Source: Nitratidesulfovibrio sp. SRB-5 (GTDB lineage: Bacteria > Desulfobacterota > Desulfovibrionia > Desulfovibrionales > Desulfovibrionaceae). Taken from it: DNA of 64,000 nt. The position numbers and the translations under genes were made by a program. Shown in pieces: positions 1-64,000 of the stretch; within the stretch, counting starts at the first letter, position 1, and each line of letters starts with the position of its first letter. A model generated the notes under the pieces. The model had not been told where the DNA came from. It did not search any database and worked only from the letters and a program-made list of their open reading frames with translations. Location: assembly GCF_019931275.1 (NCBI RefSeq), contig NZ_JAIOTY010000001.1, positions 496,001 to 560,000 of the forward strand, given 5' to 3'.

Positions 1-1049
1 TCGGCGGCCATGGGCGCGGCCTTCATGGCCATGGGCATGGGCGTCACGCCCAGTATGGGCCGCAATTGCCAGTCGCGCAGGGGCGGCGGTTGCAGGGCCG
101 TGCCCGGCTCCACCGTGGCCACGGACAGGCGCGCGCCGTTCCAGTCCACGGAGCCGCCCTGGCGGATTTCCGCCTCGAAGGTGAAGCCCACGCTGCCCTT
201 GTCCGGGAAGGCCTCCAGCCGGTAGGCGGGCCGCCAGCCCGCATCGCGCAGGGTATAGGCATAGGATACCGCCAGCGGGCCGCGCGTCGGGCTTGCCAGC
301 AGCACCGTGGCCATGGGCGCCGTACGCGTCGCGCCGCCCGCGTCGTTCAATTCCTGCTCCAGCCTGTCGATGCGCGCGGCCAGCGCGGCCTGCTTGTCAC
401 GCAGGTCGGGCAGGGTGGCGTTCAGTTCCGCCAACCGCCGGGCCATCTGGGCGTCCAGCCGCTCCAGGTCGGCGGTGGGCGCGTTGGTCACCGGGGGCTT
501 GGACCACAGGGCCATGCGCGCCTCGGTGGCGGCGATGGACCCGGCCACGGACGCGGCCTCGCGCCGCAGCCCGGCCAGTTCGGCCCGCAGGCGCGCCAGG
601 CGCGGGGACTCGGTTGCGTCGGCTTCACGAATGCTTATCGATGCCACCCCGTTGCCGGGGATGGTCACGGACAGGGTGGCCGGGTCCGCCCCGGCGGGCA
701 GGGCCAGCCGGAATGCCTGACCGCCGCCGGGAGCGGCCTCCACGGACACCCGGTCTTCCACCGTGACCCGCGCGGAACGGGGGTAGAGCACCACGGACGT
801 GGGCGCGACGGGCTGCGGGTCGGCAATGCCGACGGACTGGGTGGACAGGGCGGACTGGGCGGATTGCGCGGACTGGGCGGATTGCGCGGGCACTGCCGGG
901 GCGTTCTGGGCCTGCGGGGCGGCCTGCGCCCCAAGCGGGGCTAGCAGCAGCGCGACGGCCAGGGTGGCCGACGCAATGCCGCAGGCGGGGAACGGAAACA
1001 GGGGAACTGTCGGTCGGCGCAGGGCGCCTCTGATGGTGAGTATACGCAT
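1..1049 (-). CDS. DUF4139/DUF4140 (mucoidy inhibitor MuiA-like) protein, C-terminus missing
   Basis: Partial gene cut by the left edge of the window. Reading inward from an ATG at 1049, about 349 codons are visible. A signal peptide (MRILTIRGALRRPTVPLF followed by a hydrophobic stretch ending LGAQA) leads to a short QSAQSAQSAQSA tract made of tandem repeats. Then comes the DUF4140-type N-terminal domain (VVLYPRSARVTVED), an alpha-helical coiled-coil middle (LARLRAELAGLRREAAS and a second LNATLPDLRDKQAALAARID segment), and the beginning of the DUF4139 beta region (VSYAYTLRDAGWRPAYRLEA). The family is exported or envelope-associated and its biochemical role is not established. An AGGGCAGG purine-rich site lies just before the ATG. 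The family call is good; function is unknown. Confidence 0.8.
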   Translation of the reverse strand, partial: MRILTIRGALRRPTVPLFPFPACGIASATLAVALLLAPLGAQAAPQAQNAPAVPAQSAQSAQSAQSALSTQSVGIADPQPVAPTSVVLYPRSARVTVEDRVSVEAAPGGGQAFRLALPAGADPATLSVTIPGNGVASISIREADATESPRLARLRAELAGLRREAASVAGSIAATEARMALWSKPPVTNAPTADLERLDAQMARRLAELNATLPDLRDKQAALAARIDRLEQELNDAGGATRTAPMATVLLASPTRGPLAVSYAYTLRDAGWRPAYRLEAFPDKGSVGFTFEAEIRQGGSVDWNGARLSVATVEPGTALQPPPLRDWQLRPILGVTPMPMAMKAAPMAA

Positions 1050-1419
1050 GCCTGCCCTATAGCATGTTTCGCGTGGCAGGGCGAGTGGGCAGGGCGGCAT
1101 GTGATGCCGGAAGGCGGAACAGCGGAACGGTGGGGCGTACCGGCGGAACGGCGGGCCGATGGGGCGTACCGGCGGGACGGACCGGCCGGTATGGGACGAC
1201 GGGGGGGCGGTGCGTGAGCAAGGCCGGAAGGGAATGCGCCCCGGCAAGTGTCCGGTCGCCTGCCGGAAAGGTGGCAGGTGGACAGGGGCAAATCCATCGG
1301 GAGTCGCCTTGCGCGCACTCTCGCGCACTCCTGATGCGGCAACTTTCCGGTGGGTGTCGACCCGGTCTCCGTGCTGCGGCGGGCATTGGCCGTTTCGACG
1401 CGGTAGCCCGGCGTAGCGG
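1050..1419. other. Intergenic region with 29-bp direct repeat
   Basis: No convincing gene is present. The region lies upstream of the minus-strand DUF4139 gene and downstream of the minus-strand cupin. It contains a direct repeat beginning TGGGGCGTACCGGCGG at 1131 and again at 1160 (period 29 bp) within a GC-rich run. CTATAG just upstream of the DUF4139 start resembles a -10 element but has no clear -35 partner. Confidence 0.5.
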
Positions 1420-1842
1420 CTACCCGGCTGCGGGGTCCAGCAGGTCGGTGTCGTCGTGGGCGTAGGGCGGGGCGCAGCAGCACAGCACCAGCAGCGGCAC
1501 GTCCCCGGTGTTGGCGATGCGGTGCGGCGTGCCGGGGGCGATGTGCACGGTGTCGCCCGGCCCCACGGCAAAGCTGGCATCGCCCAGGGTCATCAGCCCC
1601 TGTCCGGCGGTGACGTGGTACAGTTCCTCGCTCTGCGGGTGGCGGTGCAGCAGGGTGACGCAGCCGGGCGGCACCTTCGCCTCGGCCAGCGACTGGTTGC
1701 GGTTGCCGTGCACGGCGGGGTGCATCAGTTCGCGGATGATGGACCCGTCGCGGGTGACGTAGGGCGCGACGTCGGCGCGGGCCGTGACGGTGGCTGCGGG
1801 GGCGCCGTGGGCGGCAGGGGCGGTGGCATTGGGGCGGGACAT
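1420..1842 (-). CDS. Cupin-domain protein
   Basis: A 140-residue protein with one cupin barrel. The first cupin motif is seen as HRHPQSEELYHVTAGQG (metal-binding His-His-Glu positions present). The second is PGDTVHIAPGTPHRIANTGD with its His. Single-domain cupins of this size bind a metal and either act as small sugar or acid isomerases/dioxygenases or simply bind ligand; the sequence does not decide which. The start at 1842 was chosen because AAGGAG sits six bases upstream, and translation further upstream runs into Pro/Arg-rich sequence without family features. A near C-terminal CCC run (VLCCCAPPYAHDD) is unusual for the fold. It is followed on the same strand by the DUF4139 gene after 370 bases, so co-transcription is doubtful. 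Confidence 0.85.
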   Translation of the reverse strand: MSRPNATAPAAHGAPAATVTARADVAPYVTRDGSIIRELMHPAVHGNRNQSLAEAKVPPGCVTLLHRHPQSEELYHVTAGQGLMTLGDASFAVGPGDTVHIAPGTPHRIANTGDVPLLVLCCCAPPYAHDDTDLLDPAAG

Positions 1843-2035
1843 GCGGCTCCTTGGGCTGCCGTGGGCGGCGTTCATATGCGTGCGGGGGGGGGGGCAGTGT
1901 TCGTTCCGGGGCAGGTCGTCAGGTGCTCGCGCACCCGAAACAAGGCGCCCCGGCCCACGGTCCTCGAAAGTCCTCATGGAGCCGGGGCGCATGCATCCGG
2001 TCGTGCCATCGTCATGCCCGATGGGGCACGGCGCG

Positions 2036-4459
2036 TCAGTACAGCTGCTTCAGCAGGTCTTCCGCGCTCTTGGTGTCGTCGTCGCCCCGGTGTACCGGGT
2101 CGCCCGCCGTGGAGGTGGGCTGGGTGCCCAACTGGAACGGCAGCAGGTAGCTGGTCTCGGAGCCCGGCCCGGCGATCTGCCCGGTCTTGCCGTCCACGCG
2201 CACCATGACGATGCCGGGGGGCATGGGGAAGTCGTCCGCAGGGTACTTGGGCTCCACCACCTTGCGGTAGTCCACGAAGATGGGCAGCGCGGCGCGCCCG
2301 CCGGTTTCGAACTTGCCCATGGGCGCCACCTGGTCGAAGCCCACGTAAACGGCGGTGACCAGATGCGGGGTGTAGCCGATGAACCACGCGTCGCGTTCGT
2401 CGTTGGTGGTGCCGGTCTTGCCCGCCAGGGGCTTGCCCAGCACCTTGGCCTTGGTGGCCGTGCCGTCCTGCACCACTTCCTTCATCAGGGTGGCCATGAT
2501 GAAGGCGTTCTGCGGGCTGAGCACCTCGCGCACGTCGGGCTTGGATTCGAACAGCGTTTCGCCCCAGGCATCGCCGATGGAATGGATGAACCGGCGCTTG
2601 GCCACGCGCCCTTCGGCGGCAAAGGCGGTGTACGCCTCGGCCATGTTGATGGGCGAAACCGCCACCGCCCCCAGGCTGACGGAAAGCTCGTTGGGGAACG
2701 GCCCTTCCAGCCCCAGCGCCGTGGCCCGCTCGATGACGGCGGGTATGCCGATCTTCTGGGCCACGCGGATGGTGCACAGGTTGCGCGACTTGGCCAGCGC
2801 CGTGCGCAGCAGGGTGGGGCCGTAGAACACGCCTTCGAAGTTTTCCGGCCGCCAGATCTTGTCGGTGTACTCGTTCAGGTACACGAAGGGCGCATCCAGC
2901 ACCACCGACCCGGCGGTAAAGCCGTGGTCCATGGCGGCGGAATACACGATGGGCTTGAACGACGAGCCGGGCTGGCGCCTGGCCTGGATGGCCCGGTTGA
3001 ACTGGCTGTCGCTGAAGCTGTAGCCCCCCACCAGGGCCAGTACGTCGCCGGTGTCCGGCTCTATGGTCACCACGGCGCCCTGCACGTCGGGGTACTGTTC
3101 CAGCGAAAGCTGGATCACCCCGGCCTGCGAGACCAGCGAGGGGTTGTAGCTGGCGGCCTTGCCGTCGGCCCCCAGGGCGGAAACCCACACCACGTCGCCC
3201 ACGTCCAGCACCTTCTTGGCGTCCTTGACGGCGGCCACGTTTTCGGGGGCGTAGCGGATGTCCGGGGTGCGGCACCAGGCCATGGACTTCACGTCGATGA
3301 AGCCCCGGTAGCCGCCCAGGCGCACTTCCGCGCCCTGCGGCACCACCTTGGTCACCAGCGCCCGCGCCCATGCGCCATCGGCCAGCGCGGCGGGGGTGAA
3401 GTTTTCGTGCTTCAGGAAGGCGTCGTATTCCGTGGGCTTCAGCCGTTGCAGCGGCCCGCGCCAGCCGTGGCGGTGCGAGGCGTCGTTAAGCCCGTTGCGC
3501 AGGGCCTTTTCCGCCGCGGACTGGTGCAGCGGCTCCATGCTGGTGCGCACGTGCAGGCCCAGTTCGTAGATGGCGTCCTCGCCGTAGCGGTCCACCTTCA
3601 GGCCCAGGCGCTTGACGTTGGCCTCGCTGAAGAAGTCGATGAGCTGGCGGCGCACCTCTTCAAGGTACCACGCGCCCTCGCGCCAGCCGCTGTCGTCCAT
3701 GGACCGGTACACCAGCGGCTGGGCCACGGCCTCGTCGTATTCGGCGCGGTTGATCCAGCCCAGGTCCAGCATGCGGTGCAGCACGTACATCTGGCGCTGC
3801 CTGGTGGCGTCCGGATCGCGGAAGGGGTTGTACTTCGAGGGGGCCTGCGGCAGCCCGCCGATCACCGCCGCCTCGGCCAGCGACAGTTCGTTGACGTGCT
3901 TGCCGAAGTAGGTGCGCGCCGCCGCCTCCACCCCGTAGGCGCCGCCGCCGAGGTATATCTGGTTCAGGTAGATGGTGAGGATTTCGTCCTTGCTCAGGTA
4001 TTTTTCCAGCCTGTAGGCAAGGATGGCTTCCTTTATCTTGCGCTCGTAGCTCTTTTCGGAGGTCAGCAGCAGGCGCTTGACGATCTGCTGGGTGATGGTG
4101 CTGCCGCCCTGCTTGATGGACCCCGCCTGCATGTTCTTGAGGAACGCGCGGAAGATGGCGATGGGGTCGATGCCCTCGTGCCGGTAGAAGCCGTCGTCCT
4201 CGGCGGCCAGAAAGGCCTGGGGCACGCGGGGCGACATCTTGTCCAGCGGCGCGAGAAAGCGCTTTTCACGGTAGAAATAGCCCATCACGCTGCCGTCGCG
4301 GGCATACACGGTGGTGACGAGGGGGGGGCGGTAGTCGGCGATGCGGGTGAAGCTGGGCAGGTCGTGCGAGGCCCAGACCACCAGCATGGCGGCAAGCCCG
4401 GCCGCGGCGGCAATGCCAAGCGCGCCGACGATGCCGAGGGTGAGCAGCAGTTTTTTCAT
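2036..4459 (-). CDS. mrcA: Penicillin-binding protein 1A (bifunctional peptidoglycan synthase)
   Basis: An 807-residue class A penicillin-binding protein that polymerises lipid II and cross-links stem peptides at the outer face of the inner membrane. One N-terminal membrane anchor (about residues 5-29) is followed by a GT51 transglycosylase domain with the catalytic EDDGFYRHEGID motif (about residues 87-98) and GGSTITQQIVK. The transpeptidase domain has all three active-site motifs: SSFK (about residue 500), SRN, and KTGT (about 680). An OB-like insert lies between the two enzymatic domains, as usual for PBP1A. The ATG start at 4459 begins MKKLLLTLG, a good anchor start. The gene is 11 bases downstream of the YkgJ-type gene on the same strand, so the two are probably co-transcribed, together with the glycosyltransferase upstream. 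Confidence 0.95.
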   Translation of the reverse strand: MKKLLLTLGIVGALGIAAAAGLAAMLVVWASHDLPSFTRIADYRPPLVTTVYARDGSVMGYFYREKRFLAPLDKMSPRVPQAFLAAEDDGFYRHEGIDPIAIFRAFLKNMQAGSIKQGGSTITQQIVKRLLLTSEKSYERKIKEAILAYRLEKYLSKDEILTIYLNQIYLGGGAYGVEAAARTYFGKHVNELSLAEAAVIGGLPQAPSKYNPFRDPDATRQRQMYVLHRMLDLGWINRAEYDEAVAQPLVYRSMDDSGWREGAWYLEEVRRQLIDFFSEANVKRLGLKVDRYGEDAIYELGLHVRTSMEPLHQSAAEKALRNGLNDASHRHGWRGPLQRLKPTEYDAFLKHENFTPAALADGAWARALVTKVVPQGAEVRLGGYRGFIDVKSMAWCRTPDIRYAPENVAAVKDAKKVLDVGDVVWVSALGADGKAASYNPSLVSQAGVIQLSLEQYPDVQGAVVTIEPDTGDVLALVGGYSFSDSQFNRAIQARRQPGSSFKPIVYSAAMDHGFTAGSVVLDAPFVYLNEYTDKIWRPENFEGVFYGPTLLRTALAKSRNLCTIRVAQKIGIPAVIERATALGLEGPFPNELSVSLGAVAVSPINMAEAYTAFAAEGRVAKRRFIHSIGDAWGETLFESKPDVREVLSPQNAFIMATLMKEVVQDGTATKAKVLGKPLAGKTGTTNDERDAWFIGYTPHLVTAVYVGFDQVAPMGKFETGGRAALPIFVDYRKVVEPKYPADDFPMPPGIVMVRVDGKTGQIAGPGSETSYLLPFQLGTQPTSTAGDPVHRGDDDTKSAEDLLKQLY

Positions 4460-4470
4460 GGGGGTGCGCG

Positions 4471-5301
4471 TTACAACGTTTCCGGCCCGTCGTCCAGAGC
4501 GCCCGGTTTGCCGGGCCGGGGCGGCCTGCGGCGGCCACGGGGGGCGGTGCGGGGATCAGGGATGGGCTGGGGTTTGGGCAGGGGGGCCGCGCCGGTGGAA
4601 GCCGGGGCGGCGGGGGCATCGACATCATTGGGTGCGGCGTCAGCCGGAGCCGCAAAGGGCAGCCCGGCCTCGAAGGCGTCCAGCGGGGTCAGGCCCCAGG
4701 CCAGGCGCAGGCGCCCGAACAGCAGGCGGACGTCCTTTTCCGTCAGGTGCACGGCGGCCAGCACGCCGGACAGGGTACGCCCTTCGCGTACGACCACACA
4801 GTGGTCCGGGGTGAACAACGTGATGCGCTCGCCGCGCATCCACAGCGGAAACAGGCGACAGTACCAGGGCCGCACCTCGCGCGGAAGGCGGCAGCCCTCC
4901 GTACCCAGAAAGGCGCAGTCGCCCCGGCGGTCCACCGCCAGGCGCAGGTGTTCGCCGTGCAGGGGGAACAGGGCCTCCACGGCGGCTTCCTCGCCGGGGA
5001 ACAGGCGCTTCATGCCGTCCACGAAGGGGCGGGTGTTGCGTTCGGTGGCAAAGCCCCCCACGTGGTCGCACCATTCCACGATGCGCTCCCATTCCGAGCG
5101 GGACAGGGGGAAGCAGAATTCCTCCTCGCCGGGGGTGGTGGAGCAGCAGGTGGTCCCCTGCGCAGCGCAACGGGCGCAGGCCGAAGGATCGGGCGCGGGG
5201 GCGTCCCGTCTGGCATGGGGCCGGGCATGGGGCCTTGCGCAGGGGGTGCCCGTCGTGCCCGTTGTATCGGGCGTTTTGGGGGTGCGGGGTGCGCGTGCCA
5301 T
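4471..5301 (-). CDS. YkgJ-family cysteine-cluster protein
   Basis: A 276-residue protein of the YkgJ / Fe-S oxidoreductase-like zinc- or iron-chelating family (UPF0153). The signature cysteines are CARCAAQGTTCC near residue 41, a further FCFPLS, and a C-terminal-side set GCRLPREVRPWYCRLFPLW. These are the CxxCxxxxxxCC and GCxL...RPxxCRxFP motifs of the family. The last 80 residues are Pro/Ala-rich and probably disordered. The start ATG at 5301 lies two bases beyond the TGA (5303) of the upstream glycosyltransferase, so translation is likely coupled. Biological role is not established for the family; metal binding is inferred from the cysteines. Confidence 0.85.
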   Translation of the reverse strand: MARAPRTPKTPDTTGTTGTPCARPHARPHARRDAPAPDPSACARCAAQGTTCCSTTPGEEEFCFPLSRSEWERIVEWCDHVGGFATERNTRPFVDGMKRLFPGEEAAVEALFPLHGEHLRLAVDRRGDCAFLGTEGCRLPREVRPWYCRLFPLWMRGERITLFTPDHCVVVREGRTLSGVLAAVHLTEKDVRLLFGRLRLAWGLTPLDAFEAGLPFAAPADAAPNDVDAPAAPASTGAAPLPKPQPIPDPRTAPRGRRRPPRPGKPGALDDGPETL

Positions 5302-5302
5302 G

Positions 5303-7093
5303 TCAGTAGGCTCCGGAGCCGGAGTTGGGCCAATGGCCGTTGAAGCCGCGCAGCACCACCACCCAGAACGTGCGCCCCGGCTTGCCCCGGTGGGTGGACT
5401 GGTAGTTGGTGACCTGCACGGATTCGAACATTTCTTCGAGCTGCGGTGGCATCCTTGGCCCGTCGCGGCGCACCAGCACGGCGTCCCAGCCTACCTTGTC
5501 GGTGGGGGCGGGCCAGATGTCGTACTGGCTCATGCGGCGGCCGAAGTCGGCGCAGTAGGTCACCGGCTGGCCGGGTGCGTAGAACGCCAGCGAGGCGGTC
5601 ATGTCGTAGGCGTCGGAAAAGAAGAACACCCGGTCCGGGTCGGGCAGTTGCCGACGCACCTCGTCGAGGTGCTCGCCAAGGTCGGCCCAACCCTTTAGGC
5701 GGGTTGCGGGGTTGTACTGCGGCGGCAGGGGCAGCGCATCCTGCGCGTGCACCAGGCCGAAGGTCAGCACGCCCAGCACCGCCCACACGGGCACCAGCCT
5801 GCGCCATACGGTGGTGTGCGTCCCCGCCGCGAGCAGGACGGCGTCGCGGCGGCGGGCGGCGACGAGGTCGGCCAGGCAGCACGCGGCCAGCATGATGCCC
5901 GCCACGTAGCTCATGGCGGGCCAGTTGGGGTAGATGCGGGTATGCAGGCTCCACAGGGTCATGCCGCCCCACAGGGGCCAGAACCCGGCGGCCAACAGGA
6001 TGTCGCGGCGCAGTCGGTCCGGATCGCAACCTGCGCCGATGGGGGCAGTGGGCACGGAAGGGGTGCCCGGTACGGAAGCCATGCCGCCGCCCCCGGCTCC
6101 GTTCCTGCCGCCGGGCGCGTGCCCGGAGCAGGCGTTGCGCAGGGCGCGCCAGCCGCCCACCAGCATCAGGCCCAGCCACCACGGGGTGATGATGCCCGCC
6201 TGCGCGCCCAGATGTTCGGGCAGGCGGTCCGGGGTCAGAAAGGTCTTGGCGGCCTTGCCCGCCACCCCGGCCAGGGTGGCCACGTGGCGGAAGCTGACCC
6301 AGTCGTTGGAAATGTTCCAGGCCAGGATGGGCAGCATGCCCACGGCGGAACCGGCCAGCATCACCGCCAGCACCCGCCAGGCCACGCCGCGCGCCAGCAG
6401 GTCGTGGCGCGCAAGGCCCCACAGCCACAGCACGGCCACGCCCGCCATGGCCAGCATCATGTACTTGGCCAGCACGCCCAGGGCCATGCACGCGAACAGC
6501 AGCACGTAGGGGGTGCGGCCACGCGGCTCGCGCGAGATCCAGTGCAGGCAGAACAGCGCGCCCGCCCAGCACAGCAGCAGGGGGCTGTCGGTGGTCATCA
6601 GCACGCCCGATGCAATGAACAGCGGGGTGGTGTTGGCAACGAACAGGGTCAACACGCCCAGCGCGGGTGCGCGGAACAGCCGGGCAACACCGAGATACAG
6701 CAGTGTCTGGGCCAGCGCGGCATTGACCACCGCGCCCATGCGCACGCCGGTTTCCGTGTCGCCCAGCAGGGCCGTCCACCCGTGGATGAGCCAGGCGATG
6801 AGCGGCCCCTTGGAATAGTAGGAAAGCTGCAACCTGCGCGACCAGTCCCAGTACTGCGATTCGTCCTGCACCAGATCCAGCTGGCCGGAGATCACGAACC
6901 ACAGCCGCACCAGGGTGGTGACGGCAATGATTGCGCCCGCGCACAGGGCGGGGTTGCGTTCCCAGATGGGGGCCGCGGGCAGGCCCAATGGCGCGGGAGC
7001 GGCGCCGGAGCGCGCGCCGTGGCTGCCGTGGCTGCCGGTGTCGGCGGCATTGGCGGAAGGGCGGAATTCGGGCCGGTGTATGGATGCGGACAT
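5303..7093 (-). CDS. Glycosyltransferase family 39 (ArnT/PMT-like) membrane protein
   Basis: A 596-residue polytopic membrane protein. The N-terminal DESQYWDWSRR motif (acidic pair after the first membrane helix) and YYSKGPLIAWLIHGW are typical of ArnT/PMT_2 glycosyltransferases, which transfer a sugar from a polyprenyl-phosphate donor to an acceptor on the periplasmic side. At least ten hydrophobic helices follow, and the C-terminus (last about 150 residues) is a soluble periplasmic domain. I start it at ATG 7093 (MSASIHRPEF) because upstream frame is Pro/Arg-rich shadow sequence; the ribosome site there is weak. The acceptor could be lipid A, a protein or another glycolipid and cannot be read from the sequence. 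It heads a minus-strand run with the YkgJ protein and PBP1A, suggesting an envelope role. Confidence 0.85.
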   Translation of the reverse strand: MSASIHRPEFRPSANAADTGSHGSHGARSGAAPAPLGLPAAPIWERNPALCAGAIIAVTTLVRLWFVISGQLDLVQDESQYWDWSRRLQLSYYSKGPLIAWLIHGWTALLGDTETGVRMGAVVNAALAQTLLYLGVARLFRAPALGVLTLFVANTTPLFIASGVLMTTDSPLLLCWAGALFCLHWISREPRGRTPYVLLFACMALGVLAKYMMLAMAGVAVLWLWGLARHDLLARGVAWRVLAVMLAGSAVGMLPILAWNISNDWVSFRHVATLAGVAGKAAKTFLTPDRLPEHLGAQAGIITPWWLGLMLVGGWRALRNACSGHAPGGRNGAGGGGMASVPGTPSVPTAPIGAGCDPDRLRRDILLAAGFWPLWGGMTLWSLHTRIYPNWPAMSYVAGIMLAACCLADLVAARRRDAVLLAAGTHTTVWRRLVPVWAVLGVLTFGLVHAQDALPLPPQYNPATRLKGWADLGEHLDEVRRQLPDPDRVFFFSDAYDMTASLAFYAPGQPVTYCADFGRRMSQYDIWPAPTDKVGWDAVLVRRDGPRMPPQLEEMFESVQVTNYQSTHRGKPGRTFWVVVLRGFNGHWPNSGSGAY

Positions 7094-7432
7094 GCGCGCG
7101 AAAATGACCTGTGGGGATTGATGATGATGGAAGCCGGCAGGGCGGGCAGGGCCGCGTGCCGGGAAGCGTGGCTGGCTTGAATCGTCGTGGTCCGAGCCGC
7201 GCTGGCGTGAACCGTTGCGGCACGAATGGCTCCGGATCGGTGCCGCTGGGAATGTAGCCTCTCGGAGGGGGGGTGTCCAGAAGGGGGGATGCGGCGGTGC
7301 CAGCCGATGCCGGGGAGAGGCCGGGAGAGACCGGGATGGACACGCCCGTGGGACCGGCATGCGGACGGGCGGAGCGTACCCCTGCGGCGGCGGAACGTTC
7401 GTTCGGATATCCGCCGCCGCAAGGGGGGTGCG
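7094..7432. other. Intergenic region, GC-rich hairpin
   Basis: No gene is seen. A strong inverted repeat at 7379-7426 (arms CCCCTGCGGCGGCGGA and its complement with one bulged A) lies immediately after the stop of the aldehyde-dehydrogenase-like gene on the minus strand. It lacks a U tract but may act as a terminator or 3-prime stabilising hairpin. Confidence 0.5.
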
Positions 7433-8932
7433 TTACTTGTACAACCGCTTGAGCACCTTCAGCTTCAGGTCGGAGCCGGGTGCGAAGCGCAGGGGGATGT
7501 CGAAGAAGTTGGACCCCACGGCTGTCGCGCGCGGTGCGGAGAAGGTGGCCAGCCCGGCGGGGCCCGCCATGGCGCCGTGCCCGGTTTCGCCAACGCCCCC
7601 CTGCGGCAGGCGCGGGTTGGCGAGGTGGGTGGCCGCGTCGTTGATCAGCACTGCCCCGGCGCGGGTGGTTTCCATCAGCCGTTCGCCGCGCGCGTGGGCG
7701 GTGGTGAAGGCGTACAGCGCGGTGAGCGCGGGCAACCCGGCCAGAAAGGCCGTGGCCTCGTCCAGCCGGGTGTAGGGGCGCACCACCAGCACGGGGCCGA
7801 AGCCTTCCTCGCGCAGCACGGGGCTGTCATCGGGCACGTCGGTCAGCAGGGTGGGCGGCACGTACAGGGAGGCCCTGTCAGGTTGATTGGCCGCATCGCC
7901 GGGGCCGAAGGGCAGGGCGCGCCCGATGGCCAGCCGTTCCGCCTGGCGCGCGAACCCGGCGGCGGAGACCATGCGGCCAAAGTCCGCGCTGGTGCGCGGC
8001 TGCGGGCCGAAGGCGCGTTCCAGTTCGGTGCGCAACGCGTCCAGCACGCGGTCCAGCACGGTGCGCTGCACCAGCAGCACGTCGGGCGCGGCGCGCAGTT
8101 GCCCGGCATGCAGGAACTTGGCCCACACGATGCGCCGGGCGGCCATGGCCATGTCCGCATCGCCGTGCACCAGCGCGGCGGACGGTCCGCCGGTGATGGC
8201 GGCATACGGGGTCAGCGTGGGGGCGGCCAGCGCGGCGATGGTCCGCGCTCCGCGCGCGTCGCCGTCGTACCACACGAAATCGGGCGCGGTGGCCAGCAGG
8301 GCCTCGTCCGTTTCCGCGCCGCCGCCGACCACGGCCACATGCTCCGGCTCGAAATACTGGCGCACCATCCGGGCCACCATTTCCGCCGTGGCCGGTGCTT
8401 CCGCCGAGGGGCGCAGCACCACGGCATTGCCCGCGCCCATGGCGTCGGCCAGGGGCACCAGCAGGCTGCGGAACGGGTCGGCCCAGTGGGCGTAGGCCGC
8501 GACCCGGCCCAGCGGCTGACGGCGCACGTAGCTGCGCGCCTTGAACTGCCCCAGCGACGGCAGCACCCGCCGCCCGCCGCAGAAGCCGGGCACGGCCTTG
8601 ATCAGCCAGTCGATCTCGTGCAGCACGGGCACCACCTCGCGCACCAGAAAAGGGTGCTCCGGGCGGCCATAGTCGGCGCGGATGGCATCGGCCAGACGGT
8701 CGCGGTAGCCCTGCACGCCTTCGCGCAGGCGACGCAGGGCGTCCACCCGCGCGCCGGAGGGCAGCACCGCGCCCGAGGCGATGAACGCCTTCTGGCGGGC
8801 GGCCAGCGCGGCCATGTCCTCACCGATGACCGAGGGGCCGGTGGCGGAAGAGCCGGTGGGCGCGGTGGCGGTGACTGCGTCGGCGTGCGGTACGGAGGAG
8901 GGGGCAGCGGACGGGGCGGCGGATTGGGTCAT
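7433..8932 (-). CDS. Aldehyde dehydrogenase-fold protein lacking catalytic residues (predicted pseudoenzyme)
   Basis: A 499-residue member of the ALDH superfamily, closest in layout to class 3 / coniferyl-aldehyde type enzymes. The fold is intact: NAD-domain stretch DAMGAGNAVVLRPSA, the EEGFGPVLVV motif, GAVLINDAATH, and a family-typical C-terminus. All three catalytic positions are replaced. The Asn of WNYPF is Ala (W150-A151-D-P-F). The general-base Glu of ELGGK is Ile (I246-T-G-G-P). The nucleophile Cys of GQTCIAPD is Arg (G-Q-L-R280-A-A-P-D). The reading frame is otherwise clean, so this is not simple decay. An AAGGAG ribosome site precedes ATG 8932. Redox catalysis on aldehydes is therefore unlikely; a structural or regulatory role, or a different chemistry, is possible. 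Confidence 0.85.
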   Translation of the reverse strand: MTQSAAPSAAPSSVPHADAVTATAPTGSSATGPSVIGEDMAALAARQKAFIASGAVLPSGARVDALRRLREGVQGYRDRLADAIRADYGRPEHPFLVREVVPVLHEIDWLIKAVPGFCGGRRVLPSLGQFKARSYVRRQPLGRVAAYAHWADPFRSLLVPLADAMGAGNAVVLRPSAEAPATAEMVARMVRQYFEPEHVAVVGGGAETDEALLATAPDFVWYDGDARGARTIAALAAPTLTPYAAITGGPSAALVHGDADMAMAARRIVWAKFLHAGQLRAAPDVLLVQRTVLDRVLDALRTELERAFGPQPRTSADFGRMVSAAGFARQAERLAIGRALPFGPGDAANQPDRASLYVPPTLLTDVPDDSPVLREEGFGPVLVVRPYTRLDEATAFLAGLPALTALYAFTTAHARGERLMETTRAGAVLINDAATHLANPRLPQGGVGETGHGAMAGPAGLATFSAPRATAVGSNFFDIPLRFAPGSDLKLKVLKRLYK

Positions 8933-9533
8933 GGCACACTCCTTGGCGGACGTTCCGGTACGGGGCGGATGCGCCCCGCCCGATACGCGGGGTTCGGGGG
9001 ACGGCTGGCGGCTGGCCGGGACGCGGGGTGCCCGATGGCGACTGGACGACTGGGCGACAGTGCGTCTGGCGACTGGGCGACTGGGGCGCCGGAAGTGCCC
9101 GCGTGTCTGGCCCTGTCTGGTTCTTCACGGGCCGGGCCCATTCTTCACGGTCCGGTCCGATCCGGGCTGATCCGGGCAGACCCGGTCAGACCCGGGCAGG
9201 GCAAAGACGGTGGCGCGCGTCCGGTACGGTCCGCCATTGTGTACTGATAACGCATCCCCTGTCGCCGCGCCAGTGGGGGCGGCGAGGAAACACCCCCGCG
9301 ACCGCCTTGACAGCTTGCCTCTTGCGGTGCAGGGTAAACTGGCCTTCGTGCGGCCCGGCGCCTGGAGTCTGCTGTTCTGCAAGCAGCCAATGGCGCTGAC
9401 GGGGCCGGTCACTGCGGGCGCATGCGACACCGCTTGCGCCCCTTCGGCGTGCCCGTGGCACGGCGCGACGCACGTGCCCCTTTCCCCATGCCGCGCGGAT
9501 GCCGCAATGATCCGTTCAGGGAGAGTTCTCACC
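8933..9533. other. Long intergenic region with degenerate short tandem repeats
   Basis: This divergent spacer between the ALDH-like gene (minus) and the FAD protein (plus) holds no convincing gene. It is filled with short imperfect repeats: GACTGGGCGACTGG-type units around 9040-9085 and GATCCGGGC / AGACCCGG units around 9158-9200. A TTGACA at 9307 could be a -35 element for the FAD gene, but no well-spaced -10 is seen. Confidence 0.5.
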
Positions 9534-10925
9534 ATGTCAAAGGGTTCCAATCAGTTCGACGTCATCGTCGTGGGCGGCGGCCCGGCCGGGCTGTTCGCCG
9601 CGTACCACCTTGCCGAGCATTCCGGCCTGCGCATCTGCCTCATCGAGCGCGGGCAGGACGTGCGCAAGCGCAGCTGCCCCATCAACAAGACGCAGAAGTG
9701 TCTGAAGTGCAAGCCGTGCCACATTCTGTCCGGCATGGGCGGCGGCGGCCTGTTTTCGGACGGCAAGCTCAATTTCATCCACAAGCTGGGCAAGACAGAT
9801 CTTACCCAGTTCATGCCCCGTTCCGAGGCAGAGACGCTGATCAACGAAACGGAGACCATCTTCAACCGTTTCGGCATGGACGGCCCGGTCTACCCCTCGG
9901 ACATGGAGGCGGCCAAGGCCATCCGCAAGCAGGCCAAGAAGCACGGCATCGACCTGCTGCTTATCAAGCAGAAGCACCTTGGCAGCGACTGCCTGCCCGA
10001 CCATATCGCCTCCATGTGCGCGCACATCCGCGACAAGGGCGTGGATATCCGCACCGGTGAAGAAGTGCGCACCCTTACCGTGGAAAACGGCGCGGTGCGC
10101 GGCCTTGTCACCGACAAGGGCGAATATGCGTGCAAGGCGGTAATCATCGCCCCCGGCCGCGTGGGCGCGGACTGGGTGGGCGAACTGGCCCGCGGCCACG
10201 GCCTGGCCGTGAGCCAGCGCGGCATAGAGGTGGGCGTGCGCGTGGAAGTGCACAAGGACATCATGTCGGACATCACCGACGTGATCTACGACCCCACCTT
10301 CTTCGTGCAGACCGACAAGTACGACGACCAGACCCGCACCTTCTGCACCAACCCGGAAGGGTTCATCGCGCTGGAGAACTACCAGGACTTCGTGTGCGTG
10401 AACGGCCACGCCTACCGCCACCGCAAGTCGGAGAACACCAACTTCGCCTTCCTGTCCAAGGTGGTGCTGACCGACCCGGTGTCCGACAACCAGGGCTACG
10501 GCACCGCCATCGGGCGGCTGGCCACCATCATCGGCGGCGGCAAGCCCATCCTGCAGCGTTTCGGCGATCTGCGGCGGGGCCGCCGGTCCACGTGGAACCG
10601 CATCAACAAGGGCTACATAGAGCCCACCATGACCAACGTGGTGCCCGGCGACATCGCCATGGCCCTGCCGGAACGCATCGTGACCAACCTGGTGGAGGGG
10701 CTGGAGCAGCTGAACAACGTCATGCCCGGCATCGCCAACGAGGAAACGCTGCTCTACGCGCCGGAGATCAAGTTCTTCGCCACCCAGGTGGAGACGGACA
10801 ACCGGCTGGAAACCTCGCTCAAGGGGTTGTTCGTGGCGGGCGACGGGCCGGGCGTTGCGGGCAACATCGTGTCCGCTGCGGCCACCGGGCTGATCCCGGC
10901 CAAGGCCATCATCGAGCGGATGTAG
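9534..10925 (+). CDS. FAD-dependent dehydrogenase (COG2509 type)
   Basis: A 463-residue flavoprotein. An N-terminal Rossmann motif VIVVGGGPAGLFAAYHLAE binds FAD. Next is the cysteine-containing segment CPINKTQKCLKCKPCH, then GMGGGGLFSDGKLNF. This arrangement is the signature of the uncharacterised FAD-dependent dehydrogenase family COG2509. The C-terminus carries the second FAD contact, LFVAGDGPGVAGNIVSAAATG. The start is ATG 9534, ten bases after GGGAGAG; an in-frame extension upstream looks like non-coding sequence. The substrate is unknown for the family. The CxxCxxC cysteines could be redox-active or bind a metal; this is inference. It is a single-gene unit, with no partner gene within 300 bases on either side. 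Confidence 0.88.
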   Translation: MSKGSNQFDVIVVGGGPAGLFAAYHLAEHSGLRICLIERGQDVRKRSCPINKTQKCLKCKPCHILSGMGGGGLFSDGKLNFIHKLGKTDLTQFMPRSEAETLINETETIFNRFGMDGPVYPSDMEAAKAIRKQAKKHGIDLLLIKQKHLGSDCLPDHIASMCAHIRDKGVDIRTGEEVRTLTVENGAVRGLVTDKGEYACKAVIIAPGRVGADWVGELARGHGLAVSQRGIEVGVRVEVHKDIMSDITDVIYDPTFFVQTDKYDDQTRTFCTNPEGFIALENYQDFVCVNGHAYRHRKSENTNFAFLSKVVLTDPVSDNQGYGTAIGRLATIIGGGKPILQRFGDLRRGRRSTWNRINKGYIEPTMTNVVPGDIAMALPERIVTNLVEGLEQLNNVMPGIANEETLLYAPEIKFFATQVETDNRLETSLKGLFVAGDGPGVAGNIVSAAATGLIPAKAIIERM

Positions 10926-11230
10926 CCGGGCGGCGTGCCGTTGCCTCCGGAATCGGGGGGCGGCGTGCAGCGGCTGCATGATACATGGTCAAACGGACGG
11001 GGCGCCTTGCGGGGTGTCCCGTCTTTTCGTGCGCGCGAGGGGCGGGGCATCCGGATCGGTCGGGGGAGGGGGGCGGGGTGCGCCATCCAGTGCCGGCGGC
11101 AAGACGGGGTACAGCAAGGGCGGCAGGACGGCGGCGCGGGCAGGCCCCCCCATGTCTTGAACATCGCCGTTGCGGTCTTATGTTTTGGGACGAGACACCA
11201 ATCGCGCCCGGCGCGAGGGAGGTGATACGC
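10926..11230. other. Intergenic region upstream of small protein
   Basis: No gene is seen; the sequence is GC-rich with no notable repeat. A promoter-like pair at its 3-prime end (11157-11184) is listed separately. Confidence 0.4.
11157..11184 (+). promoter_or_regulatory. Putative sigma-70 promoter
   Basis: TTGAAC (11157-11162) and TATGTT (11179-11184) are separated by 16 bp. The pair lies about 40 bp upstream of the strong ribosome site of the 75-residue protein at 11231. It stands out from very GC-rich surroundings. Confidence 0.4.
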
Positions 11231-11458
11231 ATGTTCACCGGCATAGCGCGCGTGCCACGGCACGTATGGGACAGCGACCCGGTCGTTCGGGACGACTTCG
11301 AACGGTTGATCGAACGGCTGGAAGGGCTGGCCCTGGATGTGGGGCTGGACCCCGACCGCAACATCTGCCTTACCGACAACAAGGAGGATGTGCGGGTGGG
11401 GATAAGCGAGGAAATGGACATGTATCTGCGCGAGGAGCCCGGCACCTGGCGCATGTAG
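11231..11458 (+). CDS. Small conserved acidic protein, function unknown
   Basis: A 75-residue soluble protein beginning MFTGIARVPRHVWDSDPVV. The start was chosen for the strong GGGAGGTG ribosome site six bases upstream of ATG 11231; the frame is also open upstream but without a comparable site. The body is acidic and probably helical (DDFERLIERLEGLALDVGLD), with no Cys, signal peptide or membrane segment. I do not recognise a family. It is preceded by a plausible promoter and followed 157 bases later by a clear terminator, consistent with a monocistronic unit. Confidence 0.65.
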   Translation: MFTGIARVPRHVWDSDPVVRDDFERLIERLEGLALDVGLDPDRNICLTDNKEDVRVGISEEMDMYLREEPGTWRM

Positions 11459-11614
11459 ACGAGGTGGCGCGTCGGCCATGAACCGGTCCGACCGGCAGGC
11501 TGGAACGGTTCGGCCAGGAAGTCTGGCCGGAACAGTCAGGCCGGAACAGCCGGGCAGGAGAAATCGGGCCAAGGCAGTGCCTGGCCGGATGCGACGCGCG
11601 GAAGGAACAACAGA

Positions 11615-11648
11615 GGGGCGCTCCGCCATGGCGGAACGCCCCTTTTTC
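11615..11648 (+). terminator. Rho-independent terminator
   Basis: A 13-bp stem (GGGGCGCTCCGCC with its near-complement, one mismatch) at 11615-11642 is followed by TTTTT at 11643-11647. It ends the transcript of the small protein at 11231. The reverse complement has no T tract, so it acts mainly on the plus strand. Confidence 0.85.
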
Positions 11649-11687
11649 GTGGTCGTTTTTCCGTTGTGTCCTGCCTGCGGCCACCGC

Positions 11688-12557
11688 CTACGAGCAGGAC
11701 GAGGACACCGAGTTGGGTGGAAACACCCGGATGGCCCAGGTCAGCGCCAGTGCGAACAGCGCCGAGATGATGCCCACGGCGGCGTCCCAGAACGGCGGCG
11801 CGCCAAGGGCTATGCGCATGAGCAGGGTGGCGATGACGTAGCCGGAGTTGCGGAACACCGCGTGGAACGAGGGCATGAAGGTCTGGGCCACCAGCACCAT
11901 CAGGATGTCCGCGAAGATGAGCACCGTGTAGATGGTTTCGAAAAAGTCGAACGACTGGCCGGTGGTGGCGAACATCCAGCCGTCCCACAGGGCAATGCCG
12001 ATGAAGGCCACGAACAGGCCGAGCGCCAGAAGCTTCTTGGCCATGACGTAGTGCATGCGGTCCATGGCCGAGGTGATGTACCCCTGCGGGCGCTGCACCT
12101 TGTAGTACAGGCCAAGGCACAGGAATATCACCAGCGCGGCGCTGGCCGATACGATGATGTGCAGCACGGGTTGCAGGTCGAGCGAAAGGCTGATGGGCTC
12201 GTGCATGTGCGAAAGCTCCTTGAAGGAGTTTCGCAGCAGGATCAGCGCGAGAATCTCGAACTGCTTGCCCACCGAGCGCGACAGCGAGCAGGACAGCACC
12301 AGGATCAGGCTCATCACTTCCAGCACCAGCAGCATGGTGAAGGCGAAGTTGACGGCCTGGAAGTGGTTGGAGGGAACGAAGCGGGTCAGTTCCACCGGCA
12401 GACCGGCCAGCAGGCCGCGCCGGTTCAATTCGATGGCGATGATGCCGCCGATGAACGCGAAGATGAGACCAAGCGCCACCCGGCGCTGGGTGCGCGGGTG
12501 TTCCCAGTAATGGTGCAGCAGGTCGAAAAGATTGGTGAGCGGTTCGAGGCGGAACAT
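11688..12557 (-). CDS. Multi-pass inner-membrane protein, function unknown
   Basis: A 289-residue protein with about seven hydrophobic helices. Examples are VALGLIFAFIGGIIAIEL, AFTMLLVLEVMSLILVL, LVIFLCLGLYY, LLALGLFVAFIGIALW, IYTVLIFADILMVLV and GIISALFALALTWAI. The sequence begins MFRLEPLTNLFDLLHHYWEH after choosing ATG 12557; an in-frame extension upstream is Arg/His-rich and unlikely. A hydrophilic N-terminal segment and the SFKELSHMHEPISLS loop are probably cytoplasmic. No transporter or enzyme motif is recognised. It sits downstream of a 94-nt inverted-repeat element in its likely leader (12678-12771). Confidence 0.75.
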   Translation of the reverse strand: MFRLEPLTNLFDLLHHYWEHPRTQRRVALGLIFAFIGGIIAIELNRRGLLAGLPVELTRFVPSNHFQAVNFAFTMLLVLEVMSLILVLSCSLSRSVGKQFEILALILLRNSFKELSHMHEPISLSLDLQPVLHIIVSASAALVIFLCLGLYYKVQRPQGYITSAMDRMHYVMAKKLLALGLFVAFIGIALWDGWMFATTGQSFDFFETIYTVLIFADILMVLVAQTFMPSFHAVFRNSGYVIATLLMRIALGAPPFWDAAVGIISALFALALTWAIRVFPPNSVSSSCS

Positions 12558-13248
12558 GGTCGTGCCCGGCGCTGGGGCCTGATGGATGGTTTGGTGTCTT
12601 GCGCGGCCACGCGGAGTGCGAGCCGCGTGCGCATGTGACCAGTGTCGTCCGCCTATATCAGGAAATAACGACAAACAGAAAGGGATTTGCCTGAATTTTC
12701 CGAACCGTCGGTTGGTCCGCCCCGGCGTTGCCGTATGGGCTAGGGACCAGGTTCACCGGCAAATCCCTTTCATCGGGAAGTGTTCCGTCGGCATTATTCC
12801 TTCGCATCCTCCGCCGGGGTTTACCTGCGGCTGCCAGGGGAGCATCCGCGGGCCTCTGCCATGTATGTCTGGGAAGCAGGGGCCTTCCCTGACGTGTTCC
12901 TGACATGCATGACCTTTCCCTTGCTATAGGGATAAGGCCGCGTGGCGTGTCGTCAAGCGTGACGGGTGGCTGTTGGCGTTATTTTGTGAGGGGGGAGCGG
13001 GCGGGGCGGTGGGCGGCGCGGTGCAGGTGCGTGAAGGGGAGAGAGGGAAGGGGTGAAAGACGTTTCGGCACGGGGGGATGGCGCAGGGTGACGGTGGCGG
13101 GGCGGTGGTGCCGCAACGGGCAGGCAGGAACGGGCAGGAGGACTTGTCGAACTGGGCTGGGCGAACTGGAGCCGGGCGGGCAGCTGGCAGCACGGGGCGG
13201 GAGCTTGGGCTTGCCTGCCACGGCCCGCCGCACCCGGCGAAAAAACAG
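12558..13248. other. Long intergenic region containing a 94-nt inverted-repeat element
   Basis: No protein gene is supported. The region holds the inverted repeat at 12678-12771 (separate entry). Upstream of it is an A/T-richer stretch around 12900-12930 with TATAGG. From about 12980 to 13200 there is a G-rich, low-complexity segment. The tRNA-Glu promoter begins at 13249. Confidence 0.5.
12678..12771 (-). repeat. Perfect 14-bp inverted repeat enclosing 66 nt; candidate structured RNA/leader
   Basis: GAAAGGGATTTGCC (12678-12691) is exactly complementary to GGCAAATCCCTTTC (12758-12771). On the minus strand this would form a closed 94-nt domain in the leader of the membrane-protein gene starting at 12557, followed by a T-rich TGTTTGTCGTTATTT run. 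I could not match it to the cobalamin, TPP, c-di-GMP, SAM, FMN or SRP consensus elements I know. RNA structure is inferred from the repeat only. Confidence 0.5.
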
Positions 13249-13278
13249 TTGACGCGCGGCCACCCCGTTGGCTATTGA
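13249..13278 (+). promoter_or_regulatory. tRNA-Glu promoter
   Basis: TTGACG (13249-13254) and TATTGA (13273-13278) with an 18-bp spacer lie about 30 bases upstream of the mature tRNA 5-prime end. This is a standard sigma-70 arrangement for a stable RNA gene. Confidence 0.7.
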
Positions 13279-13307
13279 ATCGCTCCGCGCCACCGGCGCG
13301 CCGGTGC

Positions 13308-13384
13308 GTCCCCATCGTCTAGCCGGCCCAGGACAACGGCCTTTCACGCCGTCGACAGGGGTTCAAATCCCCTTGGGGACGCCA
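13308..13384 (+). tRNA. tRNA-Glu (anticodon TTC)
   Basis: A complete cloverleaf is visible. The acceptor arms GTCCCCA and TGGGGAC pair, the anticodon stem ACGGC/GCCGT encloses loop CTTTCAC with TTC at 13343-13345, and the T arm is GGGGTTCAAATCCCC. The 3-prime CCA (13382-13384) is encoded. The gene is single, with its own promoter and a hairpin terminator immediately downstream. It reads GAA and, by wobble, GAG codons. No integrase or att-like duplication of its 3-prime end is seen nearby. Confidence 0.97.
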
Positions 13385-13391
13385 AATTTCG

Positions 13392-13427
13392 AGAGCCACC
13401 AGGAAAATTCCCGGTGGCTCTTCTTGT
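13392..13427 (+). terminator. Terminator of tRNA-Glu
   Basis: Arms AGAGCCACC (13392-13400) and GGTGGCTCT (13413-13421) form a 9-bp stem followed by TCTTGTT, eight bases after the encoded CCA. The hairpin also lies between the tRNA and the convergent Fic gene. Confidence 0.75.
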
Positions 13428-13455
13428 TGCGTCTGACGCTGTTGACCGGATGTCG

Positions 13456-14511
13456 TCAGGAAAGCCCGTACCACACCCCCCGGCCCTTGCCCTGCATGGC
13501 AAGCTGACCGCTTTCCACCAGCCTGCGAAAGTGTTCCTTCAGGGTGTTCCGGCTGGCCCCGGTCAGGATGGTCATTTCCTTCAGCGTTACCCGGCCATGC
13601 GCGCGGGCATGGTCCATGATGCGCAATGAAAGTTCCGGCAACGCCGCCAGCAGGATGCGTTCCCGCTCCACCTTTCGTTCCAGCCGCTGCATCTGCTGGT
13701 GCAGGGCGCGCAGAAAGAACAGCAGCCAGGGCTGCCAGTCGGGCGCGTCGGCGCGGATGGTCACCTGCGTCTGGCGCAGTGCCAGGTAGTAGCCTTCCCT
13801 GTTGTTCTCGATGACGCTTTCCAGCGAACTGTATGGCGTGTAGCCGTACCCGCAGCGCAGCAGCAGAAGCGTGGTCAGGATGCGCGACAGGCGACCGTTG
13901 CCGTCCTGAAAGGGGTGGATGGCCAGGAACGCCACGGTGAAGATGCCGATGACCAGCAACGGATGCAGGCTTCTGGTTTCCAGCGTGGCGTTGGTCCATT
14001 CGACCAGTTCGCGCATCAGGCGCGGCGTGTCGAAGGGCGCCGCAGTCTCGAAGACGATGCCGATCTGCCGCCCTTCCGCGTCGAAGGCCGCCACGTTGTT
14101 CGGCGCGGTCTTGTACCCGCCCCGATGGCGTCCGTCCTTGTGGCTGTGTCGCAGCAGGTCCCGATGCAGTTGTCGGATGTGGTTTTCCGTCAGGGTGATG
14201 TGCTCCCATGCCTGAAAGACCTGCTCCATGGTCTGCGCGTAGCCTGCCACCTCCTCCTCGTCGCGCGTGGTGAAGGCATGGTCGGAAAGGTGCGTCAGCA
14301 ACCGTTCCACCTCGCTGTCGGACAATCTGCTGCCCTCTATGCGGGTGGACGACCCCACGCTTTCGATGGTGGCCACCCGGCGCAGGGCTGAAAGGCGTTC
14401 GGGCGCAAGGGTGCCCAGTGCCTTCCAGGCCCCCTTGAATTCATCGATTTCCGCAATCATGCCAAGAAATTCCGGCGTGATGCGCAAGGAGTCGGTGGTG
14501 ATCATGTCCAT
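13456..14511 (-). CDS. Fic-domain protein (class II) with C-terminal winged helix
   Basis: A 351-residue Fic protein, expected to transfer AMP (or another nucleotide) from NTP to a protein hydroxyl. The catalytic loop HPFQDGNGRLSR has the conserved His, the Asp/Glu-position residue, Gly-Asn-Gly and Arg. The N-terminal inhibitory helix is present (ESVGSSTRIEGS, the S/T-xxx-E-G/N motif), which makes it class II, auto-inhibited. The last about 70 residues form a winged helix-turn-helix (GRVTLKEMTILTGASRNTLKEHFRRLVESG), so it may also bind DNA. The start is uncertain: ATG 14511 is used, but ATG 14529 and TTG 14541 are in frame. Immediately upstream lies an ordered CATCCG repeat array, probably its operator. 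It is convergent with the tRNA-Glu gene. Confidence 0.9.
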   Translation of the reverse strand: MDMITTDSLRITPEFLGMIAEIDEFKGAWKALGTLAPERLSALRRVATIESVGSSTRIEGSRLSDSEVERLLTHLSDHAFTTRDEEEVAGYAQTMEQVFQAWEHITLTENHIRQLHRDLLRHSHKDGRHRGGYKTAPNNVAAFDAEGRQIGIVFETAAPFDTPRLMRELVEWTNATLETRSLHPLLVIGIFTVAFLAIHPFQDGNGRLSRILTTLLLLRCGYGYTPYSSLESVIENNREGYYLALRQTQVTIRADAPDWQPWLLFFLRALHQQMQRLERKVERERILLAALPELSLRIMDHARAHGRVTLKEMTILTGASRNTLKEHFRRLVESGQLAMQGKGRGVWYGLS

Positions 14512-14514
14512 ATG

Positions 14515-14570
14515 TTCATCCGAAAACATCCGATTCGTCAATCCATAAATTCATCCGTTTTCATCCGATT
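14515..14570. promoter_or_regulatory. Operator-like array of four CATCCG half-sites upstream of fic
   Basis: Two 21-bp direct repeats, 14515-14535 and 14550-14570, differ only in the middle (AAAA versus TTTT). Each contains two CATCCG half-sites exactly 10 bp apart (14517, 14527; 14552, 14562), and the pairs are 35 bp apart. The array sits directly in front of the fic start. One-helical-turn spacing suggests cooperative binding, plausibly by the winged helix of the Fic protein itself (inference). Confidence 0.65.
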
Positions 14571-14700
14571 GTGAGCGGTGATGTGGCGCGGTCACCCTTC
14601 GTCACCCCATTCCCCACCCTGTCACGTTGACGCCACCCCGCCGAGTTCCTATGACTGGCGGGTGCGTACCCCCAGCAGCAAACCGGCATTCCGGCCAGAC

Positions 14701-16755
14701 ATGAACGGCCCCGGCCCCGCCACCAGCAGCACCCTGCCGGGCGCGGCCCGTGTGCTTGTCCTTGCCATTGCGGTGTGCCTTGCCAGCATCGCCGCCCCCG
14801 TCGGTCCGGCTTGCGCGGTCACCCCTGCGGTCACCCCCACGGGCTTTTCTGTCCGCGCCGTCACCTCTGCCACCACGGGTTCCCCGGTCAACGCAACGCC
14901 CCCGGTTCCAGTTGCTTCCCCGGCTGGCGGTGCCGCTCCGGCTTCTGCCTTTTCTCCGGCTCCGGCTGTCCCGCAGGCTGCCCCGCAGGTTCCCCGTGCC
15001 CACGCCGTCCAGCCGCTGGAAGCCGCCCCCGCCCCACAGCCGCAGGACGCTCCTCACGTGCAGCGTGTCCTTATCATCGGGGGCGACAGGAATTATCCGC
15101 CCTACGAATACCTGGACGACAAGGGCCAGCCCACCGGGTTCAACGTGGATCTTTCGCGCGCGGTGGGAGAGGCCATGGGCGTGCCCGTGCGCTTCGTGCT
15201 CATGGACTGGTCACGCCTGCACACCGCCCTTGCCGACGGCACGGTGGATGCCCTGCAACGCACTCCGTATTCCAACCTGTGGCTGCGCGAGGCGGAATTG
15301 ACCCCGCCGCACACCACCATCAACCACGCCATCTTCGCCCGCAAGGGCACGCCCGCCGTCTTGTCGCTGGAGGAACTGGCCGGAAAAAAGGTCATCGTCC
15401 ACCCCGGCGGCAGCATCAACGACATCCTCGACGGCATGGGCTACGAGAAGGACCTGATCTTCTCCAAGACCCCCGTGGGCGGGCTGCGCCGCCTTGCCGG
15501 GGGCGAGGCCGACTACGCGGTGGTGGCCATGCTGCCCGGCATGTTCACGTTACAGCACGACGGCATCGACAACGTGCGCGTGGTGGCGAAAAGCGTCACC
15601 AGCCAGCCCTACGGCTTTGCCGTGCGCCACGGCGACGAGGCCACCCTGGCCCTGCTGGGCGAGGGGCTGGCGCTGGTCAAGCAGTCCGGCCGCTATCAGG
15701 AACTGCGCCGCAAGTGGTTCGGCGTCATGGACACGGAGGGCATCTCCGCGCAGGTGGTGGCGCGCTACGCCGCCGTGGTGCTGGGGCCGCTGCTGCTTCT
15801 GCTGTGCGCGGCGGCGCTGTGGACCCGCTCGCTCAAGCGGCAGGTGGACCAGCGCACCCGCTCGCTGTCCGACGCCCTTTCGCAACTGCGCGAGAACCAG
15901 CAGCAACTGGTGCAGGCCGACAAGATGGCCGCCCTGGGGGTGCTGGTTTCCGGCGTTGCGCACGAGATCAACAACCCCAACGGGCTGATCCTGGTCAACG
16001 TGCCCATTCTCAAGAAGCTGAACGCAGAGGCCATGCGCGTGCTGGACGAGGTGTACAGCGAAAAGGGCGACTTTCCGCTGGGCGGCAGCAGCTATTCGCG
16101 CATCCGCGACAAGCTGCCCCGCATCGTCGAGGTGGTGGAGGAAAGCGCCCAGCGCATCCGGCGCATCGTGGACGACCTGCGCGACTTCTCTCGCGTGGCC
16201 CCGGCCAGCGACCACCAGTCCTTCGACCTTGGCGAGGTGGCGCAAAAGGCCATCCGGCTGGTGGGCAGTTCCATTGCCAAGGCCACGTCGCGGTTCGACA
16301 CGCACTTCGCCCCCGGCCTGCCGCCGGTATGGGGCAACCCCTCGCGCATGGAGCAGGTGGTGGTGAACGTGCTGCTGAACGCCTGCCAGGCCCTGCCCGC
16401 GCCGGAGGCTGGTGGACCGGGCGAACCGCCCGAACCGCCCGAACCGCACGACAGGCACGACAGGCACGACAGGCTCGCCAGAGGCATCACCGTCTCCACC
16501 GTCGCCGCGCCGGACGGCAGGTCGGTGGTGCTCACCGTGGCGGACGAAGGCGTGGGCATCGCGCCGCAGGACATCCCCCGCCTGACCGACCCCTTCTACA
16601 CCACCAAGCGCGCCAGCGGCGGCACGGGGCTGGGGCTTTCCGTCTCGGCGGGCATCGTGCAGGAGCACGGCGGCAGTCTGGACTTTACCTCCGAACCGGG
16701 CCGGGGCACCACCGTGCGCCTTGTGCTGCCCGTGGCAAGCGACGGCGCGTCATGA
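14701..16755 (+). CDS. Sensor histidine kinase with periplasmic solute-binding (SBP_bac_3) domain
   Basis: A 684-residue membrane kinase. After an N-terminal signal/membrane segment (AARVLVLAIAVCLASIAAPV) and a Pro/Ala-rich linker, residues about 122-340 form a type 3 extracellular solute-binding domain (NYPPYEYLDDKGQPTGFNVDL at its start). A membrane helix at about 355-377 leads to the kinase core with H-box GVAHEINNPNG (His421). The N-box is NVLLNACQALP, and the G-boxes are DEGVGI and GGTGLGLS. A 9-bp tandem repeat (16423-16476) encodes EPPEPPEPHDRHDRHD between N and G1 boxes. The start is uncertain: ATG 14701 has no strong ribosome site. The stop overlaps the ATG of the sigma-54 regulator (ATGA at 16752), so the two are a translationally coupled pair. 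The ligand is probably a small amino- or organic acid (inference from the sensor family). Confidence 0.88.
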   Translation: MNGPGPATSSTLPGAARVLVLAIAVCLASIAAPVGPACAVTPAVTPTGFSVRAVTSATTGSPVNATPPVPVASPAGGAAPASAFSPAPAVPQAAPQVPRAHAVQPLEAAPAPQPQDAPHVQRVLIIGGDRNYPPYEYLDDKGQPTGFNVDLSRAVGEAMGVPVRFVLMDWSRLHTALADGTVDALQRTPYSNLWLREAELTPPHTTINHAIFARKGTPAVLSLEELAGKKVIVHPGGSINDILDGMGYEKDLIFSKTPVGGLRRLAGGEADYAVVAMLPGMFTLQHDGIDNVRVVAKSVTSQPYGFAVRHGDEATLALLGEGLALVKQSGRYQELRRKWFGVMDTEGISAQVVARYAAVVLGPLLLLLCAAALWTRSLKRQVDQRTRSLSDALSQLRENQQQLVQADKMAALGVLVSGVAHEINNPNGLILVNVPILKKLNAEAMRVLDEVYSEKGDFPLGGSSYSRIRDKLPRIVEVVEESAQRIRRIVDDLRDFSRVAPASDHQSFDLGEVAQKAIRLVGSSIAKATSRFDTHFAPGLPPVWGNPSRMEQVVVNVLLNACQALPAPEAGGPGEPPEPPEPHDRHDRHDRLARGITVSTVAAPDGRSVVLTVADEGVGIAPQDIPRLTDPFYTTKRASGGTGLGLSVSAGIVQEHGGSLDFTSEPGRGTTVRLVLPVASDGAS

Positions 16756-18200
16756 GCGGATACTGCCCGAACACCCCGGAAAGCCTCGCGGCCCCCGGCA
16801 TCCTGCTGGTGGACGACGAGGCGGACTGGCTGGCCTCCATGACCCTGCTGCTGGAATTTTCCGCCGGGTTCTCCAACGTGCGCGCCTGCCAGGACAGCAG
16901 GCAGGTCATGGACATCCTGGATGCGGGGGGCATCGGCCTCGTGCTGCTGGACCTGACCATGCCGCACGTTTCCGGCACCGATCTGCTGGCCGCCATTGCC
17001 GAACGCCACCCAGACGTGTGTTGCATCGTGCTTTCGGGCATGAACCAGCTGGCCACCGCCGTGGAATGCATGCGCCTTGGGGCGTACGACTACTACGTCA
17101 AGACCGACGACGAATCGCGCATCGTGGGCGGCATTGCGCGGGCCATGCACATGCTGGAACTGCGCGAAGAAAATCGCCAGGTGGCCAGCCGCCTGGTGTC
17201 GGGCCAGTTGCGCCAGCCAGAGGCCTTTGCCGCCATCCGTACCCGCAGCGCGGCCATGCACGCCATCTTTGCCTACATCGAGGCCGTGGCCAGAAGCCCC
17301 CGGCCCCTGCTGGTCACCGGTGAATCGGGCGTGGGCAAGGAAAGCCTGGTGCGCGCCGCCCACGAACTGAGCGGCAGGCGCGGCCCGCTGGTGGCCCTGA
17401 ACGTGGCCGGGCTGGATGACGCGGTGTTCGCCGACACGCTGTTCGGCCACGTGCGCGGCGCCTTCACCGGGGCGGACGTTCCGCGCCGGGGGCTGGTGGA
17501 AGAGGCGGCGGAGGGCACGCTGTTCCTCGACGAGATCGGCGACCTGTCCATCGCCTCGCAGATCAAGCTGCTGCGCCTGCTGCAAGAGGGCGAATACTAT
17601 CCGCTGGGCAGCGACCAGCCGCGCAGGCTGTGCGCCCGCGTCATCGCCGCTACCCACGCGGACCTTGCCGCCAGCGAGCGGGAAGGGCGCTTCCGGCGCG
17701 ACCTGTTCTTTCGCCTGCGCACCCACCACGTGGCCGTGCCGCCCCTGCGCGAACGGCCCGAAGACATCGCCCCGCTGCTGGACCACTTTCTGGGCGAGGC
17801 GGCGGCGGCCATGGGCAAGCGCAAGCCCACCCCGCCGCCGGAACTGGCCGCGCTGCTGGCCAGCTATCCCTTCCCCGGCAACGTGCGCGAACTGGCGGCC
17901 ATGGTCTACGACGCGGTCAGCCTGCACGCCGGGCGCATGCTGTCCATGGATGCCTTCAAGCGGCACATCGGCACGCCGGAAGCGGCAACCGCCGTGGCCG
18001 CCGCCGTGGCGGAGGGGGACAACCCCTTTGCCGGGCTGCCCACCCTGCCCAGCTTCGCCCAGGCGGAGCGGCTGCTGCTGGACGAGGCCATGGCCCGTTC
18101 CGGCGGGCGGCAGACCCTGGCCGCGCGGCTGCTGGGGGTCACCCAGTCCGCCCTGTCCAAGCGCCTGAAGGCACAACGCCGCGACGACGACGCCAGCTGA
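16752..18200 (+). CDS. Sigma-54-dependent response regulator (NtrC family)
   Basis: A 482-residue regulator. The receiver domain has ILLVDDEADW and phosphoacceptor Asp67 in VLLDLTMP. The AAA+ domain has Walker A GESGVGKES (about residue 192), the sigma-54 contact loop GAFTGAD (about 237), Walker B LFLDEIGDL and the arginine-finger region RRDLFFRL. The C-terminus is a Fis-type helix-turn-helix (LAARLLGVTQSALSKRLKA). It overlaps the kinase gene by four bases and is its cognate partner. A -24/-12 promoter lies 249 bases after its stop, ahead of the exported binding protein and redox genes, which are the obvious target. Confidence 0.93.
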   Translation: MSGYCPNTPESLAAPGILLVDDEADWLASMTLLLEFSAGFSNVRACQDSRQVMDILDAGGIGLVLLDLTMPHVSGTDLLAAIAERHPDVCCIVLSGMNQLATAVECMRLGAYDYYVKTDDESRIVGGIARAMHMLELREENRQVASRLVSGQLRQPEAFAAIRTRSAAMHAIFAYIEAVARSPRPLLVTGESGVGKESLVRAAHELSGRRGPLVALNVAGLDDAVFADTLFGHVRGAFTGADVPRRGLVEEAAEGTLFLDEIGDLSIASQIKLLRLLQEGEYYPLGSDQPRRLCARVIAATHADLAASEREGRFRRDLFFRLRTHHVAVPPLRERPEDIAPLLDHFLGEAAAAMGKRKPTPPPELAALLASYPFPGNVRELAAMVYDAVSLHAGRMLSMDAFKRHIGTPEAATAVAAAVAEGDNPFAGLPTLPSFAQAERLLLDEAMARSGGRQTLAARLLGVTQSALSKRLKAQRRDDDAS

Positions 18201-18272
18201 CGCATTCCCCCGCCATCCTTCCGCTTCATGAGCCCCGCCGGGATTCCCCGCCGCCGTGCCCCGGCGATGGGG

Positions 18273-18288
18273 TATGCCGAACGGCATA
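18273..18288. promoter_or_regulatory. Candidate upstream activator sequence (palindrome)
   Basis: TATGCCGAACGGCATA is a 7-bp perfect dyad around AA, about 175 bp upstream of the sigma-54 promoter. That is a usual distance for an NtrC-type enhancer. A matching half-site (CGGCATACC) occurs at 18365. Binding by the adjacent regulator is inferred. Confidence 0.5.
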
Positions 18289-18448
18289 TCATGCCATCGG
18301 GCAAGCCGCGCCGATACGGCGTGCACGCTTGTCTTTGCCGTTTCCAGCGGGATTCCATTCCCTGCGGCATACCCCTTCGCGCCTCGCCCTCTCCTGACTT
18401 GTTCAAATAATCACATTGATTCTGCAATGTTGCCGGAACGCTGCGGGC

Positions 18449-18464
18449 TGGCATCGTACCTGCT
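18449..18464 (+). promoter_or_regulatory. Sigma-54 (-24/-12) promoter
   Basis: TGGCATCGTACCTGCT matches the TGGCAC-N5-TTGCA consensus with GG and GC at the invariant spacing. It lies 127 bases before the ATG of the PstS-like gene and directly downstream of a sigma-54 activator gene. Confidence 0.7.
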
Positions 18465-18590
18465 TTTGCGTTTGCGGCCACGGGTGGGCCGGGCGGGCCA
18501 GATGGGCCAGACGGGCTGGGCCGCCACGAAAGCCCCCGGGGCGCGCGCGGCATGGGGCCGCGCGCCGCAACGAACGAAGCAGGAGTACGT

Positions 18591-19427
18591 ATGCAACAGA
18601 TTGGCGCAGTCAGATCCGCCGTGCGGCGGGCATTGTTGGGCGCTTTCGCGCTGGCGGCATGGGTTGCCGTTTGCGGCGCACCCGCCATGGCGGCGGATAC
18701 CGCACCCCTTACCTACGAAGGGGCCAGCACCATCGGCGGGGTGATCCTGCCGGAGGCGACCAAACTGTTCACGGCCAAATCGGGCGTGCAGTTCGGGGCC
18801 GTTGGCACCGCGGGTGCGGGTGCGGGCTTCAAGGCCGTGGTGGCGGGCAAGGTGGCGTTCGGCGGCCTGGCCAGCGAGCCCACCGCGCAGGAAAAGGCCC
18901 AACTCACCGACATCGTGGTCATCGGCTACGACGTCATGGGCGTGTTCGTGCACGGCGCGAACCCCATCAAGGGCCTGAGCATGGCCCAGCTGAAGGACAT
19001 CTTTTCCGGCAAGGCCACCAACTGGAAGGACGTGGGCGGGGCCGACGCGCCCATCACCGTGTACAGCGAAAGGCTGGACGGCGGCCGGGCCACGGTGAAG
19101 GCCTTCAAGTCCATGGTGCTGGGCGACACCCCCTACGGCCCGGTGAAGGAACTGGACGACGCCACCGACTGCGTGGCCGACGTGGTCAAGGATGCCGGGG
19201 GCATTACCGCCGCCTCCATGTCCTTTGCCCTGCCCGGCGCGGTGGCCGTGCCCGTGAACGGCGCCACGCCCGACGCCGCCGGGGTGCGCTCCGGGGCCTA
19301 CCCGCTCAAGCGCCCCCTGTCGCTCATCGCCGTCAATCCGTCCGCCAACGTCAAGGCGTTCTTCGAATTCATGCTCACGCCCCCGGCGCAGGCCGTGGTG
19401 GGCAAGTCGTTCGTTCCCGCGAAGTAG
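18591..19427 (+). CDS. PstS-like periplasmic substrate-binding protein
   Basis: A 278-residue exported protein. Twin arginines in the signal region (SAVRRALLGAFALAAWVAV) precede a likely Sec cleavage after APAMA. The mature part has the PstS-fold signatures: GASTIGG near the N-terminus, a Gly-rich TAGAGAGFKAVVAGKVAFGG loop, LKDIFSGKATNWKDVGG, and a C-terminal SANVKAFFEFMLTPPAQ. Family members bind phosphate or related oxyanions, but no pstCAB permease or phoU lies nearby. It is instead the first gene after the sigma-54 promoter and upstream of a dehydrogenase and cytochrome. A role as substrate-capture or signalling protein for that system is inferred. The start ATG 18591 has AGGAG five bases upstream. 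Length is slightly below the usual PstS. Confidence 0.8.
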   Translation: MQQIGAVRSAVRRALLGAFALAAWVAVCGAPAMAADTAPLTYEGASTIGGVILPEATKLFTAKSGVQFGAVGTAGAGAGFKAVVAGKVAFGGLASEPTAQEKAQLTDIVVIGYDVMGVFVHGANPIKGLSMAQLKDIFSGKATNWKDVGGADAPITVYSERLDGGRATVKAFKSMVLGDTPYGPVKELDDATDCVADVVKDAGGITAASMSFALPGAVAVPVNGATPDAAGVRSGAYPLKRPLSLIAVNPSANVKAFFEFMLTPPAQAVVGKSFVPAK

Positions 19428-19618
19428 GGGCCAAATCGTCTTTTTGCTCGTTGGCGTCGTCAAACTTCGCCTGCCATTTCGGTTGAATACGATAAGAGTA
19501 TGCGCCCTCATGGCAGGCTTGTTTTCCTCGCCAACAAACAAAAATCCTGATTTGGCCTCACTCGCATGACCGACGACACATCTCCCGTGCAACCACAACA
19601 CAAGGAAGGCGTTTTCCG

Positions 19619-20836
19619 ATGACCAAGGACATGAACGATACCGACGCGACCCGCCGCAACTTCATCAAGGCGGGCATGGTGGCTGGCGCCGCCGCGCTGC
19701 TTACCCCCGTGCTGGCCAAGACCGCGCAGGCAGCCGACGCCGCCGCGCCCGCTGCTGCTGCCGCACCCGCTGCTGCCGCCCCCGCCGCGCCCGGCGCCAA
19801 GCTGAAGATGGGCGACGTGCTGCGCGTGGCGCGCGAAAAGCTGTATCCCATCTGCCGGGTGTGTCCGGAATGCGACGGCGTGGCCTGCGCGGGCGAGGTG
19901 CCCGGCATGGGCGGCATCGGCTCGGGCCAGGCGTTCAAGAACAACTACAATGCGCTGGCCCGCATCGAACTGGTCATGCGCACCTTCCACGACGTGAAGA
20001 AGCCCGACCTCACCACCACCCTGTTCGGGCAGAAGCTGTCCATGCCCGTGACCTCCGCCGTCACCGGCGGCGTCACCTACAACATGGGCAACAAGATGAC
20101 CGAAGAGGAGTACATCAACTCCATTCTCGGCGGCTGCCTTGACGCGGGCACCCTGGGCTGGGTGGCCGACGGCATCGGCGACAAGATGGAAGTGTTCGAG
20201 CGTCGCATTTCGGTGCTCAAGACCCAGTTCGGCGGCAAGGGCATCGTGACCATCAAGCCCAAGACCAACGAAGAGATCATCAAGCGCATCCGCATGGTTG
20301 AAGAGGCGGGCGGCGTGGCCGTGGCCATCGACATCGACTCGGCTGGCCGCGCCGCGCGCGCCGTGCCCGGCCAGACCGTGGAGCCCAAGACCCCGAAGCA
20401 GCTGGCCGAACTGGTGAAGTCCACCAGCCTGCCCTTCATCATCAAGGGCATCATGACGGTGGAAGAAGCGAAGATCGCCGTGGAAGTGGGCGCCAAGGGC
20501 ATCTGCGTGTCCAACCACGGCGGCCGCGTGCTGGACTACACCCCGGCAACCGCCACGGTGCTGCCCGCCATTGCCGCCGCCGTGAAGGGCAAGACCACCA
20601 TCCTGGTGGACGGCGCGGTGCGGCGCGGGCAGGACGTGCTGAAGTTCCTGGCCCTGGGGGCCGACGCCTGCCTGTGCGGCCGCCCGCTGGTGCGCGGTGC
20701 CCACGGCGCGGGCCGCGACGGCGTGGCACTGATCATGAACACCATCAAGGACGAACTGACCGTGGCCATGACCCTGACCGGCGTGGCCGACGTGCGCAAG
20801 GCCACCTCCAACATCATCGCGAAGGTGCAGGCATGA
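19619..20836 (+). CDS. Tat-exported FMN-dependent alpha-hydroxy-acid dehydrogenase with four-cysteine motif
   Basis: A 405-residue flavoenzyme. The N-terminus carries a Tat signal (TRRNFIKAGMVAGAAALL, cleavage near AKTAQA) and an Ala/Pro linker. Residues 79-90 hold a CRVCPECDGVAC motif (Cys79, 82, 85, 90), then PGMGG. The TIM-barrel FMN domain has the active-site residues of the lactate/glycolate oxidase family: Lys276 (FIIKGIM), His300 and Arg303 in SNHGGR, and DGAVRRGQDV (Asp331, Arg335-336) for FMN phosphate. It should oxidise a 2-hydroxy acid to the 2-oxo acid in the periplasm. The four cysteines resemble an Fe-S ligand set and might pass electrons out (inference). AAGGAAGG precedes ATG 19619. 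Its TGA overlaps the cytochrome ATG (20833), so both are made together. Relatives known to me with the same cysteine motif are cytoplasmic. Confidence 0.9.
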   Translation: MTKDMNDTDATRRNFIKAGMVAGAAALLTPVLAKTAQAADAAAPAAAAAPAAAAPAAPGAKLKMGDVLRVAREKLYPICRVCPECDGVACAGEVPGMGGIGSGQAFKNNYNALARIELVMRTFHDVKKPDLTTTLFGQKLSMPVTSAVTGGVTYNMGNKMTEEEYINSILGGCLDAGTLGWVADGIGDKMEVFERRISVLKTQFGGKGIVTIKPKTNEEIIKRIRMVEEAGGVAVAIDIDSAGRAARAVPGQTVEPKTPKQLAELVKSTSLPFIIKGIMTVEEAKIAVEVGAKGICVSNHGGRVLDYTPATATVLPAIAAAVKGKTTILVDGAVRRGQDVLKFLALGADACLCGRPLVRGAHGAGRDGVALIMNTIKDELTVAMTLTGVADVRKATSNIIAKVQA

Positions 20837-22773
20837 AACGAGCCTGGAGTCTCCTGCTCCTGGCTCTGCTGACCGCCTGGCCGGGGCTTGCCCTGGCGAC
20901 CAGCGAAGGGAAGGCCCTGCGCTACGGCGGCGGAGGCCAGGGGACCGTCATGTTCGACGGCAGGCTTCACGCGTCCAAGGGCTTCCGGTGCGACGACTGC
21001 CACTCGAAGCTCTTCGACACCAAGAAGACGGCCCGTATCACCATGGCCGACCACTTCACGGACAAGGCCTGCTTCAAATGCCACAACAACACCAACAAGT
21101 CTGATGGCACGGGCGGAACGGGGGGGACGGGGTATCCGCCCACGGCCTCGCGCGACTGCGCCACATGCCATCGCAAGGTGGCCTCCAACGCGGTCACCTC
21201 CACCGATGCCATGGGCACGGTCATCGCCACGCCCTTTGTCGGCGACGAGGCGCAAAAGGCCCTGCTGCTGTCCGGCAAGCGCGGGGTGACGGCCCAGAGC
21301 ACGGCCTGCCTGTCGTGCCACGGCGCGGACACGCCGCCCCACCCGGTGACCGAACGCGGCAAGACGCTGAACCTGCACATCGACCGGGCAGGCTACATGC
21401 ACGGCACGCACGCCAACCTGCCCTGCGCCACCTGTCACATCGGGCAGAAGGGCGAGGACAGCTTCCTGCTGCAACCCCACGCGGTGGCCAGGCCGGACAA
21501 TGCAACCTGCCTGTCCTGCCACAACGTGGGCCTGGCGCACCAGGTGAAGGCCTTCGGGCAGAGCACCCACGCCCGGAAGCTGGGCGACAAGGTGTCCTGC
21601 GACAGTTGCCACAATCCGCACGCCCAGCCCAAGAACCCGGCCAAGGTGGCCTACGCGCCGCTGACGGCCATGTACAACGCCCAGTGCCTGACCTGCCACG
21701 GCGATGCGGGCAGGCTGCGCGAACTGTCGGGCCGTTCCGTGCCCGACGCGAAGTCCGCGCACTCGTTTCTGGCCAACTGGGACGCCCACAGCCGCTCGGT
21801 GATGTGCGTGGAATGCCACACGCCCAACGACGCCGACGGCTCCATGGACAAGCCCGACTCGCACCTCATCGGCGAGAAGAAGACCGCCCTGCGCAACTGC
21901 GCCACCTGCCACACCTCGGGCGAATCGCTCATCGTGGTGCGGGCCAGCGTGCACGTGGAAGGCGCGGGCCCGGTGACCTCCGGCTACTTCCCGCCCAAGC
22001 GGGTGATGCCCGAACTGGACCGTCCGGCCGCCACCGCCCTTGCCGCCGTGGTAGCCTTCGTGGTGCTGCACGGGCTGGGCCGCATGGTGACGGGCAGGAA
22101 GGAACGCGGTCCGCATGGTCCCCATGGTCTGTTGACCTCGGAGTTCGTGTACCCCGGCTTCGTGCGGGTAACCCACTGGATCAACGCCGCGCTGTTCGTG
22201 GTGCTGGCCTTCACCGGCCTTTCGGTGCGCTTCACGGAAAGCCCGTGGGCGCTGGGGCTGGAGGCGGCGACCCGCATCCACAACGCGGGCGGCGTGCTGC
22301 TGGGCCTGAACTTCCTGGCGTACGTGGCCAGGGCGTTCCTGACCGGCGACATCCGCCAGTACCTGCCGGGGCCGGGCGAGGGCCTGCGCGCCCTGTTCAT
22401 CCAGGCGCGCCACTACTGCTTCGGCATCTTCCGGGGCGAGGCCCATCCCTTCCCGGTGACGGCGCAGCGGCGGTTCAACCCGTTGCAGCGCGTGGCCTAT
22501 CTGGCGGTGTTCCTGCTGGGCATGCCGGTGCTCATCGCCTCCGGCCTGCTGCTGCTCCTGCCGGAATCGGTTTCGGCATCCATCGGCCCCCGCCAGTTCC
22601 TGGTGGCGGCGCACTTCGTCATCGTCATCTGCTTCGCGCTGTTCTGCGTGGGTCACCTGTATCTTGCCACCACCGGGGCGACGCCGCTCAGTCTGGTTAA
22701 GGGCATGATCAACGGGCGGCACGAGCACGAGCCGGGCGGGCACCGTCCCCACGGGAAGGACGGCAACGCGTAA
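20833..22773 (+). CDS. Decaheme cytochrome c fused to b-type membrane cytochrome
   Basis: A 646-residue electron-transfer protein. A signal peptide (MKRAWSLLLLALLTAWPGLALA) is followed by a periplasmic part with ten CxxCH heme sites from Cys53 to about residue 361: CDDCH, CFKCH, CATCH, CLSCH, CATCH, CLSCH, CDSCH, CLTCH, CVECH, CATCH. A membrane helix (about 397-418) leads into a cytochrome b561/Ni-hydrogenase-type b domain of four helices, with His in VTHWINAALFVV, RIHNAGG and VAAHFVIVICFALFCVGH as probable heme b ligands. It should carry electrons between a periplasmic donor and the quinone pool. The four-base overlap with the FMN dehydrogenase makes that enzyme the likely partner. The stem-loop at 22842-22873 follows. 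Confidence 0.93.
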   Translation: MKRAWSLLLLALLTAWPGLALATSEGKALRYGGGGQGTVMFDGRLHASKGFRCDDCHSKLFDTKKTARITMADHFTDKACFKCHNNTNKSDGTGGTGGTGYPPTASRDCATCHRKVASNAVTSTDAMGTVIATPFVGDEAQKALLLSGKRGVTAQSTACLSCHGADTPPHPVTERGKTLNLHIDRAGYMHGTHANLPCATCHIGQKGEDSFLLQPHAVARPDNATCLSCHNVGLAHQVKAFGQSTHARKLGDKVSCDSCHNPHAQPKNPAKVAYAPLTAMYNAQCLTCHGDAGRLRELSGRSVPDAKSAHSFLANWDAHSRSVMCVECHTPNDADGSMDKPDSHLIGEKKTALRNCATCHTSGESLIVVRASVHVEGAGPVTSGYFPPKRVMPELDRPAATALAAVVAFVVLHGLGRMVTGRKERGPHGPHGLLTSEFVYPGFVRVTHWINAALFVVLAFTGLSVRFTESPWALGLEAATRIHNAGGVLLGLNFLAYVARAFLTGDIRQYLPGPGEGLRALFIQARHYCFGIFRGEAHPFPVTAQRRFNPLQRVAYLAVFLLGMPVLIASGLLLLLPESVSASIGPRQFLVAAHFVIVICFALFCVGHLYLATTGATPLSLVKGMINGRHEHEPGGHRPHGKDGNA

Positions 22774-22841
22774 CACGGCACGACCTGGATCGGACCGGCA
22801 CCGGCCTTGAGCCATGCCGGTCGCCTCCAGCCAGCGACAAA

Positions 22842-22873
22842 GACGGGCGCCGGAGATTTCTCCGGCGCCCGTC
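22842..22873 (+). terminator. Perfect 15-bp hairpin after the redox operon
   Basis: Two perfectly complementary 15-base arms (5-prime arm GACGGGCGCCGGAGA) are separated by TT. No T tract follows, so it could be a terminator-like or 3-prime protective hairpin. It is symmetrical and marks the end of the cytochrome operon, ahead of the diguanylate cyclase gene. Confidence 0.55.
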
Positions 22874-23118
22874 ACGCATTGGCGCGTTGCGGGGTGGGCC
22901 GCGCCGCCCCGCAACGTCGTCTGGCATACCGGTTGTCGTGGCTCGCAGCGCGTTCTCCGTACGGCCATGCGCGCCGCCGCGCAAAAAGCGCGAGGGCTGC
23001 CGTTCGATACAGGCGGAATGATACTTCTTGCCCCACCGGGGAGTACCGGTACACTATGCGGATAGTGGGGCGCCTTCCCGTGCGCGCGCCGCATTCCGTA
23101 CCGCCAAGAGGTTGTTTG
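22874..23118. other. Leader region of diguanylate cyclase gene
   Basis: This is the rest of a 345-bp gene-free spacer. No coding signal is present. It contains the putative promoter at 23028-23055 and the AAGAGG ribosome site at 23106. Confidence 0.4.
23028..23055 (+). promoter_or_regulatory. Putative promoter of diguanylate cyclase
   Basis: TTGCCC (23028-23033) and TACACT (23050-23055) have a 16-bp spacer, 64 bases upstream of ATG 23119. Matches are partial. Confidence 0.3.
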
Positions 23119-24555
23119 ATGTTCAGCCGGTTGTCCCTGATGCTCTTCCACGTCCTCCCGCTCGCAGTGCTGTTGGCAGGGGCATTTCCCGGCATCTGCC
23201 GGGCGGATTCCGGCCCCGCCGACGTCCGGTTCGCCCCGGCGGAACAACGCTTCATCCGCGAATCCGGCCCGGTCACCCTGTGCGTGGACCCGGACTGGCC
23301 GCCCTTCGAAACGGTGGAGGTGCGCAACGGCCAGCCGCGCCACGCGGGCATTGCCGCCGACATCATCGCGCTGGTGGCGCAGCGCACCGGCCTGTCCTTC
23401 GAACTGGTGCCCACGGCCACGTGGGATGAAAGCATCGCCGCCGCGCGTGAGGGCCGCTGCCAGGTGCTCAGCTTCCTGAACCAGACGCCGCAGCGCGAGG
23501 CGTGGCTGGGCTTCACAGATCCCCTGCTGACCGACCCCAACGTGTTCATCACCCGCGTGGAGCACCCGGCCATCATCGACCCGGCGGCGCTGGAGGGCGC
23601 GACCATCGTGTTTCCCCGGGGCACGGCCATGGAAGAACTGGTCCGCAAGGACTACCCCAATCTGAAGGTGCTGGTGGCGGAGTCGGAGGCCGAGGCCATC
23701 CGCATGGTGGAGGAACGCAAGGCTGACATGACCATGCGTTCGCTCATCGTGGCGGCATACACCATTCGCCAGCAGGGGCTGTTCAACCTGAAGATCGCGG
23801 GCAAGCTGCCGGAATACGAAAACAAGCTGCGCATGGGCGTGGTGCGGCACGATCCCCTGCTGCGCACCGAGTTGCGCACCGTGCTGAACCGGGGCATCCG
23901 TTCGCTGACGGACGACGAGCGCCAGCAGATCGTCAACCGGCACGTGCCCATCACCGCCCAGACGTCGGCGGATTACTGGCTGGTGGCCCGCGTGGCCGGA
24001 TTTTTCGCGCTGCTGGCCGGGGTGGTGCTGTGGTACAACCGCAGGCTCAAGCGCATGAATGCGGTGCTGGAGCGCCTGGCCCGCACCGATCCGCTCACCG
24101 ACCTGCCCAACCGCAGCCGCCTGAACGAACTGTTCCGGCGCGAGGTGGAACGGGCCCAGCGTTACCGGCGCCCCTTTTCCATCGTCATTCTGGACATCGA
24201 CCACTTCAAGCGCGTCAACGACGAGCTTGGCCATCTGGCGGGCGACAGGACATTGCAGGTCTTTGCCGGGGTGGTGCGGGACAGCGTGCGCGGGGCGGAT
24301 ACCGTGGGCCGCTGGGGCGGCGAGGAGTTCCTGGTGCTTTGCCCGGAAACCACGGCGGAAGAGGCCGTGCAACTGGCGGAGCGGTTGCGGGGCGCGTTGC
24401 GGGCCACGCAGTTCGAGGGGGGGCGCATCCATACTCTCAGCGCCGGGGTGGCGGCCTTCCGCGAAGGCGACAGCGTGGACGCACTGCTGCACCGGGCAGA
24501 CACCGCCCTGTACCGCGCCAAGAACGGCGGGCGCGACCGGGTGGAGGCGGAGTAG
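23119..24555 (+). CDS. Diguanylate cyclase with periplasmic solute-binding sensor
   Basis: A 478-residue inner-membrane protein. The signal peptide (LSLMLFHVLPLAVLLAGAFPG) is followed by an SBP_bac_3 sensor (VTLCVDPDWPPFETVEVRNG to about residue 270). A membrane helix at about 289-307 leads to a GGDEF-type domain with DPLTDLPNRSRL, metal-binding DIDHFKRVND and the catalytic GGEEF (residues 400-404). The product-inhibition site RGAD (391-394) lies five residues before it, so feedback inhibition by c-di-GMP is expected. It makes c-di-GMP in the cytoplasm when the periplasmic sensor is engaged. The start ATG 23119 has AAGAGG upstream. Its sensor is of the same family as that of the histidine kinase at 14701, and the two flank the redox operon. 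Confidence 0.93.
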   Translation: MFSRLSLMLFHVLPLAVLLAGAFPGICRADSGPADVRFAPAEQRFIRESGPVTLCVDPDWPPFETVEVRNGQPRHAGIAADIIALVAQRTGLSFELVPTATWDESIAAAREGRCQVLSFLNQTPQREAWLGFTDPLLTDPNVFITRVEHPAIIDPAALEGATIVFPRGTAMEELVRKDYPNLKVLVAESEAEAIRMVEERKADMTMRSLIVAAYTIRQQGLFNLKIAGKLPEYENKLRMGVVRHDPLLRTELRTVLNRGIRSLTDDERQQIVNRHVPITAQTSADYWLVARVAGFFALLAGVVLWYNRRLKRMNAVLERLARTDPLTDLPNRSRLNELFRREVERAQRYRRPFSIVILDIDHFKRVNDELGHLAGDRTLQVFAGVVRDSVRGADTVGRWGGEEFLVLCPETTAEEAVQLAERLRGALRATQFEGGRIHTLSAGVAAFREGDSVDALLHRADTALYRAKNGGRDRVEAE

Positions 24556-24591
24556 CCGCCTTTCGCCGGGGTGTGGTGACAGCCTGGGGCG

Positions 24592-26025
24592 CTAGGCCCG
24601 GAATTCCGCGTGCGGGGGCAGCAGCGGGGCCAGGCCGGTCATGAACCGGTCCAGCGCCAGGGTGATGCGCCGGGATGCATTGTCGTCGCCGGGGGCTGTG
24701 CAGGCCGCCGCCATGGCCGCGTGATGTGCGCCATCATCCAGAAGGGCCGCCGTCTCGCGCAGGATGGCGGCCTTGTCCGTTCCCACCAGCCGGGCGCGTC
24801 CGGCACGCACCGCGCCGGGCAGGTGCGGGGTGGCGCGCAGGGCCAGCACGGGCACGCCCAGCGCGGCGGCCTGTTCCAGCACGTCCGCCGCGTCGGTCAG
24901 CACCAGGCGGGCGGCGCGCAGGCAGGCCACGAATTCCGGCAGCGGGGGCACCGGCATCAGGTGCACGTTGGGCAGTGCGCCCAACAGGGGAATGGCCGCA
25001 TCGCGCAGGGGGCGGTGGCTGCCCACCGGCACCAGAAAGCCTGTGTCGCGACGGGCCAGGGCCAGTTCGCGCACTGCGGCGCAGATGTCCTTCAGCGCCT
25101 GCGGGCTGGCGTGCAGGCCGTGCAGGCTTACCAGCACGCGATGTCCATGGGGAAGGGGCCGGGCGGCGCGTGCCGTGGCCGGGGCGGCGGGCACCGGCGT
25201 GGCCGCGATGTCCGCCGCATCACGGGCACGTTTGGGCACCCTTCTGAGGGACACCGGGCGGATATCCGGAACTTTCGGGGCGTGCGCGGCGGCGCCCATG
25301 GTCTGTCCGGCGTCCCCCCCCGTGTGCCGGTTCGTGCCCCGTCCCGTGGTTTGGACGGCATGGACGCGGGAAATGGTGGCGTCGTCGTGATGCATCGCGC
25401 CTTCCGGGGCCGGGCTGCCCGCCTGGCTGGCTTCCGCGAACCGGTGCAGGCTTTCCGCCACGGTGGCTCCGGTGACGGCAATGCGCGCGTCGTCCACGCC
25501 ATCGTGCAGCAGCGCCTCGCGCGCCTCTTTCGTGGCGGCGAAATGCAGCGATGCCACGGCGGCGATGCAGCGGCGGTTGCCTTCCTCGGGCGATGGGGTG
25601 CCCGCCTGCTGCCCGTGTGGTCCGGCGTCGATGTGGGCCACCGGCACGTTGTTGTGAAAGGCGGTCAGCGCCACGGCCAGGGCCGTGGCGGAGGCACCCT
25701 GCACCAGTACGATGTCCGGCCTGAGGCGCGAGACCACCAACCCGAAGCGCAGCACCGCGTTGCCCGCCAGCAGGTGGAACTGGCCCTCGTCGATGTCGCC
25801 GGGCAGGCTGAGGTCGATGTCGCACTCCATGTCCAGATCGCGCAGGGTGGGCACGAAACGGTCGCGGTGCAGGCCCGCGCTTACCACGATGGGGTGGAAC
25901 CGGGCGGCGCCCTCGCGCAGGGCGCGCACCACGGGTGCGCAGGCGATGGCCTGGGCGCGCGAGTCCACCACCAGCATCACCCTGGCCCGGCGCTGGGCGG
26001 GAATGTGAACGACGTTGTCTGCCAT
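24592..26025 (-). CDS. Degenerate UDP-GlcNAc 2-epimerase (WecB)-like protein
   Basis: A 477-residue protein with the GT-B-like WecB fold: VMLVVDSRAQAIACAPVVRAL at the N-terminus, HIDAGPHG...PSPEEGNRR in the middle, and LPNVHLMPVPPLPEFVACLRAARLVLTD and LGVPVLALR near the end. Key positions differ from true epimerases. The GTRPE motif is absent, the Asp of the GDT motif is missing (VQGASATAL), HVEAG is HIDAG, and the SGG of SGGIQEEA is TDA. An Ala/Pro/His-rich insert of about 100 residues splits the two domains. GGAGG lies six bases before ATG 26025. It is convergent with the diguanylate cyclase gene, 36 bases away. Sugar-nucleotide binding may survive, but epimerisation is doubtful. Confidence 0.72.
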   Translation of the reverse strand: MADNVVHIPAQRRARVMLVVDSRAQAIACAPVVRALREGAARFHPIVVSAGLHRDRFVPTLRDLDMECDIDLSLPGDIDEGQFHLLAGNAVLRFGLVVSRLRPDIVLVQGASATALAVALTAFHNNVPVAHIDAGPHGQQAGTPSPEEGNRRCIAAVASLHFAATKEAREALLHDGVDDARIAVTGATVAESLHRFAEASQAGSPAPEGAMHHDDATISRVHAVQTTGRGTNRHTGGDAGQTMGAAAHAPKVPDIRPVSLRRVPKRARDAADIAATPVPAAPATARAARPLPHGHRVLVSLHGLHASPQALKDICAAVRELALARRDTGFLVPVGSHRPLRDAAIPLLGALPNVHLMPVPPLPEFVACLRAARLVLTDAADVLEQAAALGVPVLALRATPHLPGAVRAGRARLVGTDKAAILRETAALLDDGAHHAAMAAACTAPGDDNASRRITLALDRFMTGLAPLLPPHAEFRA

Positions 26026-26295
26026 GGCGGCCTCCGTTGCGGCGGGCAGGCGCGGAACGCCTGCATGACGCGGTGCTTTGCCCGTGCATAGCAGATGCGC
26101 GCGGATATGTTCGGGCCGCAGCGGCACATTTACACCGGTTCACACTATTTAACGCGGGCGCGCCGCGCGGACTTGCCCTTGCGGCGCGGAGCGGTTAGCC
26201 AGATGGTACGAAACAGCATGGCCGGTCTGGTGTGCCAGTGCTGTTTGTCGGCCCGCTTCGGGCCTCCCCCGGTTCACTCCCAATATCTCCATGCC

Positions 26296-27033
26296 ATGAA
26301 CACGCCCGCGCCCTGCCGTACCCCCGTACCCTCCGCGGTCTCCGGACATGCTCCGCGCCCCGTCGCGCCGGGCCGTGCGCACACGCCGGGCGTCTGCCCC
26401 CGTTGCGGGGGCCGGGTGTACCAGCCCGGCCATGCGGGGCAGGCCTGCCAGACGGGCCAGACAAGCCAGACAAACAAGACGGGCCAGACGAATCAGGCCA
26501 ATCACGCGGGACGGGTGCCGGAGAGCGGGGCGGGCGGCCTTGCAAGGCTGCTGCGACGGGGACTGTCCGGCCCCATGCGCTACCTGCGGGCGGCGCCCCT
26601 GCCCCATGCCACCGGAGGCGTCTCCGCCCTCATCGGTGCAGGGCTGACCCGCGTGGCGCTGGAAGCGCTGGCGGAAGAAGCGCTGGCCATGGGGCTGCTG
26701 TTGTTCATGCCCGCTTCCGGGTGGTTCGGGCTGGCCCTGCTGTGCGGGGCCGACGGCCTGAGCCGCTACCGCGAATACCTGCGGATGCGCCGCATGCTGG
26801 ACCGCTGGGGTTTCACCCCCCGTCTGCTGCGCCCGCTGGCCTCGTCGCGCTGCCAGCGCGATGCCGCCATGCAGGCCGCGCGCGAGGCGGGCTGCGCGGA
26901 CAGGACCCGCGCCTACTACCGCAAGTTGGGATACCGTTGGTACCATCTGCTGCCCGACAGGGTGGTGGCCAACCCTCTGGCGTTTCTCGACATGCGGTTT
27001 CTGCGGGCCACTTTCCTGCCCGGCAAGCGTTAG
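26296..27033 (+). CDS. Zinc-ribbon protein with 9-bp repeat-coded linker, function unknown
   Basis: A 245-residue protein. CPRCGG and a later Cys (GQAC) suggest a half or rudimentary zinc ribbon. This is followed by a low-complexity linker CQTGQTSQTNKTGQTNQ coded by the 9-bp tandem array at 26446-26499. The C-terminal 150 residues hold a hydrophobic segment (ALAMGLLLFMPASGWFGLALL) and a basic tail with many Arg and aromatic residues (YYRKLGYRWYHLLPDRVV). No family is recognised. The start is uncertain: ATG 26296 has no clear ribosome site, and ATG 26218 is an alternative. It is divergent from the WecB-like gene. Confidence 0.55.
   Translation: MNTPAPCRTPVPSAVSGHAPRPVAPGRAHTPGVCPRCGGRVYQPGHAGQACQTGQTSQTNKTGQTNQANHAGRVPESGAGGLARLLRRGLSGPMRYLRAAPLPHATGGVSALIGAGLTRVALEALAEEALAMGLLLFMPASGWFGLALLCGADGLSRYREYLRMRRMLDRWGFTPRLLRPLASSRCQRDAAMQAAREAGCADRTRAYYRKLGYRWYHLLPDRVVANPLAFLDMRFLRATFLPGKR
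26446..26499 (+). repeat. 9-bp tandem repeat array (x-Q/K-T coding)
   Basis: Six consecutive 9-bp units: TGCCAGACG, GGCCAGACA, AGCCAGACA, AACAAGACG, GGCCAGACG, AATCAGGCC. In frame they encode a Gln-Thr-rich linker. The same GGCCAGAC core recurs at 18495, 36692 and 55596. Confidence 0.85.
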
Positions 27034-27294
27034 GGGTGGTCTCCAGTAGGCCTTTCGCCCGTCGGCCATCCGCCGGAAGGCAGCGAAGTGTCCCCGAGGC
27101 TGCAAGTTCCTGTCGCGCGAGGGCGCGTTCTGGTGTAGCCTGTATGGCGCGACGAGTAATTTCGGTGCGTTCTCCGTGGCATCGCGATAAACGGGTCGGT
27201 GCATGGGGCAGGCTGAACGGGACTGGTGCCGGGACTGGTGCCGGAACTGGTGAAGGAATGGGCGCGGCGCGCGCCGCAGGGGGGAGCGATTCGC

Positions 27295-30162
27295 ATGGCA
27301 GCCGATGGCCACCACGATCACGGCATCGTCGCAACCGGGCCGGAGCCCGCGCATTCCGATCGTCCGGATGACCCCGGCAATGTTCCCGGCGGCGCTCCGT
27401 CGGGTTCTCCGCCCGGTGCCGCGCGCAGTACGCCGTCCGATGTCCCGACGGGTGCGGAATCCGGTGACGTGGCCCAGCAGCATCGCCTGCTGCTGGAGCA
27501 TCTGCCCGGTGCCTATTCCCTGCACGAAATGCTCTGGGACGAGCACGGCCAACCACGCGACTACCGGTTTCTCGACGTCAATCCCGCCTTCGAGGACATG
27601 ACCGGCCTTTCCCGCGAAAGGGTGCTGGGGCGCACACTGTTTGAAGTGCTGCCCGGCATCGAGCGCAAGTGGGTGGACATCTACGGCAGGGTGGTCTCCA
27701 CCGGCCAAAGCGCCTCCTTCGAACACCGCGACGAACTGATGGGCAGGCACTGGGATGTGCGGGCCTGGTGCGCGGGGCCGAACCGGTTCGCGGTGGTCTT
27801 TTCCGATGCCACCCGCTGCCGGGTCATGGAGGGCGAACTGCGCCGCTCGGCGGCCATGCAGCGGGCCATGATCCGCAACATCCCCTTCGATTTCTGGGCC
27901 CGCGACGCCAGTGGCCGCGTGGTCATGCAAAGCGACATTTCCGTGGCCCTGTGGGGGGACCTGACCAACTCGCCCGACAGCGAGCGGGACGTGCCACAGG
28001 CCACCCGCGCCGGGTGGCAGGACATCAACACCCGAGTAATGGCGGGCGAGACGGTGCGCCACGAGCACGAGGTGCAACTGCCGGACGGCGCCCGACGCGT
28101 CTTCGCCAGCATGGTCACCCCCATCCGCGACGAGACGGCCGACGGCCTGCTCGGCATTCTCGGCATCAACATCGACATCACCGAACAGCGCGCCGCGGAA
28201 CAGGCCCTGCGCCGCAGCGAGGCGCGGTTCCGCTCGCTGATCGAGAACGCCCTGAACCTGCCGGTGCAGGGTTACGACCGCGAGCGGCGGGTGTTCTTCT
28301 GGAACGCCGCCAGCGAACGGCTGTACGGCTTCACCCGCCAGGAGGCCGTGGGCAGGCGGCTGGAGGAACTGATCATTCCCGAGGACATGGCCGACGAGGT
28401 GCGCCGCGACATGGCCCGCTGGGTGGAAACCGGCATTGCCCCCCGCGCGGGCGAATTGCGCCTGCGCCACAAGGACGGCGGCCCGGTGGCGGTGTATTCT
28501 TCGCACGTGGCGTTGCAGGGGCCGGGCGGCGAGCCGGAGATGTACTGCATCGACGTGGACCTCAACAACCTGCGCCGCGCCGAACTGGCCCTGCGCGAGA
28601 GCGAGCAGCGCTTCCGCACGCTGGTGGCCAACCTGCCGGGCGTGGTCTACCGCTGCGAGGCCACGTCGCCGTGGCGGGCGCTGTTCGTCTCCGACCAGGT
28701 GGAACAGTTGACCGGGCATCCGGCGGCGGAATACCAGCAGGGCGGCCTGCCCCTTGAACACATCATCCACCCCGACGACCGCGCCGGGGTCATCGCGGAC
28801 ATGGCGGCGGCCACCGATCCGGACGGGTATTTTTCGCTGGAATACCGGGTGCTGCACGAGGACGGCACCCTGCGCGCGGTCATGGAGCAGGGTCGGCGGG
28901 TGCACGACGAGGCGGGCAGGGAGTTTCTGGACGGGGTGATCCTGGACGTCACCCCCCTGCGCCAGGCCCTGGGCGACCTTGCCGCCGCGCGCGACTTCCT
29001 GGACGCGGTGATGGAGGCCATGCCCTCGGCCTTGGCCGGGGTGGGGCCGGACGGCCTGGTCATCCACTGGAACCGCGCGGCGGAAGAGGCGTCCGGAATT
29101 TCGCGCGATGCCGCGCGCGGGCGCCCGGCAGCGGACGTGCTGGCCCGGCTGGTGGGCGCGACCCCCCAGGTGCACGAGGCCGTGGCCCTGCGGCAGGCCG
29201 CCCGGTTCGAGGGAGTGCCCCGCGTGACGGACGGGCGGCTGCGCCATCTGGACGTGATGCTGTTTCCCCTTTCGGGGCAGGGTGCCGCGCCCGGCGTGCC
29301 GGGGGCCGTCATCGTGCGGGTGGATGACGTCACGGAGCGCGCCCGTCTGGCCGACATGCTGGTGCAGACCGAAAAGATGCTGTCCGTGGGCGGGCTTGCG
29401 GGCGGCATGGCGCATGAGCTGAACAACCCGCTGGGGGCGGTGTTGCAGGGCGTGCAGAACATCATCCGCAGGCTGGACCCGGATATGGCCGCCAACGCAC
29501 AGGCCGCGCGCGATGCCGGGGTGTCCCTTGTGGCCATGCGCACCTACATGGAGGCCCGGCGCATTTCCGAAATGCTGGAAGGCATTCGCGATGCGGGCGC
29601 CCGCGCGGCGGACATCATCGCCACCATGCTGGAATTCACGCGGCCTGGGCAGGGGCGGCGCACCACGGCGCGGGCGCACGCCCTGGCCGAACGGGCGCTG
29701 GCCCTGGCGGGCAGCGACTATGACCTGCGCCGCCAGTACGACTTCCGCAAGCTGCACGTGGTGCGCGATTACGCCGAAAGCGTCGATACCCTGACCTGCG
29801 TGCCCACCGAGATCGAGCAGGTGCTGCTGAACCTGTTCAAGAACGCGGCCCATGCCATGGCGGAAAAGGACTATCCCGCCGGACAGACCCCCGCCCTGCA
29901 CGTGAGCACCCGGCGCGAGGGCGACGAGGTGGTCATCGTGGTCGAGGACAACGGGCCGGGCATGGAGCCGGACGTGCGGCGGCGGGTGTTCGAGCCGTTC
30001 TTCACCACCAAGCCTCCGGGCGTGGGCACCGGGCTGGGGCTTGCGGTCAGCTACTTCATCGTGGTGCGTACCCACGGGGGCAGCATTACCTGCGACGGCG
30101 TGCCCGGAGAGGGCGCCCGGTTCACCGTGCGGCTGCCCGCCCGACAGGCGGTGGACAGCTAG
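27295..30162 (+). CDS. Soluble multi-PAS histidine kinase
   Basis: A 955-residue kinase with no signal peptide or membrane helix, so cytoplasmic sensing is expected. After a Pro/Gly-rich N-terminus, five PAS-like modules can be followed: LLLEHLPGAYSLHEM, MQRAMIRNIPFDFWARD, FRSLIENALNLPVQGYDRE, FRTLVANLPGVVYRCE and FLDAVMEAMPSALAGVGPDG. PAC motifs occur between them. The kinase core has H-box GGMAHELNNPLG (His707), N-box LLNLFKNAAHAMA, and DNGPGM and GVGTGLGLAVS. ATG 27295 is chosen for the GGGGGAG site ten bases upstream. No receiver domain or cognate regulator gene is adjacent, so it is an orphan kinase. The ligand or signal is unknown; no Cys-rich or heme motif stands out. Confidence 0.92.
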   Translation: MAADGHHDHGIVATGPEPAHSDRPDDPGNVPGGAPSGSPPGAARSTPSDVPTGAESGDVAQQHRLLLEHLPGAYSLHEMLWDEHGQPRDYRFLDVNPAFEDMTGLSRERVLGRTLFEVLPGIERKWVDIYGRVVSTGQSASFEHRDELMGRHWDVRAWCAGPNRFAVVFSDATRCRVMEGELRRSAAMQRAMIRNIPFDFWARDASGRVVMQSDISVALWGDLTNSPDSERDVPQATRAGWQDINTRVMAGETVRHEHEVQLPDGARRVFASMVTPIRDETADGLLGILGINIDITEQRAAEQALRRSEARFRSLIENALNLPVQGYDRERRVFFWNAASERLYGFTRQEAVGRRLEELIIPEDMADEVRRDMARWVETGIAPRAGELRLRHKDGGPVAVYSSHVALQGPGGEPEMYCIDVDLNNLRRAELALRESEQRFRTLVANLPGVVYRCEATSPWRALFVSDQVEQLTGHPAAEYQQGGLPLEHIIHPDDRAGVIADMAAATDPDGYFSLEYRVLHEDGTLRAVMEQGRRVHDEAGREFLDGVILDVTPLRQALGDLAAARDFLDAVMEAMPSALAGVGPDGLVIHWNRAAEEASGISRDAARGRPAADVLARLVGATPQVHEAVALRQAARFEGVPRVTDGRLRHLDVMLFPLSGQGAAPGVPGAVIVRVDDVTERARLADMLVQTEKMLSVGGLAGGMAHELNNPLGAVLQGVQNIIRRLDPDMAANAQAARDAGVSLVAMRTYMEARRISEMLEGIRDAGARAADIIATMLEFTRPGQGRRTTARAHALAERALALAGSDYDLRRQYDFRKLHVVRDYAESVDTLTCVPTEIEQVLLNLFKNAAHAMAEKDYPAGQTPALHVSTRREGDEVVIVVEDNGPGMEPDVRRRVFEPFFTTKPPGVGTGLGLAVSYFIVVRTHGGSITCDGVPGEGARFTVRLPARQAVDS

Positions 30163-30408
30163 GGGCAGAGGGATTGCCCCGAAGGCGCGTTGCAAGCTCG
30201 GAGGCATGGCCCCAAGGGATATTCCGGGGCGCATCCGTTTGTGCAGGTTGCCCGCACAATGTGGATCATGGTTGCACAAGTTGGCGCATCATGGCATTCG
30301 GGCGTATGAAATGGCAGGGGCGTGCGGCGTCGGGAAAGTTTTCCGGCATGCACCGCGCGCGGTGGGCAGCATTTTTGCGCGCAGCATGCGCTTGCACAGG
30401 ATGGAATC

Positions 30409-30582
30409 ATGATCGGAGAATTGTTTCAGCCGATGCATCTGCTGGTGTTGGGCATAGTGGCCCTGTTCGTTTTCGGGCCGGACAAGCTGCCCCAGCTGGG
30501 ACGGACATTGGGCAAGGCCGTGCGCGAACTGCGCGGGGCCATGAACGAACCCGACGAGGTCACCAAGGACAACACGAAGTAG
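30409..30582 (+). CDS. tatA: Twin-arginine translocase subunit TatA/E
   Basis: A 57-residue protein: one N-terminal membrane helix (MHLLVLGIVALFVFG) and the conserved FGPDKLPQLGRTLGKAVREL amphipathic helix, the TatA signature. AGGATGG precedes ATG 30409. TatA oligomers form the pore of the twin-arginine system for folded proteins. The window has at least one Tat substrate, the FMN dehydrogenase at 19619. tatB and tatC are not adjacent, so the rest of the system is encoded elsewhere. A strong terminator at 30689 ends the unit. Confidence 0.93.
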   Translation: MIGELFQPMHLLVLGIVALFVFGPDKLPQLGRTLGKAVRELRGAMNEPDEVTKDNTK

Positions 30583-30688
30583 GCGGAAGTTGCACGGAGT
30601 TTTCGGGGGATGACCGCCGGACGGGATACCCCGGCCTGATGCAGGCCGCCTGAGGCATGCTGACTGGCGAAGCGCGCCTGGCGAATAC

Positions 30689-30738
30689 GGACGGGGCGGA
30701 CACGGAAACAACCGTGCCCGCCCCGTCCGCGCGTTTTT
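30689..30738 (+). terminator. Rho-independent terminator after tatA
   Basis: A stem of 16-17 bp with one mismatch (arms from GGACGGGGCGG and CCGCCCCGTCC plus CACGG/CCGTG, loop AAACAA) spans 30689-30727 and is followed by TTTTT at 30733-30737. It also separates tatA from the convergent membrane-protein gene. Confidence 0.85.
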
Positions 30739-30757
30739 GCGGGGAAAGCGGGCGGCG

Positions 30758-32134
30758 TCAGTGGGCGGCCAGCCACCATGCGGCGGTGACGGCGGCCAGG
30801 CTGGCCACGCGGAACAGCTGGCTCTGCACCAGCAGCACCAGCCCCAGGCGGGGTGTGAAGATGCCGGTGTGCGCGGGCAGCTGGTGGCGCAGCGCCCGGA
30901 TGGGGGTGGCCACGATGGTGCCCAGCACCAGCGCCAGCGCGGTCTGGGCCGTGTCCAGCGAACCGGCGTCCAGCAGGGCGGCGGCAGCGGCCACCCCGGA
31001 CGAGAATTCTGCGGCGGCGGAAAATATCACCACCCCTGCTGCCTGCACCGGCAGGATGCCCATGCCGAAGCCCCCGGCGGCACCGCCTGCCGCCCCCGCT
31101 GCAAGGTCGCGCAGGGTGTCGAACACCCCGACCTGATGCAGGGCGTACATGGCAAGATAGGTGGGCGCGGTGAACAGGGCCATGCGGCCTATGCGGCGGC
31201 GGAACCGGGTGCCCACCAGCGCCAGTGCCGCCCTCAGGCGCTGGGCTGGGGCGGCGGGCCCATCCTGCCGGGCCCCCTGTGTCCCGTGTTGCCCGTGCAC
31301 GGTCACGACGCCGGAATGGGATGCGCCGGAATGGGGTGCCCCCTGACCGGTGGGAAGTGGCCCGCGCCCGTCTCCTTTCCCGTCCTTGGCACCGCTCGTG
31401 TCCTTGGCGCCGCTCGTGTCCGCCGGTTCCGCCCGGCGGGTAAGCAGCAGCACCAGCGCCGTGCGCAGCAGCGCGGCCACGCCGTTCAGCGTCAGGTAGA
31501 TGATGCCTGCCGTGCGCGCCAGCGGCCCCACCACGAAGAACGTGGTGGGCAGGTGCAGCAGAAAGACCGGCAGGCCGGAATTGAGCAGGTACGACAGGCG
31601 CAGTTCGCGCGCGGACAACCGCCCGGCGGTGTGCGCCTCCATGAGCAGCGAGTTGGCCGCGGCGGCGGACAGGAAGGCCGTGGCAAAGGCCGCGCCGCTG
31701 TCGTCGGGCAGGCGGCCCCAGCGGGTTACCGGACGGGCCAGTCGGGCCAGCAGCGGCGTCCAGCCAAAGGCTTCCACGGCCAGTCCCACGGCCAACCCCA
31801 CGCCCATGATCATCAGCATGTGCAGCAAGGGGCGCACCAGTCCCGGCCACGCGGCGTGCCAGGCCAGCAGCCGGGGGTCGCGCGCCAGGATGGCCCCCAG
31901 GGCCACGGCGCAGGCCAGCAGCGGCAGCGCCAGCCCCAGGCGTGACGCGCGGCGGCCACCGCCCTTGCCCTCTCCACTCGCCCTTGCGTGGAGGGCGCGA
32001 CCGTGACCGGACCCGGGACCGGACGCGTGGCCGTGCACGTGGCCTGCGGGGAACTCGGACGAGGACGATGGCACGCCCGGTGCGGAGGGCTGCTGGGGCG
32101 GAGCGGATGCGTCGTGCTGGCGGGGGTGCGGCAT
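30758..32134 (-). CDS. GATE-type (nucleoside-recognition domain) membrane protein, paralogue 1
   Basis: A 458-residue polytopic protein of the nucleoside-recognition/GATE domain group. It aligns along its whole membrane part with the gene at 58972-59943 (for example AANSLLMEAHTAGRLSARELR here against ASNSLLAESYEKGELSRRELR there, and ATPIRALRHQLP against STPMRAFRHQFP). About eight to ten helices are visible. A hydrophilic loop of about 75 residues in the middle contains an 18-bp repeat coding DTSGAKDTSGAK. The His-rich N-terminus (HVHGHASGPGSGHGRALHAR) might bind metal (inference). The start is uncertain: ATG 32134 has no clear ribosome site. Transport or uptake of a small molecule is suggested by the fold, but no substrate is known. 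Confidence 0.75.
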   Translation of the reverse strand: MPHPRQHDASAPPQQPSAPGVPSSSSEFPAGHVHGHASGPGSGHGRALHARASGEGKGGGRRASRLGLALPLLACAVALGAILARDPRLLAWHAAWPGLVRPLLHMLMIMGVGLAVGLAVEAFGWTPLLARLARPVTRWGRLPDDSGAAFATAFLSAAAANSLLMEAHTAGRLSARELRLSYLLNSGLPVFLLHLPTTFFVVGPLARTAGIIYLTLNGVAALLRTALVLLLTRRAEPADTSGAKDTSGAKDGKGDGRGPLPTGQGAPHSGASHSGVVTVHGQHGTQGARQDGPAAPAQRLRAALALVGTRFRRRIGRMALFTAPTYLAMYALHQVGVFDTLRDLAAGAAGGAAGGFGMGILPVQAAGVVIFSAAAEFSSGVAAAAALLDAGSLDTAQTALALVLGTIVATPIRALRHQLPAHTGIFTPRLGLVLLVQSQLFRVASLAAVTAAWWLAAH

Positions 32135-32631
32135 GGGCGTGTCGATGGCGGTTTGGCGGCGTGCGTGCGGTGCGCAGGGGCGCCAGAAATGGAGAGGCGG
32201 TAGTCCTGTGGCTGCCGCCGGTCGGCAGCGTGCGGAACACTGCGGGTTGTAGGCCCGGCGGCGGTGCCGTGCAAGGGAAAACCGCGTGCCGTCGCGCTGG
32301 CGGGGTGCTGCGCGTTTCCGGCGGGACACCGACGGGACACCGGCAGGATACGGGCACGATTCCGGGGTGATACAACCGCGAAAGGAAGCCGCTGCCCGGT
32401 GGCCCTTTGCCGGGAAAGGCGCTATATTACGCGCCGAACGATGCCGGGGGGCACGGCGGCTGGTTGCCGCCGGGCCGACGCGGGCGCCATCATCCGGATG
32501 CGGGTGCGGCGTACCCTGCGCTGCGCACCAGGTATAGGGCCCGTACAGCGGGTTTGCCGGGTCGCGGCGGGCAACGGCGCATTTCGGATGCTCATCGGGG
32601 CAGGGCGCGGCAGCGCCAGCCGGGAGGGAAC
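32135..32631. other. Divergent intergenic region
   Basis: The region lies between the GATE-type gene (minus) and cheV (plus). It contains GGGACACCGACGGGACACCGG short repeats near 32320-32345 and a somewhat A/T-richer segment near 32420-32430. No gene, clear promoter or hairpin is seen. Confidence 0.4.
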
Positions 32632-33804
32632 ATGGGGCAGACCGGCATTCTGCTGGAATCGGGCACCAATGAACTCGAGATCGTCGAGTTTTTCGTGGAC
32701 GAGGCCGCGCCGGATGGCGCGGTATCCGACGGTCTGGAGCGTCCCAGTACCGCGTCTGGCGGACCTGGCGGCGCGCCCGAAGGCCTGGGCGTGGACGACG
32801 CCTGCGTGGCCGAAGTGCCGACCAGGGGGGCCTTTGGCGCTGCTGCCCCGCTCGCGTGCGGCTCGTTGCGGCGTCGGTATGGCGTCAACGTGGCCAAGGT
32901 GGTGGAAATCATCCGCATGCAGCCCATCACCGCACTGCCGCAAATGCCTCATCCGGCGGTGCTGGGGGCCTTTCCGCACCGCGACGGGCGGGTCATCCCG
33001 CTGGTGGATCTGGCGAAGTACCTGGGCATCCCGCGCGACACCAGCGGCGAGCCCAAGATCATCGTCACCGAATTCAACACCGTGATCACCGGATTCATGG
33101 TGTCCGGGGTGAACCGCATCCACCGCATCAGCTGGACCGACGTGGAGGCCCCGGGCCGCTTCCTGCAGGAGGCCAGCCGCAATTCCATCACCGGCATGGT
33201 CCGGCTGGACGAGCGGGTGGTGTTTCTGCTGGACATGGAAAGCATCGTGGCCGAGATGCACCCGGACCTGTCCATACGCATGGAACGGCCCCTGGCTTCG
33301 GCATCCGCCGGAGAGCGGGGGCAGGGGGCGGATGCCGCCAGCGGGACCACGGAAGCCGTGCCGCCGGACGCGCAGCCGGATCTGCCGCCGCGCCGTTACC
33401 GCATTCTGCACGCCGACGATTCCGGCAGCGTGCGCCGTCTGGTGCGCAACCTGATGGAGGCCAGCGGGCGGTTCGAACTGCTGCAGGCCAACGACGGACA
33501 GGAAGCGTGGGACATGCTGGACGGCCTGCGCCGCGAGGCCGAATCAAGGGGCGTGCCCCTGTCCGATCTGGTGCAGGCCGTGGTCTCCGACATCGAAATG
33601 CCGCGCATGGACGGGCTGACCCTGTGCCGCCGCATCAAGGAAGATTCCGCGCTGCGCGCCCTGCCCGTGGCGCTGTTTTCGTCGCTGGTCTCGGAACGGC
33701 TGGGGCACAAGGGCGAATCGGTGGGCGCGGACGCGCAGTTCGCCAAGCCCGATTTGCAGCAACTCAGCCAGAAGGTGCTGGAACTGCTGGGCGAATCCGC
33801 CTGA
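32632..33804 (+). CDS. cheV: Chemotaxis protein CheV (CheW + receiver)
   Basis: A 390-residue coupling protein. The N-terminal CheW domain begins GILLESGTNELEIVEFFVDE, is interrupted by a low-complexity insert of about 40 residues, and continues NVAKVVEIIRMQPITALPQM with HRDGRVIPLVDLAKYLGI. The C-terminal receiver has acidic pocket HADDSGS, phosphoacceptor Asp in VVSDIEMPRMDG, and the AKPD Lys. It links chemoreceptors to the CheA kinase and is modulated by phosphorylation. A GGGAGG ribosome site lies just upstream of ATG 32632. No other che genes are adjacent; a chemoreceptor lies at 52507. Confidence 0.93.
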   Translation: MGQTGILLESGTNELEIVEFFVDEAAPDGAVSDGLERPSTASGGPGGAPEGLGVDDACVAEVPTRGAFGAAAPLACGSLRRRYGVNVAKVVEIIRMQPITALPQMPHPAVLGAFPHRDGRVIPLVDLAKYLGIPRDTSGEPKIIVTEFNTVITGFMVSGVNRIHRISWTDVEAPGRFLQEASRNSITGMVRLDERVVFLLDMESIVAEMHPDLSIRMERPLASASAGERGQGADAASGTTEAVPPDAQPDLPPRRYRILHADDSGSVRRLVRNLMEASGRFELLQANDGQEAWDMLDGLRREAESRGVPLSDLVQAVVSDIEMPRMDGLTLCRRIKEDSALRALPVALFSSLVSERLGHKGESVGADAQFAKPDLQQLSQKVLELLGESA

Positions 33805-34217
33805 TTTTTCGCTGAGTTCCAGAACCGCCTGATGTCCAGCGCTGCCTGATTTCCCGAGCCGGATGGTTTTTCGGGCGGGCTGATTTTCCGGTTCGGGTCC
33901 GCTGCGTGAGCCGGACCGGATGTCGCAACCGGACAGCATGTCGCAACCGGGCCGGATGACCCGGTTGGGCCGGGTATGCTGCGGCCCCCCCCTCTCTTTC
34001 TCTCTCTCGATGTTGCGTGCAGCCTTGCCCGTACGGCGTGCATTGCTGCGGGCATGTGGCGTTCCCCGCCCCGCGTTTCGCCTTTCCCGCGCAGGCGCGC
34101 GGTATCCACAATCCCTTCGGAAAGTCCTGCGTGCAACGTCCGGTGTGCTGCGTGCGGCGCTGCGCCCGTGTGCCCGTGCGCTTGGCGCGTGCGTTGGCTG
34201 CACCTTCGAAAACGTGC

Positions 34218-34250
34218 GGGGCGCGCCGTTCCAATGGAACGGCGCGCCCC
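34218..34250. repeat. Perfect 15-bp hairpin
   Basis: The arm GGGGCGCGCCGTTCC and its exact complement are separated by AAT. No T tract is present on either side. It may be a terminator-like hairpin for cheV 410 bases downstream of its stop, or a protein-binding dyad. Confidence 0.6.
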
Positions 34251-34520
34251 GATTTCGCCCGCAGCGCACCGACTGCGCCACGGACCCCTGCGGCTGGAAT
34301 GCGTCCGACGCATTCCCCCGTACCGGCTGGCCTTGTCCAACCGCCTTCCGGCACGGACGGGCATCGACCGACATGCCCGGTGTCTGTTGCCATATACTTA
34401 CCAAGAAGCGTGCCATTCGCGTTATGGAACCATGCTGATATTAATCGACTGTTATTTAAGCGTGTTGCGCGAATATTGGATTGGGTAAGCAATCAATTTG
34501 GGTGTTTGTCAAAGGGTCCG

Positions 34521-34601
34521 TCCGCGATGGCGGACGCATTTGGGATGTATAAATCCGCGATGGCGGACGATGTGGGCGAAGGCGTGTCCGCGATGGCGGA
34601 C
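34521..34601. repeat. Three 15-bp repeats at 33-bp period
   Basis: TCCGCGATGGCGGAC occurs at 34521-34535, 34554-34568 and 34587-34601, with unrelated 18-bp spacers. Each copy is itself a small dyad (CCGC/GCGG). The spacing is exactly 33 bp, about three helical turns or eleven codons. Confidence 0.85.
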
Positions 34602-34645
34602 AACGGGGGCGTTTTTCATGCGGCGGGCTGGCGACCTTTTCCGGG

Positions 34646-36634
34646 CTAGCGGGGGGGCACGCCGTGTTTGCGCAGCAGGTCGTACAGGTGCGAGCGGGAC
34701 AGCCCGGACAGGGCACAGGCCGCGCGGATGTCGCCTTCGGCCCTGCGCATCAGTTCGTGCAGGTAGGCGGTGAATTGCGCATCACGAAAGTCGAAGAAGC
34801 GGGGCAGGCCGTCGGCAAAGGGGGCGACGGCATGGGGGGCGGTTGCGGAGGACGGGCCGGGGTGCGTGCGCATGCCCGCCGTCGGTAAGGGCAGGGGGGC
34901 GTCAGCTTCCGGGGTGCCACGGTGGGGCAGCCCGGCAAGGTCGGTTTGGTCATGGGAAATGCCGCTCCCGCTGGTGGCGTGCCCGTGCCGTGATGGCCGT
35001 TCCGCGCCGTTGCCGGGGGCCATGCTTTCATGTGCCGTGTGCGTTGTGGACGCCGTGCGTTCCGGGGACGGGGCATAGTGGGGCGAGGTGTAGATGGCAT
35101 AGGGCGCGCGTGGCCCCCAGCCGGGCGAAACGGGCGGCGCGGGCTGTGTCTGTACGGGCTGTGTCTGTATGGATTGTGCCTGTACGGATTGTGCTGGGTC
35201 GGGCTGTGCCTGTTCGAGTCCGGCGGCCAAGCTGGCCGACGGGGCGTTGCCGCCTTGCCGCGCGGTGGATGATGCGTCACCGGCCCGCGCTGTGGATGGC
35301 CGTGACGCCGGGGCGGGGTCGCTCGCGGGGCGGTTTTCATCTGCGGCATTCGCCGCATCCGCTGCGTTGCCGCCCGGCGGTGCAGGTGCGGCGCGTTCCC
35401 CGGCCCCGTACAGGCAGGACGGTCCTCCCGGCCCCTTGTAGCCGGCGGGGACGGCGGCTCCGTTGCGCGCGGCGGCGCGGGCCAGGCAGATGCGCAGATA
35501 GTCCGGCAGGTGGCGGGCGAACAGCTTGGGCGCGTCCTGCGAAGCCAGCACCGCGCGCTCAAGGGTATGGATGAGCTCGCGCACGTTGCCCGGCCAGTGG
35601 TAGGCCAGCAGGGTTTCGTGGAAGTCGGGCGAAATGTCCTTTTCCGGCAGGGCAAAGCGCGCCCAGATGCGCGGCAGGTAGTGCCCGGCCAGCGCGGTGA
35701 CGTCTTCGCACCGTTCTCGCAGCGGCGGAATGCTCACCACCACCGTGCGCATGCGGTACAACAGGTCGCTGCGAAAGGTGTTGCGCTCGGCCATGTCTTC
35801 CAGATTGCGGTTGGTGGCCGCGATAAGGCGGAAATCGCTGGTGATTTCCGCGCGGCCCCCCACCGGGCGAAAGCGGTGTTCCTGCAACACGCGCAGAAAC
35901 ATCTTCTGCATGGACAGGGGCAGTTCGCCCACCTCGTCCAGGAACAGGGTGCCGCCGTCGGCCTGCAACACCAGACCGTCGCGGTTGGAGTCGGCCCCGG
36001 TGAAGGCCCCCTTGCGGTGGCCGAACAGGATGGACCCGGCCAGCGAACGCGGCAGCGAGGCGCAGTCCACGGCCACGAAGGGCGCGGCGGCGCGCGGGCT
36101 GTTGTCGTGGATGGCCCGGGCGAACAGTTCCTTGCCCACGCCCGTTTCGCCGGTGACCAGCGCGGTGGCGTCGCTGCCCGCTGCTTCGGCCACCACGTCC
36201 AGGCAGCGGCGAATGGCCGTGCTGACCCCCACGATGGAATGCTTCAGCCGCGACGAGGGGCGCTGGGCGGGCAGGCGACCGCGGTAGTCCAGCACGCGCA
36301 GCAGCGGCAGCACCACCCGGTCGGCGGGCAGGGGCTTGCGCAGCCATTCCCAGGCCCCGTGGCGGATGGCCCGTTCCGCGCCGTCCGGGTCGCCCCCTTC
36401 GGCGGTGACGATGATCTCCGGCTGGCCGGGCAGGGCGCGCAGGCCGGGCATGGCCTCCACGCCGTTGCCGTCGGGCAGGGTGGCGGCCAGAAAGACCACG
36501 TCGGCGTCGTCGGCCAGCAGGCGCCCTTCCACCAGGCTTGCCGCGCGCGAGGCCCGGTGCCCCAGCCCCTCGGCAATGCCCGCCACCAGTTGGGCGAAGG
36601 CGGCGTCGGCGTCGATGATCAGCACGTGGGCCAT
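34646..36634 (-). CDS. Sigma-54 activator with degenerate receiver domain
   Basis: A 662-residue NtrC-family protein. The N-terminal receiver fold is present (MAHVLIIDADAAFAQLV) but the phosphoacceptor position is Ala50 (VVFLAATLPDGNG), and one of the two acidic-pocket residues is Ala9; Lys100 (LRKPL) is kept. The AAA+ domain is complete: GETGVGKEL, GAFTGAD for sigma-54, LFLDEVGEL and FRSDLLYRM. A low-complexity insert of about 200 residues, rich in Ala, Pro, Gln and Ser and partly coded by 15-bp repeats (QSVQAQSIQTQPVQTQPA), separates AAA+ from a Fis-type helix-turn-helix (IRAACALSGLSRSHLYDLLRKHG). Control by phosphorylation is unlikely; another input or constitutive activity is inferred. 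It is followed on the minus strand by the 33-bp repeat region. Confidence 0.9.
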   Translation of the reverse strand: MAHVLIIDADAAFAQLVAGIAEGLGHRASRAASLVEGRLLADDADVVFLAATLPDGNGVEAMPGLRALPGQPEIIVTAEGGDPDGAERAIRHGAWEWLRKPLPADRVVLPLLRVLDYRGRLPAQRPSSRLKHSIVGVSTAIRRCLDVVAEAAGSDATALVTGETGVGKELFARAIHDNSPRAAAPFVAVDCASLPRSLAGSILFGHRKGAFTGADSNRDGLVLQADGGTLFLDEVGELPLSMQKMFLRVLQEHRFRPVGGRAEITSDFRLIAATNRNLEDMAERNTFRSDLLYRMRTVVVSIPPLRERCEDVTALAGHYLPRIWARFALPEKDISPDFHETLLAYHWPGNVRELIHTLERAVLASQDAPKLFARHLPDYLRICLARAAARNGAAVPAGYKGPGGPSCLYGAGERAAPAPPGGNAADAANAADENRPASDPAPASRPSTARAGDASSTARQGGNAPSASLAAGLEQAQPDPAQSVQAQSIQTQPVQTQPAPPVSPGWGPRAPYAIYTSPHYAPSPERTASTTHTAHESMAPGNGAERPSRHGHATSGSGISHDQTDLAGLPHRGTPEADAPLPLPTAGMRTHPGPSSATAPHAVAPFADGLPRFFDFRDAQFTAYLHELMRRAEGDIRAACALSGLSRSHLYDLLRKHGVPPR

Positions 36635-36691
36635 GGATGTTCCGTATGGTTCCGTAAGGTTCCGTGGGGTTGCGGGCGGTGAACGGGTTGC

Positions 36692-36733
36692 GCCAGACGG
36701 GTTTGGCCAGACGGGTTCGGCCAGACGGGTTCG
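36692..36733. repeat. 14-bp tandem repeat, three copies
   Basis: GCCAGACGGGTT(T/C)G is repeated three times between the U32 gene and the start of the sigma-54 activator. A TTCCGTANGG 10-bp triplicate lies just before it (36639-36668). It shares the GGCCAGAC core found elsewhere in the window. Confidence 0.8.
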
Positions 36734-36772
36734 GGTGGACGCCGGAGCGCCGGTGCGGGGCGGCGCCCGCGA

Positions 36773-38065
36773 TCAGGCCCGCACGAACAGGCCCGGCGCA
36801 AGGCCGTCGTGGGCGCAGTGCAGCACCCCCGCCATGCCGGGGTGCAGCCGGTCCACGGTCTCGCCCTTGTGGTTTTCCAGCCGGAAGTCGCCGGGTTGCA
36901 GTTCCGGCCTGCGCAGGCCGGGCAGCAGCAGTTCCAGGGGCTTTGCGGCGCGCCACGGGGCGCGCACGGATACGTGCCACGCGCCGTCGCCCGCAGGCTG
37001 CTCGATGCGCGCCACCACCGGGCGGCGCATGGCGTCGTGCGGCAGGCCCCGGTTCACGCGTTTGCCGCCGGGCAGGAAAAAGCCGGTGGAAAGCGGCCTG
37101 CTGGCGGTGTTCAGCAGTTCGTACAGGTAATCCTCGTGCCGGAAGGTGCGCCGGGCCAGGTCGTCCAGCGCGGTGCGGTAGGCGTCGGTCACCTGGGCCA
37201 CGTAGCCCGCGCTCTTCACCCGGCCTTCTATCTTCAGCGCGGCCACGCCCACGGCGGCAAACCAGCGCACGTACTTCACCAGGCACAGGTCGTTGGGCGC
37301 CCAGAAGCTGGAATGGAACGGACCGTCCTGCGCCGCCTCCCACGCGATTTCGCCGGGGCGGGTCTTTTCTTCCACGGCCAGGGCCATGCCCAGGTATTCG
37401 AAGCGGCAGGGGTGGGTGCACTGGCCAAGGTTGGCCGGGCGGTTGTTCATCCAGGCGGAAAGCAGGCAGTGCCCGGACACGGCAAGGCACACGGCACCGT
37501 GCACGAAGGCCTCGAATTCCATGCCGGGGCAGGCGCTGACCAGTTCGCGGATGCCGTTCAGGTCCAGTTCGCGCGCCATGTTCACGCGGGTGGCGCCCAT
37601 GTCCTGCCAGAACAGGGCGGCCTCTGCGTTGGCGGTGTTGGCCTGGGTGGAAATGTGCAGCGGCAGGCCCGGCACGCGGCGGCGGGCCATGCGGGCAACG
37701 CCGGGGTCGGCCACGATCAGGGCGTCCACGCCCGCCTCGTGGGCCTCTTCCATGGCGGCTTCCACGTCGCGCAGGTGGCGCTGGTGGGGCAGGCTGTTCA
37801 GACAGTAGTAGACGTGCGCGCCCACGGCATGGGCGCGCCGGGCCGCCTCGGGCAGTTCGTCGGCCGAAAAGCCTTGCGCGCCCGCGCGCAGGTTGGGGCC
37901 GCGCCCGCCCAGGTAGACGGCGTTGGCGCCGTAACGCAGGGCCGCGTCCATCTTTTCCATGTCGCCCGCCGGGGCCAGCAGTTCGGGCAGGGCAAGGCGT
38001 TCGGGGGCGGGAGGGTCCGCGTCCGGCGGGGACGCGTGGGGGTGAGCTGTGAAACCGTTGGTCAT
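36773..38065 (-). CDS. Peptidase U32 family protein (tRNA hydroxylation type)
   Basis: A 430-residue U32-family protein. ELLAPAGDMEKMDAALRYGA at the N-terminus and the family signature EAFVHGAVCLAVSGHCLLS followed by GQCTHPCRF provide the Cys set that binds an Fe-S cluster in characterised relatives. Family members of this size hydroxylate tRNA uridine 34 (TrhP/RlhA type) or act with ubiquinone-type hydroxylases; a peptidase role is historical. The N-terminal 25 residues are Pro/Ala-rich. It starts at ATG 38065 with a weak ribosome site. It lies between the PHP gene and the sigma-54 activator on the same strand, with gaps over 100 bases, so it may be separate. Which RNA is modified cannot be read here. 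Confidence 0.88.
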   Translation of the reverse strand: MTNGFTAHPHASPPDADPPAPERLALPELLAPAGDMEKMDAALRYGANAVYLGGRGPNLRAGAQGFSADELPEAARRAHAVGAHVYYCLNSLPHQRHLRDVEAAMEEAHEAGVDALIVADPGVARMARRRVPGLPLHISTQANTANAEAALFWQDMGATRVNMARELDLNGIRELVSACPGMEFEAFVHGAVCLAVSGHCLLSAWMNNRPANLGQCTHPCRFEYLGMALAVEEKTRPGEIAWEAAQDGPFHSSFWAPNDLCLVKYVRWFAAVGVAALKIEGRVKSAGYVAQVTDAYRTALDDLARRTFRHEDYLYELLNTASRPLSTGFFLPGGKRVNRGLPHDAMRRPVVARIEQPAGDGAWHVSVRAPWRAAKPLELLLPGLRRPELQPGDFRLENHKGETVDRLHPGMAGVLHCAHDGLAPGLFVRA

Positions 38066-38170
38066 GGTGGGTATGGCGTGGTTTGGGCTGTGGTGGCTGT
38101 GGTTGTCGATGGACGGGCCGCCTTCGGCTGGCGGTTGGACGGGGCTGCGGGACGCCGGGCCAGGATGCGT

Positions 38171-39055
38171 CTACACCGGCAGTCCCTGACGGAGCCTGCG
38201 TTCCTTCAGGCTGTCGAGCACGGCGGTGGTCACGCGCAGGCCTCCGCGTCCCCGTCCCAGCGCGATGCCGGGCTTGCCCGCGCCGTGATAGTCCGAGCCG
38301 CCGGTCAGGGCCAGCCCGTGCCGGGCGGCCAGGTCGACGCAGCGGCGGGTGTCGGCCTGGGAATGTTCGCTGTGGTAGGCCTCTATGGCGTCCAGTCCGT
38401 GGGGCTTGAGGTCGGCCACGGTGTCGTCCAGCCATTCGGCAAAGCCGTTGCCGGGGTAGCGGAACAGCATGGGGTGGGCCAGGGACACGGTGGCCCCCAC
38501 GGAACGCAGCAGGGCCACGCCGTCGGCGGGCGACAGGGTTTTCTTGGCCACGTAGGCCCGGCCTCCGGGGCCGATGTAGCGGGCAAAGGCCTCTTGCGGC
38601 GAGGGAACGTAGCCCTTTTCGTGCAGGATGCGCGCAAAGTGCAGGCGGCTGACCGATTCGCCGCCGGAGATGGCTTCAACTTCGGCGTATTCGATGTCCA
38701 CGCCGCATTCGCGCAATTGCGCCGCTATGCGGTGATTGCGGGCGGCGCGGTGGCGGCGCAGGTCGGCCAGGGTGGCATCCAGCGGGGTGGCGCCGCCGTT
38801 TTCGGGCAGCCACAGTCCCAGGATGTGCAGTTCGCCATGTTCGCAACGCACGCCCAGTTCACACCCCCTGATGACCTCAATGCCGCGCTGGCGGCCTTCG
38901 CGCACGGCCTCGTCCAGGCCGGAGGTGGTGTCGTGGTCGGTAAGGGCGATGGCGGCCAGCTTTGCGGCGGCGGCCTTGCGCACCAGTTCCGCCGGGGTGT
39001 CGCTGCCGTCGGATGCGGTGGAGTGGGAATGCAGGTCTATGAAACGGATGGACAT
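38171..39055 (-). CDS. PHP-domain phosphoesterase (RNase AM / nucleoside bisphosphate phosphatase type)
   Basis: A 294-residue PHP protein. The metal-binding motifs are DLHSHSTASDGSDTP, LTDHDT, GCELG, an internal AHP (SLAHPML) and the C-terminal GSDYHG. Length and motif order fit the YciV/RNase AM group, which removes phosphate from 3-prime,5-prime-bisphosphorylated nucleotides and trims RNA 5-prime ends. GGAG lies six bases before ATG 39055. No signal peptide is present, so it is cytoplasmic. It is divergent from the Trm112 gene. Confidence 0.88.
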   Translation of the reverse strand: MSIRFIDLHSHSTASDGSDTPAELVRKAAAAKLAAIALTDHDTTSGLDEAVREGRQRGIEVIRGCELGVRCEHGELHILGLWLPENGGATPLDATLADLRRHRAARNHRIAAQLRECGVDIEYAEVEAISGGESVSRLHFARILHEKGYVPSPQEAFARYIGPGGRAYVAKKTLSPADGVALLRSVGATVSLAHPMLFRYPGNGFAEWLDDTVADLKPHGLDAIEAYHSEHSQADTRRCVDLAARHGLALTGGSDYHGAGKPGIALGRGRGGLRVTTAVLDSLKERRLRQGLPV

Positions 39056-39374
39056 GTCTGCTCCGGGTGCCTGATGCCCCGCGACCGTGAGAACAGGAGG
39101 CCGGGTGCCCGTGTGCCCGTGTGTGGGGCGGGCAAGGTCGGTCGGAATGGTCAACCGGCATGGCGGGCCATGCGCGGTGCGACGGGGTACGCAATGATGC
39201 TACGTTCCGCCCCTGCGGGTGTCAATAAAGGCGTCCGGCATCCCGGACGGTGCTGCGGACCCGGATCCGCCGGGCGAACGGGCGGGTCGCATCGCATGCC
39301 TGACCAGCCGCGCCGCTTGAGCCAGCGGCGGCTTCGGGCTATGGTGCGCGCACAATGCAACCAAGGAGTGCGCC

Positions 39375-39575
39375 GTGTCGCTGAACAAGGAACTGCTGGA
39401 AATTCTCGCCTGCCCCAAGTGCCGTCAGCCCGTGGAACCCGTGGACAACGAGCGCGGCCTGAAGTGCGCCCAGTGCAAGGTGGTCTACCCCGTGCGCGAT
39501 GAAATTCCCGTGATGCTGGTGGAAGAGGCCGTGCCCGCCGAGCGGTGGGAACAGGGGCAGCGCTCGGTAAAGTAG
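39375..39575 (+). CDS. Trm112-family zinc-ribbon protein
   Basis: A 66-residue protein with two CxxC pairs (ACPKCRQP and KCAQCKVVYPV) and the IPVML motif, characteristic of the bacterial Trm112/YcaR family. Eukaryotic and archaeal Trm112 activates methyltransferases; bacterial partners are less clear. The start is GTG 39375, with AAGGAG at 39363-39368. It lies alone between the PHP gene and the heat-shock genes, 262 bases before the latter. Confidence 0.92.
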   Translation: MSLNKELLEILACPKCRQPVEPVDNERGLKCAQCKVVYPVRDEIPVMLVEEAVPAERWEQGQRSVK

Positions 39576-39837
39576 CGCCCGGCGGGGTGCGTGCGTGACG
39601 GGCCGCTCCGGCCAGCCGATGCCCGCAGGGCGTGGGCCGTGCTTCTTGTGCCCCGCCCCCGTCCCCATGCGCCGGGCATGCGCCGGCCACACGCCGGGCA
39701 CACGACGGGCACGCGACGGGCATGCGCTGCACACGCATACGTTGACAGCGCCGCCGGGGATGTTAGCTATGCCTGTGCGGTTTCCGATACCCCGATTTGC
39801 CGCGTCGTCCGCAATCCGCCCATCCGAAGAGGTGCGC

Positions 39838-40251
39838 ATGGTCATCGACTTCAGCGCGTTCTACGAATTTCCCAACCTGCTCGACCGCCTTGCGGGCGAT
39901 GCGGGCCGCAGCCTTGCGGCCACGCGCGGCAGGGCGCAGTTTCCGCCGCTGAACATCGGCGAGGACGACGCGGCCATCCGCGTGCGTGCGCTGGTGCCCG
40001 GCGCGGACCTGGACGGGCTGGACATCACCCTTACCGACAAGACGTTGGTGCTCAAAGGCGAACTGCCCGTGGTGCGTGGCCGGTACTACCGGCAGGAGCG
40101 GCCCACCGGCCCCTTCCAGCGGGTGGTGACCCTGAACGTGCCCATCGACCGCGACCGGGCCACGGCCACCATGAAGGACGGCGTGCTGGAGATCGTGCTG
40201 CCCAAGGCGCAGGCGGTGACACCGCGTACCGTCCACATCGAAGTCAGGTAG
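39838..40251 (+). CDS. Small heat-shock protein (Hsp20), first of a tandem pair
   Basis: A 137-residue alpha-crystallin-type chaperone: FPPLNIGEDDAAIRVRALVPG opens the domain, and GVLEIVLPKA is its C-terminal strand. It ends IEVR rather than with the usual I-x-I tail. It binds unfolding proteins in the cytoplasm without ATP. AAGAGGTG precedes ATG 39838. The second Hsp20 gene starts nine bases after its stop, so the two are co-translated; mixed oligomers are likely (inference). Confidence 0.93.
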   Translation: MVIDFSAFYEFPNLLDRLAGDAGRSLAATRGRAQFPPLNIGEDDAAIRVRALVPGADLDGLDITLTDKTLVLKGELPVVRGRYYRQERPTGPFQRVVTLNVPIDRDRATATMKDGVLEIVLPKAQAVTPRTVHIEVR

Positions 40252-40260
40252 GAGGCTGCC

Positions 40261-40818
40261 ATGACGCCCCCCGACCGCCGCCCCCGTTTTCCGCACCCCG
40301 CGTCACGTCCCGCCCGCCAGAACGAACGGGGCGGCGCGGAGAGCCGCGCCCGGCAGGGCCGGTTTGCCCAGTCGCCGCAACCGCCGCGCATGCGTCCCCA
40401 GGCAGACCTGGTGGAGCGCGAGGACGGCTTTCACCTGTTTCTGGACATGCCCGGCGTGGCGCACGACGATCTGGTGCTGGACGTGGAGGGCGACGAACTG
40501 ACCGTGCGCGGCGTGACCCGCTTTGGCGATTGCCGCGACATGGGAAGGGACGCAGGCCGGGATGGGGGACGCGATGGCGACGCAGAGTCCGATGCCACGG
40601 ATAACCCGGCCCACGCCCCCTGCGGCTGCGGCCCGGCGGGCGGCCCCCGCGTGCACGCCATGGAGTTCGGCGACGTGGAGTACCACGCCGTGTTCACCCT
40701 GTCGGACATGGTGGATGCCACGCGCATTTCGGCCCAACTGGCCAACGGCGTGCTGACCATCCGCATGCCCAAGCGCGAGGCCGCCGCGCCGCGAAGGATT
40801 ACCGTCGAACATCTGTAG
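40261..40818 (+). CDS. Small heat-shock protein (Hsp20), second of a tandem pair
   Basis: A 185-residue alpha-crystallin protein with a long Arg/Pro-rich N-terminal arm. The domain has DLVEREDGFHLFLDMPGV and GVLTIRMPKRE. An insert of about 45 residues (Asp/Gly-rich, with RDAGRDGGRDGD and CGCG) expands the loop between strands 5 and 6, which in the family mediates dimer exchange. An AGGAGG ribosome site lies directly upstream. It is followed by a 9-bp tandem array at 40832. Confidence 0.9.
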   Translation: MTPPDRRPRFPHPASRPARQNERGGAESRARQGRFAQSPQPPRMRPQADLVEREDGFHLFLDMPGVAHDDLVLDVEGDELTVRGVTRFGDCRDMGRDAGRDGGRDGDAESDATDNPAHAPCGCGPAGGPRVHAMEFGDVEYHAVFTLSDMVDATRISAQLANGVLTIRMPKREAAAPRRITVEHL

Positions 40819-40831
40819 GGGCTCATCGCGC

Positions 40832-40867
40832 AACAGCCCGAACAGCCCGAACAGCCCGAACAGGCCG
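40832..40867 (+). repeat. 9-bp tandem repeat (AACAGCCCG)
   Basis: Three exact copies of AACAGCCCG and one variant AACAGGCCG lie in the spacer after the Hsp20 pair. Confidence 0.9.
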
Positions 40868-41013
40868 CGACAGGCCGCATCCGGCTGCATGGCGCCACGT
40901 TTCCGCAGACGTCTCTTGCATGCACACGTTCCGGGCCACCGCCCCACGCGGTGGCCCGTTCCCTTCCCGGCGCGCCGTGCCGCGCCAGCCATACCATCAG
41001 GAATCACCCGACC

Positions 41014-41562
41014 ATGAAACTGCTCATTGCCTCCGACCTGCACGGCTCGCTGCCGCGCACCGAACTGGTGCTGGAACTGGCCCGCACCCATCACCCCGAC
41101 GCCCTGGTGCTGCTGGGCGATCTGCTGTACCACGGCCCGCGAAACCCGGTGCCCGAAGGCTACGCCCCGCGTGAAGTGGCGGCCCTGCTGAACGACTGGG
41201 CGCCGCGCATCATCGCCGTGCGCGGCAACTGCGATGCCGAGGTGGACACCATGGTCCTGCGCTTTCCCCTGCCGGAAGCGGCGTGGATTTTTGCCGACGG
41301 GCTGCGCATCTGGGCCAACCACGGGCACCATCACCAACTGCCCGACCGCTTCCCCGACCTGGCCCCCGGCGACGTGTTCCTGTGCGGGCACACCCACATT
41401 CCCCGCGCGGAAACCGTGGACGGTCTGCACATCTGGAACGTGGGCTCCACCACCCTGCCCAAGAACGGGTACGTGGCTTCGTACGGCCTCTACGAGGCGG
41501 GCACCCTGTCCATCCGCGACCTGGACGGCAACGAAGTGCTGCGCCACACCCCGGGCGCGTAG
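41014..41562 (+). CDS. yfcE: Phosphodiesterase YfcE
   Basis: A 182-residue calcineurin-type metallophosphoesterase. Motifs in order: DLHGS, GDLLYHG, RGNCDAE, NHGHHH and CGHTHIP. These are the dinuclear metal ligands of the YfcE/MJ0936 family. YfcE hydrolyses phosphodiesters in vitro; the physiological substrate is uncertain. The start is ATG 41014 (MKLLIASDLHGS). It ends ten bases before the possible GTG start of the Dus gene, so they may be co-transcribed. Confidence 0.93.
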   Translation: MKLLIASDLHGSLPRTELVLELARTHHPDALVLLGDLLYHGPRNPVPEGYAPREVAALLNDWAPRIIAVRGNCDAEVDTMVLRFPLPEAAWIFADGLRIWANHGHHHQLPDRFPDLAPGDVFLCGHTHIPRAETVDGLHIWNVGSTTLPKNGYVASYGLYEAGTLSIRDLDGNEVLRHTPGA

Positions 41563-41595
41563 CCCGCGCCCGTGCAGTTTACATTGCAGCCCGCC

Positions 41596-42771
41596 ATGCC
41601 GATGACGTCCCCTCCGAACATGCCCCTGCCCGGTGCCCTGCCCGGCGCCGCCCCCGGCATCGCCCTCGAAACCGCCTCCAACCCCGCTCCAGTGGGTGAT
41701 GCGGCCCTTGCCGCGCGCCTGCGCCAGCCGCTGACCGTGGGCGGGCGCACCGTACCGGGGCGGCTGTGGCTGGCCCCCATGGCCGGGCTGGGCCACGCCG
41801 CCTTCCGCGAGGTGGTGGAAGGCTACGGCGGCTGCGGCCTGCTGTTCACCGGCATGTGCAACGCCCGCGCCGTGCCCACGGAACGTCCGGAAAAGTCCGA
41901 GGCGTTCTCGTGGCGCGCGGGCGAGCCGCCCCGGCTGGTCTGCCAGCTGTTCGGGGCGGAGCCGGAGCACATGGCCGAGGGTGCGCGCCGGGTGCAGGCC
42001 GAAGGCTTTTTCGGCGTGGACCTGAACATGGGCTGCTCGGTGTCCGCCATTGTCAAGCGCGGCTGCGGCGCGGACCTGCTGCGCGACCCGGAGCGCGCCG
42101 TGCGCATGGTGGCGGCGGTGCGCCGCACCGTGGACATTCCGGTGTTCGTCAAGTTCCGCACCGGCTGGTCGCCGGACCCGCAGCCCGCCGTGGACCTGGC
42201 CCGCCGCTTCGAGGACGCCGGGGCCGACTGCCTGGTCTTTCACCCCCGCGTGGCTCCGGACCGCCGCACCCAGCCGCCCCGGCGCGCCCACATCGGGCTG
42301 GTAAAGGCGGCGGTGTCCATCCCGGTCATGGGCAACGGCGACGTGTTCACGCCGGAGGACTGCGCCAGACTGCTGGACGACACCGGCTGCGACGGCGTGT
42401 CGCTGGGGCGCATCGCCGTGGCCCGGCCATGGGTGTTCGCGGCCTGGACTGGCATGGTGGACGACGACCCGGACCGCAACCCCGCCCCGTGGCGCGAAGC
42501 CCCGCTGGCCCTGCTGGACGCGCTGGCCCGGCGGCACGGCCCGGCCCGCGCGGTGCGCATGTTCGGCAAGTTCCTGGTCTACATCACCGGCAACTTCACC
42601 TACGGCAACGGGCTGCGCGGGCGGCTGCTGCGGGTGACGGGCCGGACGCCCGCGTCTTTTGGAGCGGACGATCCCGGCGCCCTGCGCGCGTTGCAGGATG
42701 CCCTGCGGGCCGAACTGGACCCGCTGCCCGCCGTGCTGCGTCGCCCCAGCGCGTTGCTGTTCGGCATGTAG
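41596..42771 (+). CDS. tRNA-dihydrouridine synthase family protein
   Basis: A 391-residue FMN enzyme that reduces uridine in tRNA D-loops. Features: WLAPMAGLGHAAFR at the first barrel strand, NMGCSVSAIVKRGCGADLL with the catalytic Cys, VFVKFRTGW, and GNGDVFTPEDC with LGRIAVARPW for FMN phosphate. Length is slightly above E. coli Dus. The start is uncertain among GTG 41572, ATG 41596, 41602 and 41620, because the N-terminus is Pro-rich. A terminator at 42820-42857 ends the transcript. Confidence 0.9.
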   Translation: MPMTSPPNMPLPGALPGAAPGIALETASNPAPVGDAALAARLRQPLTVGGRTVPGRLWLAPMAGLGHAAFREVVEGYGGCGLLFTGMCNARAVPTERPEKSEAFSWRAGEPPRLVCQLFGAEPEHMAEGARRVQAEGFFGVDLNMGCSVSAIVKRGCGADLLRDPERAVRMVAAVRRTVDIPVFVKFRTGWSPDPQPAVDLARRFEDAGADCLVFHPRVAPDRRTQPPRRAHIGLVKAAVSIPVMGNGDVFTPEDCARLLDDTGCDGVSLGRIAVARPWVFAAWTGMVDDDPDRNPAPWREAPLALLDALARRHGPARAVRMFGKFLVYITGNFTYGNGLRGRLLRVTGRTPASFGADDPGALRALQDALRAELDPLPAVLRRPSALLFGM

Positions 42772-42819
42772 GCTTGCAGCCGTTCCTTTTACGGCGTTCC
42801 TTCCTTGCGTTTGCGTGCT

Positions 42820-42857
42820 CACGCCCGGCCATTCCCATGGTCCGGGCGTGTTTTTTT
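42820..42857 (+). terminator. Rho-independent terminator after dus
   Basis: CACGCCCGG (42820-42828) and CCGGGCGTG (42842-42850) form a 9-bp stem followed by TTTTTTT. It lies between the Dus gene and the MerR-family promoter. Confidence 0.92.
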
Positions 42858-42876
42858 GCCCGGCCCGCGAAACCGC

Positions 42877-42907
42877 TTGACTTCGAGCGTGCTCCAACCT
42901 GTAGGCT
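42877..42907 (+). promoter_or_regulatory. MerR-type promoter/operator
   Basis: TTGACT (42877-42882) and TAGGCT (42902-42907) are separated by 19 bp, the overlong spacer typical of MerR-controlled promoters. A dyad TTCGAGC-GT-GCTCCAA (one mismatch) lies in the spacer. This is the expected autoregulatory site of the MerR gene at 42929. Confidence 0.75.
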
Positions 42908-42928
42908 TCGGAAAAAGGAGGAACACCC

Positions 42929-43300
42929 ATGCGCATCCGCGACGTGGCGGCAACCACCGGGCTGAGCGCCCACACCCTGCGCTGGTACGAAAAGATCGGC
43001 CTGCTGCGCTCGGTGGAGCGCGACCGGGGCGGGCGCAGGCTGTTCACGCAGGACGACCTGCGCTGGCTGGAATTCATAGGCAGGCTGCGAGAGATGGACA
43101 TGCCCGTGCGCGAAATGGTGCGCTACGCGGAACTGCGAGAGCGGGGGCAGCAGGGCGATGCCACGCTGGCGGCCCGGCGGGAACTGCTGGAAGGACACCG
43201 CCAGCGCGTGCGCGAGCGCATGGACCGGCTGGCGGCGTGCCTGACCCATCTGGATGACAAGATTGCCTGGTATCGCGGGCAGGAGGACGACCATGCATGA
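42929..43300 (+). CDS. MerR-family transcriptional regulator
   Basis: A 123-residue protein with the MerR winged helix (MRIRDVAATTGLSAHTLRWYEKIGLL, then RGGRRLFTQDDLRWLEFI) and a C-terminal coiled coil (LAARRELLEGHRQRVRERMDRL). No Cys effector pocket is present, so it probably senses an organic ligand rather than a metal. AGGAGG precedes the ATG. The MerR-type promoter immediately upstream implies autoregulation and control of the next gene, whose ATG lies within its last codons (8-base overlap). Confidence 0.92.
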   Translation: MRIRDVAATTGLSAHTLRWYEKIGLLRSVERDRGGRRLFTQDDLRWLEFIGRLREMDMPVREMVRYAELRERGQQGDATLAARRELLEGHRQRVRERMDRLAACLTHLDDKIAWYRGQEDDHA

Positions 43301-43805
43301 CGGCGTGAAGACGGTCCAAACGGAAGGGGCGGAACAGTCCGATAGGGCGGCTGGAGCGGGTGGAACGGAGATGGCGGCTGGAACGGAGATGGCGGACGAG
43401 GGGGCAAGGGCGGAAACCCGCTACCAGCGCGGGCTGCGGGTGCTGTCACAGGTGGACGGCACGGCGGGCGAGCAGGTGGTGGCGAAGCTGGCGGAATTCG
43501 CGCCGGATTTCGCGCGGCTGCTGGTGGAATTTCCCTTTGGCGACGTGTATGCGCGGCCCCTGCTTGGCCTGCGCGAGCGCGAGATCGCCACCATCGCCGC
43601 GCTGACGGCCATGGGCACGGCGCGCCCCCAACTGGAGGTGCACATAGCCGCCGGGCTGCACGTGGGCCTTGCCCGCGAGGAGATCATGGAGGTTATCATG
43701 CAGATGGCGGTGTACGCGGGCTTTCCCGCCGCACTCAACGGCATTGCCGCCGCGCGCGAGGTGTTCGGGCGGCATGACGCGGCACGGGAGGGGGGCGGGG
43801 CGTAG
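43293..43805 (+). CDS. Carboxymuconolactone decarboxylase (CMD) family protein
   Basis: A 170-residue protein with the all-helical CMD domain: FPFGDVYARPLLGLREREIATIAAL and EVHIAAGLHVGLAREEIMEVIMQMAVYAGFPAALNG. The CxxC of the AhpD branch is absent, so it fits the gamma-carboxymuconolactone decarboxylase branch. The first 40 residues include an 18-bp duplication coding GTEMAAGTEMAD. AGGAGG lies inside the end of the MerR gene; the overlap ties it to that regulator. Substrate is unknown; a ring-cleavage or quinone-related metabolite is a guess. Confidence 0.87.
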   Translation: MHDGVKTVQTEGAEQSDRAAGAGGTEMAAGTEMADEGARAETRYQRGLRVLSQVDGTAGEQVVAKLAEFAPDFARLLVEFPFGDVYARPLLGLREREIATIAALTAMGTARPQLEVHIAAGLHVGLAREEIMEVIMQMAVYAGFPAALNGIAAAREVFGRHDAAREGGGA

Positions 43806-43976
43806 AAGGGGGCGGTGTGATTCGGCCGGACAGGTCGGGATTGGCGCAGCCCCGCACCAGCCCCCGCGACGGAAGCCCGTCGCGGGATACCGGGAAAAAA
43901 ACAATCAGGGCAGACGGCAAGAATCCGTAATGGGCCCGTGCCGACCTCTTCACGTCGGCGCGTGCAGAGCCCGTAG

Positions 43977-44513
43977 CTACCGTGGCCAGGCCAGCAGCAC
44001 GTCCTCGCGGCGCAGGGGCAGATCCAGCGCATCTTCCGATGCACCGGGAATGTTCGCGTCGGACAGTCCGGCCACAAAGCCCGGTGGCAGCGCCCACACC
44101 CCGATGGCCGGACCGCCGTCCATGCGGATGGCCAGCGCCACGGCATCATCGTTCAGGCCCAGGATGCGCGCGGGCCTGCGGCACCACGGTAGCCGGGCAA
44201 CGGCGGGCAGGGGCGGCGCACCCTTCGGTCGCTTGGGCATGCACGGCTCGCCGCGCAGGCGAAAGGACAGCAGCACGCTGGTCCAGTCCCCTTCGCTGCC
44301 ATCGGCGCGGGCGGGCGTCAGCGCGTCGTCCTGCCGGGCGAACAGCCGGAACATCTCCACCCGTGCCCGGTGGTAGGTATCCGTGCGGCGGCAGCGCACC
44401 CCGCTGCGGTGGATGGCGAAACAGGTTTCGTTGATGGCAAGCAGACGGCGGGTTCCCGTGCAGGTGACGCCGGGAATGGTGACCATGGAATCGGCAAGTA
44501 ACTGGAACGGCAT
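43977..44513 (-). CDS. Protein of unknown function
   Basis: A 178-residue soluble protein beginning MPFQLLADSMVTIPGVTCTG. The start ATG 44513 has AGGAGG seven bases upstream. Four Cys are scattered (TCTGTRR, ETCFAIH, VRCRRTD, LPWCRR), with an Arg/Pro-rich middle and LGLNDDAVALAIRMDGGPAIGVWALPPGF near the end. I recognise no family. A perfect inverted repeat (44531-44555) stands four bases before the ribosome site and probably controls the gene. Upstream sequence is A/T-rich for this window. Confidence 0.65.
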   Translation of the reverse strand: MPFQLLADSMVTIPGVTCTGTRRLLAINETCFAIHRSGVRCRRTDTYHRARVEMFRLFARQDDALTPARADGSEGDWTSVLLSFRLRGEPCMPKRPKGAPPLPAVARLPWCRRPARILGLNDDAVALAIRMDGGPAIGVWALPPGFVAGLSDANIPGASEDALDLPLRREDVLLAWPR

Positions 44514-44530
44514 GTCGGTTCCTCCTGCTG

Positions 44531-44555
44531 ATAGCCTACTTTCCCGGTAGGCTAT
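44531..44555. promoter_or_regulatory. Perfect 9-bp inverted repeat before a ribosome site
   Basis: ATAGCCTAC (44531-44539) and GTAGGCTAT (44547-44555) are exact complements around a 7-base loop. The repeat lies 4-5 bases upstream of the AGGAGG of the minus-strand gene starting at 44513. It could be an operator dyad or, in the mRNA, a hairpin beside the ribosome site. Confidence 0.65.
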
Positions 44556-44669
44556 TCGGAGGCGGAAGGCAAGAAAAATCGGACGAAAATCATTACAGTA
44601 TGATTCGTTCCAATATGCGTTGTTCCAGCATGTATTGGTATGGATTACGTATCCAGCTGAAAAGAAATG

Positions 44670-44718
44670 GAAACGCAACGGGTTCCGCGCCATGTACGCG
44701 CGGAACCCGTTGCGTTTC
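44670..44718 (-). terminator. Perfect 21-bp hairpin
   Basis: Arms 44670-44690 and 44698-44718 are exactly complementary over 21 bases around a 7-base loop (CATGTAC). On the minus strand it is followed by the T-rich CATTTCTTTTC, so it probably terminates the VOC-family transcript. It lies 47 bases after that gene's stop. Confidence 0.75.
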
Positions 44719-44764
44719 GGAATGGGAAAAGGGTGGGAGAAGGCGATACGGCACGCAGCCGCCA

Positions 44765-45187
44765 TCAGCCGAGAACGATTCGCCCGGCCTCGTCCAGTTG
44801 CAGCGAGGGCACGTGGGCCACTTCCCACGGGTGGCCATCCGGGTCGGCGAAGTAGCCGGTGTAGCCCCACGGCTTGTCGCGCGGGGCATCCAGCACCGTG
44901 CCGCCCGCCGCCACGGCCTCGGCCATCAGCGCATCCACCATGGCCCGCTCGGCCACGTTGTGGGCCAGGGTAATGCCCCCCGGCGCGGGGCTGGCCCCGG
45001 CCATGCCGCAGTCTTGCAGCAGTTCCTCGCGCGGGTACAGGGCCACGGCCAGTTCGCCCACCTGGAAGAACACGATCTTGTCGCAATCCGGGTAGGCGGG
45101 CTTCCAGCCCAGGGCCTCGTAAAAGGCCCGGCTGCGGGCAAGGTCGGCCACGCCAAGGGTCAGCAGGCAGATGCGGGGGATGGGCAT
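44765..45187 (-). CDS. VOC-superfamily (glyoxalase-like) protein
   Basis: A 140-residue protein with two beta-alpha-beta-beta-beta modules: LLTLGVADLARSRAFYEALGW and FQVGELAVALYP, then GYTGYFADPDGHPWEVAHVPS at the end. The C-terminal DPDGHPWE Glu is the usual metal ligand of the fold. Members range from glyoxalase I to antibiotic-binding proteins; nothing here fixes the substrate. AAAGGAGG precedes ATG 45187. It is a single-gene unit with a hairpin terminator. Confidence 0.9.
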   Translation of the reverse strand: MPIPRICLLTLGVADLARSRAFYEALGWKPAYPDCDKIVFFQVGELAVALYPREELLQDCGMAGASPAPGGITLAHNVAERAMVDALMAEAVAAGGTVLDAPRDKPWGYTGYFADPDGHPWEVAHVPSLQLDEAGRIVLG

Positions 45188-45318
45188 GGGGCCTCCTTTG
45201 GCGGTTCGCGCCGGATGGGGAAAGGGGTGCAGGACAATCTACCCCCATGCGCCGCCCGGGTACAGCGGGGTGCGCGGCCCGGGACGGACTGCACGGGATG
45301 CCCCCGCCCGGTCCGCCG

Positions 45319-46272
45319 TTATTTCCGCCCCACCATCTCCTCGTCGGGCATGGGTTTGGCCGAGCGCTGCTGCACGATCTTGGAGCCGGGCGGCACGTCG
45401 TGGGTCACCCACACGTTGCCGCCGATCATGGAGCCCGTGCCGATGGTCACCCGGCCAAGGATGGTGGCCCCGGCGTACACCGTGACGTTGTCTTCCAGGA
45501 TGGGGTGGCGCGGGTTGCCCTTGATCAGCACGCCGTCGCCGTCCTTGGGGAAGGACAGCGCGCCCAGGGTCACCCCCTGGTAGATGCGGCAGCCGCGCCC
45601 GATGATGCACGTTTCGCCGATGACCACGCCGGTGCCGTGGTCGATGAAGAATTCCTCGCCGATGCGCGCGCCGGGGTGAATGTCGATACCCGTGCGCGAG
45701 TGGGCCATTTCGCTGATGATGCGCGGGATCAGCGGCACCTCCATGCGGTACAGTTCGTGCGCGATGCGGTGGTTGATCATGGCCGCGATGGACGGGTAGC
45801 AGAACACCGTTTCGCCGGGGCTTTTGGCGGCGGGGTCGCCTTCGTAGGCGGCCTTCACGTCGCTGGCCAGCATGCGGCGGATTTCCGGCAGCCGTTGCAG
45901 GAACTGGATGGCCTTGTCGCGCGAGTGCAGTTCGCAGCTGCCGCATTCACGGGCGAAGTCGGCACAGGTGAAACACGCCCCACGACGGATCTGCTCGGAC
46001 AGGATGCGGTAGATGGAATCGAGATTGGCGGCCAGATGGTAGCGCATCGATTCCATATGTACGGTGGCCGCGCCGAAAAAGCCGGGCAGCAGCGCGGCAC
46101 GCAGGCGGCTGACCATTTCGGCCAGCGCTTCCAGCGAGGGCATGGGCGCGTCGTGCAGCGAGCGGTGGTAGACCGCTTCGTACGATTCCGGCGCGCACAT
46201 CTCGTCCACGATGCGTTCCAGTTCGGGCATGCCTTGCAGCGAGCGGGCGTCGAGGTCGTCGAGTTTCTTCAT
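45319..46272 (-). CDS. epsC: Serine O-acetyltransferase (EpsC type)
   Basis: A 317-residue enzyme that acetylates serine with acetyl-CoA, the first step of cysteine synthesis. The N-terminal helical domain is long, with four Cys (GACFTCADFARECGSC). The C-terminal left-handed beta-helix has hexapeptide repeats: HSRTGIDIHPGARIGEEFFIDHGTGVVIGETCIIG with the catalytic His, then GNPRHPILEDNVTVYAGATILG. The extra N-terminal length matches the EpsC/NifP subgroup. It is in line with cysK, nifS and nifU on the same strand, about 220 bases after cysK; it may be transcribed from its own promoter (TACAAT at 46426-46431 on the minus strand is a possible -10). Confidence 0.92.
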   Translation of the reverse strand: MKKLDDLDARSLQGMPELERIVDEMCAPESYEAVYHRSLHDAPMPSLEALAEMVSRLRAALLPGFFGAATVHMESMRYHLAANLDSIYRILSEQIRRGACFTCADFARECGSCELHSRDKAIQFLQRLPEIRRMLASDVKAAYEGDPAAKSPGETVFCYPSIAAMINHRIAHELYRMEVPLIPRIISEMAHSRTGIDIHPGARIGEEFFIDHGTGVVIGETCIIGRGCRIYQGVTLGALSFPKDGDGVLIKGNPRHPILEDNVTVYAGATILGRVTIGTGSMIGGNVWVTHDVPPGSKIVQQRSAKPMPDEEMVGRK

Positions 46273-46493
46273 GCGCGTGCGATCCGTCGGGGTTTGGAGG
46301 GTGATGAGGAAAATCGTAGCCTGTGCATGTGCCTGGTACGGGGGGCGTTCCGTATCAAGGGGAGCGTGCGGCAGCCGTTACACGAGCAGCGCGAGTGTTA
46401 CGGATGGCGACCGCAGCGCGCTCTTATTGTACGTGACCCGATGCCGCAGCTTCATCTGACGAAGCCGGAGGGCGAAAGGCGCATCAGGCGGGG

Positions 46494-47426
46494 CTAGTCG
46501 GGCATTTCGGTAAACAGCGGGGTCGAAAGATACCGCTCGCCGGTATCGCACACCACGAACACCACGCGCTTGCCCGCCATTTCCGGGCGGCGCGCCACGG
46601 CCATGGCGGCAAAGGCGTTGGCCCCGGACGAGACGCCGCACAGGATGCCTTCCTCGCGCAGCAGCCGCCGTGCCGTGGCCAGGGCATCCTTGCCGGGCAC
46701 GCGGATGATCTCGTCGTAGACCTTGGTGTCCAGCACCGGGGGCACGAAGCCCGCGCCAATGCCCTGGATGGGGTGCGGGCCGGGCGCGCCGCCCGACAGC
46801 ACGGGCGATTCGTCCGGTTCCACGGCAACGATCCTGATGGCCGGGTTCAGCTCGCGCAGCCGCCTGCCGGTGCCGCTGATGGTGCCGCCTGTGCCCACGC
46901 CCGCCACGAAGGCGTCCACCTTGCCATCGGTGTCGGCCCAGATTTCCTCCGCCGTGGTCTTGCGGTGCACCAGCGGGTTGTCCGGGTTCACGAACTGGCC
47001 CAGCATCACCGCGCCGGGCGTTTCGGCCACGATGCGCTCGGCTTCCTCTATGGCGCCCCGCATGCCCTTGGAGGCCGGGGTCAGCACCAGCCGTGCGCCA
47101 AAGCCGCGCAGCAGCGCCTTGCGCTCGTTGCTCATGCTTTCGGGCATGGTCAGCACAAGGGTAAGGCCGCGCACCGCCGCCACGAAGGCCAGCCCCACGC
47201 CGGTGTTGCCGCTGGTGGGTTCCACCAGCAGGCCGCCGGGGGCCAGTTCGCCGCGCTCCATGGCCCCGTCGATCATGGCCAGGGCAATGCGGTCCTTCAC
47301 CGAGGCGCAGGGGTTGTTGAATTCCAGCTTCGCCACCACCTCGGTCGCGCAGCCTTCGCTGACGCGGTTCAGGCGCACCAGGGGGGTGCGGCCTACCAGT
47401 TCCGTCATGTCGCGGGCGATCTTCAT
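46494..47426 (-). CDS. cysK: Cysteine synthase (O-acetylserine sulfhydrylase)
   Basis: A 310-residue PLP enzyme that makes cysteine from O-acetylserine and sulfide. The Lys Schiff-base motif is [11 protein letters not shown], the PLP phosphate loop is [14 protein letters not shown], the substrate loop is EPTSGNTG, and the PLP N1 contact is SSGAN. AGGAGG precedes ATG 47426. Together with epsC downstream and nifS upstream it forms a cysteine-supply and sulfur-transfer cluster. A hairpin at 47503-47525 separates it from nifS. Confidence 0.95.
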
Positions 47427-47502
47427 GCGAGCCTCCTGAGAGTGTCCGGCGCGGATGGCCGTGGACGCGGGGTGCGGTGTCGCGCCCTGTCGGTTGCGAA
47501 AC

Positions 47503-47525
47503 GGGGGAAGGTTGCGCCTTCCCCC
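47503..47525 (-). terminator. Hairpin between nifS and cysK
   Basis: GGGGGAAGG and CCTTCCCCC around TTGCG make a 9-bp perfect stem about 100 bases after the nifS stop on the minus strand. Only a weak T run follows, so attenuation or processing is as likely as termination. Confidence 0.5.
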
Positions 47526-47625
47526 GGAATGTTCGTTGGCCCTGGCCTGAAGTATGGCGATGTTCCCGGATGCCACAAACGCCCCCGCGCGTACAGGGGT
47601 GAGGATGGCGAACGGGATCACCCCG

Positions 47626-48840
47626 TCACGAACCGCAGCCCTGGCAGCCGCGGTCAGGCTTGCACAGCGCCGCCTCCGCCTCGCTTCCGGCGCGGAAGGG
47701 CGACATCTCGCGCAGGCGGGCGATGACGCGCGGCAGTTCGCGCACCACGTGGTCCACCTCTTCCTGCGTGTTGAAGCGCGAGAGGCTGAAGCGGATGGAG
47801 CCGTGCGCGTACGTGAACGGCACGCCCATGGCCCGCAGCACGTGCGAGGGTTCCAGACTGCCCGAGGTGCAGGCCGAACCGGAGCTGGCGCATACCCCCA
47901 GCTGGTCGAGCAGCAGCAGGATGGCCTCGCCCTCCACGTACTTGAACGAGATGTTGGTGGTGTTGGGCAGGCGGTTTGCCGGGTCGCCGTTGATGATGGC
48001 GTCTGGGATGGCGGCCAGCAGCCCCTGCTCCAGCCTGTCGCGCAGGGCGCGCACGCGGGTATTTTCTTCCGCCATGTTGGCGGCGGCAAGGTCGCAGGCC
48101 ATGCCCAGGCCGATGATGGCGGGCACGTTCTCGGTGCCGCCCCGGCGCCCGCGCTCCTGATGCCCGCCGCGCAGGAAGGGCCGGTAGGCCGCCCCGCGAC
48201 GCACGTACAGCGCGCCGATGCCCTTGGGGGCATGCAGCTTGTGGCCGGACAGCACCAGATAGTCCACGGGCAGCTCGCGCACGTCGATGGCCAGCTTGCC
48301 CACGGCCTGCACCGCGTCGGTGTGGAAGGGCACGCCGCGCTCCTTGCAGATGGCGGCGGCTTCGGCCACGGGGAAGATGGTGCCCGTCTCGTTGTTGGCG
48401 AACATGATGGATACGATGGCCGTGTCCTTGCGGATGGCCTCGCGCAGTTCGTCAAGGTCCATGCGGCCCTTGTCGTCCACGCCCAGCAGGGTCAGTTCGT
48501 ACCCGTTCTTTTCCAGGTGCTGTGACAGGCTGAGCACGGCGGGGTGCTCCACCCGGGTGGTGATGATGTGCTTCTTCTCGGGCTGGGCGGCCAGCGCGGC
48601 GCGGATGGCGGTGTTGTCGCCCTCGGTCCCGCACGAGGTGAACACGATCTCTTCCGGCGTGGCCCCGATGAGCCGGGCCACCTGTTCGCGCGCCTCGCGC
48701 ACGGCGCGGCCCACCTGCCCGCCAAAGGTGTGCATGGACGAGGGGTTGCCGTACAGTTCACCGAAATAGGGCAGCATGGCCGCAAGCACGGCCGGGTCCA
48801 CGCGGGTGGTGGCGTTGTTGTCGAAGTATACGGTGTTCAC
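47626..48840 (-). CDS. nifS: Cysteine desulfurase NifS
   Basis: A 404-residue class I PLP desulfurase supplying sulfur for Fe-S clusters. [12 protein letters not shown] opens the sequence, PLP Lys lies in [10 protein letters not shown] (about residue 204), and the mobile catalytic Cys is in [17 protein letters not shown]. The C-terminus is Cys-rich ([13 protein letters not shown]), an addition beyond the NifS core. The start is GTG 48840, overlapping the nifU stop by four bases with AAGGAGG upstream, so it is translationally coupled to nifU. Confidence 0.95.
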
Positions 48841-49682
48841 GCTGCCGCCTCCTTGACCACGATGTTCTCGTCCACATGGTCGCGCAGGGTCTTTTCCACA
48901 AAGCCTTCCAGCGTCAGGCGGCTGGAGGGACAGCTGGTGCACATGCCGCGCAGGGCCACGTAGACGGTGGTGCCGTCCATGTCCACCAGTTCGATGTCGC
49001 CGCCGTCCTGTTGCAGGCGGGGGCGGATTTCGCCTTCCAGCACCTTCAGGACCAGTTGCATGCGCTGCACGTTGGTGAGCTTTTTCGGCGCTGCGGCCAG
49101 CGGGGTTTCGCACACCGGGGCCTTGCCCAGTTCCGCGTCCAGCAGCTTTTGCAGTTCGCCCACGCATTCGCCGCAGCCGCCGCCGGCCTTGGTGTAGTGG
49201 GTGATTTCCTCCACGGTCTTCAGGCCGTTTTCGCGGATGGCGCGCACGATCTGCTCGTCGGTCACGCCAAAGCACTTGCAGACCAGCTGGCCCTCGTGGC
49301 TGTGTTCCACGGCGGGTTCACCGCGCCAGTTGCGGATGGCGGCCTCCAGCGCTTCCTGCCCCATGACCGAGCAGTGCATCTTTTCCTTGGGCAGGCCGCC
49401 CAGAAATTCGGCGATGTCGCGGTTGGTCACCTTCAGGGCTTCTTCCACCGTCATGCCCTTGATAAGTTCGGTCAGGGCCGAACTGGAAGCGATGGCGCTG
49501 GCGCAGCCGAAGGTCTGGAATTTGGCGTCCACGATGCGGTCGCCGTCGATCTTGAGATAGAGCTTGAGGGCGTCGCCGCAGGCAAGGCTGCCGACCTCGC
49601 CGATGGCATTGGCGTCGTCAAGGGAGCCCACGTTGCGCGGGTTCAGGAAGTGCTCTCGCACCTTGTCGGTATACTCCCACAT
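48837..49682 (-). CDS. nifU: Fe-S cluster scaffold protein NifU (three-domain)
   Basis: A 281-residue full-length NifU. The IscU-like domain has Cys35, Cys60 and Cys104 (SLACGD, FGCAS, MHCSV). The central BFD-type ferredoxin domain has VCKCFG and GGCGECVG and holds a permanent [2Fe-2S] cluster. The C-terminal Nfu domain has the CxxC of GMCTSCPSS. It assembles clusters from NifS sulfur. GGAGG lies close before ATG 49682; a longer frame exists but lacks homology. No nitrogenase genes are in view, so a housekeeping role, as in other sulfate reducers, is likely. Confidence 0.95.
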   Translation of the reverse strand: MWEYTDKVREHFLNPRNVGSLDDANAIGEVGSLACGDALKLYLKIDGDRIVDAKFQTFGCASAIASSSALTELIKGMTVEEALKVTNRDIAEFLGGLPKEKMHCSVMGQEALEAAIRNWRGEPAVEHSHEGQLVCKCFGVTDEQIVRAIRENGLKTVEEITHYTKAGGGCGECVGELQKLLDAELGKAPVCETPLAAAPKKLTNVQRMQLVLKVLEGEIRPRLQQDGGDIELVDMDGTTVYVALRGMCTSCPSSRLTLEGFVEKTLRDHVDENIVVKEAAA

Positions 49683-49715
49683 GTTGCTGTTCCTCCGGAG
49701 GGCGTTAGCGCGGTC

Positions 49716-49755
49716 GGCTGAGCACTGGCAGAGCATCGGGCTGAGCACTTGGCAG
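49716..49755. repeat. Direct repeats in the nifU leader
   Basis: GGCTGAGCACTGGCAG (49716-49731) and GGCTGAGCACTTGGCAG (49739-49755), 23 bp apart, lie 34-73 bases upstream of the nifU start. They could be a regulator site or a slippage duplication. Confidence 0.7.
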
Positions 49756-49890
49756 GGCGCGGCGCGTCATTACCGGGCATATAACAACGCACGTCCGGGC
49801 GGGGAAGGGGCGGAGCGGATTTTTTCGGTCGGGATTGTGTGATCGAACAGGGAAAGGAGGCAGGGCGGGGCGTGCCGGCACGGGAAAGGG

Positions 49891-50880
49891 CTACACCACG
49901 TTGGCGCCGGAAAGTATCATCACGAACCGCTTGAAGATGTCGAGGTCGATCTGTTCGCGCATCTCGTTCATCATCAGGCGCAGCACCTGGAAGGCGTTCA
50001 TGGCCGGGGCGTAGGGGCGGTTGGACGTGAGCGCGTCGTAGATGTCGGCAATGGTGATGGCCCGCACCGGCAGGGGGATTTCGCCGCTGGAAAGGCCGCA
50101 GGGGTAGCCGGTGCCGTCCAGTTTCTCGTGGTGGAACAGTATGCAGTTGATGGCGTCCTGCGACAGGGGCATCAGCGTGCACGCACCCACGCCGAACACC
50201 GGGTGGCGGTTGACCTCGATGCGCTCGTCCAGCGACAGCGCGCCCGGCTTGGCCAGGATGTCCGGGTTCACGAAGGTCTTGCCGATGTCGTGCAGCATGG
50301 CCCCCAGGCCGAACTGCACCAGGCTTTCCTCGTCAAAGCCGTAGCTTTGCAGGATGGCCTGCGAATACACGAAGACGTGCAGCGAGTGGGAATAGGTGTG
50401 GTAGTCGTGCGCCACCAGCGAGGCCACGGTCTTCAGCGAATTTTCCAGCGTCAGGAAGCTGATGCCCTCTGTGACCAGGGCCAGGATGCGGTCGAAGGTG
50501 GCGCGCTTCAGGCTGCGGGGCAGCTTGCGTTCGAACACCTCCTGCACGATTTCGGTGGAGGTGGCGTAGAACAGGCGCGCCCGCTCGGGCAGGGGGATGG
50601 TTTCGTCGGAAAGGATGCGCCCCAGGTACAGTTCGCGGTGTTCGCGGTACAGGGGGTGCTGCGCACGATGCACGTAGATGTGCTCCACCCCGTGCGCGCG
50701 CAGTTGCAGGCGATGGCGCGGCGTGAACTGTTCGCCTTCGTGGGCGTAGAGGACAAACCCCTTCTCCTGCCTGATGTACACGCCGAAAGAGCCCGACATG
50801 TCGGGCAAAAGCATCGTGGTGGGCACCGCGAAGAATTCCGAGGGGTCCTGTTGCGCAGCCGATGCCTGTGTCATTTCCAA
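49891..50880 (-). CDS. HD-GYP domain protein (c-di-GMP phosphodiesterase), paralogue 1
   Basis: A 329-residue soluble protein. The N-terminal part (FGVYIRQEKGFVLYAHEGE, then RAHGVEHIYVHR) resembles small input domains of HD-GYP proteins. The catalytic domain has HDIGK (about residue 196), HPVFG and HHEKLDGTGYP, all canonical for c-di-GMP hydrolysis. The start is ambiguous: TTG 50880 has AGGA at proper spacing, ATG 50874 lies two codons later. The sequence is closely related to its upstream neighbour at 51175, so the pair arose by tandem duplication. Confidence 0.92.
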   Translation of the reverse strand: MEMTQASAAQQDPSEFFAVPTTMLLPDMSGSFGVYIRQEKGFVLYAHEGEQFTPRHRLQLRAHGVEHIYVHRAQHPLYREHRELYLGRILSDETIPLPERARLFYATSTEIVQEVFERKLPRSLKRATFDRILALVTEGISFLTLENSLKTVASLVAHDYHTYSHSLHVFVYSQAILQSYGFDEESLVQFGLGAMLHDIGKTFVNPDILAKPGALSLDERIEVNRHPVFGVGACTLMPLSQDAINCILFHHEKLDGTGYPCGLSSGEIPLPVRAITIADIYDALTSNRPYAPAMNAFQVLRLMMNEMREQIDLDIFKRFVMILSGANVV

Positions 50881-51174
50881 GGATTTCCTGGATGTTGCAG
50901 TGGTGCCGGGCCGTTATGGGCGCACCTCTCCCCTCGTAAAGGCATGACGGAAAGCACAAGCATTGTCAACTTTTTCTAGACTTTCTCTTTAAGTGTATGG
51001 GGCGGGTGGGGCTGACGGGGCATTTTGCCGCCCGGAGAAGCCCCGGAGCGTGCGCAAACGCGCGCATGCGGGGGCCGATTTGGCCGTATGGCCGGTATGG
51101 CGCGGTCAGCCCGGCCTGCACCAGGCCGGATTGTTTGCCCCGGCCCGATCAGCCCACCGGATCAACCCGCCGGG
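50881..51174. other. Spacer between the HD-GYP paralogues
   Basis: 294 bp without a gene. An A/T-richer stretch lies at 50965-51000 (TTTTTCTAGACTTTCTCTTTAAG), probably the promoter zone of paralogue 1. The rest is GC-rich. Confidence 0.4.
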
Positions 51175-52191
51175 TCAGTCCATCTCGGCTCCGAAGCCGC
51201 CGTCCAGCATGGCCCCGGACAGCACCAGCACGAAGCGCCGGAACATTTCCATGTCCAGGGTGGATGCCATTTCCGAACGCATGCGGTTCAGCACCTCGAA
51301 GGCGGAGGTGGCCGCGGACGGCCCCCCGCGCGTGGAGGTGAGCGTGTCGAAGGTGTCGGCCACGGACAGGGCGCGCACCACGGGGGGAATCTGCTCGCCG
51401 GAAAGGCCCGTGGGGTAGCCGGAACCGTCCATGCGCTCGTGATGGAACAGGATGCAGTTGATGGCCTCTTGCGTCAGGGGCACCTGGGCGATGGTGGCCA
51501 CGCCCTGCGCGGGGTGGGTGCGGTACACGGCCTCTTCGTCCGGCAGCAGGCGGCCCGCGCGTTCGATGATGCTTTTCGGCACGCGGGTCATGCCCACGTC
51601 GTGCAGCAGGGTGCCTATGCCCACGCGGATCAGCGTCGCATCGTCCAGCCCAAGGGTTTGGGCCAGGGGCATTGTGTAGATGAGCACGTTGATGGAGTGG
51701 GTGTAGGTCTTGTAGTCGTGCGCGATGAATTCGCCAAGGGCCCGCAACGAGTCGGCGCTGGTCAGAAAGCGGATGGACTGGGTGACGAAGTAGTGCAGCC
51801 TGCGAAAGGTGTCGCTGTCCAGGGGCACGGGCATGCGCGCCTCGAAGGCGTCACGCAGGATTTCGGTGGATGCCCGGTAGAAGGTGCCCGCCCGTTCCGG
51901 CAGCGGAATGGACTCGTCCTGCAATATGGCGCCCAGGTTCTCTTCCACGTAGCGGGTGTAGTTTTCGCGCTGCTCAAGGCGCACGTAGACTTCGCGCACG
52001 CCGTTCTCGAACAGGTTGGTGCGATGTCGCTCGGTAAAGGCCTCACCCGCCGCGGCATACAACACCAGGGTGTTGCCCTGCCGCAGGTACACGCTGAACG
52101 ATCCAACGGCCTTGGGAAAGATCATCAGGGGCGATACAGGGAAGAAGCGCGGGTCGCCCGCCGGAGTATGTGAAGGAATGGTTTCTTTCAT
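51175..52191 (-). CDS. HD-GYP domain protein, paralogue 2, with altered HDxGK
   Basis: A 338-residue relative of the preceding gene, aligned from VGSFSVYLRQGNTLVLYAAAGE through LVLSGA near the C-terminus. HHERMDGSGYP is intact, but the HD motif reads LLHDVGMTRVP, with Met in place of the conserved Lys. The His-Asp pair remains, so metal binding may be kept while catalysis may be weakened or altered. It starts at ATG 52191 and is divergent from the chemoreceptor gene, sharing a regulatory region with it. Confidence 0.9.
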   Translation of the reverse strand: MKETIPSHTPAGDPRFFPVSPLMIFPKAVGSFSVYLRQGNTLVLYAAAGEAFTERHRTNLFENGVREVYVRLEQRENYTRYVEENLGAILQDESIPLPERAGTFYRASTEILRDAFEARMPVPLDSDTFRRLHYFVTQSIRFLTSADSLRALGEFIAHDYKTYTHSINVLIYTMPLAQTLGLDDATLIRVGIGTLLHDVGMTRVPKSIIERAGRLLPDEEAVYRTHPAQGVATIAQVPLTQEAINCILFHHERMDGSGYPTGLSGEQIPPVVRALSVADTFDTLTSTRGGPSAATSAFEVLNRMRSEMASTLDMEMFRRFVLVLSGAMLDGGFGAEMD

Positions 52192-52506
52192 GGGATGTTA
52201 CGCAACGGACGTGAAAGTTGTCCGGAAAGGAGTGTGTTGTCGCGCGGCGACCATACCGTTGTCGCGCGGTGAAGGAAAGGGCCTTGTGCATGCGCTCGGA
52301 CCGGACGGGAAACCGCGGGGATTTTCTTGAAAGGCCACGCGCGCTCGGCTAACCTTTATTCCGATTGCGCCGATAGGCAGTAACGTGATGCATGCCGCCA
52401 AATGCATCCGTTGCGGGCGCACGCAGCACATGCTTCCGGCGCGGGGCGGCGCCGCCAGACTTGATCCGCCATTTTGCCGTGTCCTGTGACATAAGGAGAT
52501 GCCTCG
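52192..52506. promoter_or_regulatory. Divergent regulatory region between HD-GYP and chemoreceptor genes
   Basis: A 315-bp spacer. Two exact copies of GTTGTCGCGCGG (52236-52247 and 52258-52269) lie 22 bp apart, two helical turns, close to the HD-GYP start. On the plus strand TTGAAA (52327-52332) and TAACCT (52350-52355) are 17 bp apart and could drive the chemoreceptor. AAGGAG precedes the chemoreceptor ATG. Confidence 0.5.
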
Positions 52507-54090
52507 ATGATGCAAGGGTTGCGCATCCGGACACTTATCTTCCTGCTCGCACTCGTTCCCCTGGCCTGTCTGGGCGGTTTCGCCTGGCTTGGTTCCGTGG
52601 GCGCGGGTTCCATTACCCCCGGCACCATCTGGCTGGCCGGGGGCATCACCGTGGGGTGTGCGGTGATGTTGGCCGTTGCCCTGGCCTTTCTGCTGCACGC
52701 CAAGGTGGTCAAGCCGCTGGGCGAGATCACTGGACGGCTGGACCGGCTGAAGGCCGGTGACCATTCCGTCTGTTTCGCCTGTGACGGCGGCGACGAACTT
52801 GTGGAGATGCGCATCGCCCTTGATGGGCTTATCGGACAGTTGCGCAGAAACCTTTCGTTTGCGCAGGGCGTGCTGAAGGGCATCGATACCCCCTTCGTGG
52901 TCGTGGACCCCAAGGAGGTGCTTACCTATACCAACGCCAACCTGCTGCACATCCTGGAGCATGACGGAAAGCCGGAAAGCTTCTACGGCCAGAACGTGGC
53001 CCAGTTCTTCTACGGCGACGCCACCCGCCGCACGGTGCTGCGCGACTGTATCGAAAACGGCACCATCGCCCGGCGCGAGGTGGATCTGACCGGCCGCAAG
53101 GGTGGCAAGCGGCGCATCTTCATCAATGCCTCGCCCCTGTACGACATAGAGGGCAAGCTGATGGGCGCGTTGTGCATCTATCAGGACCTCACCGACCTGC
53201 GCGCCCGCGAGGCCGAACTGGAAGCCACCAACAGGCGCATTGCCGAAGCGGCCCACCAGTCGGAGGAAATATCCGGCGAGGTGGCCCGCACGTCCGCCAC
53301 TCTGGCCGGGCAGATGCGCAATGCGGGCAGCCTGACCGACAGGCAGGCCAGCCGCATCGGCGAGACCGCCGCCGCCATGGACGAGATGAACAGCGCGGTG
53401 CTGGCGGTGGCCCGCAACGCCTCGGACGCTGCCCGCCAGGCCACCGACGCCCGCGCCAAGGCGGAAGCCGGGGCAGAGGTGGTGGAAAAGGCCATGACCG
53501 CCATCGGCGAGGTGAGCACCATGGCTGCCCGCCTGAAAGCCGACCTTGGCGCGCTGGGCACCCGGGCCGAAGGCATTGGCCGGGTCATGGAAGTCATCAG
53601 CGACATTGCCGACCAGACCAACCTGCTGGCCCTGAATGCGGCCATTGAGGCGGCCCGCGCCGGTGACGCCGGGCGCGGATTCGCCGTGGTGGCCGACGAG
53701 GTGCGCAAGTTGGCCGAAAAGACCATGAACGCCACCCGCGAGGTGGGTGAGGCCATCCGGGCCATTCAGGAAGGCACCCGCGATTCGGTGGCCGGCATGG
53801 AGGCGGCGGTGCACGCCGTGGAACGCTCGCGCGGGCTGTCCGCCGAATCGGGCGCGGCCCTGGCGGAAATAGTCACCCTGGTGGTGGCCACCAACGACCA
53901 GGTGCACGCCATCGCCACAGCGGCGGAGCAGCAGTCGTCCACCAGCGAGCACATCAGCAGTTCCGTGGCCGAGGTGCGCGACATCTCGGGCAAGGTCACC
54001 TCCGAGGTGGAGCAGGCCGGGCGTGCGGTGAGCGCGCTGGCCGACATGGCCGGGCAGCTGCGGGGGATCATTCACAACATGACGGTATAG
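52507..54090 (+). CDS. Methyl-accepting chemotaxis protein with cytoplasmic PAS sensor
   Basis: A 527-residue chemoreceptor. Two membrane helices (about residues 9-29 and 40-64) are separated by only some ten residues, so there is no periplasmic ligand domain. A HAMP segment ([20 protein letters not shown]) is followed by a PAS domain (about 120-230: [22 protein letters not shown]). The signalling coiled coil has the conserved tip [20 protein letters not shown] and [20 protein letters not shown]. Sensing is thus cytoplasmic, perhaps redox or a metabolite bound by PAS. AAGGAG lies nine bases before ATG 52507. CheV at 32632 is a possible partner. Confidence 0.94.
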
Positions 54091-54773
54091 GGACGCGCCC
54101 GGATGGGCCTTGCGCCCGTCGGCTTTCGGGCCGAAGGCGCGAGGCGTTCCCGTTGATCGAACGTGCAGCCTTGCCACACTCGCAGGCGAGTCTGCGTGCC
54201 ATGCGGATGGGGGCAGCAGCGATGCGGACATCGTGCTGCCCCCCTGTCTGTCCTGCCTGTCCTGCCTTGGCCCGCCTCTCCCCGTCCCGCCCCGTCTTGC
54301 ACTGCCTGCCCTGTCCCGCTTTGTCCCGCCCTGTCCCAGTCTGTCCCGGCCTGCCCCGCCCTGTCCCGCTTGCCGCGTGGTGCGGCACGGTCTGCCGCCG
54401 TTGCGACACGAACGGGTATGGCCGGACTACGCGGCGGATGATGAAGCGTGCATATCGGCCATGCGACGGCGTGTCGGGCGAATGCATTCGCGTGTTGCAG
54501 CGCGCGCTTGCAGGGCACGGTGTTTGCTTCGCATTCCGGGATGTGCAAGAGCGGCATGTTCTGCCGTATTACGATGTGATGTCGTGGCGTGGTGATGCCA
54601 TGCAATCCGGTATTCACAGAATGCTTGCATGAACAGTCGCGGCACGATATGCGGCGACAGCGGGGCGATTGGCGGGATGTTTGGCGGGACGCCTGTTCCG
54701 CGCAAGGGAATGGTCCGCGCGGGGCGAGGGAAAAATGTGCCCGCGCGGGACGATGCACCGGAATGGAGGTGGC
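54091..54773. other. Long intergenic region, pyrimidine-rich repeats
   Basis: 683 bp without a convincing gene. A hairpin at 54209-54243 (GGGGGCAGCA arm, CGATG/CATCG inner stem) may end the chemoreceptor transcript. From 54240 to 54370 the plus strand is a degenerate CTGTCC/CTGCCC tandem repeat. From 54480 to 54650 the composition is less GC-rich with no coding features. Confidence 0.5.
54209..54243 (+). terminator. Hairpin after chemoreceptor gene
   Basis: A 15-bp stem with one bulge (GGGGGCAGCA plus CGATG, loop CGGA) is followed by CTGTCTGTCC. No strong T tract is present. Confidence 0.45.
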
Positions 54774-56021
54774 ATGGCGATAGTTCGGGGAAGGATGCAG
54801 TGGAACCGGGGCGGCATGGCGCCGTACGCGGTGGCCTTCACGGCCCTTCCGCTGGTCCTTGTGCTGTCCCTTGTGCTGGTTGGCTGTGGCCGCAAGGCCG
54901 TTGCGCCGACCCCCGTTGTAGAGGCAAGAAAGGAACATTGCCCCCAGCCGTCCGCCTCGGTGGAGCGGCGGATGTGCCAGCGCGAACGGCTATGGAACGT
55001 GGGCTATGCCCTGCGCGAAGCCAACGCCCCGCTGTGCGGGGGCCGCACCGTGCTGGACGACGGCGTGGTGGTGGTCAGTACCGACACGCTGGACGACATG
55101 CTTTCAACGGTGCGCTGGGGCGACCTTGGGGCCTTCGTCGAAATGCGCCGCTGGCGCGAGGCCTACGTGCGCGAGTACCAGTTGGACGGACGCCACCGGG
55201 TCATCAGCGTGCTGCGCGGCAGCGGCGGAGAGGCGGCGGGCATCCGCCCCGGCGACGTGCTGGTGGCGGTGAACGGGCAGCCCTTGCCCACCGGCAAGCT
55301 GGCAGCACGCACCCTGCGCTGGCAGGTCACCAAGGCACTGGGCGCGGGCGATACTGTGTCCTACACCGTGGAGCGCGACGGCCTGCGCATGGACGTGCCG
55401 GTGCGCTTTCACCGGTTGTGCGACACCTCCATGGACGTGGAGGTGCGCGACACGGTGGACGCCTTTTCCTCCGGCCAGTCCATCCACGTGACCATCGGCC
55501 TGCTGGAACGTTTTTCCGACGATGATGAACTGGCCGCCGTGCTGGGCCGCGAAATGGCCAGGCATGTTCGCCAAGGTGGGCAGGCAGGCCAAAGTGGCCA
55601 GACAGGCCAGACAGGCCAGACAGGCCAGACAGGCCAGACAGGCCATACGGGGCAGAACGGGAAGGCCGGGGCGGCGGCGTCCGCAACGGACAAGCCCGGC
55701 GTGCGCGGCTATTACGGCATGCCCCCGGCGGGCGGGCTGACGAAGCCCGAAGCCGCCGAGGCCGACCGCCAGACCGTCAGCTACGACGTGGACCGCGTGG
55801 CCCTGTTCTGCATGGCCCGCGCGGGGTACGACCACCGCCGGGCCGCGCCCATGTTCGAGGCGCTGGCACAGCTGCCACCGTCTCGCCGGGCGGTGCTGGA
55901 AGGTGAGGCCACCGCGCTCGCCGCGGCCAGGGCCGACGCACAGGCGCGCGCCGCCCGGCTGGCCACCACCGTGGCCGAGATTGACGGCAGGTTGGCCCAA
56001 GGGCAGCCGCTCATTCCGTAG
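54774..56021 (+). CDS. PDZ-containing lipoprotein with inactivated M48 peptidase-like domain
   Basis: A 415-residue putative lipoprotein: hydrophobic segment LPLVLVLSLVLVGCGRK with lipobox LVGC. A central PDZ domain (RGSGGEAAGIRPGDVLVAVNGQPL) precedes a region that follows the M48 metalloprotease pattern (LLERFSDDDELAAVLGREMARH, then EAAEADRQTVSYDVDRVALFCMARAGYD). The zinc motif HExxH reads R259-E-M-A-R263, so both His ligands are Arg. Directly after it a 9-bp tandem array (55596-55649) codes a Gln-Thr-Gly repeat. The later EAD Glu is kept. ATG 54774 follows GGAGGT closely; ATG 54816 is an alternative. It is probably periplasmic and a non-proteolytic binding protein (inference). Confidence 0.8.
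   Translation: MAIVRGRMQWNRGGMAPYAVAFTALPLVLVLSLVLVGCGRKAVAPTPVVEARKEHCPQPSASVERRMCQRERLWNVGYALREANAPLCGGRTVLDDGVVVVSTDTLDDMLSTVRWGDLGAFVEMRRWREAYVREYQLDGRHRVISVLRGSGGEAAGIRPGDVLVAVNGQPLPTGKLAARTLRWQVTKALGAGDTVSYTVERDGLRMDVPVRFHRLCDTSMDVEVRDTVDAFSSGQSIHVTIGLLERFSDDDELAAVLGREMARHVRQGGQAGQSGQTGQTGQTGQTGQTGHTGQNGKAGAAASATDKPGVRGYYGMPPAGGLTKPEAAEADRQTVSYDVDRVALFCMARAGYDHRRAAPMFEALAQLPPSRRAVLEGEATALAAARADAQARAARLATTVAEIDGRLAQGQPLIP
55596..55649 (+). repeat. 9-bp tandem repeat (GGCCAGACA), five exact copies plus one variant
   Basis: Exact units start at 55596, 55605, 55614, 55623 and 55632, and the sixth (GGCCATACG) at 55641. In frame they code G-Q-T repeats within the PDZ lipoprotein. Period 9 keeps frame on expansion or loss. 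Confidence 0.95.
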
Positions 56022-56086
56022 ATAGTCCCGGAGCCGCAGACCCCACAGGCCATGCGTTGGCCGGCGTTGCGGCGAATGCAAACAGG

Positions 56087-56124
56087 AACGGGGCGGAAAC
56101 CATGCAGGTTTCCGCCCCGTTTTC
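56087..56124. terminator. Bidirectional terminator
   Basis: Arms ACGGGGCGGAAACC (56088-56101) and its complement (56107-56120) around ATGCA, followed by TTTTC on the plus strand, lie between the convergent PDZ lipoprotein and FMN glutamate synthase genes. Confidence 0.8.
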
Positions 56125-56149
56125 ATTGGTGCGCTTCGGGGCTGTGCCC

Positions 56150-57784
56150 CTACCCCTTCAGGATGGCCCGGGCAAACTCGTCCTGCACGTCGGTGATGAA
56201 CGGAATGCCGGTTTCGCGCTCGGTCTCGCGGTTGCCGGAGGCGATGTCCTCGCGCCGGATCTGGTCCAGCGAGAAGCGGCGGGCACCGGCCATCAGCTGC
56301 TGCACGCCCGCGCCCAGCTTGTCCAGCAGGGTCCACATGGCGATGGCGCCGTAGGGCAGGTCCTTCATGCCTTCGCGGCCGATCTTCGCCTGCACGTCAT
56401 GGTACCCGGCGAAGATTTCTTCCGCCGTGCTGCCGTGCTCGGCCACGGTCTTGGGCAGGGTGTCCCAGTTGCCGCTGACGCGGGCGCGGTTCGCCGGCTT
56501 CAACACGCCTTCGATGTTGGAGCCGAGGAAGCCGGGAATCATCATGGCTCGGCCCATGCAGATCATCTTCGTGTAGGGCGCGCCAAGGGCCAGCGCCTTG
56601 AATATCTGGCTGGGCTTGGCAAAGCCGCCCGCGAAGGACATGTCCACCACGCGGCGACCGCTGGCGGCCAGCAGGGCCGCGTATTCGGCGGCCTTGGCGT
56701 GCAGCAGGATGGAGGGCACGCCCCAGGTTTCCATCATGTCCCACGGGCTCATGCCGGTGCCGCCGCCCGCGCCGTCGATGGTCAGCAGGTCCAGTTCGCA
56801 CTCCGAGGCCAGCCGGATGGACATGGCCAGCGCTTCCATGCCGTAGGCGCCGGTTTTCAGCGAGATGCGGCCAAAGCCCAGCGAGCGCAGGTAGGCCACC
56901 TGGGTAATGAAGTTTTCGCGCACCTGCTCGTAGCCGGAAAGGTCGGTGTAGCCCAGGCGGCTGTGCCGGGCAAAGCCCTTCACCGCGCCGGTGCGGTAGC
57001 CTTCCTGCACTTCGGGCCGGGTGGGATCGGGGTCCACAAGGTAGCCGCGCTGCTTCAGGAACTGGGCGTATTCCAGGCTCTTCACCTCGATTTCGCCGCC
57101 GATGTCCTTGGCGCCCTGGCCCCACTTGAGCTCGATGATCACCTTGTCGCCGTACTTGCCCGCCACGTATTCGGCCACGCCGTTGCGGGTGTCCTCCACG
57201 TTCAGCTGCACGATGATGGCGCCGTGCCCGTCGTAGTAGCGCAGGTAGTTGTCGATGCGGCGTTCCAGTTCGGGGGCCTTGGTGATGCGCCCGTTTTCCA
57301 GCACGGCCTCGCGGTCGATGCCCACCACGTTTTCGCCCACCACGATGGGCACGCCACAGATGGCGCAGCCGGTGGCAAAGGCGTCCCAGTACTTGGCGGC
57401 CACAAAGGTGGAGCCCAGCGCGCCGGTCATCAGCGGGTAGCGGCAGGTGGTCTTGTGCTGCGCGCCGAAGGAGGAGGCAAGGGAAACGTCGGTGAACAGG
57501 GCATCGCCGGTGGCGGCCTTTTCGCCCGCGCCGCAAGCTCCGTAGTTGTAGCCCTGGATGCGCAGCGAGTTGTACGATACGCCCACGTGGGTGGTGTTGC
57601 CGCTGCCCGCGGTAACGATGCCGAAGTCGCGCGGGTACAGGGTTTCGCGACCCTTCATGCACGAAAGCCAGGTTTCGCACTTGCCCATGCAGTCGGCGCG
57701 GCACAGGGTGCACAAGCCGGATTCCGCCGTGTTGCCGCGGTTGGTGGTGCCAAGGACGTCATTGCTCTTGAGCCACTGGGACAT
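56150..57784 (-). CDS. FMN-binding glutamate synthase family protein
   Basis: A 544-residue protein equivalent to the central and FMN domain of glutamate synthase large subunit, without the amidotransferase domain. The N-terminus is Cys-rich (SGLCTLCRADCMGKCETWLSC), possibly an Fe-S site. The barrel has ELKWGQGAKDIGG, TIDGAGGGTGMSPWDMM and VDMSFAGGFAKPSQIFKALALGA, which are FMN and glutamate-synthase-type signatures. Archaeal-type stand-alone GltB domains use such an arrangement with separate electron donors. GGAGGAAGG precedes ATG 57784. No glnA or other glt gene is adjacent, so the donor is unknown. It may act on glutamate/2-oxoglutarate or on another substrate. Confidence 0.9.
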   Translation of the reverse strand: MSQWLKSNDVLGTTNRGNTAESGLCTLCRADCMGKCETWLSCMKGRETLYPRDFGIVTAGSGNTTHVGVSYNSLRIQGYNYGACGAGEKAATGDALFTDVSLASSFGAQHKTTCRYPLMTGALGSTFVAAKYWDAFATGCAICGVPIVVGENVVGIDREAVLENGRITKAPELERRIDNYLRYYDGHGAIIVQLNVEDTRNGVAEYVAGKYGDKVIIELKWGQGAKDIGGEIEVKSLEYAQFLKQRGYLVDPDPTRPEVQEGYRTGAVKGFARHSRLGYTDLSGYEQVRENFITQVAYLRSLGFGRISLKTGAYGMEALAMSIRLASECELDLLTIDGAGGGTGMSPWDMMETWGVPSILLHAKAAEYAALLAASGRRVVDMSFAGGFAKPSQIFKALALGAPYTKMICMGRAMMIPGFLGSNIEGVLKPANRARVSGNWDTLPKTVAEHGSTAEEIFAGYHDVQAKIGREGMKDLPYGAIAMWTLLDKLGAGVQQLMAGARRFSLDQIRREDIASGNRETERETGIPFITDVQDEFARAILKG

Positions 57785-58369
57785 GCTGCCTTCCTCCGGG
57801 ATGGTCCGTGATATTCCAGATGATGGAAAACGGGGCATACCGCCCGGAACCGGGCAAGGCAACGCGGACATGCATGGCCATGCGCATGGTATGCGGACGA
57901 TGTTTCCGGATGGTGCACGACAACGAGGGGTGAAGATCGGCTGTGTGTCCATGTAATGACGGATCAGGTGTACGGAGGGTGCGGCGGAGTGGGCCGTACT
58001 TTTCGTGCATGGGCATGCTGTGGCGTGCCGTACAAGGGTTGGCTGTGTTTCCGGTGTGCTGGATAGAGTGGATGTGAAGGATGATTGCAGTGATGTGCGT
58101 GCCGGTATGTTCGAGAGCGCTCACTCGAATGCATGTTTTTTACAATTTCGCGAAGCGACATTTTTGTCGCTAAAAAATTTCAAATGTGACGTTCTTGTAT
58201 CAAATTGTTGGAAGCACGCACAGCTGGGCCCGGAATATGCCGTTTGCGGGGGGCGGTAAGCAGGTGCCCGCATGCGACCCGGATGGTGTCCGGGTATAAC
58301 GAAAATGTGTAAAACGGAAAAAATGCGAAATGCAGCCAGGCTGATCGGCTGGCGCAAAGGAGAGGGTGC
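57785..58369. other. Divergent intergenic region with A/T-rich dyad
   Basis: 585 bp between the glutamate-synthase-like gene (minus) and yjbQ (plus), without a gene. The notable part is 58130-58210, unusually A/T-rich here, with a dyad at 58154-58171 (separate entry). TATAAC at 58295-58300 could be a -10 for yjbQ but has no good -35. Confidence 0.5.
58154..58171. promoter_or_regulatory. Dyad AGCGACA-TTTT-TGTCGCT
   Basis: A perfect 7-bp dyad with a 4-bp spacer in an A/T-rich segment, followed by AAAAAATTT. It has the size of a dimeric repressor site. On the minus strand it is preceded by an A/T run and could also form a small hairpin. It lies about 200 bp before yjbQ and 370 bp before the divergent gene. 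Confidence 0.5.
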
Positions 58370-58786
58370 ATGAAATCGTGGCGCAAGGAATTGTGGTTCA
58401 ACGTACCCACCCGACGGGCGTTCATCAACATTACCCCGCAGGTGGACGCGGAACTGGCGGCCAGCGGCATCCGCGAGGGACTGTGCCTGGTCAATGCCAT
58501 GCACATCACCGCCAGCGTGTTCATCAACGACGACGAAAGCGGCCTGCACCACGACTACGAGCAGTGGCTGGAGCGGCTGGCCCCGCACGAACCGGTGCGC
58601 CAGTACCGCCACAACGTGGGCGAGGACAACGCCGACGCGCACATGAAGCGCCAGATCATGGGGCGCGAGGTGGTGGTGGCCGTGACCGACGGCAAGCTGG
58701 ACCTGGGGCCTTGGGAGCAGGTGTTCTACGGAGAGTTTGACGGTGGGCGGCGCAAGCGGGTGCTGGTGAAGATCATCGGCGAATGA
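58370..58786 (+). CDS. yjbQ: YjbQ family protein (UPF0047)
   Basis: A 138-residue protein with the UPF0047 features: [49 protein letters not shown], the [12 protein letters not shown] histidine region, and [20 protein letters not shown] at the end. The family can show weak thiamine-phosphate synthase activity; its main role is not settled. AAAGGAGAGGG lies upstream of ATG 58370. Confidence 0.93.
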
Positions 58787-58860
58787 CGGGCAGGGCGTCA
58801 GGCGTGCGGGGGGTAGGGCGAAGCCGAATCGGGAGCGAAGCAGGGGCGAGTCCGGGGCGC

Positions 58861-58977
58861 GTCCGGGCCAGCCATGGGCCGAATCAGGGGCGCGTCCGGG
58901 CCAGCCATGGGCCGAATTAGGGGCGAATCAGGGCCGAATCAGGGGCGGGCCCGGGCCAGCCATGGGCCGGATCAGGG
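58861..58977. repeat. 33-bp tandem repeat
   Basis: Two adjacent 33-bp units (58861-58893, 58894-58926) sharing TCCGGGCCAGCCATGGGCCG are followed by a third partial copy (58950-58977) that runs into the stop codon of the GATE-type gene. Shorter GAATCAGGGGCG motifs lie between. Confidence 0.9.
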
Positions 58978-59943
58978 AATCGTCAGCCAGTAGTACCCCG
59001 CGCCCACCAGCGTGATGGACGCGGCGCGCAGGGCCTGGTTGACCACGATCAGTTCCGCCGCCAGCGCGGGCTTGAAGTACCCGGCGTAGGACGGAAACTG
59101 GTGGCGGAAGGCCCGCATGGGCGTGGACAGCACGTTGCCCGCCAGAAGGGCCAGCACGATTTCGCGCTCGCTCAGCCCGCCGCCGCCCAGCACGGCCCCG
59201 GCGGCGGACACCGCCGCGCCGAATTCCGCCGCCAGGTGCAGCAGCACGATGCCCAGCGCCTCTGGTCGCAGAAAGGACAGGGCGCCCATATGCCGGGTCA
59301 TCCACGCCTCTGCCAGGGCGAACCAGCCCGCCTGCTGCATGAAGTACATGGCCGCGTAGGTGGGCACGGTGAAAAAGACCACCCGGGGCATGCGCTTGCG
59401 AAAGCGCACCCAGGCCGTGCGCAGCCCGGCCCGCCAGCCTTTGGATTCGTGCCCGTCCAGACGGCAGGTGACGCACCCTTCGGGCAGCGGTGGCAGCAGC
59501 ACCCGGCCGCAGGCCACCGTCAGCGCGGTGCGCAGAAAGGCGGCCAGCAGGGTCAGCCCCACGTAGATCACGGCGGGAAAGCCCAGCACCGGCCAGGTGA
59601 TGAAGAACAGCGTGGGCAGGTGGACGAAGTAGCTGGGCAGGCTGTTGAACAGGTTGGCGAAGCGCAGTTCCCGCCGGGACAGTTCGCCCTTCTCGTAGCT
59701 TTCGGCCAGCAGCGAGTTGGACGCCACGGACGAGAAGAACGCCAGCGAGAACGAGGCCCCGGCCACGTCGCGCAGGTGCCCCAGGCGCACCAGCGGCGTG
59801 GCCAGTCGAGCCACCCCGCGCGTCCAGTTCAGCGCTTCGATGCAGTTGGCCACGAACAGCCCGACGGACATGGACAGCACCAGACGCAGCAAGGGGCGGC
59901 CAAGGCCGTCCCAGAGGTGCCAGGTGGTCTGCGCGTCGGTCAT
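58972..59943 (-). CDS. GATE-type (nucleoside-recognition domain) membrane protein, paralogue 2
   Basis: A 323-residue polytopic protein, the shorter paralogue of the gene at 30758. Conserved blocks: SVASNSLLAESYEKGELSRR, HLPTLFFITWPV, RTALTVAC, and STPMRAFRHQFPSYAGYFKP. It lacks the His-rich N-terminus and the long hydrophilic loop of the other copy, but has two Cys in a short loop (EGCVTCRLDG). GGAG lies eight bases before ATG 59943. Its 3-prime end overlaps a 33-bp tandem repeat. A transport-like role is inferred from the fold; no substrate is known. Confidence 0.8.
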   Translation of the reverse strand: MTDAQTTWHLWDGLGRPLLRLVLSMSVGLFVANCIEALNWTRGVARLATPLVRLGHLRDVAGASFSLAFFSSVASNSLLAESYEKGELSRRELRFANLFNSLPSYFVHLPTLFFITWPVLGFPAVIYVGLTLLAAFLRTALTVACGRVLLPPLPEGCVTCRLDGHESKGWRAGLRTAWVRFRKRMPRVVFFTVPTYAAMYFMQQAGWFALAEAWMTRHMGALSFLRPEALGIVLLHLAAEFGAAVSAAGAVLGGGGLSEREIVLALLAGNVLSTPMRAFRHQFPSYAGYFKPALAAELIVVNQALRAASITLVGAGYYWLTIP

Positions 59944-60221
59944 GCGGGGCTCCGTGCGTGGGGATGCGCGCCGGGCGCGCGGCGCGCGGGGCTGTGGCCG
60001 CGCACGCATGAGGCATCAGGTAGCGGCGGGACCGGGGGGCGTCAAGCGCCAAGGCCGAAGCATGTGCGCCCGAGCGGATGCAGGCGGGGGGGGCTGTATG
60101 CTGGCAAGGACGCCAGGATGCCTGCAAGGGTGCGGGAAACGGGGGCACGGCGGGGCGCCGGAGGCGTCGGGGAAGCGGGGCCGGGCCGGAGTGCTGCGGA
60201 ACCATGCCACGCCGGATCGGG

Positions 60222-60875
60222 TCAGATCAGGCAGGACACGTTGTCGAGGTAGGTGGAAAGCTCCAGTTGGGTGTCCGTGCTGAGGTCGGCGAACTTCAGG
60301 CCGAGCTGCATGCGGCTGCCGTCCATGGAAATGCTTTTCACCAGGCTGGAAAGGGTGGTCTGGGCCGGGCCCTCCGCCCCGAAGAAGCCGCACTGCAACA
60401 CCAGCATGTCGTCCACGGCGGTTTCACGGAAGGGGTCGTCGCGCTGCAATTCCAGCGAGACCTTGCAGCCGCCCTCGCTCAGGTCGAGCAGGATGCACTT
60501 GTACGTCCCGTGGCGGCCATGCACGGCGGCGGGCAGCAGGCAGTTGACCCGGCGGTGCTGGCGCAGGTCCACCTGCTCCATGGAGTCGGGGTAGTCCACG
60601 AACAGCAGAAAGCCCGGCTTGACGATGTGGTTCAGCACCTGGCTCTTGAAACCGAAAATGGTGCCGCCGGCTATGTAGCGCAGGGTCACCATTTCTCCGT
60701 TCAGCAGGCGCGCGCGGATGCCGGGCACCAGCGGCATTTTCAGGATCAGGTATTCGAAGTGCTGCAACCCCACCAGTTCGCTGGACAGGTTTTCCTTGGT
60801 GCCCGCGATGTTCAGCAACATGCGCGTGCCAAGGGGCAGGTCGAGGGCCTGGCCGTTGCGGGTGCGGGTGACCAT
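60222..60875 (-). CDS. PilZ-domain protein (YcgR-like)
   Basis: A 217-residue protein with a YcgR-type N-terminal barrel (LDLPLGTRMLLNI, then MPLVPGIRARLLNGEMVTLRY) and a PilZ domain. c-di-GMP contacts are RQHRR (RxxxR) and DLSEGGC (D/NxSxxG). It should bind c-di-GMP and tune motility or another surface process. I use ATG 60875 because GGAG stands seven bases upstream; an ATG at 60932 has no ribosome site. The window also encodes a diguanylate cyclase and two HD-GYP proteins. Confidence 0.92.
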   Translation of the reverse strand: MVTRTRNGQALDLPLGTRMLLNIAGTKENLSSELVGLQHFEYLILKMPLVPGIRARLLNGEMVTLRYIAGGTIFGFKSQVLNHIVKPGFLLFVDYPDSMEQVDLRQHRRVNCLLPAAVHGRHGTYKCILLDLSEGGCKVSLELQRDDPFRETAVDDMLVLQCGFFGAEGPAQTTLSSLVKSISMDGSRMQLGLKFADLSTDTQLELSTYLDNVSCLI

Positions 60876-61022
60876 GGGGCGCTCCGTGGCCCGCTCGGCG
60901 GGGCGTTCTGTGGTGGCGGTGCGGTGGGGCATGGCCGTTTCTAGCCGGATTCACGCAAAAAAAGAATGGGGGCGAACCCTACCGGGGCCGCCCCTCATCG
61001 AAAAACCGATGCATGCCCCGGC

Positions 61023-61493
61023 TTACTCCCGGTAGCCCGTATCGGGCGGCAGCCCGCGCGTAGAGGCCTGGGTGCGGGCCAGCACGTCGCAGCGTTCGTT
61101 TTCGGGGTGGCCGGAGTGGCCGCGCACCCAGTGAAAGCGCACCTGGTGCAGGTCCAGCAGGGGTTGCAGCCGCTCCCACAGGTCGCGGTTCTTCACCGGC
61201 TTCTTGTCGCTGGTCTTCCAGCCGTTGCGGCGCCAGCCCGCCAGCCACTTCTTTTCCACCGCGTTGCGCACGTACTGCGAGTCGGTATACAGGTCCACGC
61301 CGCACGGCTCCTTGAGCAGGGCCAGCGCCTCGATCACCGCCAGGATTTCCATGCGGTTGTTGGTGGTAAGGGCAAAGCCCCCCGAAAGTTCGCGCTCGGA
61401 GCCGTTGCAGCGCAGCACGGCGGCCCAGCCGCCGGGGCCGGGGTTGCCGAGGCACGAGCCGTCGGTGAAGGCTTGGACGTTCTTCATGGTCAT
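61023..61493 (-). CDS. rnhA: Ribonuclease HI
   Basis: A 156-residue enzyme degrading the RNA of RNA-DNA hybrids. All four catalytic acids are seen: Asp in FTDGSC, Glu in MEILAVIEA, Asp in YTDSQYV, and Asp in NERCDVLAR, with the basic protrusion [15 protein letters not shown] and the HSGH active-site His. Standard length. It starts at ATG 61493 (a second ATG at 61487 is possible). Confidence 0.96.
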
Positions 61494-61543
61494 GGAATGG
61501 TCCGGTGATGTGGTTGCAGGTGATGCGGATGCGGGCCCGTTCG

Positions 61544-61605
61544 GTCAGGTGAGGCCGGTTCAGTCAGGTGAGGCCGGTCCAGGTGGCGGACAGGCCGGAC
61601 TGTGA
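61544..61605. repeat. Short direct repeat
   Basis: GTCAGGTGAGGCCGGTT/C occurs twice (about 61544 and 61563), followed by related GGACAGGCCGG motifs, in the spacer between rnhA and the TPM gene. Confidence 0.7.
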
Positions 61606-61659
61606 CTGCCGGACAGGGGCTGGCAGAGCCGTGCATGGCCGGGCCAGGTTCGCTGCCGG

Positions 61660-62181
61660 TCAGTTTTCGCCCAATCTGTCCCACAGGTGCTTCAGGGTGC
61701 GCACCAGCCCCTCGGCCCACTGGCCGGAAGCCATGGCGGGGCGCAGCCAGTCGTTTTCCAGGGTCTGGGCCAGGGTTTCGCCGTAGGCCTTGCGCAGCAG
61801 CGGCGGCAGTTCCACGATGGCCTGCCCCTTGGCCGGGCACAGTCCCACGAACAGGGTCTGGGCGTCCAGCCTTGGCAATTCCGGGGTATCGCGCCGGATG
61901 TGGATGAGCAGCTTTACCCCGTGCACCTCGCGGAAGGCGTCCACCAGTTCGCGCAGGGCCTTTTCCTGCGCGTCGGTCAGCAGGTCCGCCTCGTCCCACA
62001 CGGCGGAGGCGGCGCGCACGTCTGCCATGCGGCGTTCGGTGTTGGCCCAGAAGGCCCACGCCGTTGCCGCGAACACGGCGATGAGCAGCATGGTGCGCAG
62101 AAAGAACTGGCCCGGCGTGTCGGCATTGACCAGCGGCAGGCGCGGTTCTGCGCGGTCGCGCTTGGGAAACCGGAGGAACAT
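61660..62181 (-). CDS. TPM-domain protein
   Basis: A 173-residue protein with one N-terminal membrane helix (TMLLIAVFAATAWAFWA) and a TPM-type domain (DEADLLTDAQEKALRELVDAFREVHGVKLLIHI to LRPAMASGQWAEGLVRTLKHLW). TPM proteins have been linked to photosystem II repair in plants and to membrane-associated phosphatase-like folds in bacteria; the role here is unknown. It starts 12 bases after the stop of the aldehyde:ferredoxin oxidoreductase gene, so both form an operon. Confidence 0.8.
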   Translation of the reverse strand: MFLRFPKRDRAEPRLPLVNADTPGQFFLRTMLLIAVFAATAWAFWANTERRMADVRAASAVWDEADLLTDAQEKALRELVDAFREVHGVKLLIHIRRDTPELPRLDAQTLFVGLCPAKGQAIVELPPLLRKAYGETLAQTLENDWLRPAMASGQWAEGLVRTLKHLWDRLGEN

Positions 62182-62193
62182 GGTTCCCGGGCC

Positions 62194-63999
62194 TCAGCCC
62201 GCCGCCGGGGCGGGAGCATCCGCCATGCGGCGGATGGCGTCCACGTAGGCCAGGCGCAGGGCCTCCATGTAGGCCGTGTCGATGGGGCCCTTCCAGGTGA
62301 CGATTTCGGTAAAGCGTTTGGGAATGGTCACTTCCTCGGGCCGATAGCCGGTTTGCAGCTTCAGCCGCCAACGCGCCGCCTGCACGGTGCGCAGGGCGTC
62401 GGGCATGCCGTCTGCCTCTGCCCGGCAGCCGATGGCCGCCAGCGCCTCTTGCAGGCGCGGCATGGAATAGGCCTTGCGCGAGAACAGGCAGGCCACCATG
62501 CAGTTGATGGCGATGCGCTTCTGTTCGTCGTCGGCCAGGAAAGCCACGGCCTTGTTCACGTCCGCCGTGATTTCCTCCGGCGTGCGGAAGGTGCCCGGTT
62601 CGCGCGGGGGGACGGACTGGTCGAAGGAATAGCCGCCGCTGTCCAGGTGCGAATGGCGAAAGCCCAGCGCCTGCGCCACGAAGAACACCTCGCCCGTGGC
62701 ATACCCCGCCATTTCCTGCCCCAGCACGCAGGAAAACTCGCGGCCTCCGTATGCGTCGGTGGCAGAGGGGGTGCCCCGGCCCAGGGTGCGCCAGAATTCG
62801 TTGGCGCCGTTGGCCAGATGGTGCAGCCCGGTCATGTAGGTCGCCACGTTGCCGAAGGCCAGCGGGGCGAGGGTCTCGGCCTCTGTGATCACGCCGCGTT
62901 CCAGGGCTTCCGTGGCCCAGGCCAGGGCCACGCCCGCGCTCATGCAATCCAGTCCCAGCTTTTCGGTATCGTCCAGCAGGGCCAGCACGTCGGAGGCGTT
63001 GGTCAGCCCCAGCATGGACCCCTGGGCGAAGATGGGTTCGTAGTCGTACGACACCTGCTTGTACAGGAACTCGTGGTCCCGCGCGAACTGCTGGCGCAGC
63101 AGGCCGATGTGGATGCAGCCCACGGGGCAGCCCGCGCAGGCCGTCTGGCGCAACAGCAGCTGTTCGGCGAAGCGTTCGCCGGAAATGCCGTCGATGGCCG
63201 GATCGGTGGTGGCTTGCAGGTTGCGCCAGGGCAGGGCCTTCAACTCGTTGAGCACCGAAAGGTTCTCCGCCGTGCCGAGGTCGTGGTACTTCTGCATCAT
63301 GTCGGTGCCGGTGACGGCGCCGTAGATGTCCCGGAACAGCTTGGGGTAGTCCTTGCCTTCCGGCAGGGCGGCGCCGCCGTCCCCCAGCACCACGATGCCC
63401 TTGAGGTTCTTGGCGCCCATCACGGCGCCAGCCCCCAACCGCCCGAAATGGCGGAAGGAATCCACGTTGGCGCAAGCGAAGGCCACGCCCTTCTCGCCCG
63501 CCGGGCCGATGCGCACCGTGGAGCGGTGGCCGGAACTGTCCTTGCCGAAGCGGCGCAGGTACTTGCCGGTGACGAACACGTCCTGGCCGCGCAGGTAGTG
63601 CACGTCGTGCACCTCCAGCCGGCGCGACCCCACCACCAGGCAGGACAGGGTGCGCGCCGCACCGGTGATCATCAGCGCGTCGTACCCGGCAAAGCGCAGG
63701 GCCAGGGCCAGTCGGCCACCGGCGTGGCTTTCGGCCCATTGCCCGTTGTAGGGCGAACGGAACCCGCACACCACCTTGCTCATGAGCGGGTAGTAGCCGG
63801 TCAGCGGGCCGATGGCGAAGATCAGCGGCTGGCGCGGGTCTTCGGCGGGCGCCCCGGGCAGGCCGTAGGCCTCGTACAGGGCGGCGGCCAGGCCGCTGCC
63901 GCCGAGGTGCAGAGGGCGTCCCTCGAACTGGATGACGCGCGAGGCCCCGGTGGCCAGGTCAACGTGCAACACGCGCGAGGTGGTGGCGCTAGCGGGCAT
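62194..63999 (-). CDS. aor: Aldehyde:ferredoxin oxidoreductase (tungsten-pterin enzyme)
   Basis: A 601-residue enzyme of the AOR family, which interconverts aldehydes and acids with a tungstopterin and a [4Fe-4S] cluster. The N-terminus VLHVDLATGASRVIQFEG and LHLGGSGLAAALYEAYG fit the family start, so ATG 63999 is probably genuine although one base from the window end. Cluster ligands are CAGCPVGC (three Cys) and a late Cys in INCMVACLF. Pterin-binding loops include GAVMGAKNLKGIVV. The GLDCMSAG segment is also typical. It may detoxify aldehydes or feed reduced ferredoxin. It is followed by the TPM gene. Confidence 0.93.
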   Translation of the reverse strand: MPASATTSRVLHVDLATGASRVIQFEGRPLHLGGSGLAAALYEAYGLPGAPAEDPRQPLIFAIGPLTGYYPLMSKVVCGFRSPYNGQWAESHAGGRLALALRFAGYDALMITGAARTLSCLVVGSRRLEVHDVHYLRGQDVFVTGKYLRRFGKDSSGHRSTVRIGPAGEKGVAFACANVDSFRHFGRLGAGAVMGAKNLKGIVVLGDGGAALPEGKDYPKLFRDIYGAVTGTDMMQKYHDLGTAENLSVLNELKALPWRNLQATTDPAIDGISGERFAEQLLLRQTACAGCPVGCIHIGLLRQQFARDHEFLYKQVSYDYEPIFAQGSMLGLTNASDVLALLDDTEKLGLDCMSAGVALAWATEALERGVITEAETLAPLAFGNVATYMTGLHHLANGANEFWRTLGRGTPSATDAYGGREFSCVLGQEMAGYATGEVFFVAQALGFRHSHLDSGGYSFDQSVPPREPGTFRTPEEITADVNKAVAFLADDEQKRIAINCMVACLFSRKAYSMPRLQEALAAIGCRAEADGMPDALRTVQAARWRLKLQTGYRPEEVTIPKRFTEIVTWKGPIDTAYMEALRLAYVDAIRRMADAPAPAAG

Positions 64000-64000
64000 G

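Follow-up and report, generated by a model that had tools for sequence, protein, structure and literature searches.

A five-gene locus of Nitratidesulfovibrio sp. SRB-5 raises the question of whether a flavin enzyme could oxidise small hydroxy acids outside the inner membrane, where its electrons would go, and why a PstS-like binding protein is encoded beside it. The locus lies within a window of 64,000 nucleotides, by which we mean the whole stretch of DNA that was analysed. Our evidence is sequence-based, comprising gene content, the Tat motif, the haem count, conservation of the promoter and of palindromes, linkage across a clade and fusions of a triheme c7 domain to a periplasmic binding protein (PBP), and it leaves us moderately confident that the locus encodes a sigma-54-controlled, periplasmic FMN 2-hydroxy-acid:cytochrome oxidoreductase that would feed the quinone pool with the PstS-like protein as its partner.

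Gene content and control region

Domain searches and open reading frames confirmed the kinase, regulator, PstS-like protein, dehydrogenase and cytochrome that the first-pass annotation had named (Table 1), and with them its four-base overlap of the last two genes, an ATGA common to both, and its ten haems, as the cytochrome carries exactly 10 CxxCH motifs. The kinase start is uncertain, since the frame is open upstream to a GTG at 14578, and the start that we list is weakly backed by similarity to G085 and G100 from residue 1-2. For the PstS-like protein, the listed start is the best, with GGAG and GTATG common to 7/7 aligned loci.

Table 1. Features of the locus, with positions in the window
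Feature	Position	Strand	Evidence
Sensor histidine kinase with periplasmic solute-binding SBP_bac_3 domain	14701..16755	+	Pfam SBP_bac_3 2e-26, HATPase_c 1.6e-23, HisKA 9.4e-8
NtrC-type sigma-54 response regulator, overlapping the kinase stop	16755..18201	+	Sigma54_activat 7.9e-52, Response_reg 5.5e-22, HTH_8 1.8e-8
Two palindromes, TGCCGAACGGCA and TGCCATCGGGCA, candidate regulator-binding sites	18275..18303	.	TGCC-N4-GGCA at 18275 and 18292
Sigma-54 (-24/-12) promoter TGGCATCGTACCTGCT	18449..18464	+	Position kept in 7/7 aligned loci
PstS-like periplasmic binding protein (PBP_like_2)	18591..19427	+	Pfam 2.1e-25
125-bp palindromic element, dispersed in the genome, between the genes for the PstS-like protein and the dehydrogenase	19431..19555	.	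Genome matches, RNA fold
Tat-type FMN-dependent 2-hydroxy-acid dehydrogenase-like protein with four invariant cysteines	19619..20836	+	Pfam FMN_dh 7e-66
Cytochrome: N-terminal triheme c7, seven further c haems, C-terminal b-type membrane domain	20833..22773	+	CxxCH count, TIGR04257, b561

The regulator, with receiver, AAA and Fis HTH domains, the paired kinase and the -24/-12 promoter together make up a two-component system of the NtrC type. Matches to the promoter motif in the 64-kb window are not above chance (2 against 2.68 expected), yet the site sits at an identical place in all seven aligned loci, and a chance promoter was rejected on this ground. Similar -24/-12 sites precede the dehydrogenase in L073, L076 and L079, while no such core was found before it in L077, L078, L081 and L094. 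One to four TGCC-N4-GGCA sites lie upstream of the promoter in each of the seven close loci, where single-base shuffles gave a mean count of at most 0.008 per region, and none in the more distant L073, L076 and L079. The kinase would sense a periplasmic ligand through its own SBP_bac_3 domain, and the pair would then activate one promoter for the three structural genes, presumably giving a single transcript.

Neither these palindromes nor the 125-bp element figured in the first-pass annotation. The element has 46 matches listed in the genome, the window copy included, and among them 17 other copies span at least 115 bases. Its RNA fold has a z of -6.0; it is mostly absent from G100, and its middle is absent from G085.

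The dehydrogenase and its clade

The dehydrogenase scores 223.1 bits against PF01070 FMN_dh, whose curated cut-off is 24.9, and its predicted fold is nearest to spinach glycolate oxidase (1gox), the nearest folds overall being glycolate, mandelate and hydroxyacid oxidases. It stays below the NCBIfam cut-offs of the lactate enzymes (PRK11197, 159.5/376 bits; LldD, 141.1/550; L-lactate oxidase, 111.9/645.5). A twin-arginine motif, TRRNFIK, and a Pfam TAT_signal match slightly below its cut-off (2e-4; 21.6 against 22.7 bits) point to Tat-type export. Once exported, the enzyme would act in the periplasm on a small 2-hydroxy acid, or on an alcohol of similar kind, and its electrons would pass to a triheme c7 domain dedicated to it; such a flavin enzyme, working beyond the inner membrane, probably oxidises small hydroxy acids and feeds a built-in haem wire.

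The enzyme belongs to one clade (support 100/100) with members in three phyla, and a module confined to a single genus was rejected for this reason. Genomes were scanned with two clade-derived peptide patterns, and of 28 named loci 16 are in the clade and 12 outside it, the latter being those that share the patterns, because the patterns derive from the clade. The Tat motif RR-x-F-[LI] is present in 16/16 clade loci versus 0/12 outside. A c7 domain follows 0-500 bases downstream in 16/16 clade loci, and is also present in the further clade members G377 and G290; it was found in none of the 11 outside loci with downstream sequence, the downstream DNA of outside loci amounting to 2 bases in L096, 550 in L083 and 941 in L087. 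Within about 1.5 kb of flanking DNA (less in L008), 28 control loci likewise showed no Tat motif and no neighbouring c7 or PBP; six of them have a frame with one CxxCH, none with more, and L061 and L062 give a weak regulator match. Since the Tat motif and c7 occur in all 16 clade loci and were seen in none of the outside and control loci, we regard dehydrogenase plus c7 as the conserved core. Both have a single appearance in the tree, which makes the 16 loci non-independent; L077, L078 (Telmatospirillum siberiense) and L081 are mutually close kin, as are L070-L072, of which L072 is Solidesulfovibrio alcoholivorans DSM 5433, and L069, L074 and L076, which by their length are the contigs of L034, L035 and L036, do not count as further evidence.

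In the ten-haem protein of the window, a heptahaem and b-type module is joined to this c7, and only 6/16 clade loci have that form, so the pair of decahaem cytochrome and dehydrogenase was rejected as the conserved unit. The kinase-regulator pair also adjoins 6/16 loci, and the earlier description of a self-contained module was too strong. Homologues lacking Tat motif and cytochrome, which that description would not accommodate among close relatives, turned up only as a paralogous group co-existing in the same genome, where a paralogue is 47% identical to the dehydrogenase and has a common cysteine motif.

The same architecture might serve a substrate other than a simple 2-hydroxy acid, a rebuilt substrate pocket being the reason; we consider this unlikely. 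Tyr24 and Tyr129 of glycolate oxidase, which we take to be the substrate tyrosines of the canonical relatives, are both missing in all 11 non-empty family rows compared with three canonical enzymes (the twelfth row, L070, is empty); Tyr129 aligns with an invariant Lys213, and the placement of Tyr24 is unsure because the aligned Gly92 adjoins a gap. The loop after Asp240 is much shorter than in three canonical hydroxy-acid oxidases, and four invariant cysteines precede the barrel, for which we claim no cofactor because the model is weak around the motif (pLDDT 49-76). The PBP is moreover kin to oxyanion-binding PstS with an altered SGT(R) signature. Nevertheless, catalytic Lys276, His300 and Arg303 are invariant in 25 alignment rows and align to plant glycolate oxidase, and GntR/FCD regulators, which are often organic-acid sensors, lie near the dehydrogenase in L082 and L094 and also adjoin the cytoplasmic paralogue. 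A 2-hydroxy acid is a plausible substrate class.

The PstS-like protein and the electron route

We were also curious to know what the PstS-like protein contributes. Its AlphaFold model (pLDDT 87) has PstS proteins as the nearest PDB folds, but an ordinary PstS was rejected, as TIGR02136 gives 117.1 bits, below the family cut-off of 206.6. GGRAT replaces the SGT(R) signature, and Pfam found no ABC transporter gene among the five genes of the locus. In 8/16 clade loci, distributed over two phyla, the PstS-like domain forms the C-terminal part of uninterrupted c7 fusion frames, with both domains detected by Pfam in 3/3 scanned. The PBP is absent from 3/16 clade loci; G078 (= L074), G377 and G290 each encode one distant PBP homologue (27-29%). 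These fusions connect the redox enzyme with the PstS-like protein and argue against the earlier idea that the latter provides the inducing signal, an idea also at odds with its absence from three loci and with the kinase's own SBP_bac_3 domain. In the earlier interpretation, the exported FMN dehydrogenase, the multihaem cytochrome and the conserved sigma-54 promoter held up, and this inducing role did not.

A related but distinct account, compatible with the main enzyme reading, would make the PstS-like protein an accessory sensor that presents a ligand to the kinase, the c7 fusion being secondary; we give it slightly less weight than a different substrate. In L127, L129 and L080, PBP_like_2 genes do lie next to a kinase or to chemotaxis-like genes. 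The first two loci are among four PBP relatives (38-49%; L127, L128, L129 and L130) from a phylum draw: in L127 and L129, one relative adjoins a hybrid kinase and one a chemotaxis-like cluster, with the dehydrogenase absent, so that the PBP may yet have a sensory role, and L128 and L130 show no clear neighbour. Against the account, the PBP occurs without such a kinase in the retrieved DNA of 7/16 loci (L073, L077, L078, L080, L081, L082, L092; the kinase of L080 is of another kind, and a weak match lies 8 kb away in L092), besides the fusions and the SBP_bac_3 domain. The PstS-like protein seems to belong to the electron-transfer apparatus, and most likely it is a partner of enzyme and c7 that binds substrate or product, rather than a component of an ABC transporter or of induction. 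More tentatively, we surmise a binding-protein-dependent respiratory enzyme, in which a PstS-fold protein would capture the substrate or product and deliver it to the exported FMN dehydrogenase, with swappable exits for the electrons: a free c7, a DsrJOP-like complex or a heptahaem/cytochrome b.

The cytochrome matches the triheme c7 model TIGR04257 at 46.1 bits (cut-off 40), as do relatives at 42.0 to 57.3 bits (5/5 c7-bearing proteins scanned). A DmsE-type decahaem was rejected (TIGR03508, 39.1/192.2 bits). Pfam assigns a b561 domain and Ni_hydr_CYTB (1.4e-20) to the protein, and PRK15006, the thiosulfate-reductase cytochrome b, scores 154.5 bits, under its equivalog cut-off of 204; histidines are present in the membrane part and presumably bind two b haems. 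The exit in this lineage would consist of c7, seven further haems and, as the probable reductase of menaquinone, a cytochrome b from the b561/formate-dehydrogenase-gamma superfamily. Elsewhere, DsrJ-, DsrO- and DsrP-like genes follow the fusion gene in L073, L076 and L079 (only DsrO above cut-off), the G062 cluster encodes an NrfD-type membrane protein and a DsrO-like protein, and the retrieved DNA of L077, L078, L081 (Telmatospirillum-type) and L082 (Propionivibrio) has no searched quinone module near the c7-PBP fusion. That last observation speaks against reverse flow, from quinol through cytochrome b and haems to the FMN protein as a terminal reductase (e.g. of a 2-oxo acid), which we consider improbable. 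The fold family, too, consists of oxidases and dehydrogenases, and at the potentials of lactate and glycolate their oxidation by menaquinone or c7 is favoured. In favour of reverse flow, multihaem c and b modules can serve periplasmic reductases, and heptahaem/b relatives in G036, G028 and G057 adjoin a small tetrahaem cytochrome, no FMN dehydrogenase being seen next to them.

Comparison with known systems

We found no description of this gene set in the literature searched. Sulfate reducers use lactate and other hydroxy acids as main fuels, and an exported enzyme would allow electrons to be drawn from a hydroxy acid without its import. The cytoplasmic cysteine-motif FMN dehydrogenases of Desulfovibrionaceae, of which DVU2784 ('L-LdD') is presumably one, have a similar motif, but 28/28 controls show neither a Tat motif nor a neighbouring c7 or PBP. 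PMC4481167 lists DVU2784 as a putative L-lactate dehydrogenase and gives the lactate route of Desulfovibrio vulgaris as a permease followed by lactate dehydrogenases.

The FMN_dh fold and the catalytic Lys/His/Arg are those of flavocytochrome b2 (L-lactate:cytochrome c oxidoreductase) and of glycolate and mandelate oxidases. Flavocytochrome b2, too, is a flavin enzyme that lies outside the inner compartment and whose electrons go to a haem protein, whereas the enzyme of this locus has a multihaem c7 acceptor, a Tat motif, a four-cysteine N-terminal motif and no canonical tyrosines. Flavinylated FMN-bind/FAD reductases are also exported flavoproteins with multihaem c partners, but the flavoprotein described here is of another family and probably works in the oxidative direction. 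With the DsrMKJOP and Qrc quinone complexes, the likeness lies in the DsrJ-, DsrO- and DsrP-like genes of L073, L076 and L079; the window has a fused cytochrome b in their place. The PstS-like protein resembles phosphate-binding PstS proteins in fold and is 28% identical to 4q8r and 4gd5, while it differs in its score below the family cut-off, its GGRAT and its fusion to c7 in relatives. Binding proteins are known from transporters and sensors, and they would, if the proposal is true, also serve respiratory catalysis; the c7-PBP fusions turn this into a testable claim, that a transport-type binding protein can act within a respiratory enzyme.

Five-gene layout and its sigma-54 control

The first-pass annotation had read a sensor kinase, a sigma-54 regulator, a PstS-like binding protein (PBP; PBP_like_2), an FMN dehydrogenase with a twin-arginine motif (Tat-type) and a decahaem/cytochrome b protein from this locus, and this layout was borne out, with all five genes in place.

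Features of the locus, in window coordinates
Feature	Position	Characteristics
Sensor kinase	14701-16755	SBP_bac_3, HisKA and HATPase domains
Response regulator	16755-18201	Receiver, sigma-54 AAA and Fis-type HTH domains
Sigma-54 site	18449-18464	TGGCATCGTACCTGCT; same place in 7/7 aligned loci
PstS-like gene	18591 (best start)	GGAG and GTATG common to 7/7 aligned loci
Palindromic element	19431-19555	Between PstS-like and dehydrogenase genes; 125-bp imperfect palindrome, fold z -6.0
Dehydrogenase	19619-20836	Tat motif, FMN_dh domain
Cytochrome	20833-22773	10 CxxCH motifs, b561-type domain

Four of the seven aligned loci come from separate genomes in the genus of the window; the other three, L070-L072, carry the titles Solidesulfovibrio or Desulfovibrio sp. 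DV (L-numbers denote individual loci and G-numbers genomes drawn for comparison). Sites of the TGGCATCGTACCTGCT type are unremarkable in number (2 in the window against 2.68 expected), but this one keeps its position in all seven loci. TGCC-N4-GGCA palindromes, 1-4 per locus and expected at 0.008 or less in single-base shuffles, lie upstream of the sigma-54 site in all seven. These palindromes were found in none of three more distant loci, L073, L076 and L079, where a -24/-12-like site still precedes the dehydrogenase; such sites are weaker in L074 and L075, only poor in L080, L082 and L092, and were not found in L077, L078, L081 and L094, the searched stretches being of unequal length. Good support for the sigma-54 circuit is thus confined to the window's group.

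The 125-bp element looks like a MITE/REP-type element; it has at least 46 matches in the genome and is partly or largely absent from the corresponding site in G085 and G100. Downstream of the cytochrome, the translation of the next gene (about 23119-24555) reads as a periplasmic solute-binding domain with a GGDEF-type domain behind it.

Distribution of the dehydrogenase and its linkage to c7

Some dehydrogenase homologue is present in 102 of 119 genomes drawn from the family, whereas the Tat-type (at least 66% identity) is limited to six: G078, G062 and four of the six genomes of the genus. A paralogue (47%) is encoded elsewhere in the window's genome, beside a GntR/FCD regulator. Six of 395 genomes in a phylum draw passed E 1e-112, the window's own among them; two further matches were Tat-type (G377 and G290, 62-63%) and three lacked the motif (55-57%).

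A scan of named genomes yielded 28 loci, 16 with the twin-arginine motif and 12 without. The triheme cytochrome domain c7 (TIGR04257) was matched in the same 16, the matched part starting 0-500 bases past the dehydrogenase, and in none of the 12, of which L096 lacks downstream sequence and L083 has only 550 bases. No Tat motif, c7 or PBP match was obtained in 28 further loci outside the Tat-type clade. In a tree of 57 sequences, the 19 Tat-type rows share a single branch (100/100; 200/200 bootstrap trees) spanning Thermodesulfobacteriota, Nitrospirota and Pseudomonadota. As the trait arises once on this tree, the rows are not independent trials, and the weight of the linkage rests on the trait's retention across phyla.

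The self-contained module of the first-pass annotation held in part: kinase, regulator, PstS-like and cytochrome genes all adjoin the Tat-type dehydrogenase in the four genus genomes, the window's included, but across the clade a kinase and regulator of this type stand beside only 6/16 loci (L069-L072, L076, L079) and PBP occurs in 13/16, being absent from L074, L075 and L094. A different sigma-54 regulator is found at L074 and L075; in L035, the scanned copy of L074, it contains a PrpR_N domain.

Architectures of c7 and a candidate electron path

The c7 domain stands alone in L094, G377 and G290, and also in L080, where PBP has a gene of its own. In eight named loci (L073, L076, L077, L078, L079, L081, L082, L092) it is fused in one uninterrupted frame to a PstS-like domain, and in six (L069-L072, L074, L075; 10 CxxCH each) to seven further haems and a cytochrome b. 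The window thus shows a c7-cytochrome b fusion in place of the c7-PBP fusion of other lineages, and its PBP is a separate upstream gene. L073, L076 and L079 additionally carry DsrJ-, DsrO- and DsrP-like genes; in L036, the copy of L076, DsrO exceeds its NCBIfam cut-off (258.4 vs 200 bits), and DsrJ and DsrP fall below theirs.

As the core step, electrons would pass from a hydroxy acid via FMN to c7, a direction suggested by the enzyme family, and in the window's lineage on through the seven haems and cytochrome b to menaquinone. The b561-type domain points to this exit, as do partners of NrfD and DsrO type at sister loci. Heptahaem/cytochrome b relatives adjoin a tetrahaem cytochrome in L043, L045 and L046, where no FMN dehydrogenase was seen; this is another use of the same module. 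Elsewhere, CCG, FlpD and ferredoxin-domain genes (heterodisulfide-reductase-like) lie opposite in strand to the dehydrogenase in L073 (3360-8246), and a radical SAM protein with N-terminal SRRNFLK is encoded immediately before it in L094 (3164-4228).

Lys276, His300 and Arg303 of the dehydrogenase are invariant across 25 aligned family members, and its predicted fold is nearest spinach glycolate oxidase (TM 0.66/0.75). Compared with three canonical hydroxy-acid oxidases encoded on plasmids, the first substrate tyrosine is missing (placement unsure), and the second aligns with invariant Lys213. The Tat-type and non-Tat groups share four invariant cysteines (79, 82, 85, 90) ahead of the barrel, a region where the model is poor. 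None of the eight matching NCBIfam models reached its cut-off.

The PstS-like protein and known systems

Four PBP relatives (38-49%) were recovered from a draw of 297 genomes. A sensory role is conceivable, since one stands beside a HAMP hybrid histidine kinase (L127) and another among genes that read as chemotaxis-type (L129), the neighbourhoods of L128 and L130 being uninformative. The fusion of a PstS-like domain to c7 argues for the PstS-like protein acting together with the dehydrogenase. Further copies occur: in L080 (5680-8636) a further PBP_like_2 gene forms a pair with a hybrid kinase, divergent from the dehydrogenase gene, and G062 has a c7-PBP fusion and a second free PBP in its cluster (L036 8719-9837 and 5453-6295) and a third (51%) on another contig (G062:C93:308-1027).

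No description of this gene set was found in the literature searched, most subscription journals lying outside its coverage, and one may exist elsewhere. In PMC4481167, the FMN-dependent dehydrogenase DVU2784 appears as a putative L-lactate dehydrogenase. The PstS-like protein model (pLDDT 87) matches PstS structures; it differs from the PstS family in scoring below the cut-off (117.1 vs 206.6) and in its altered anion-binding signature.
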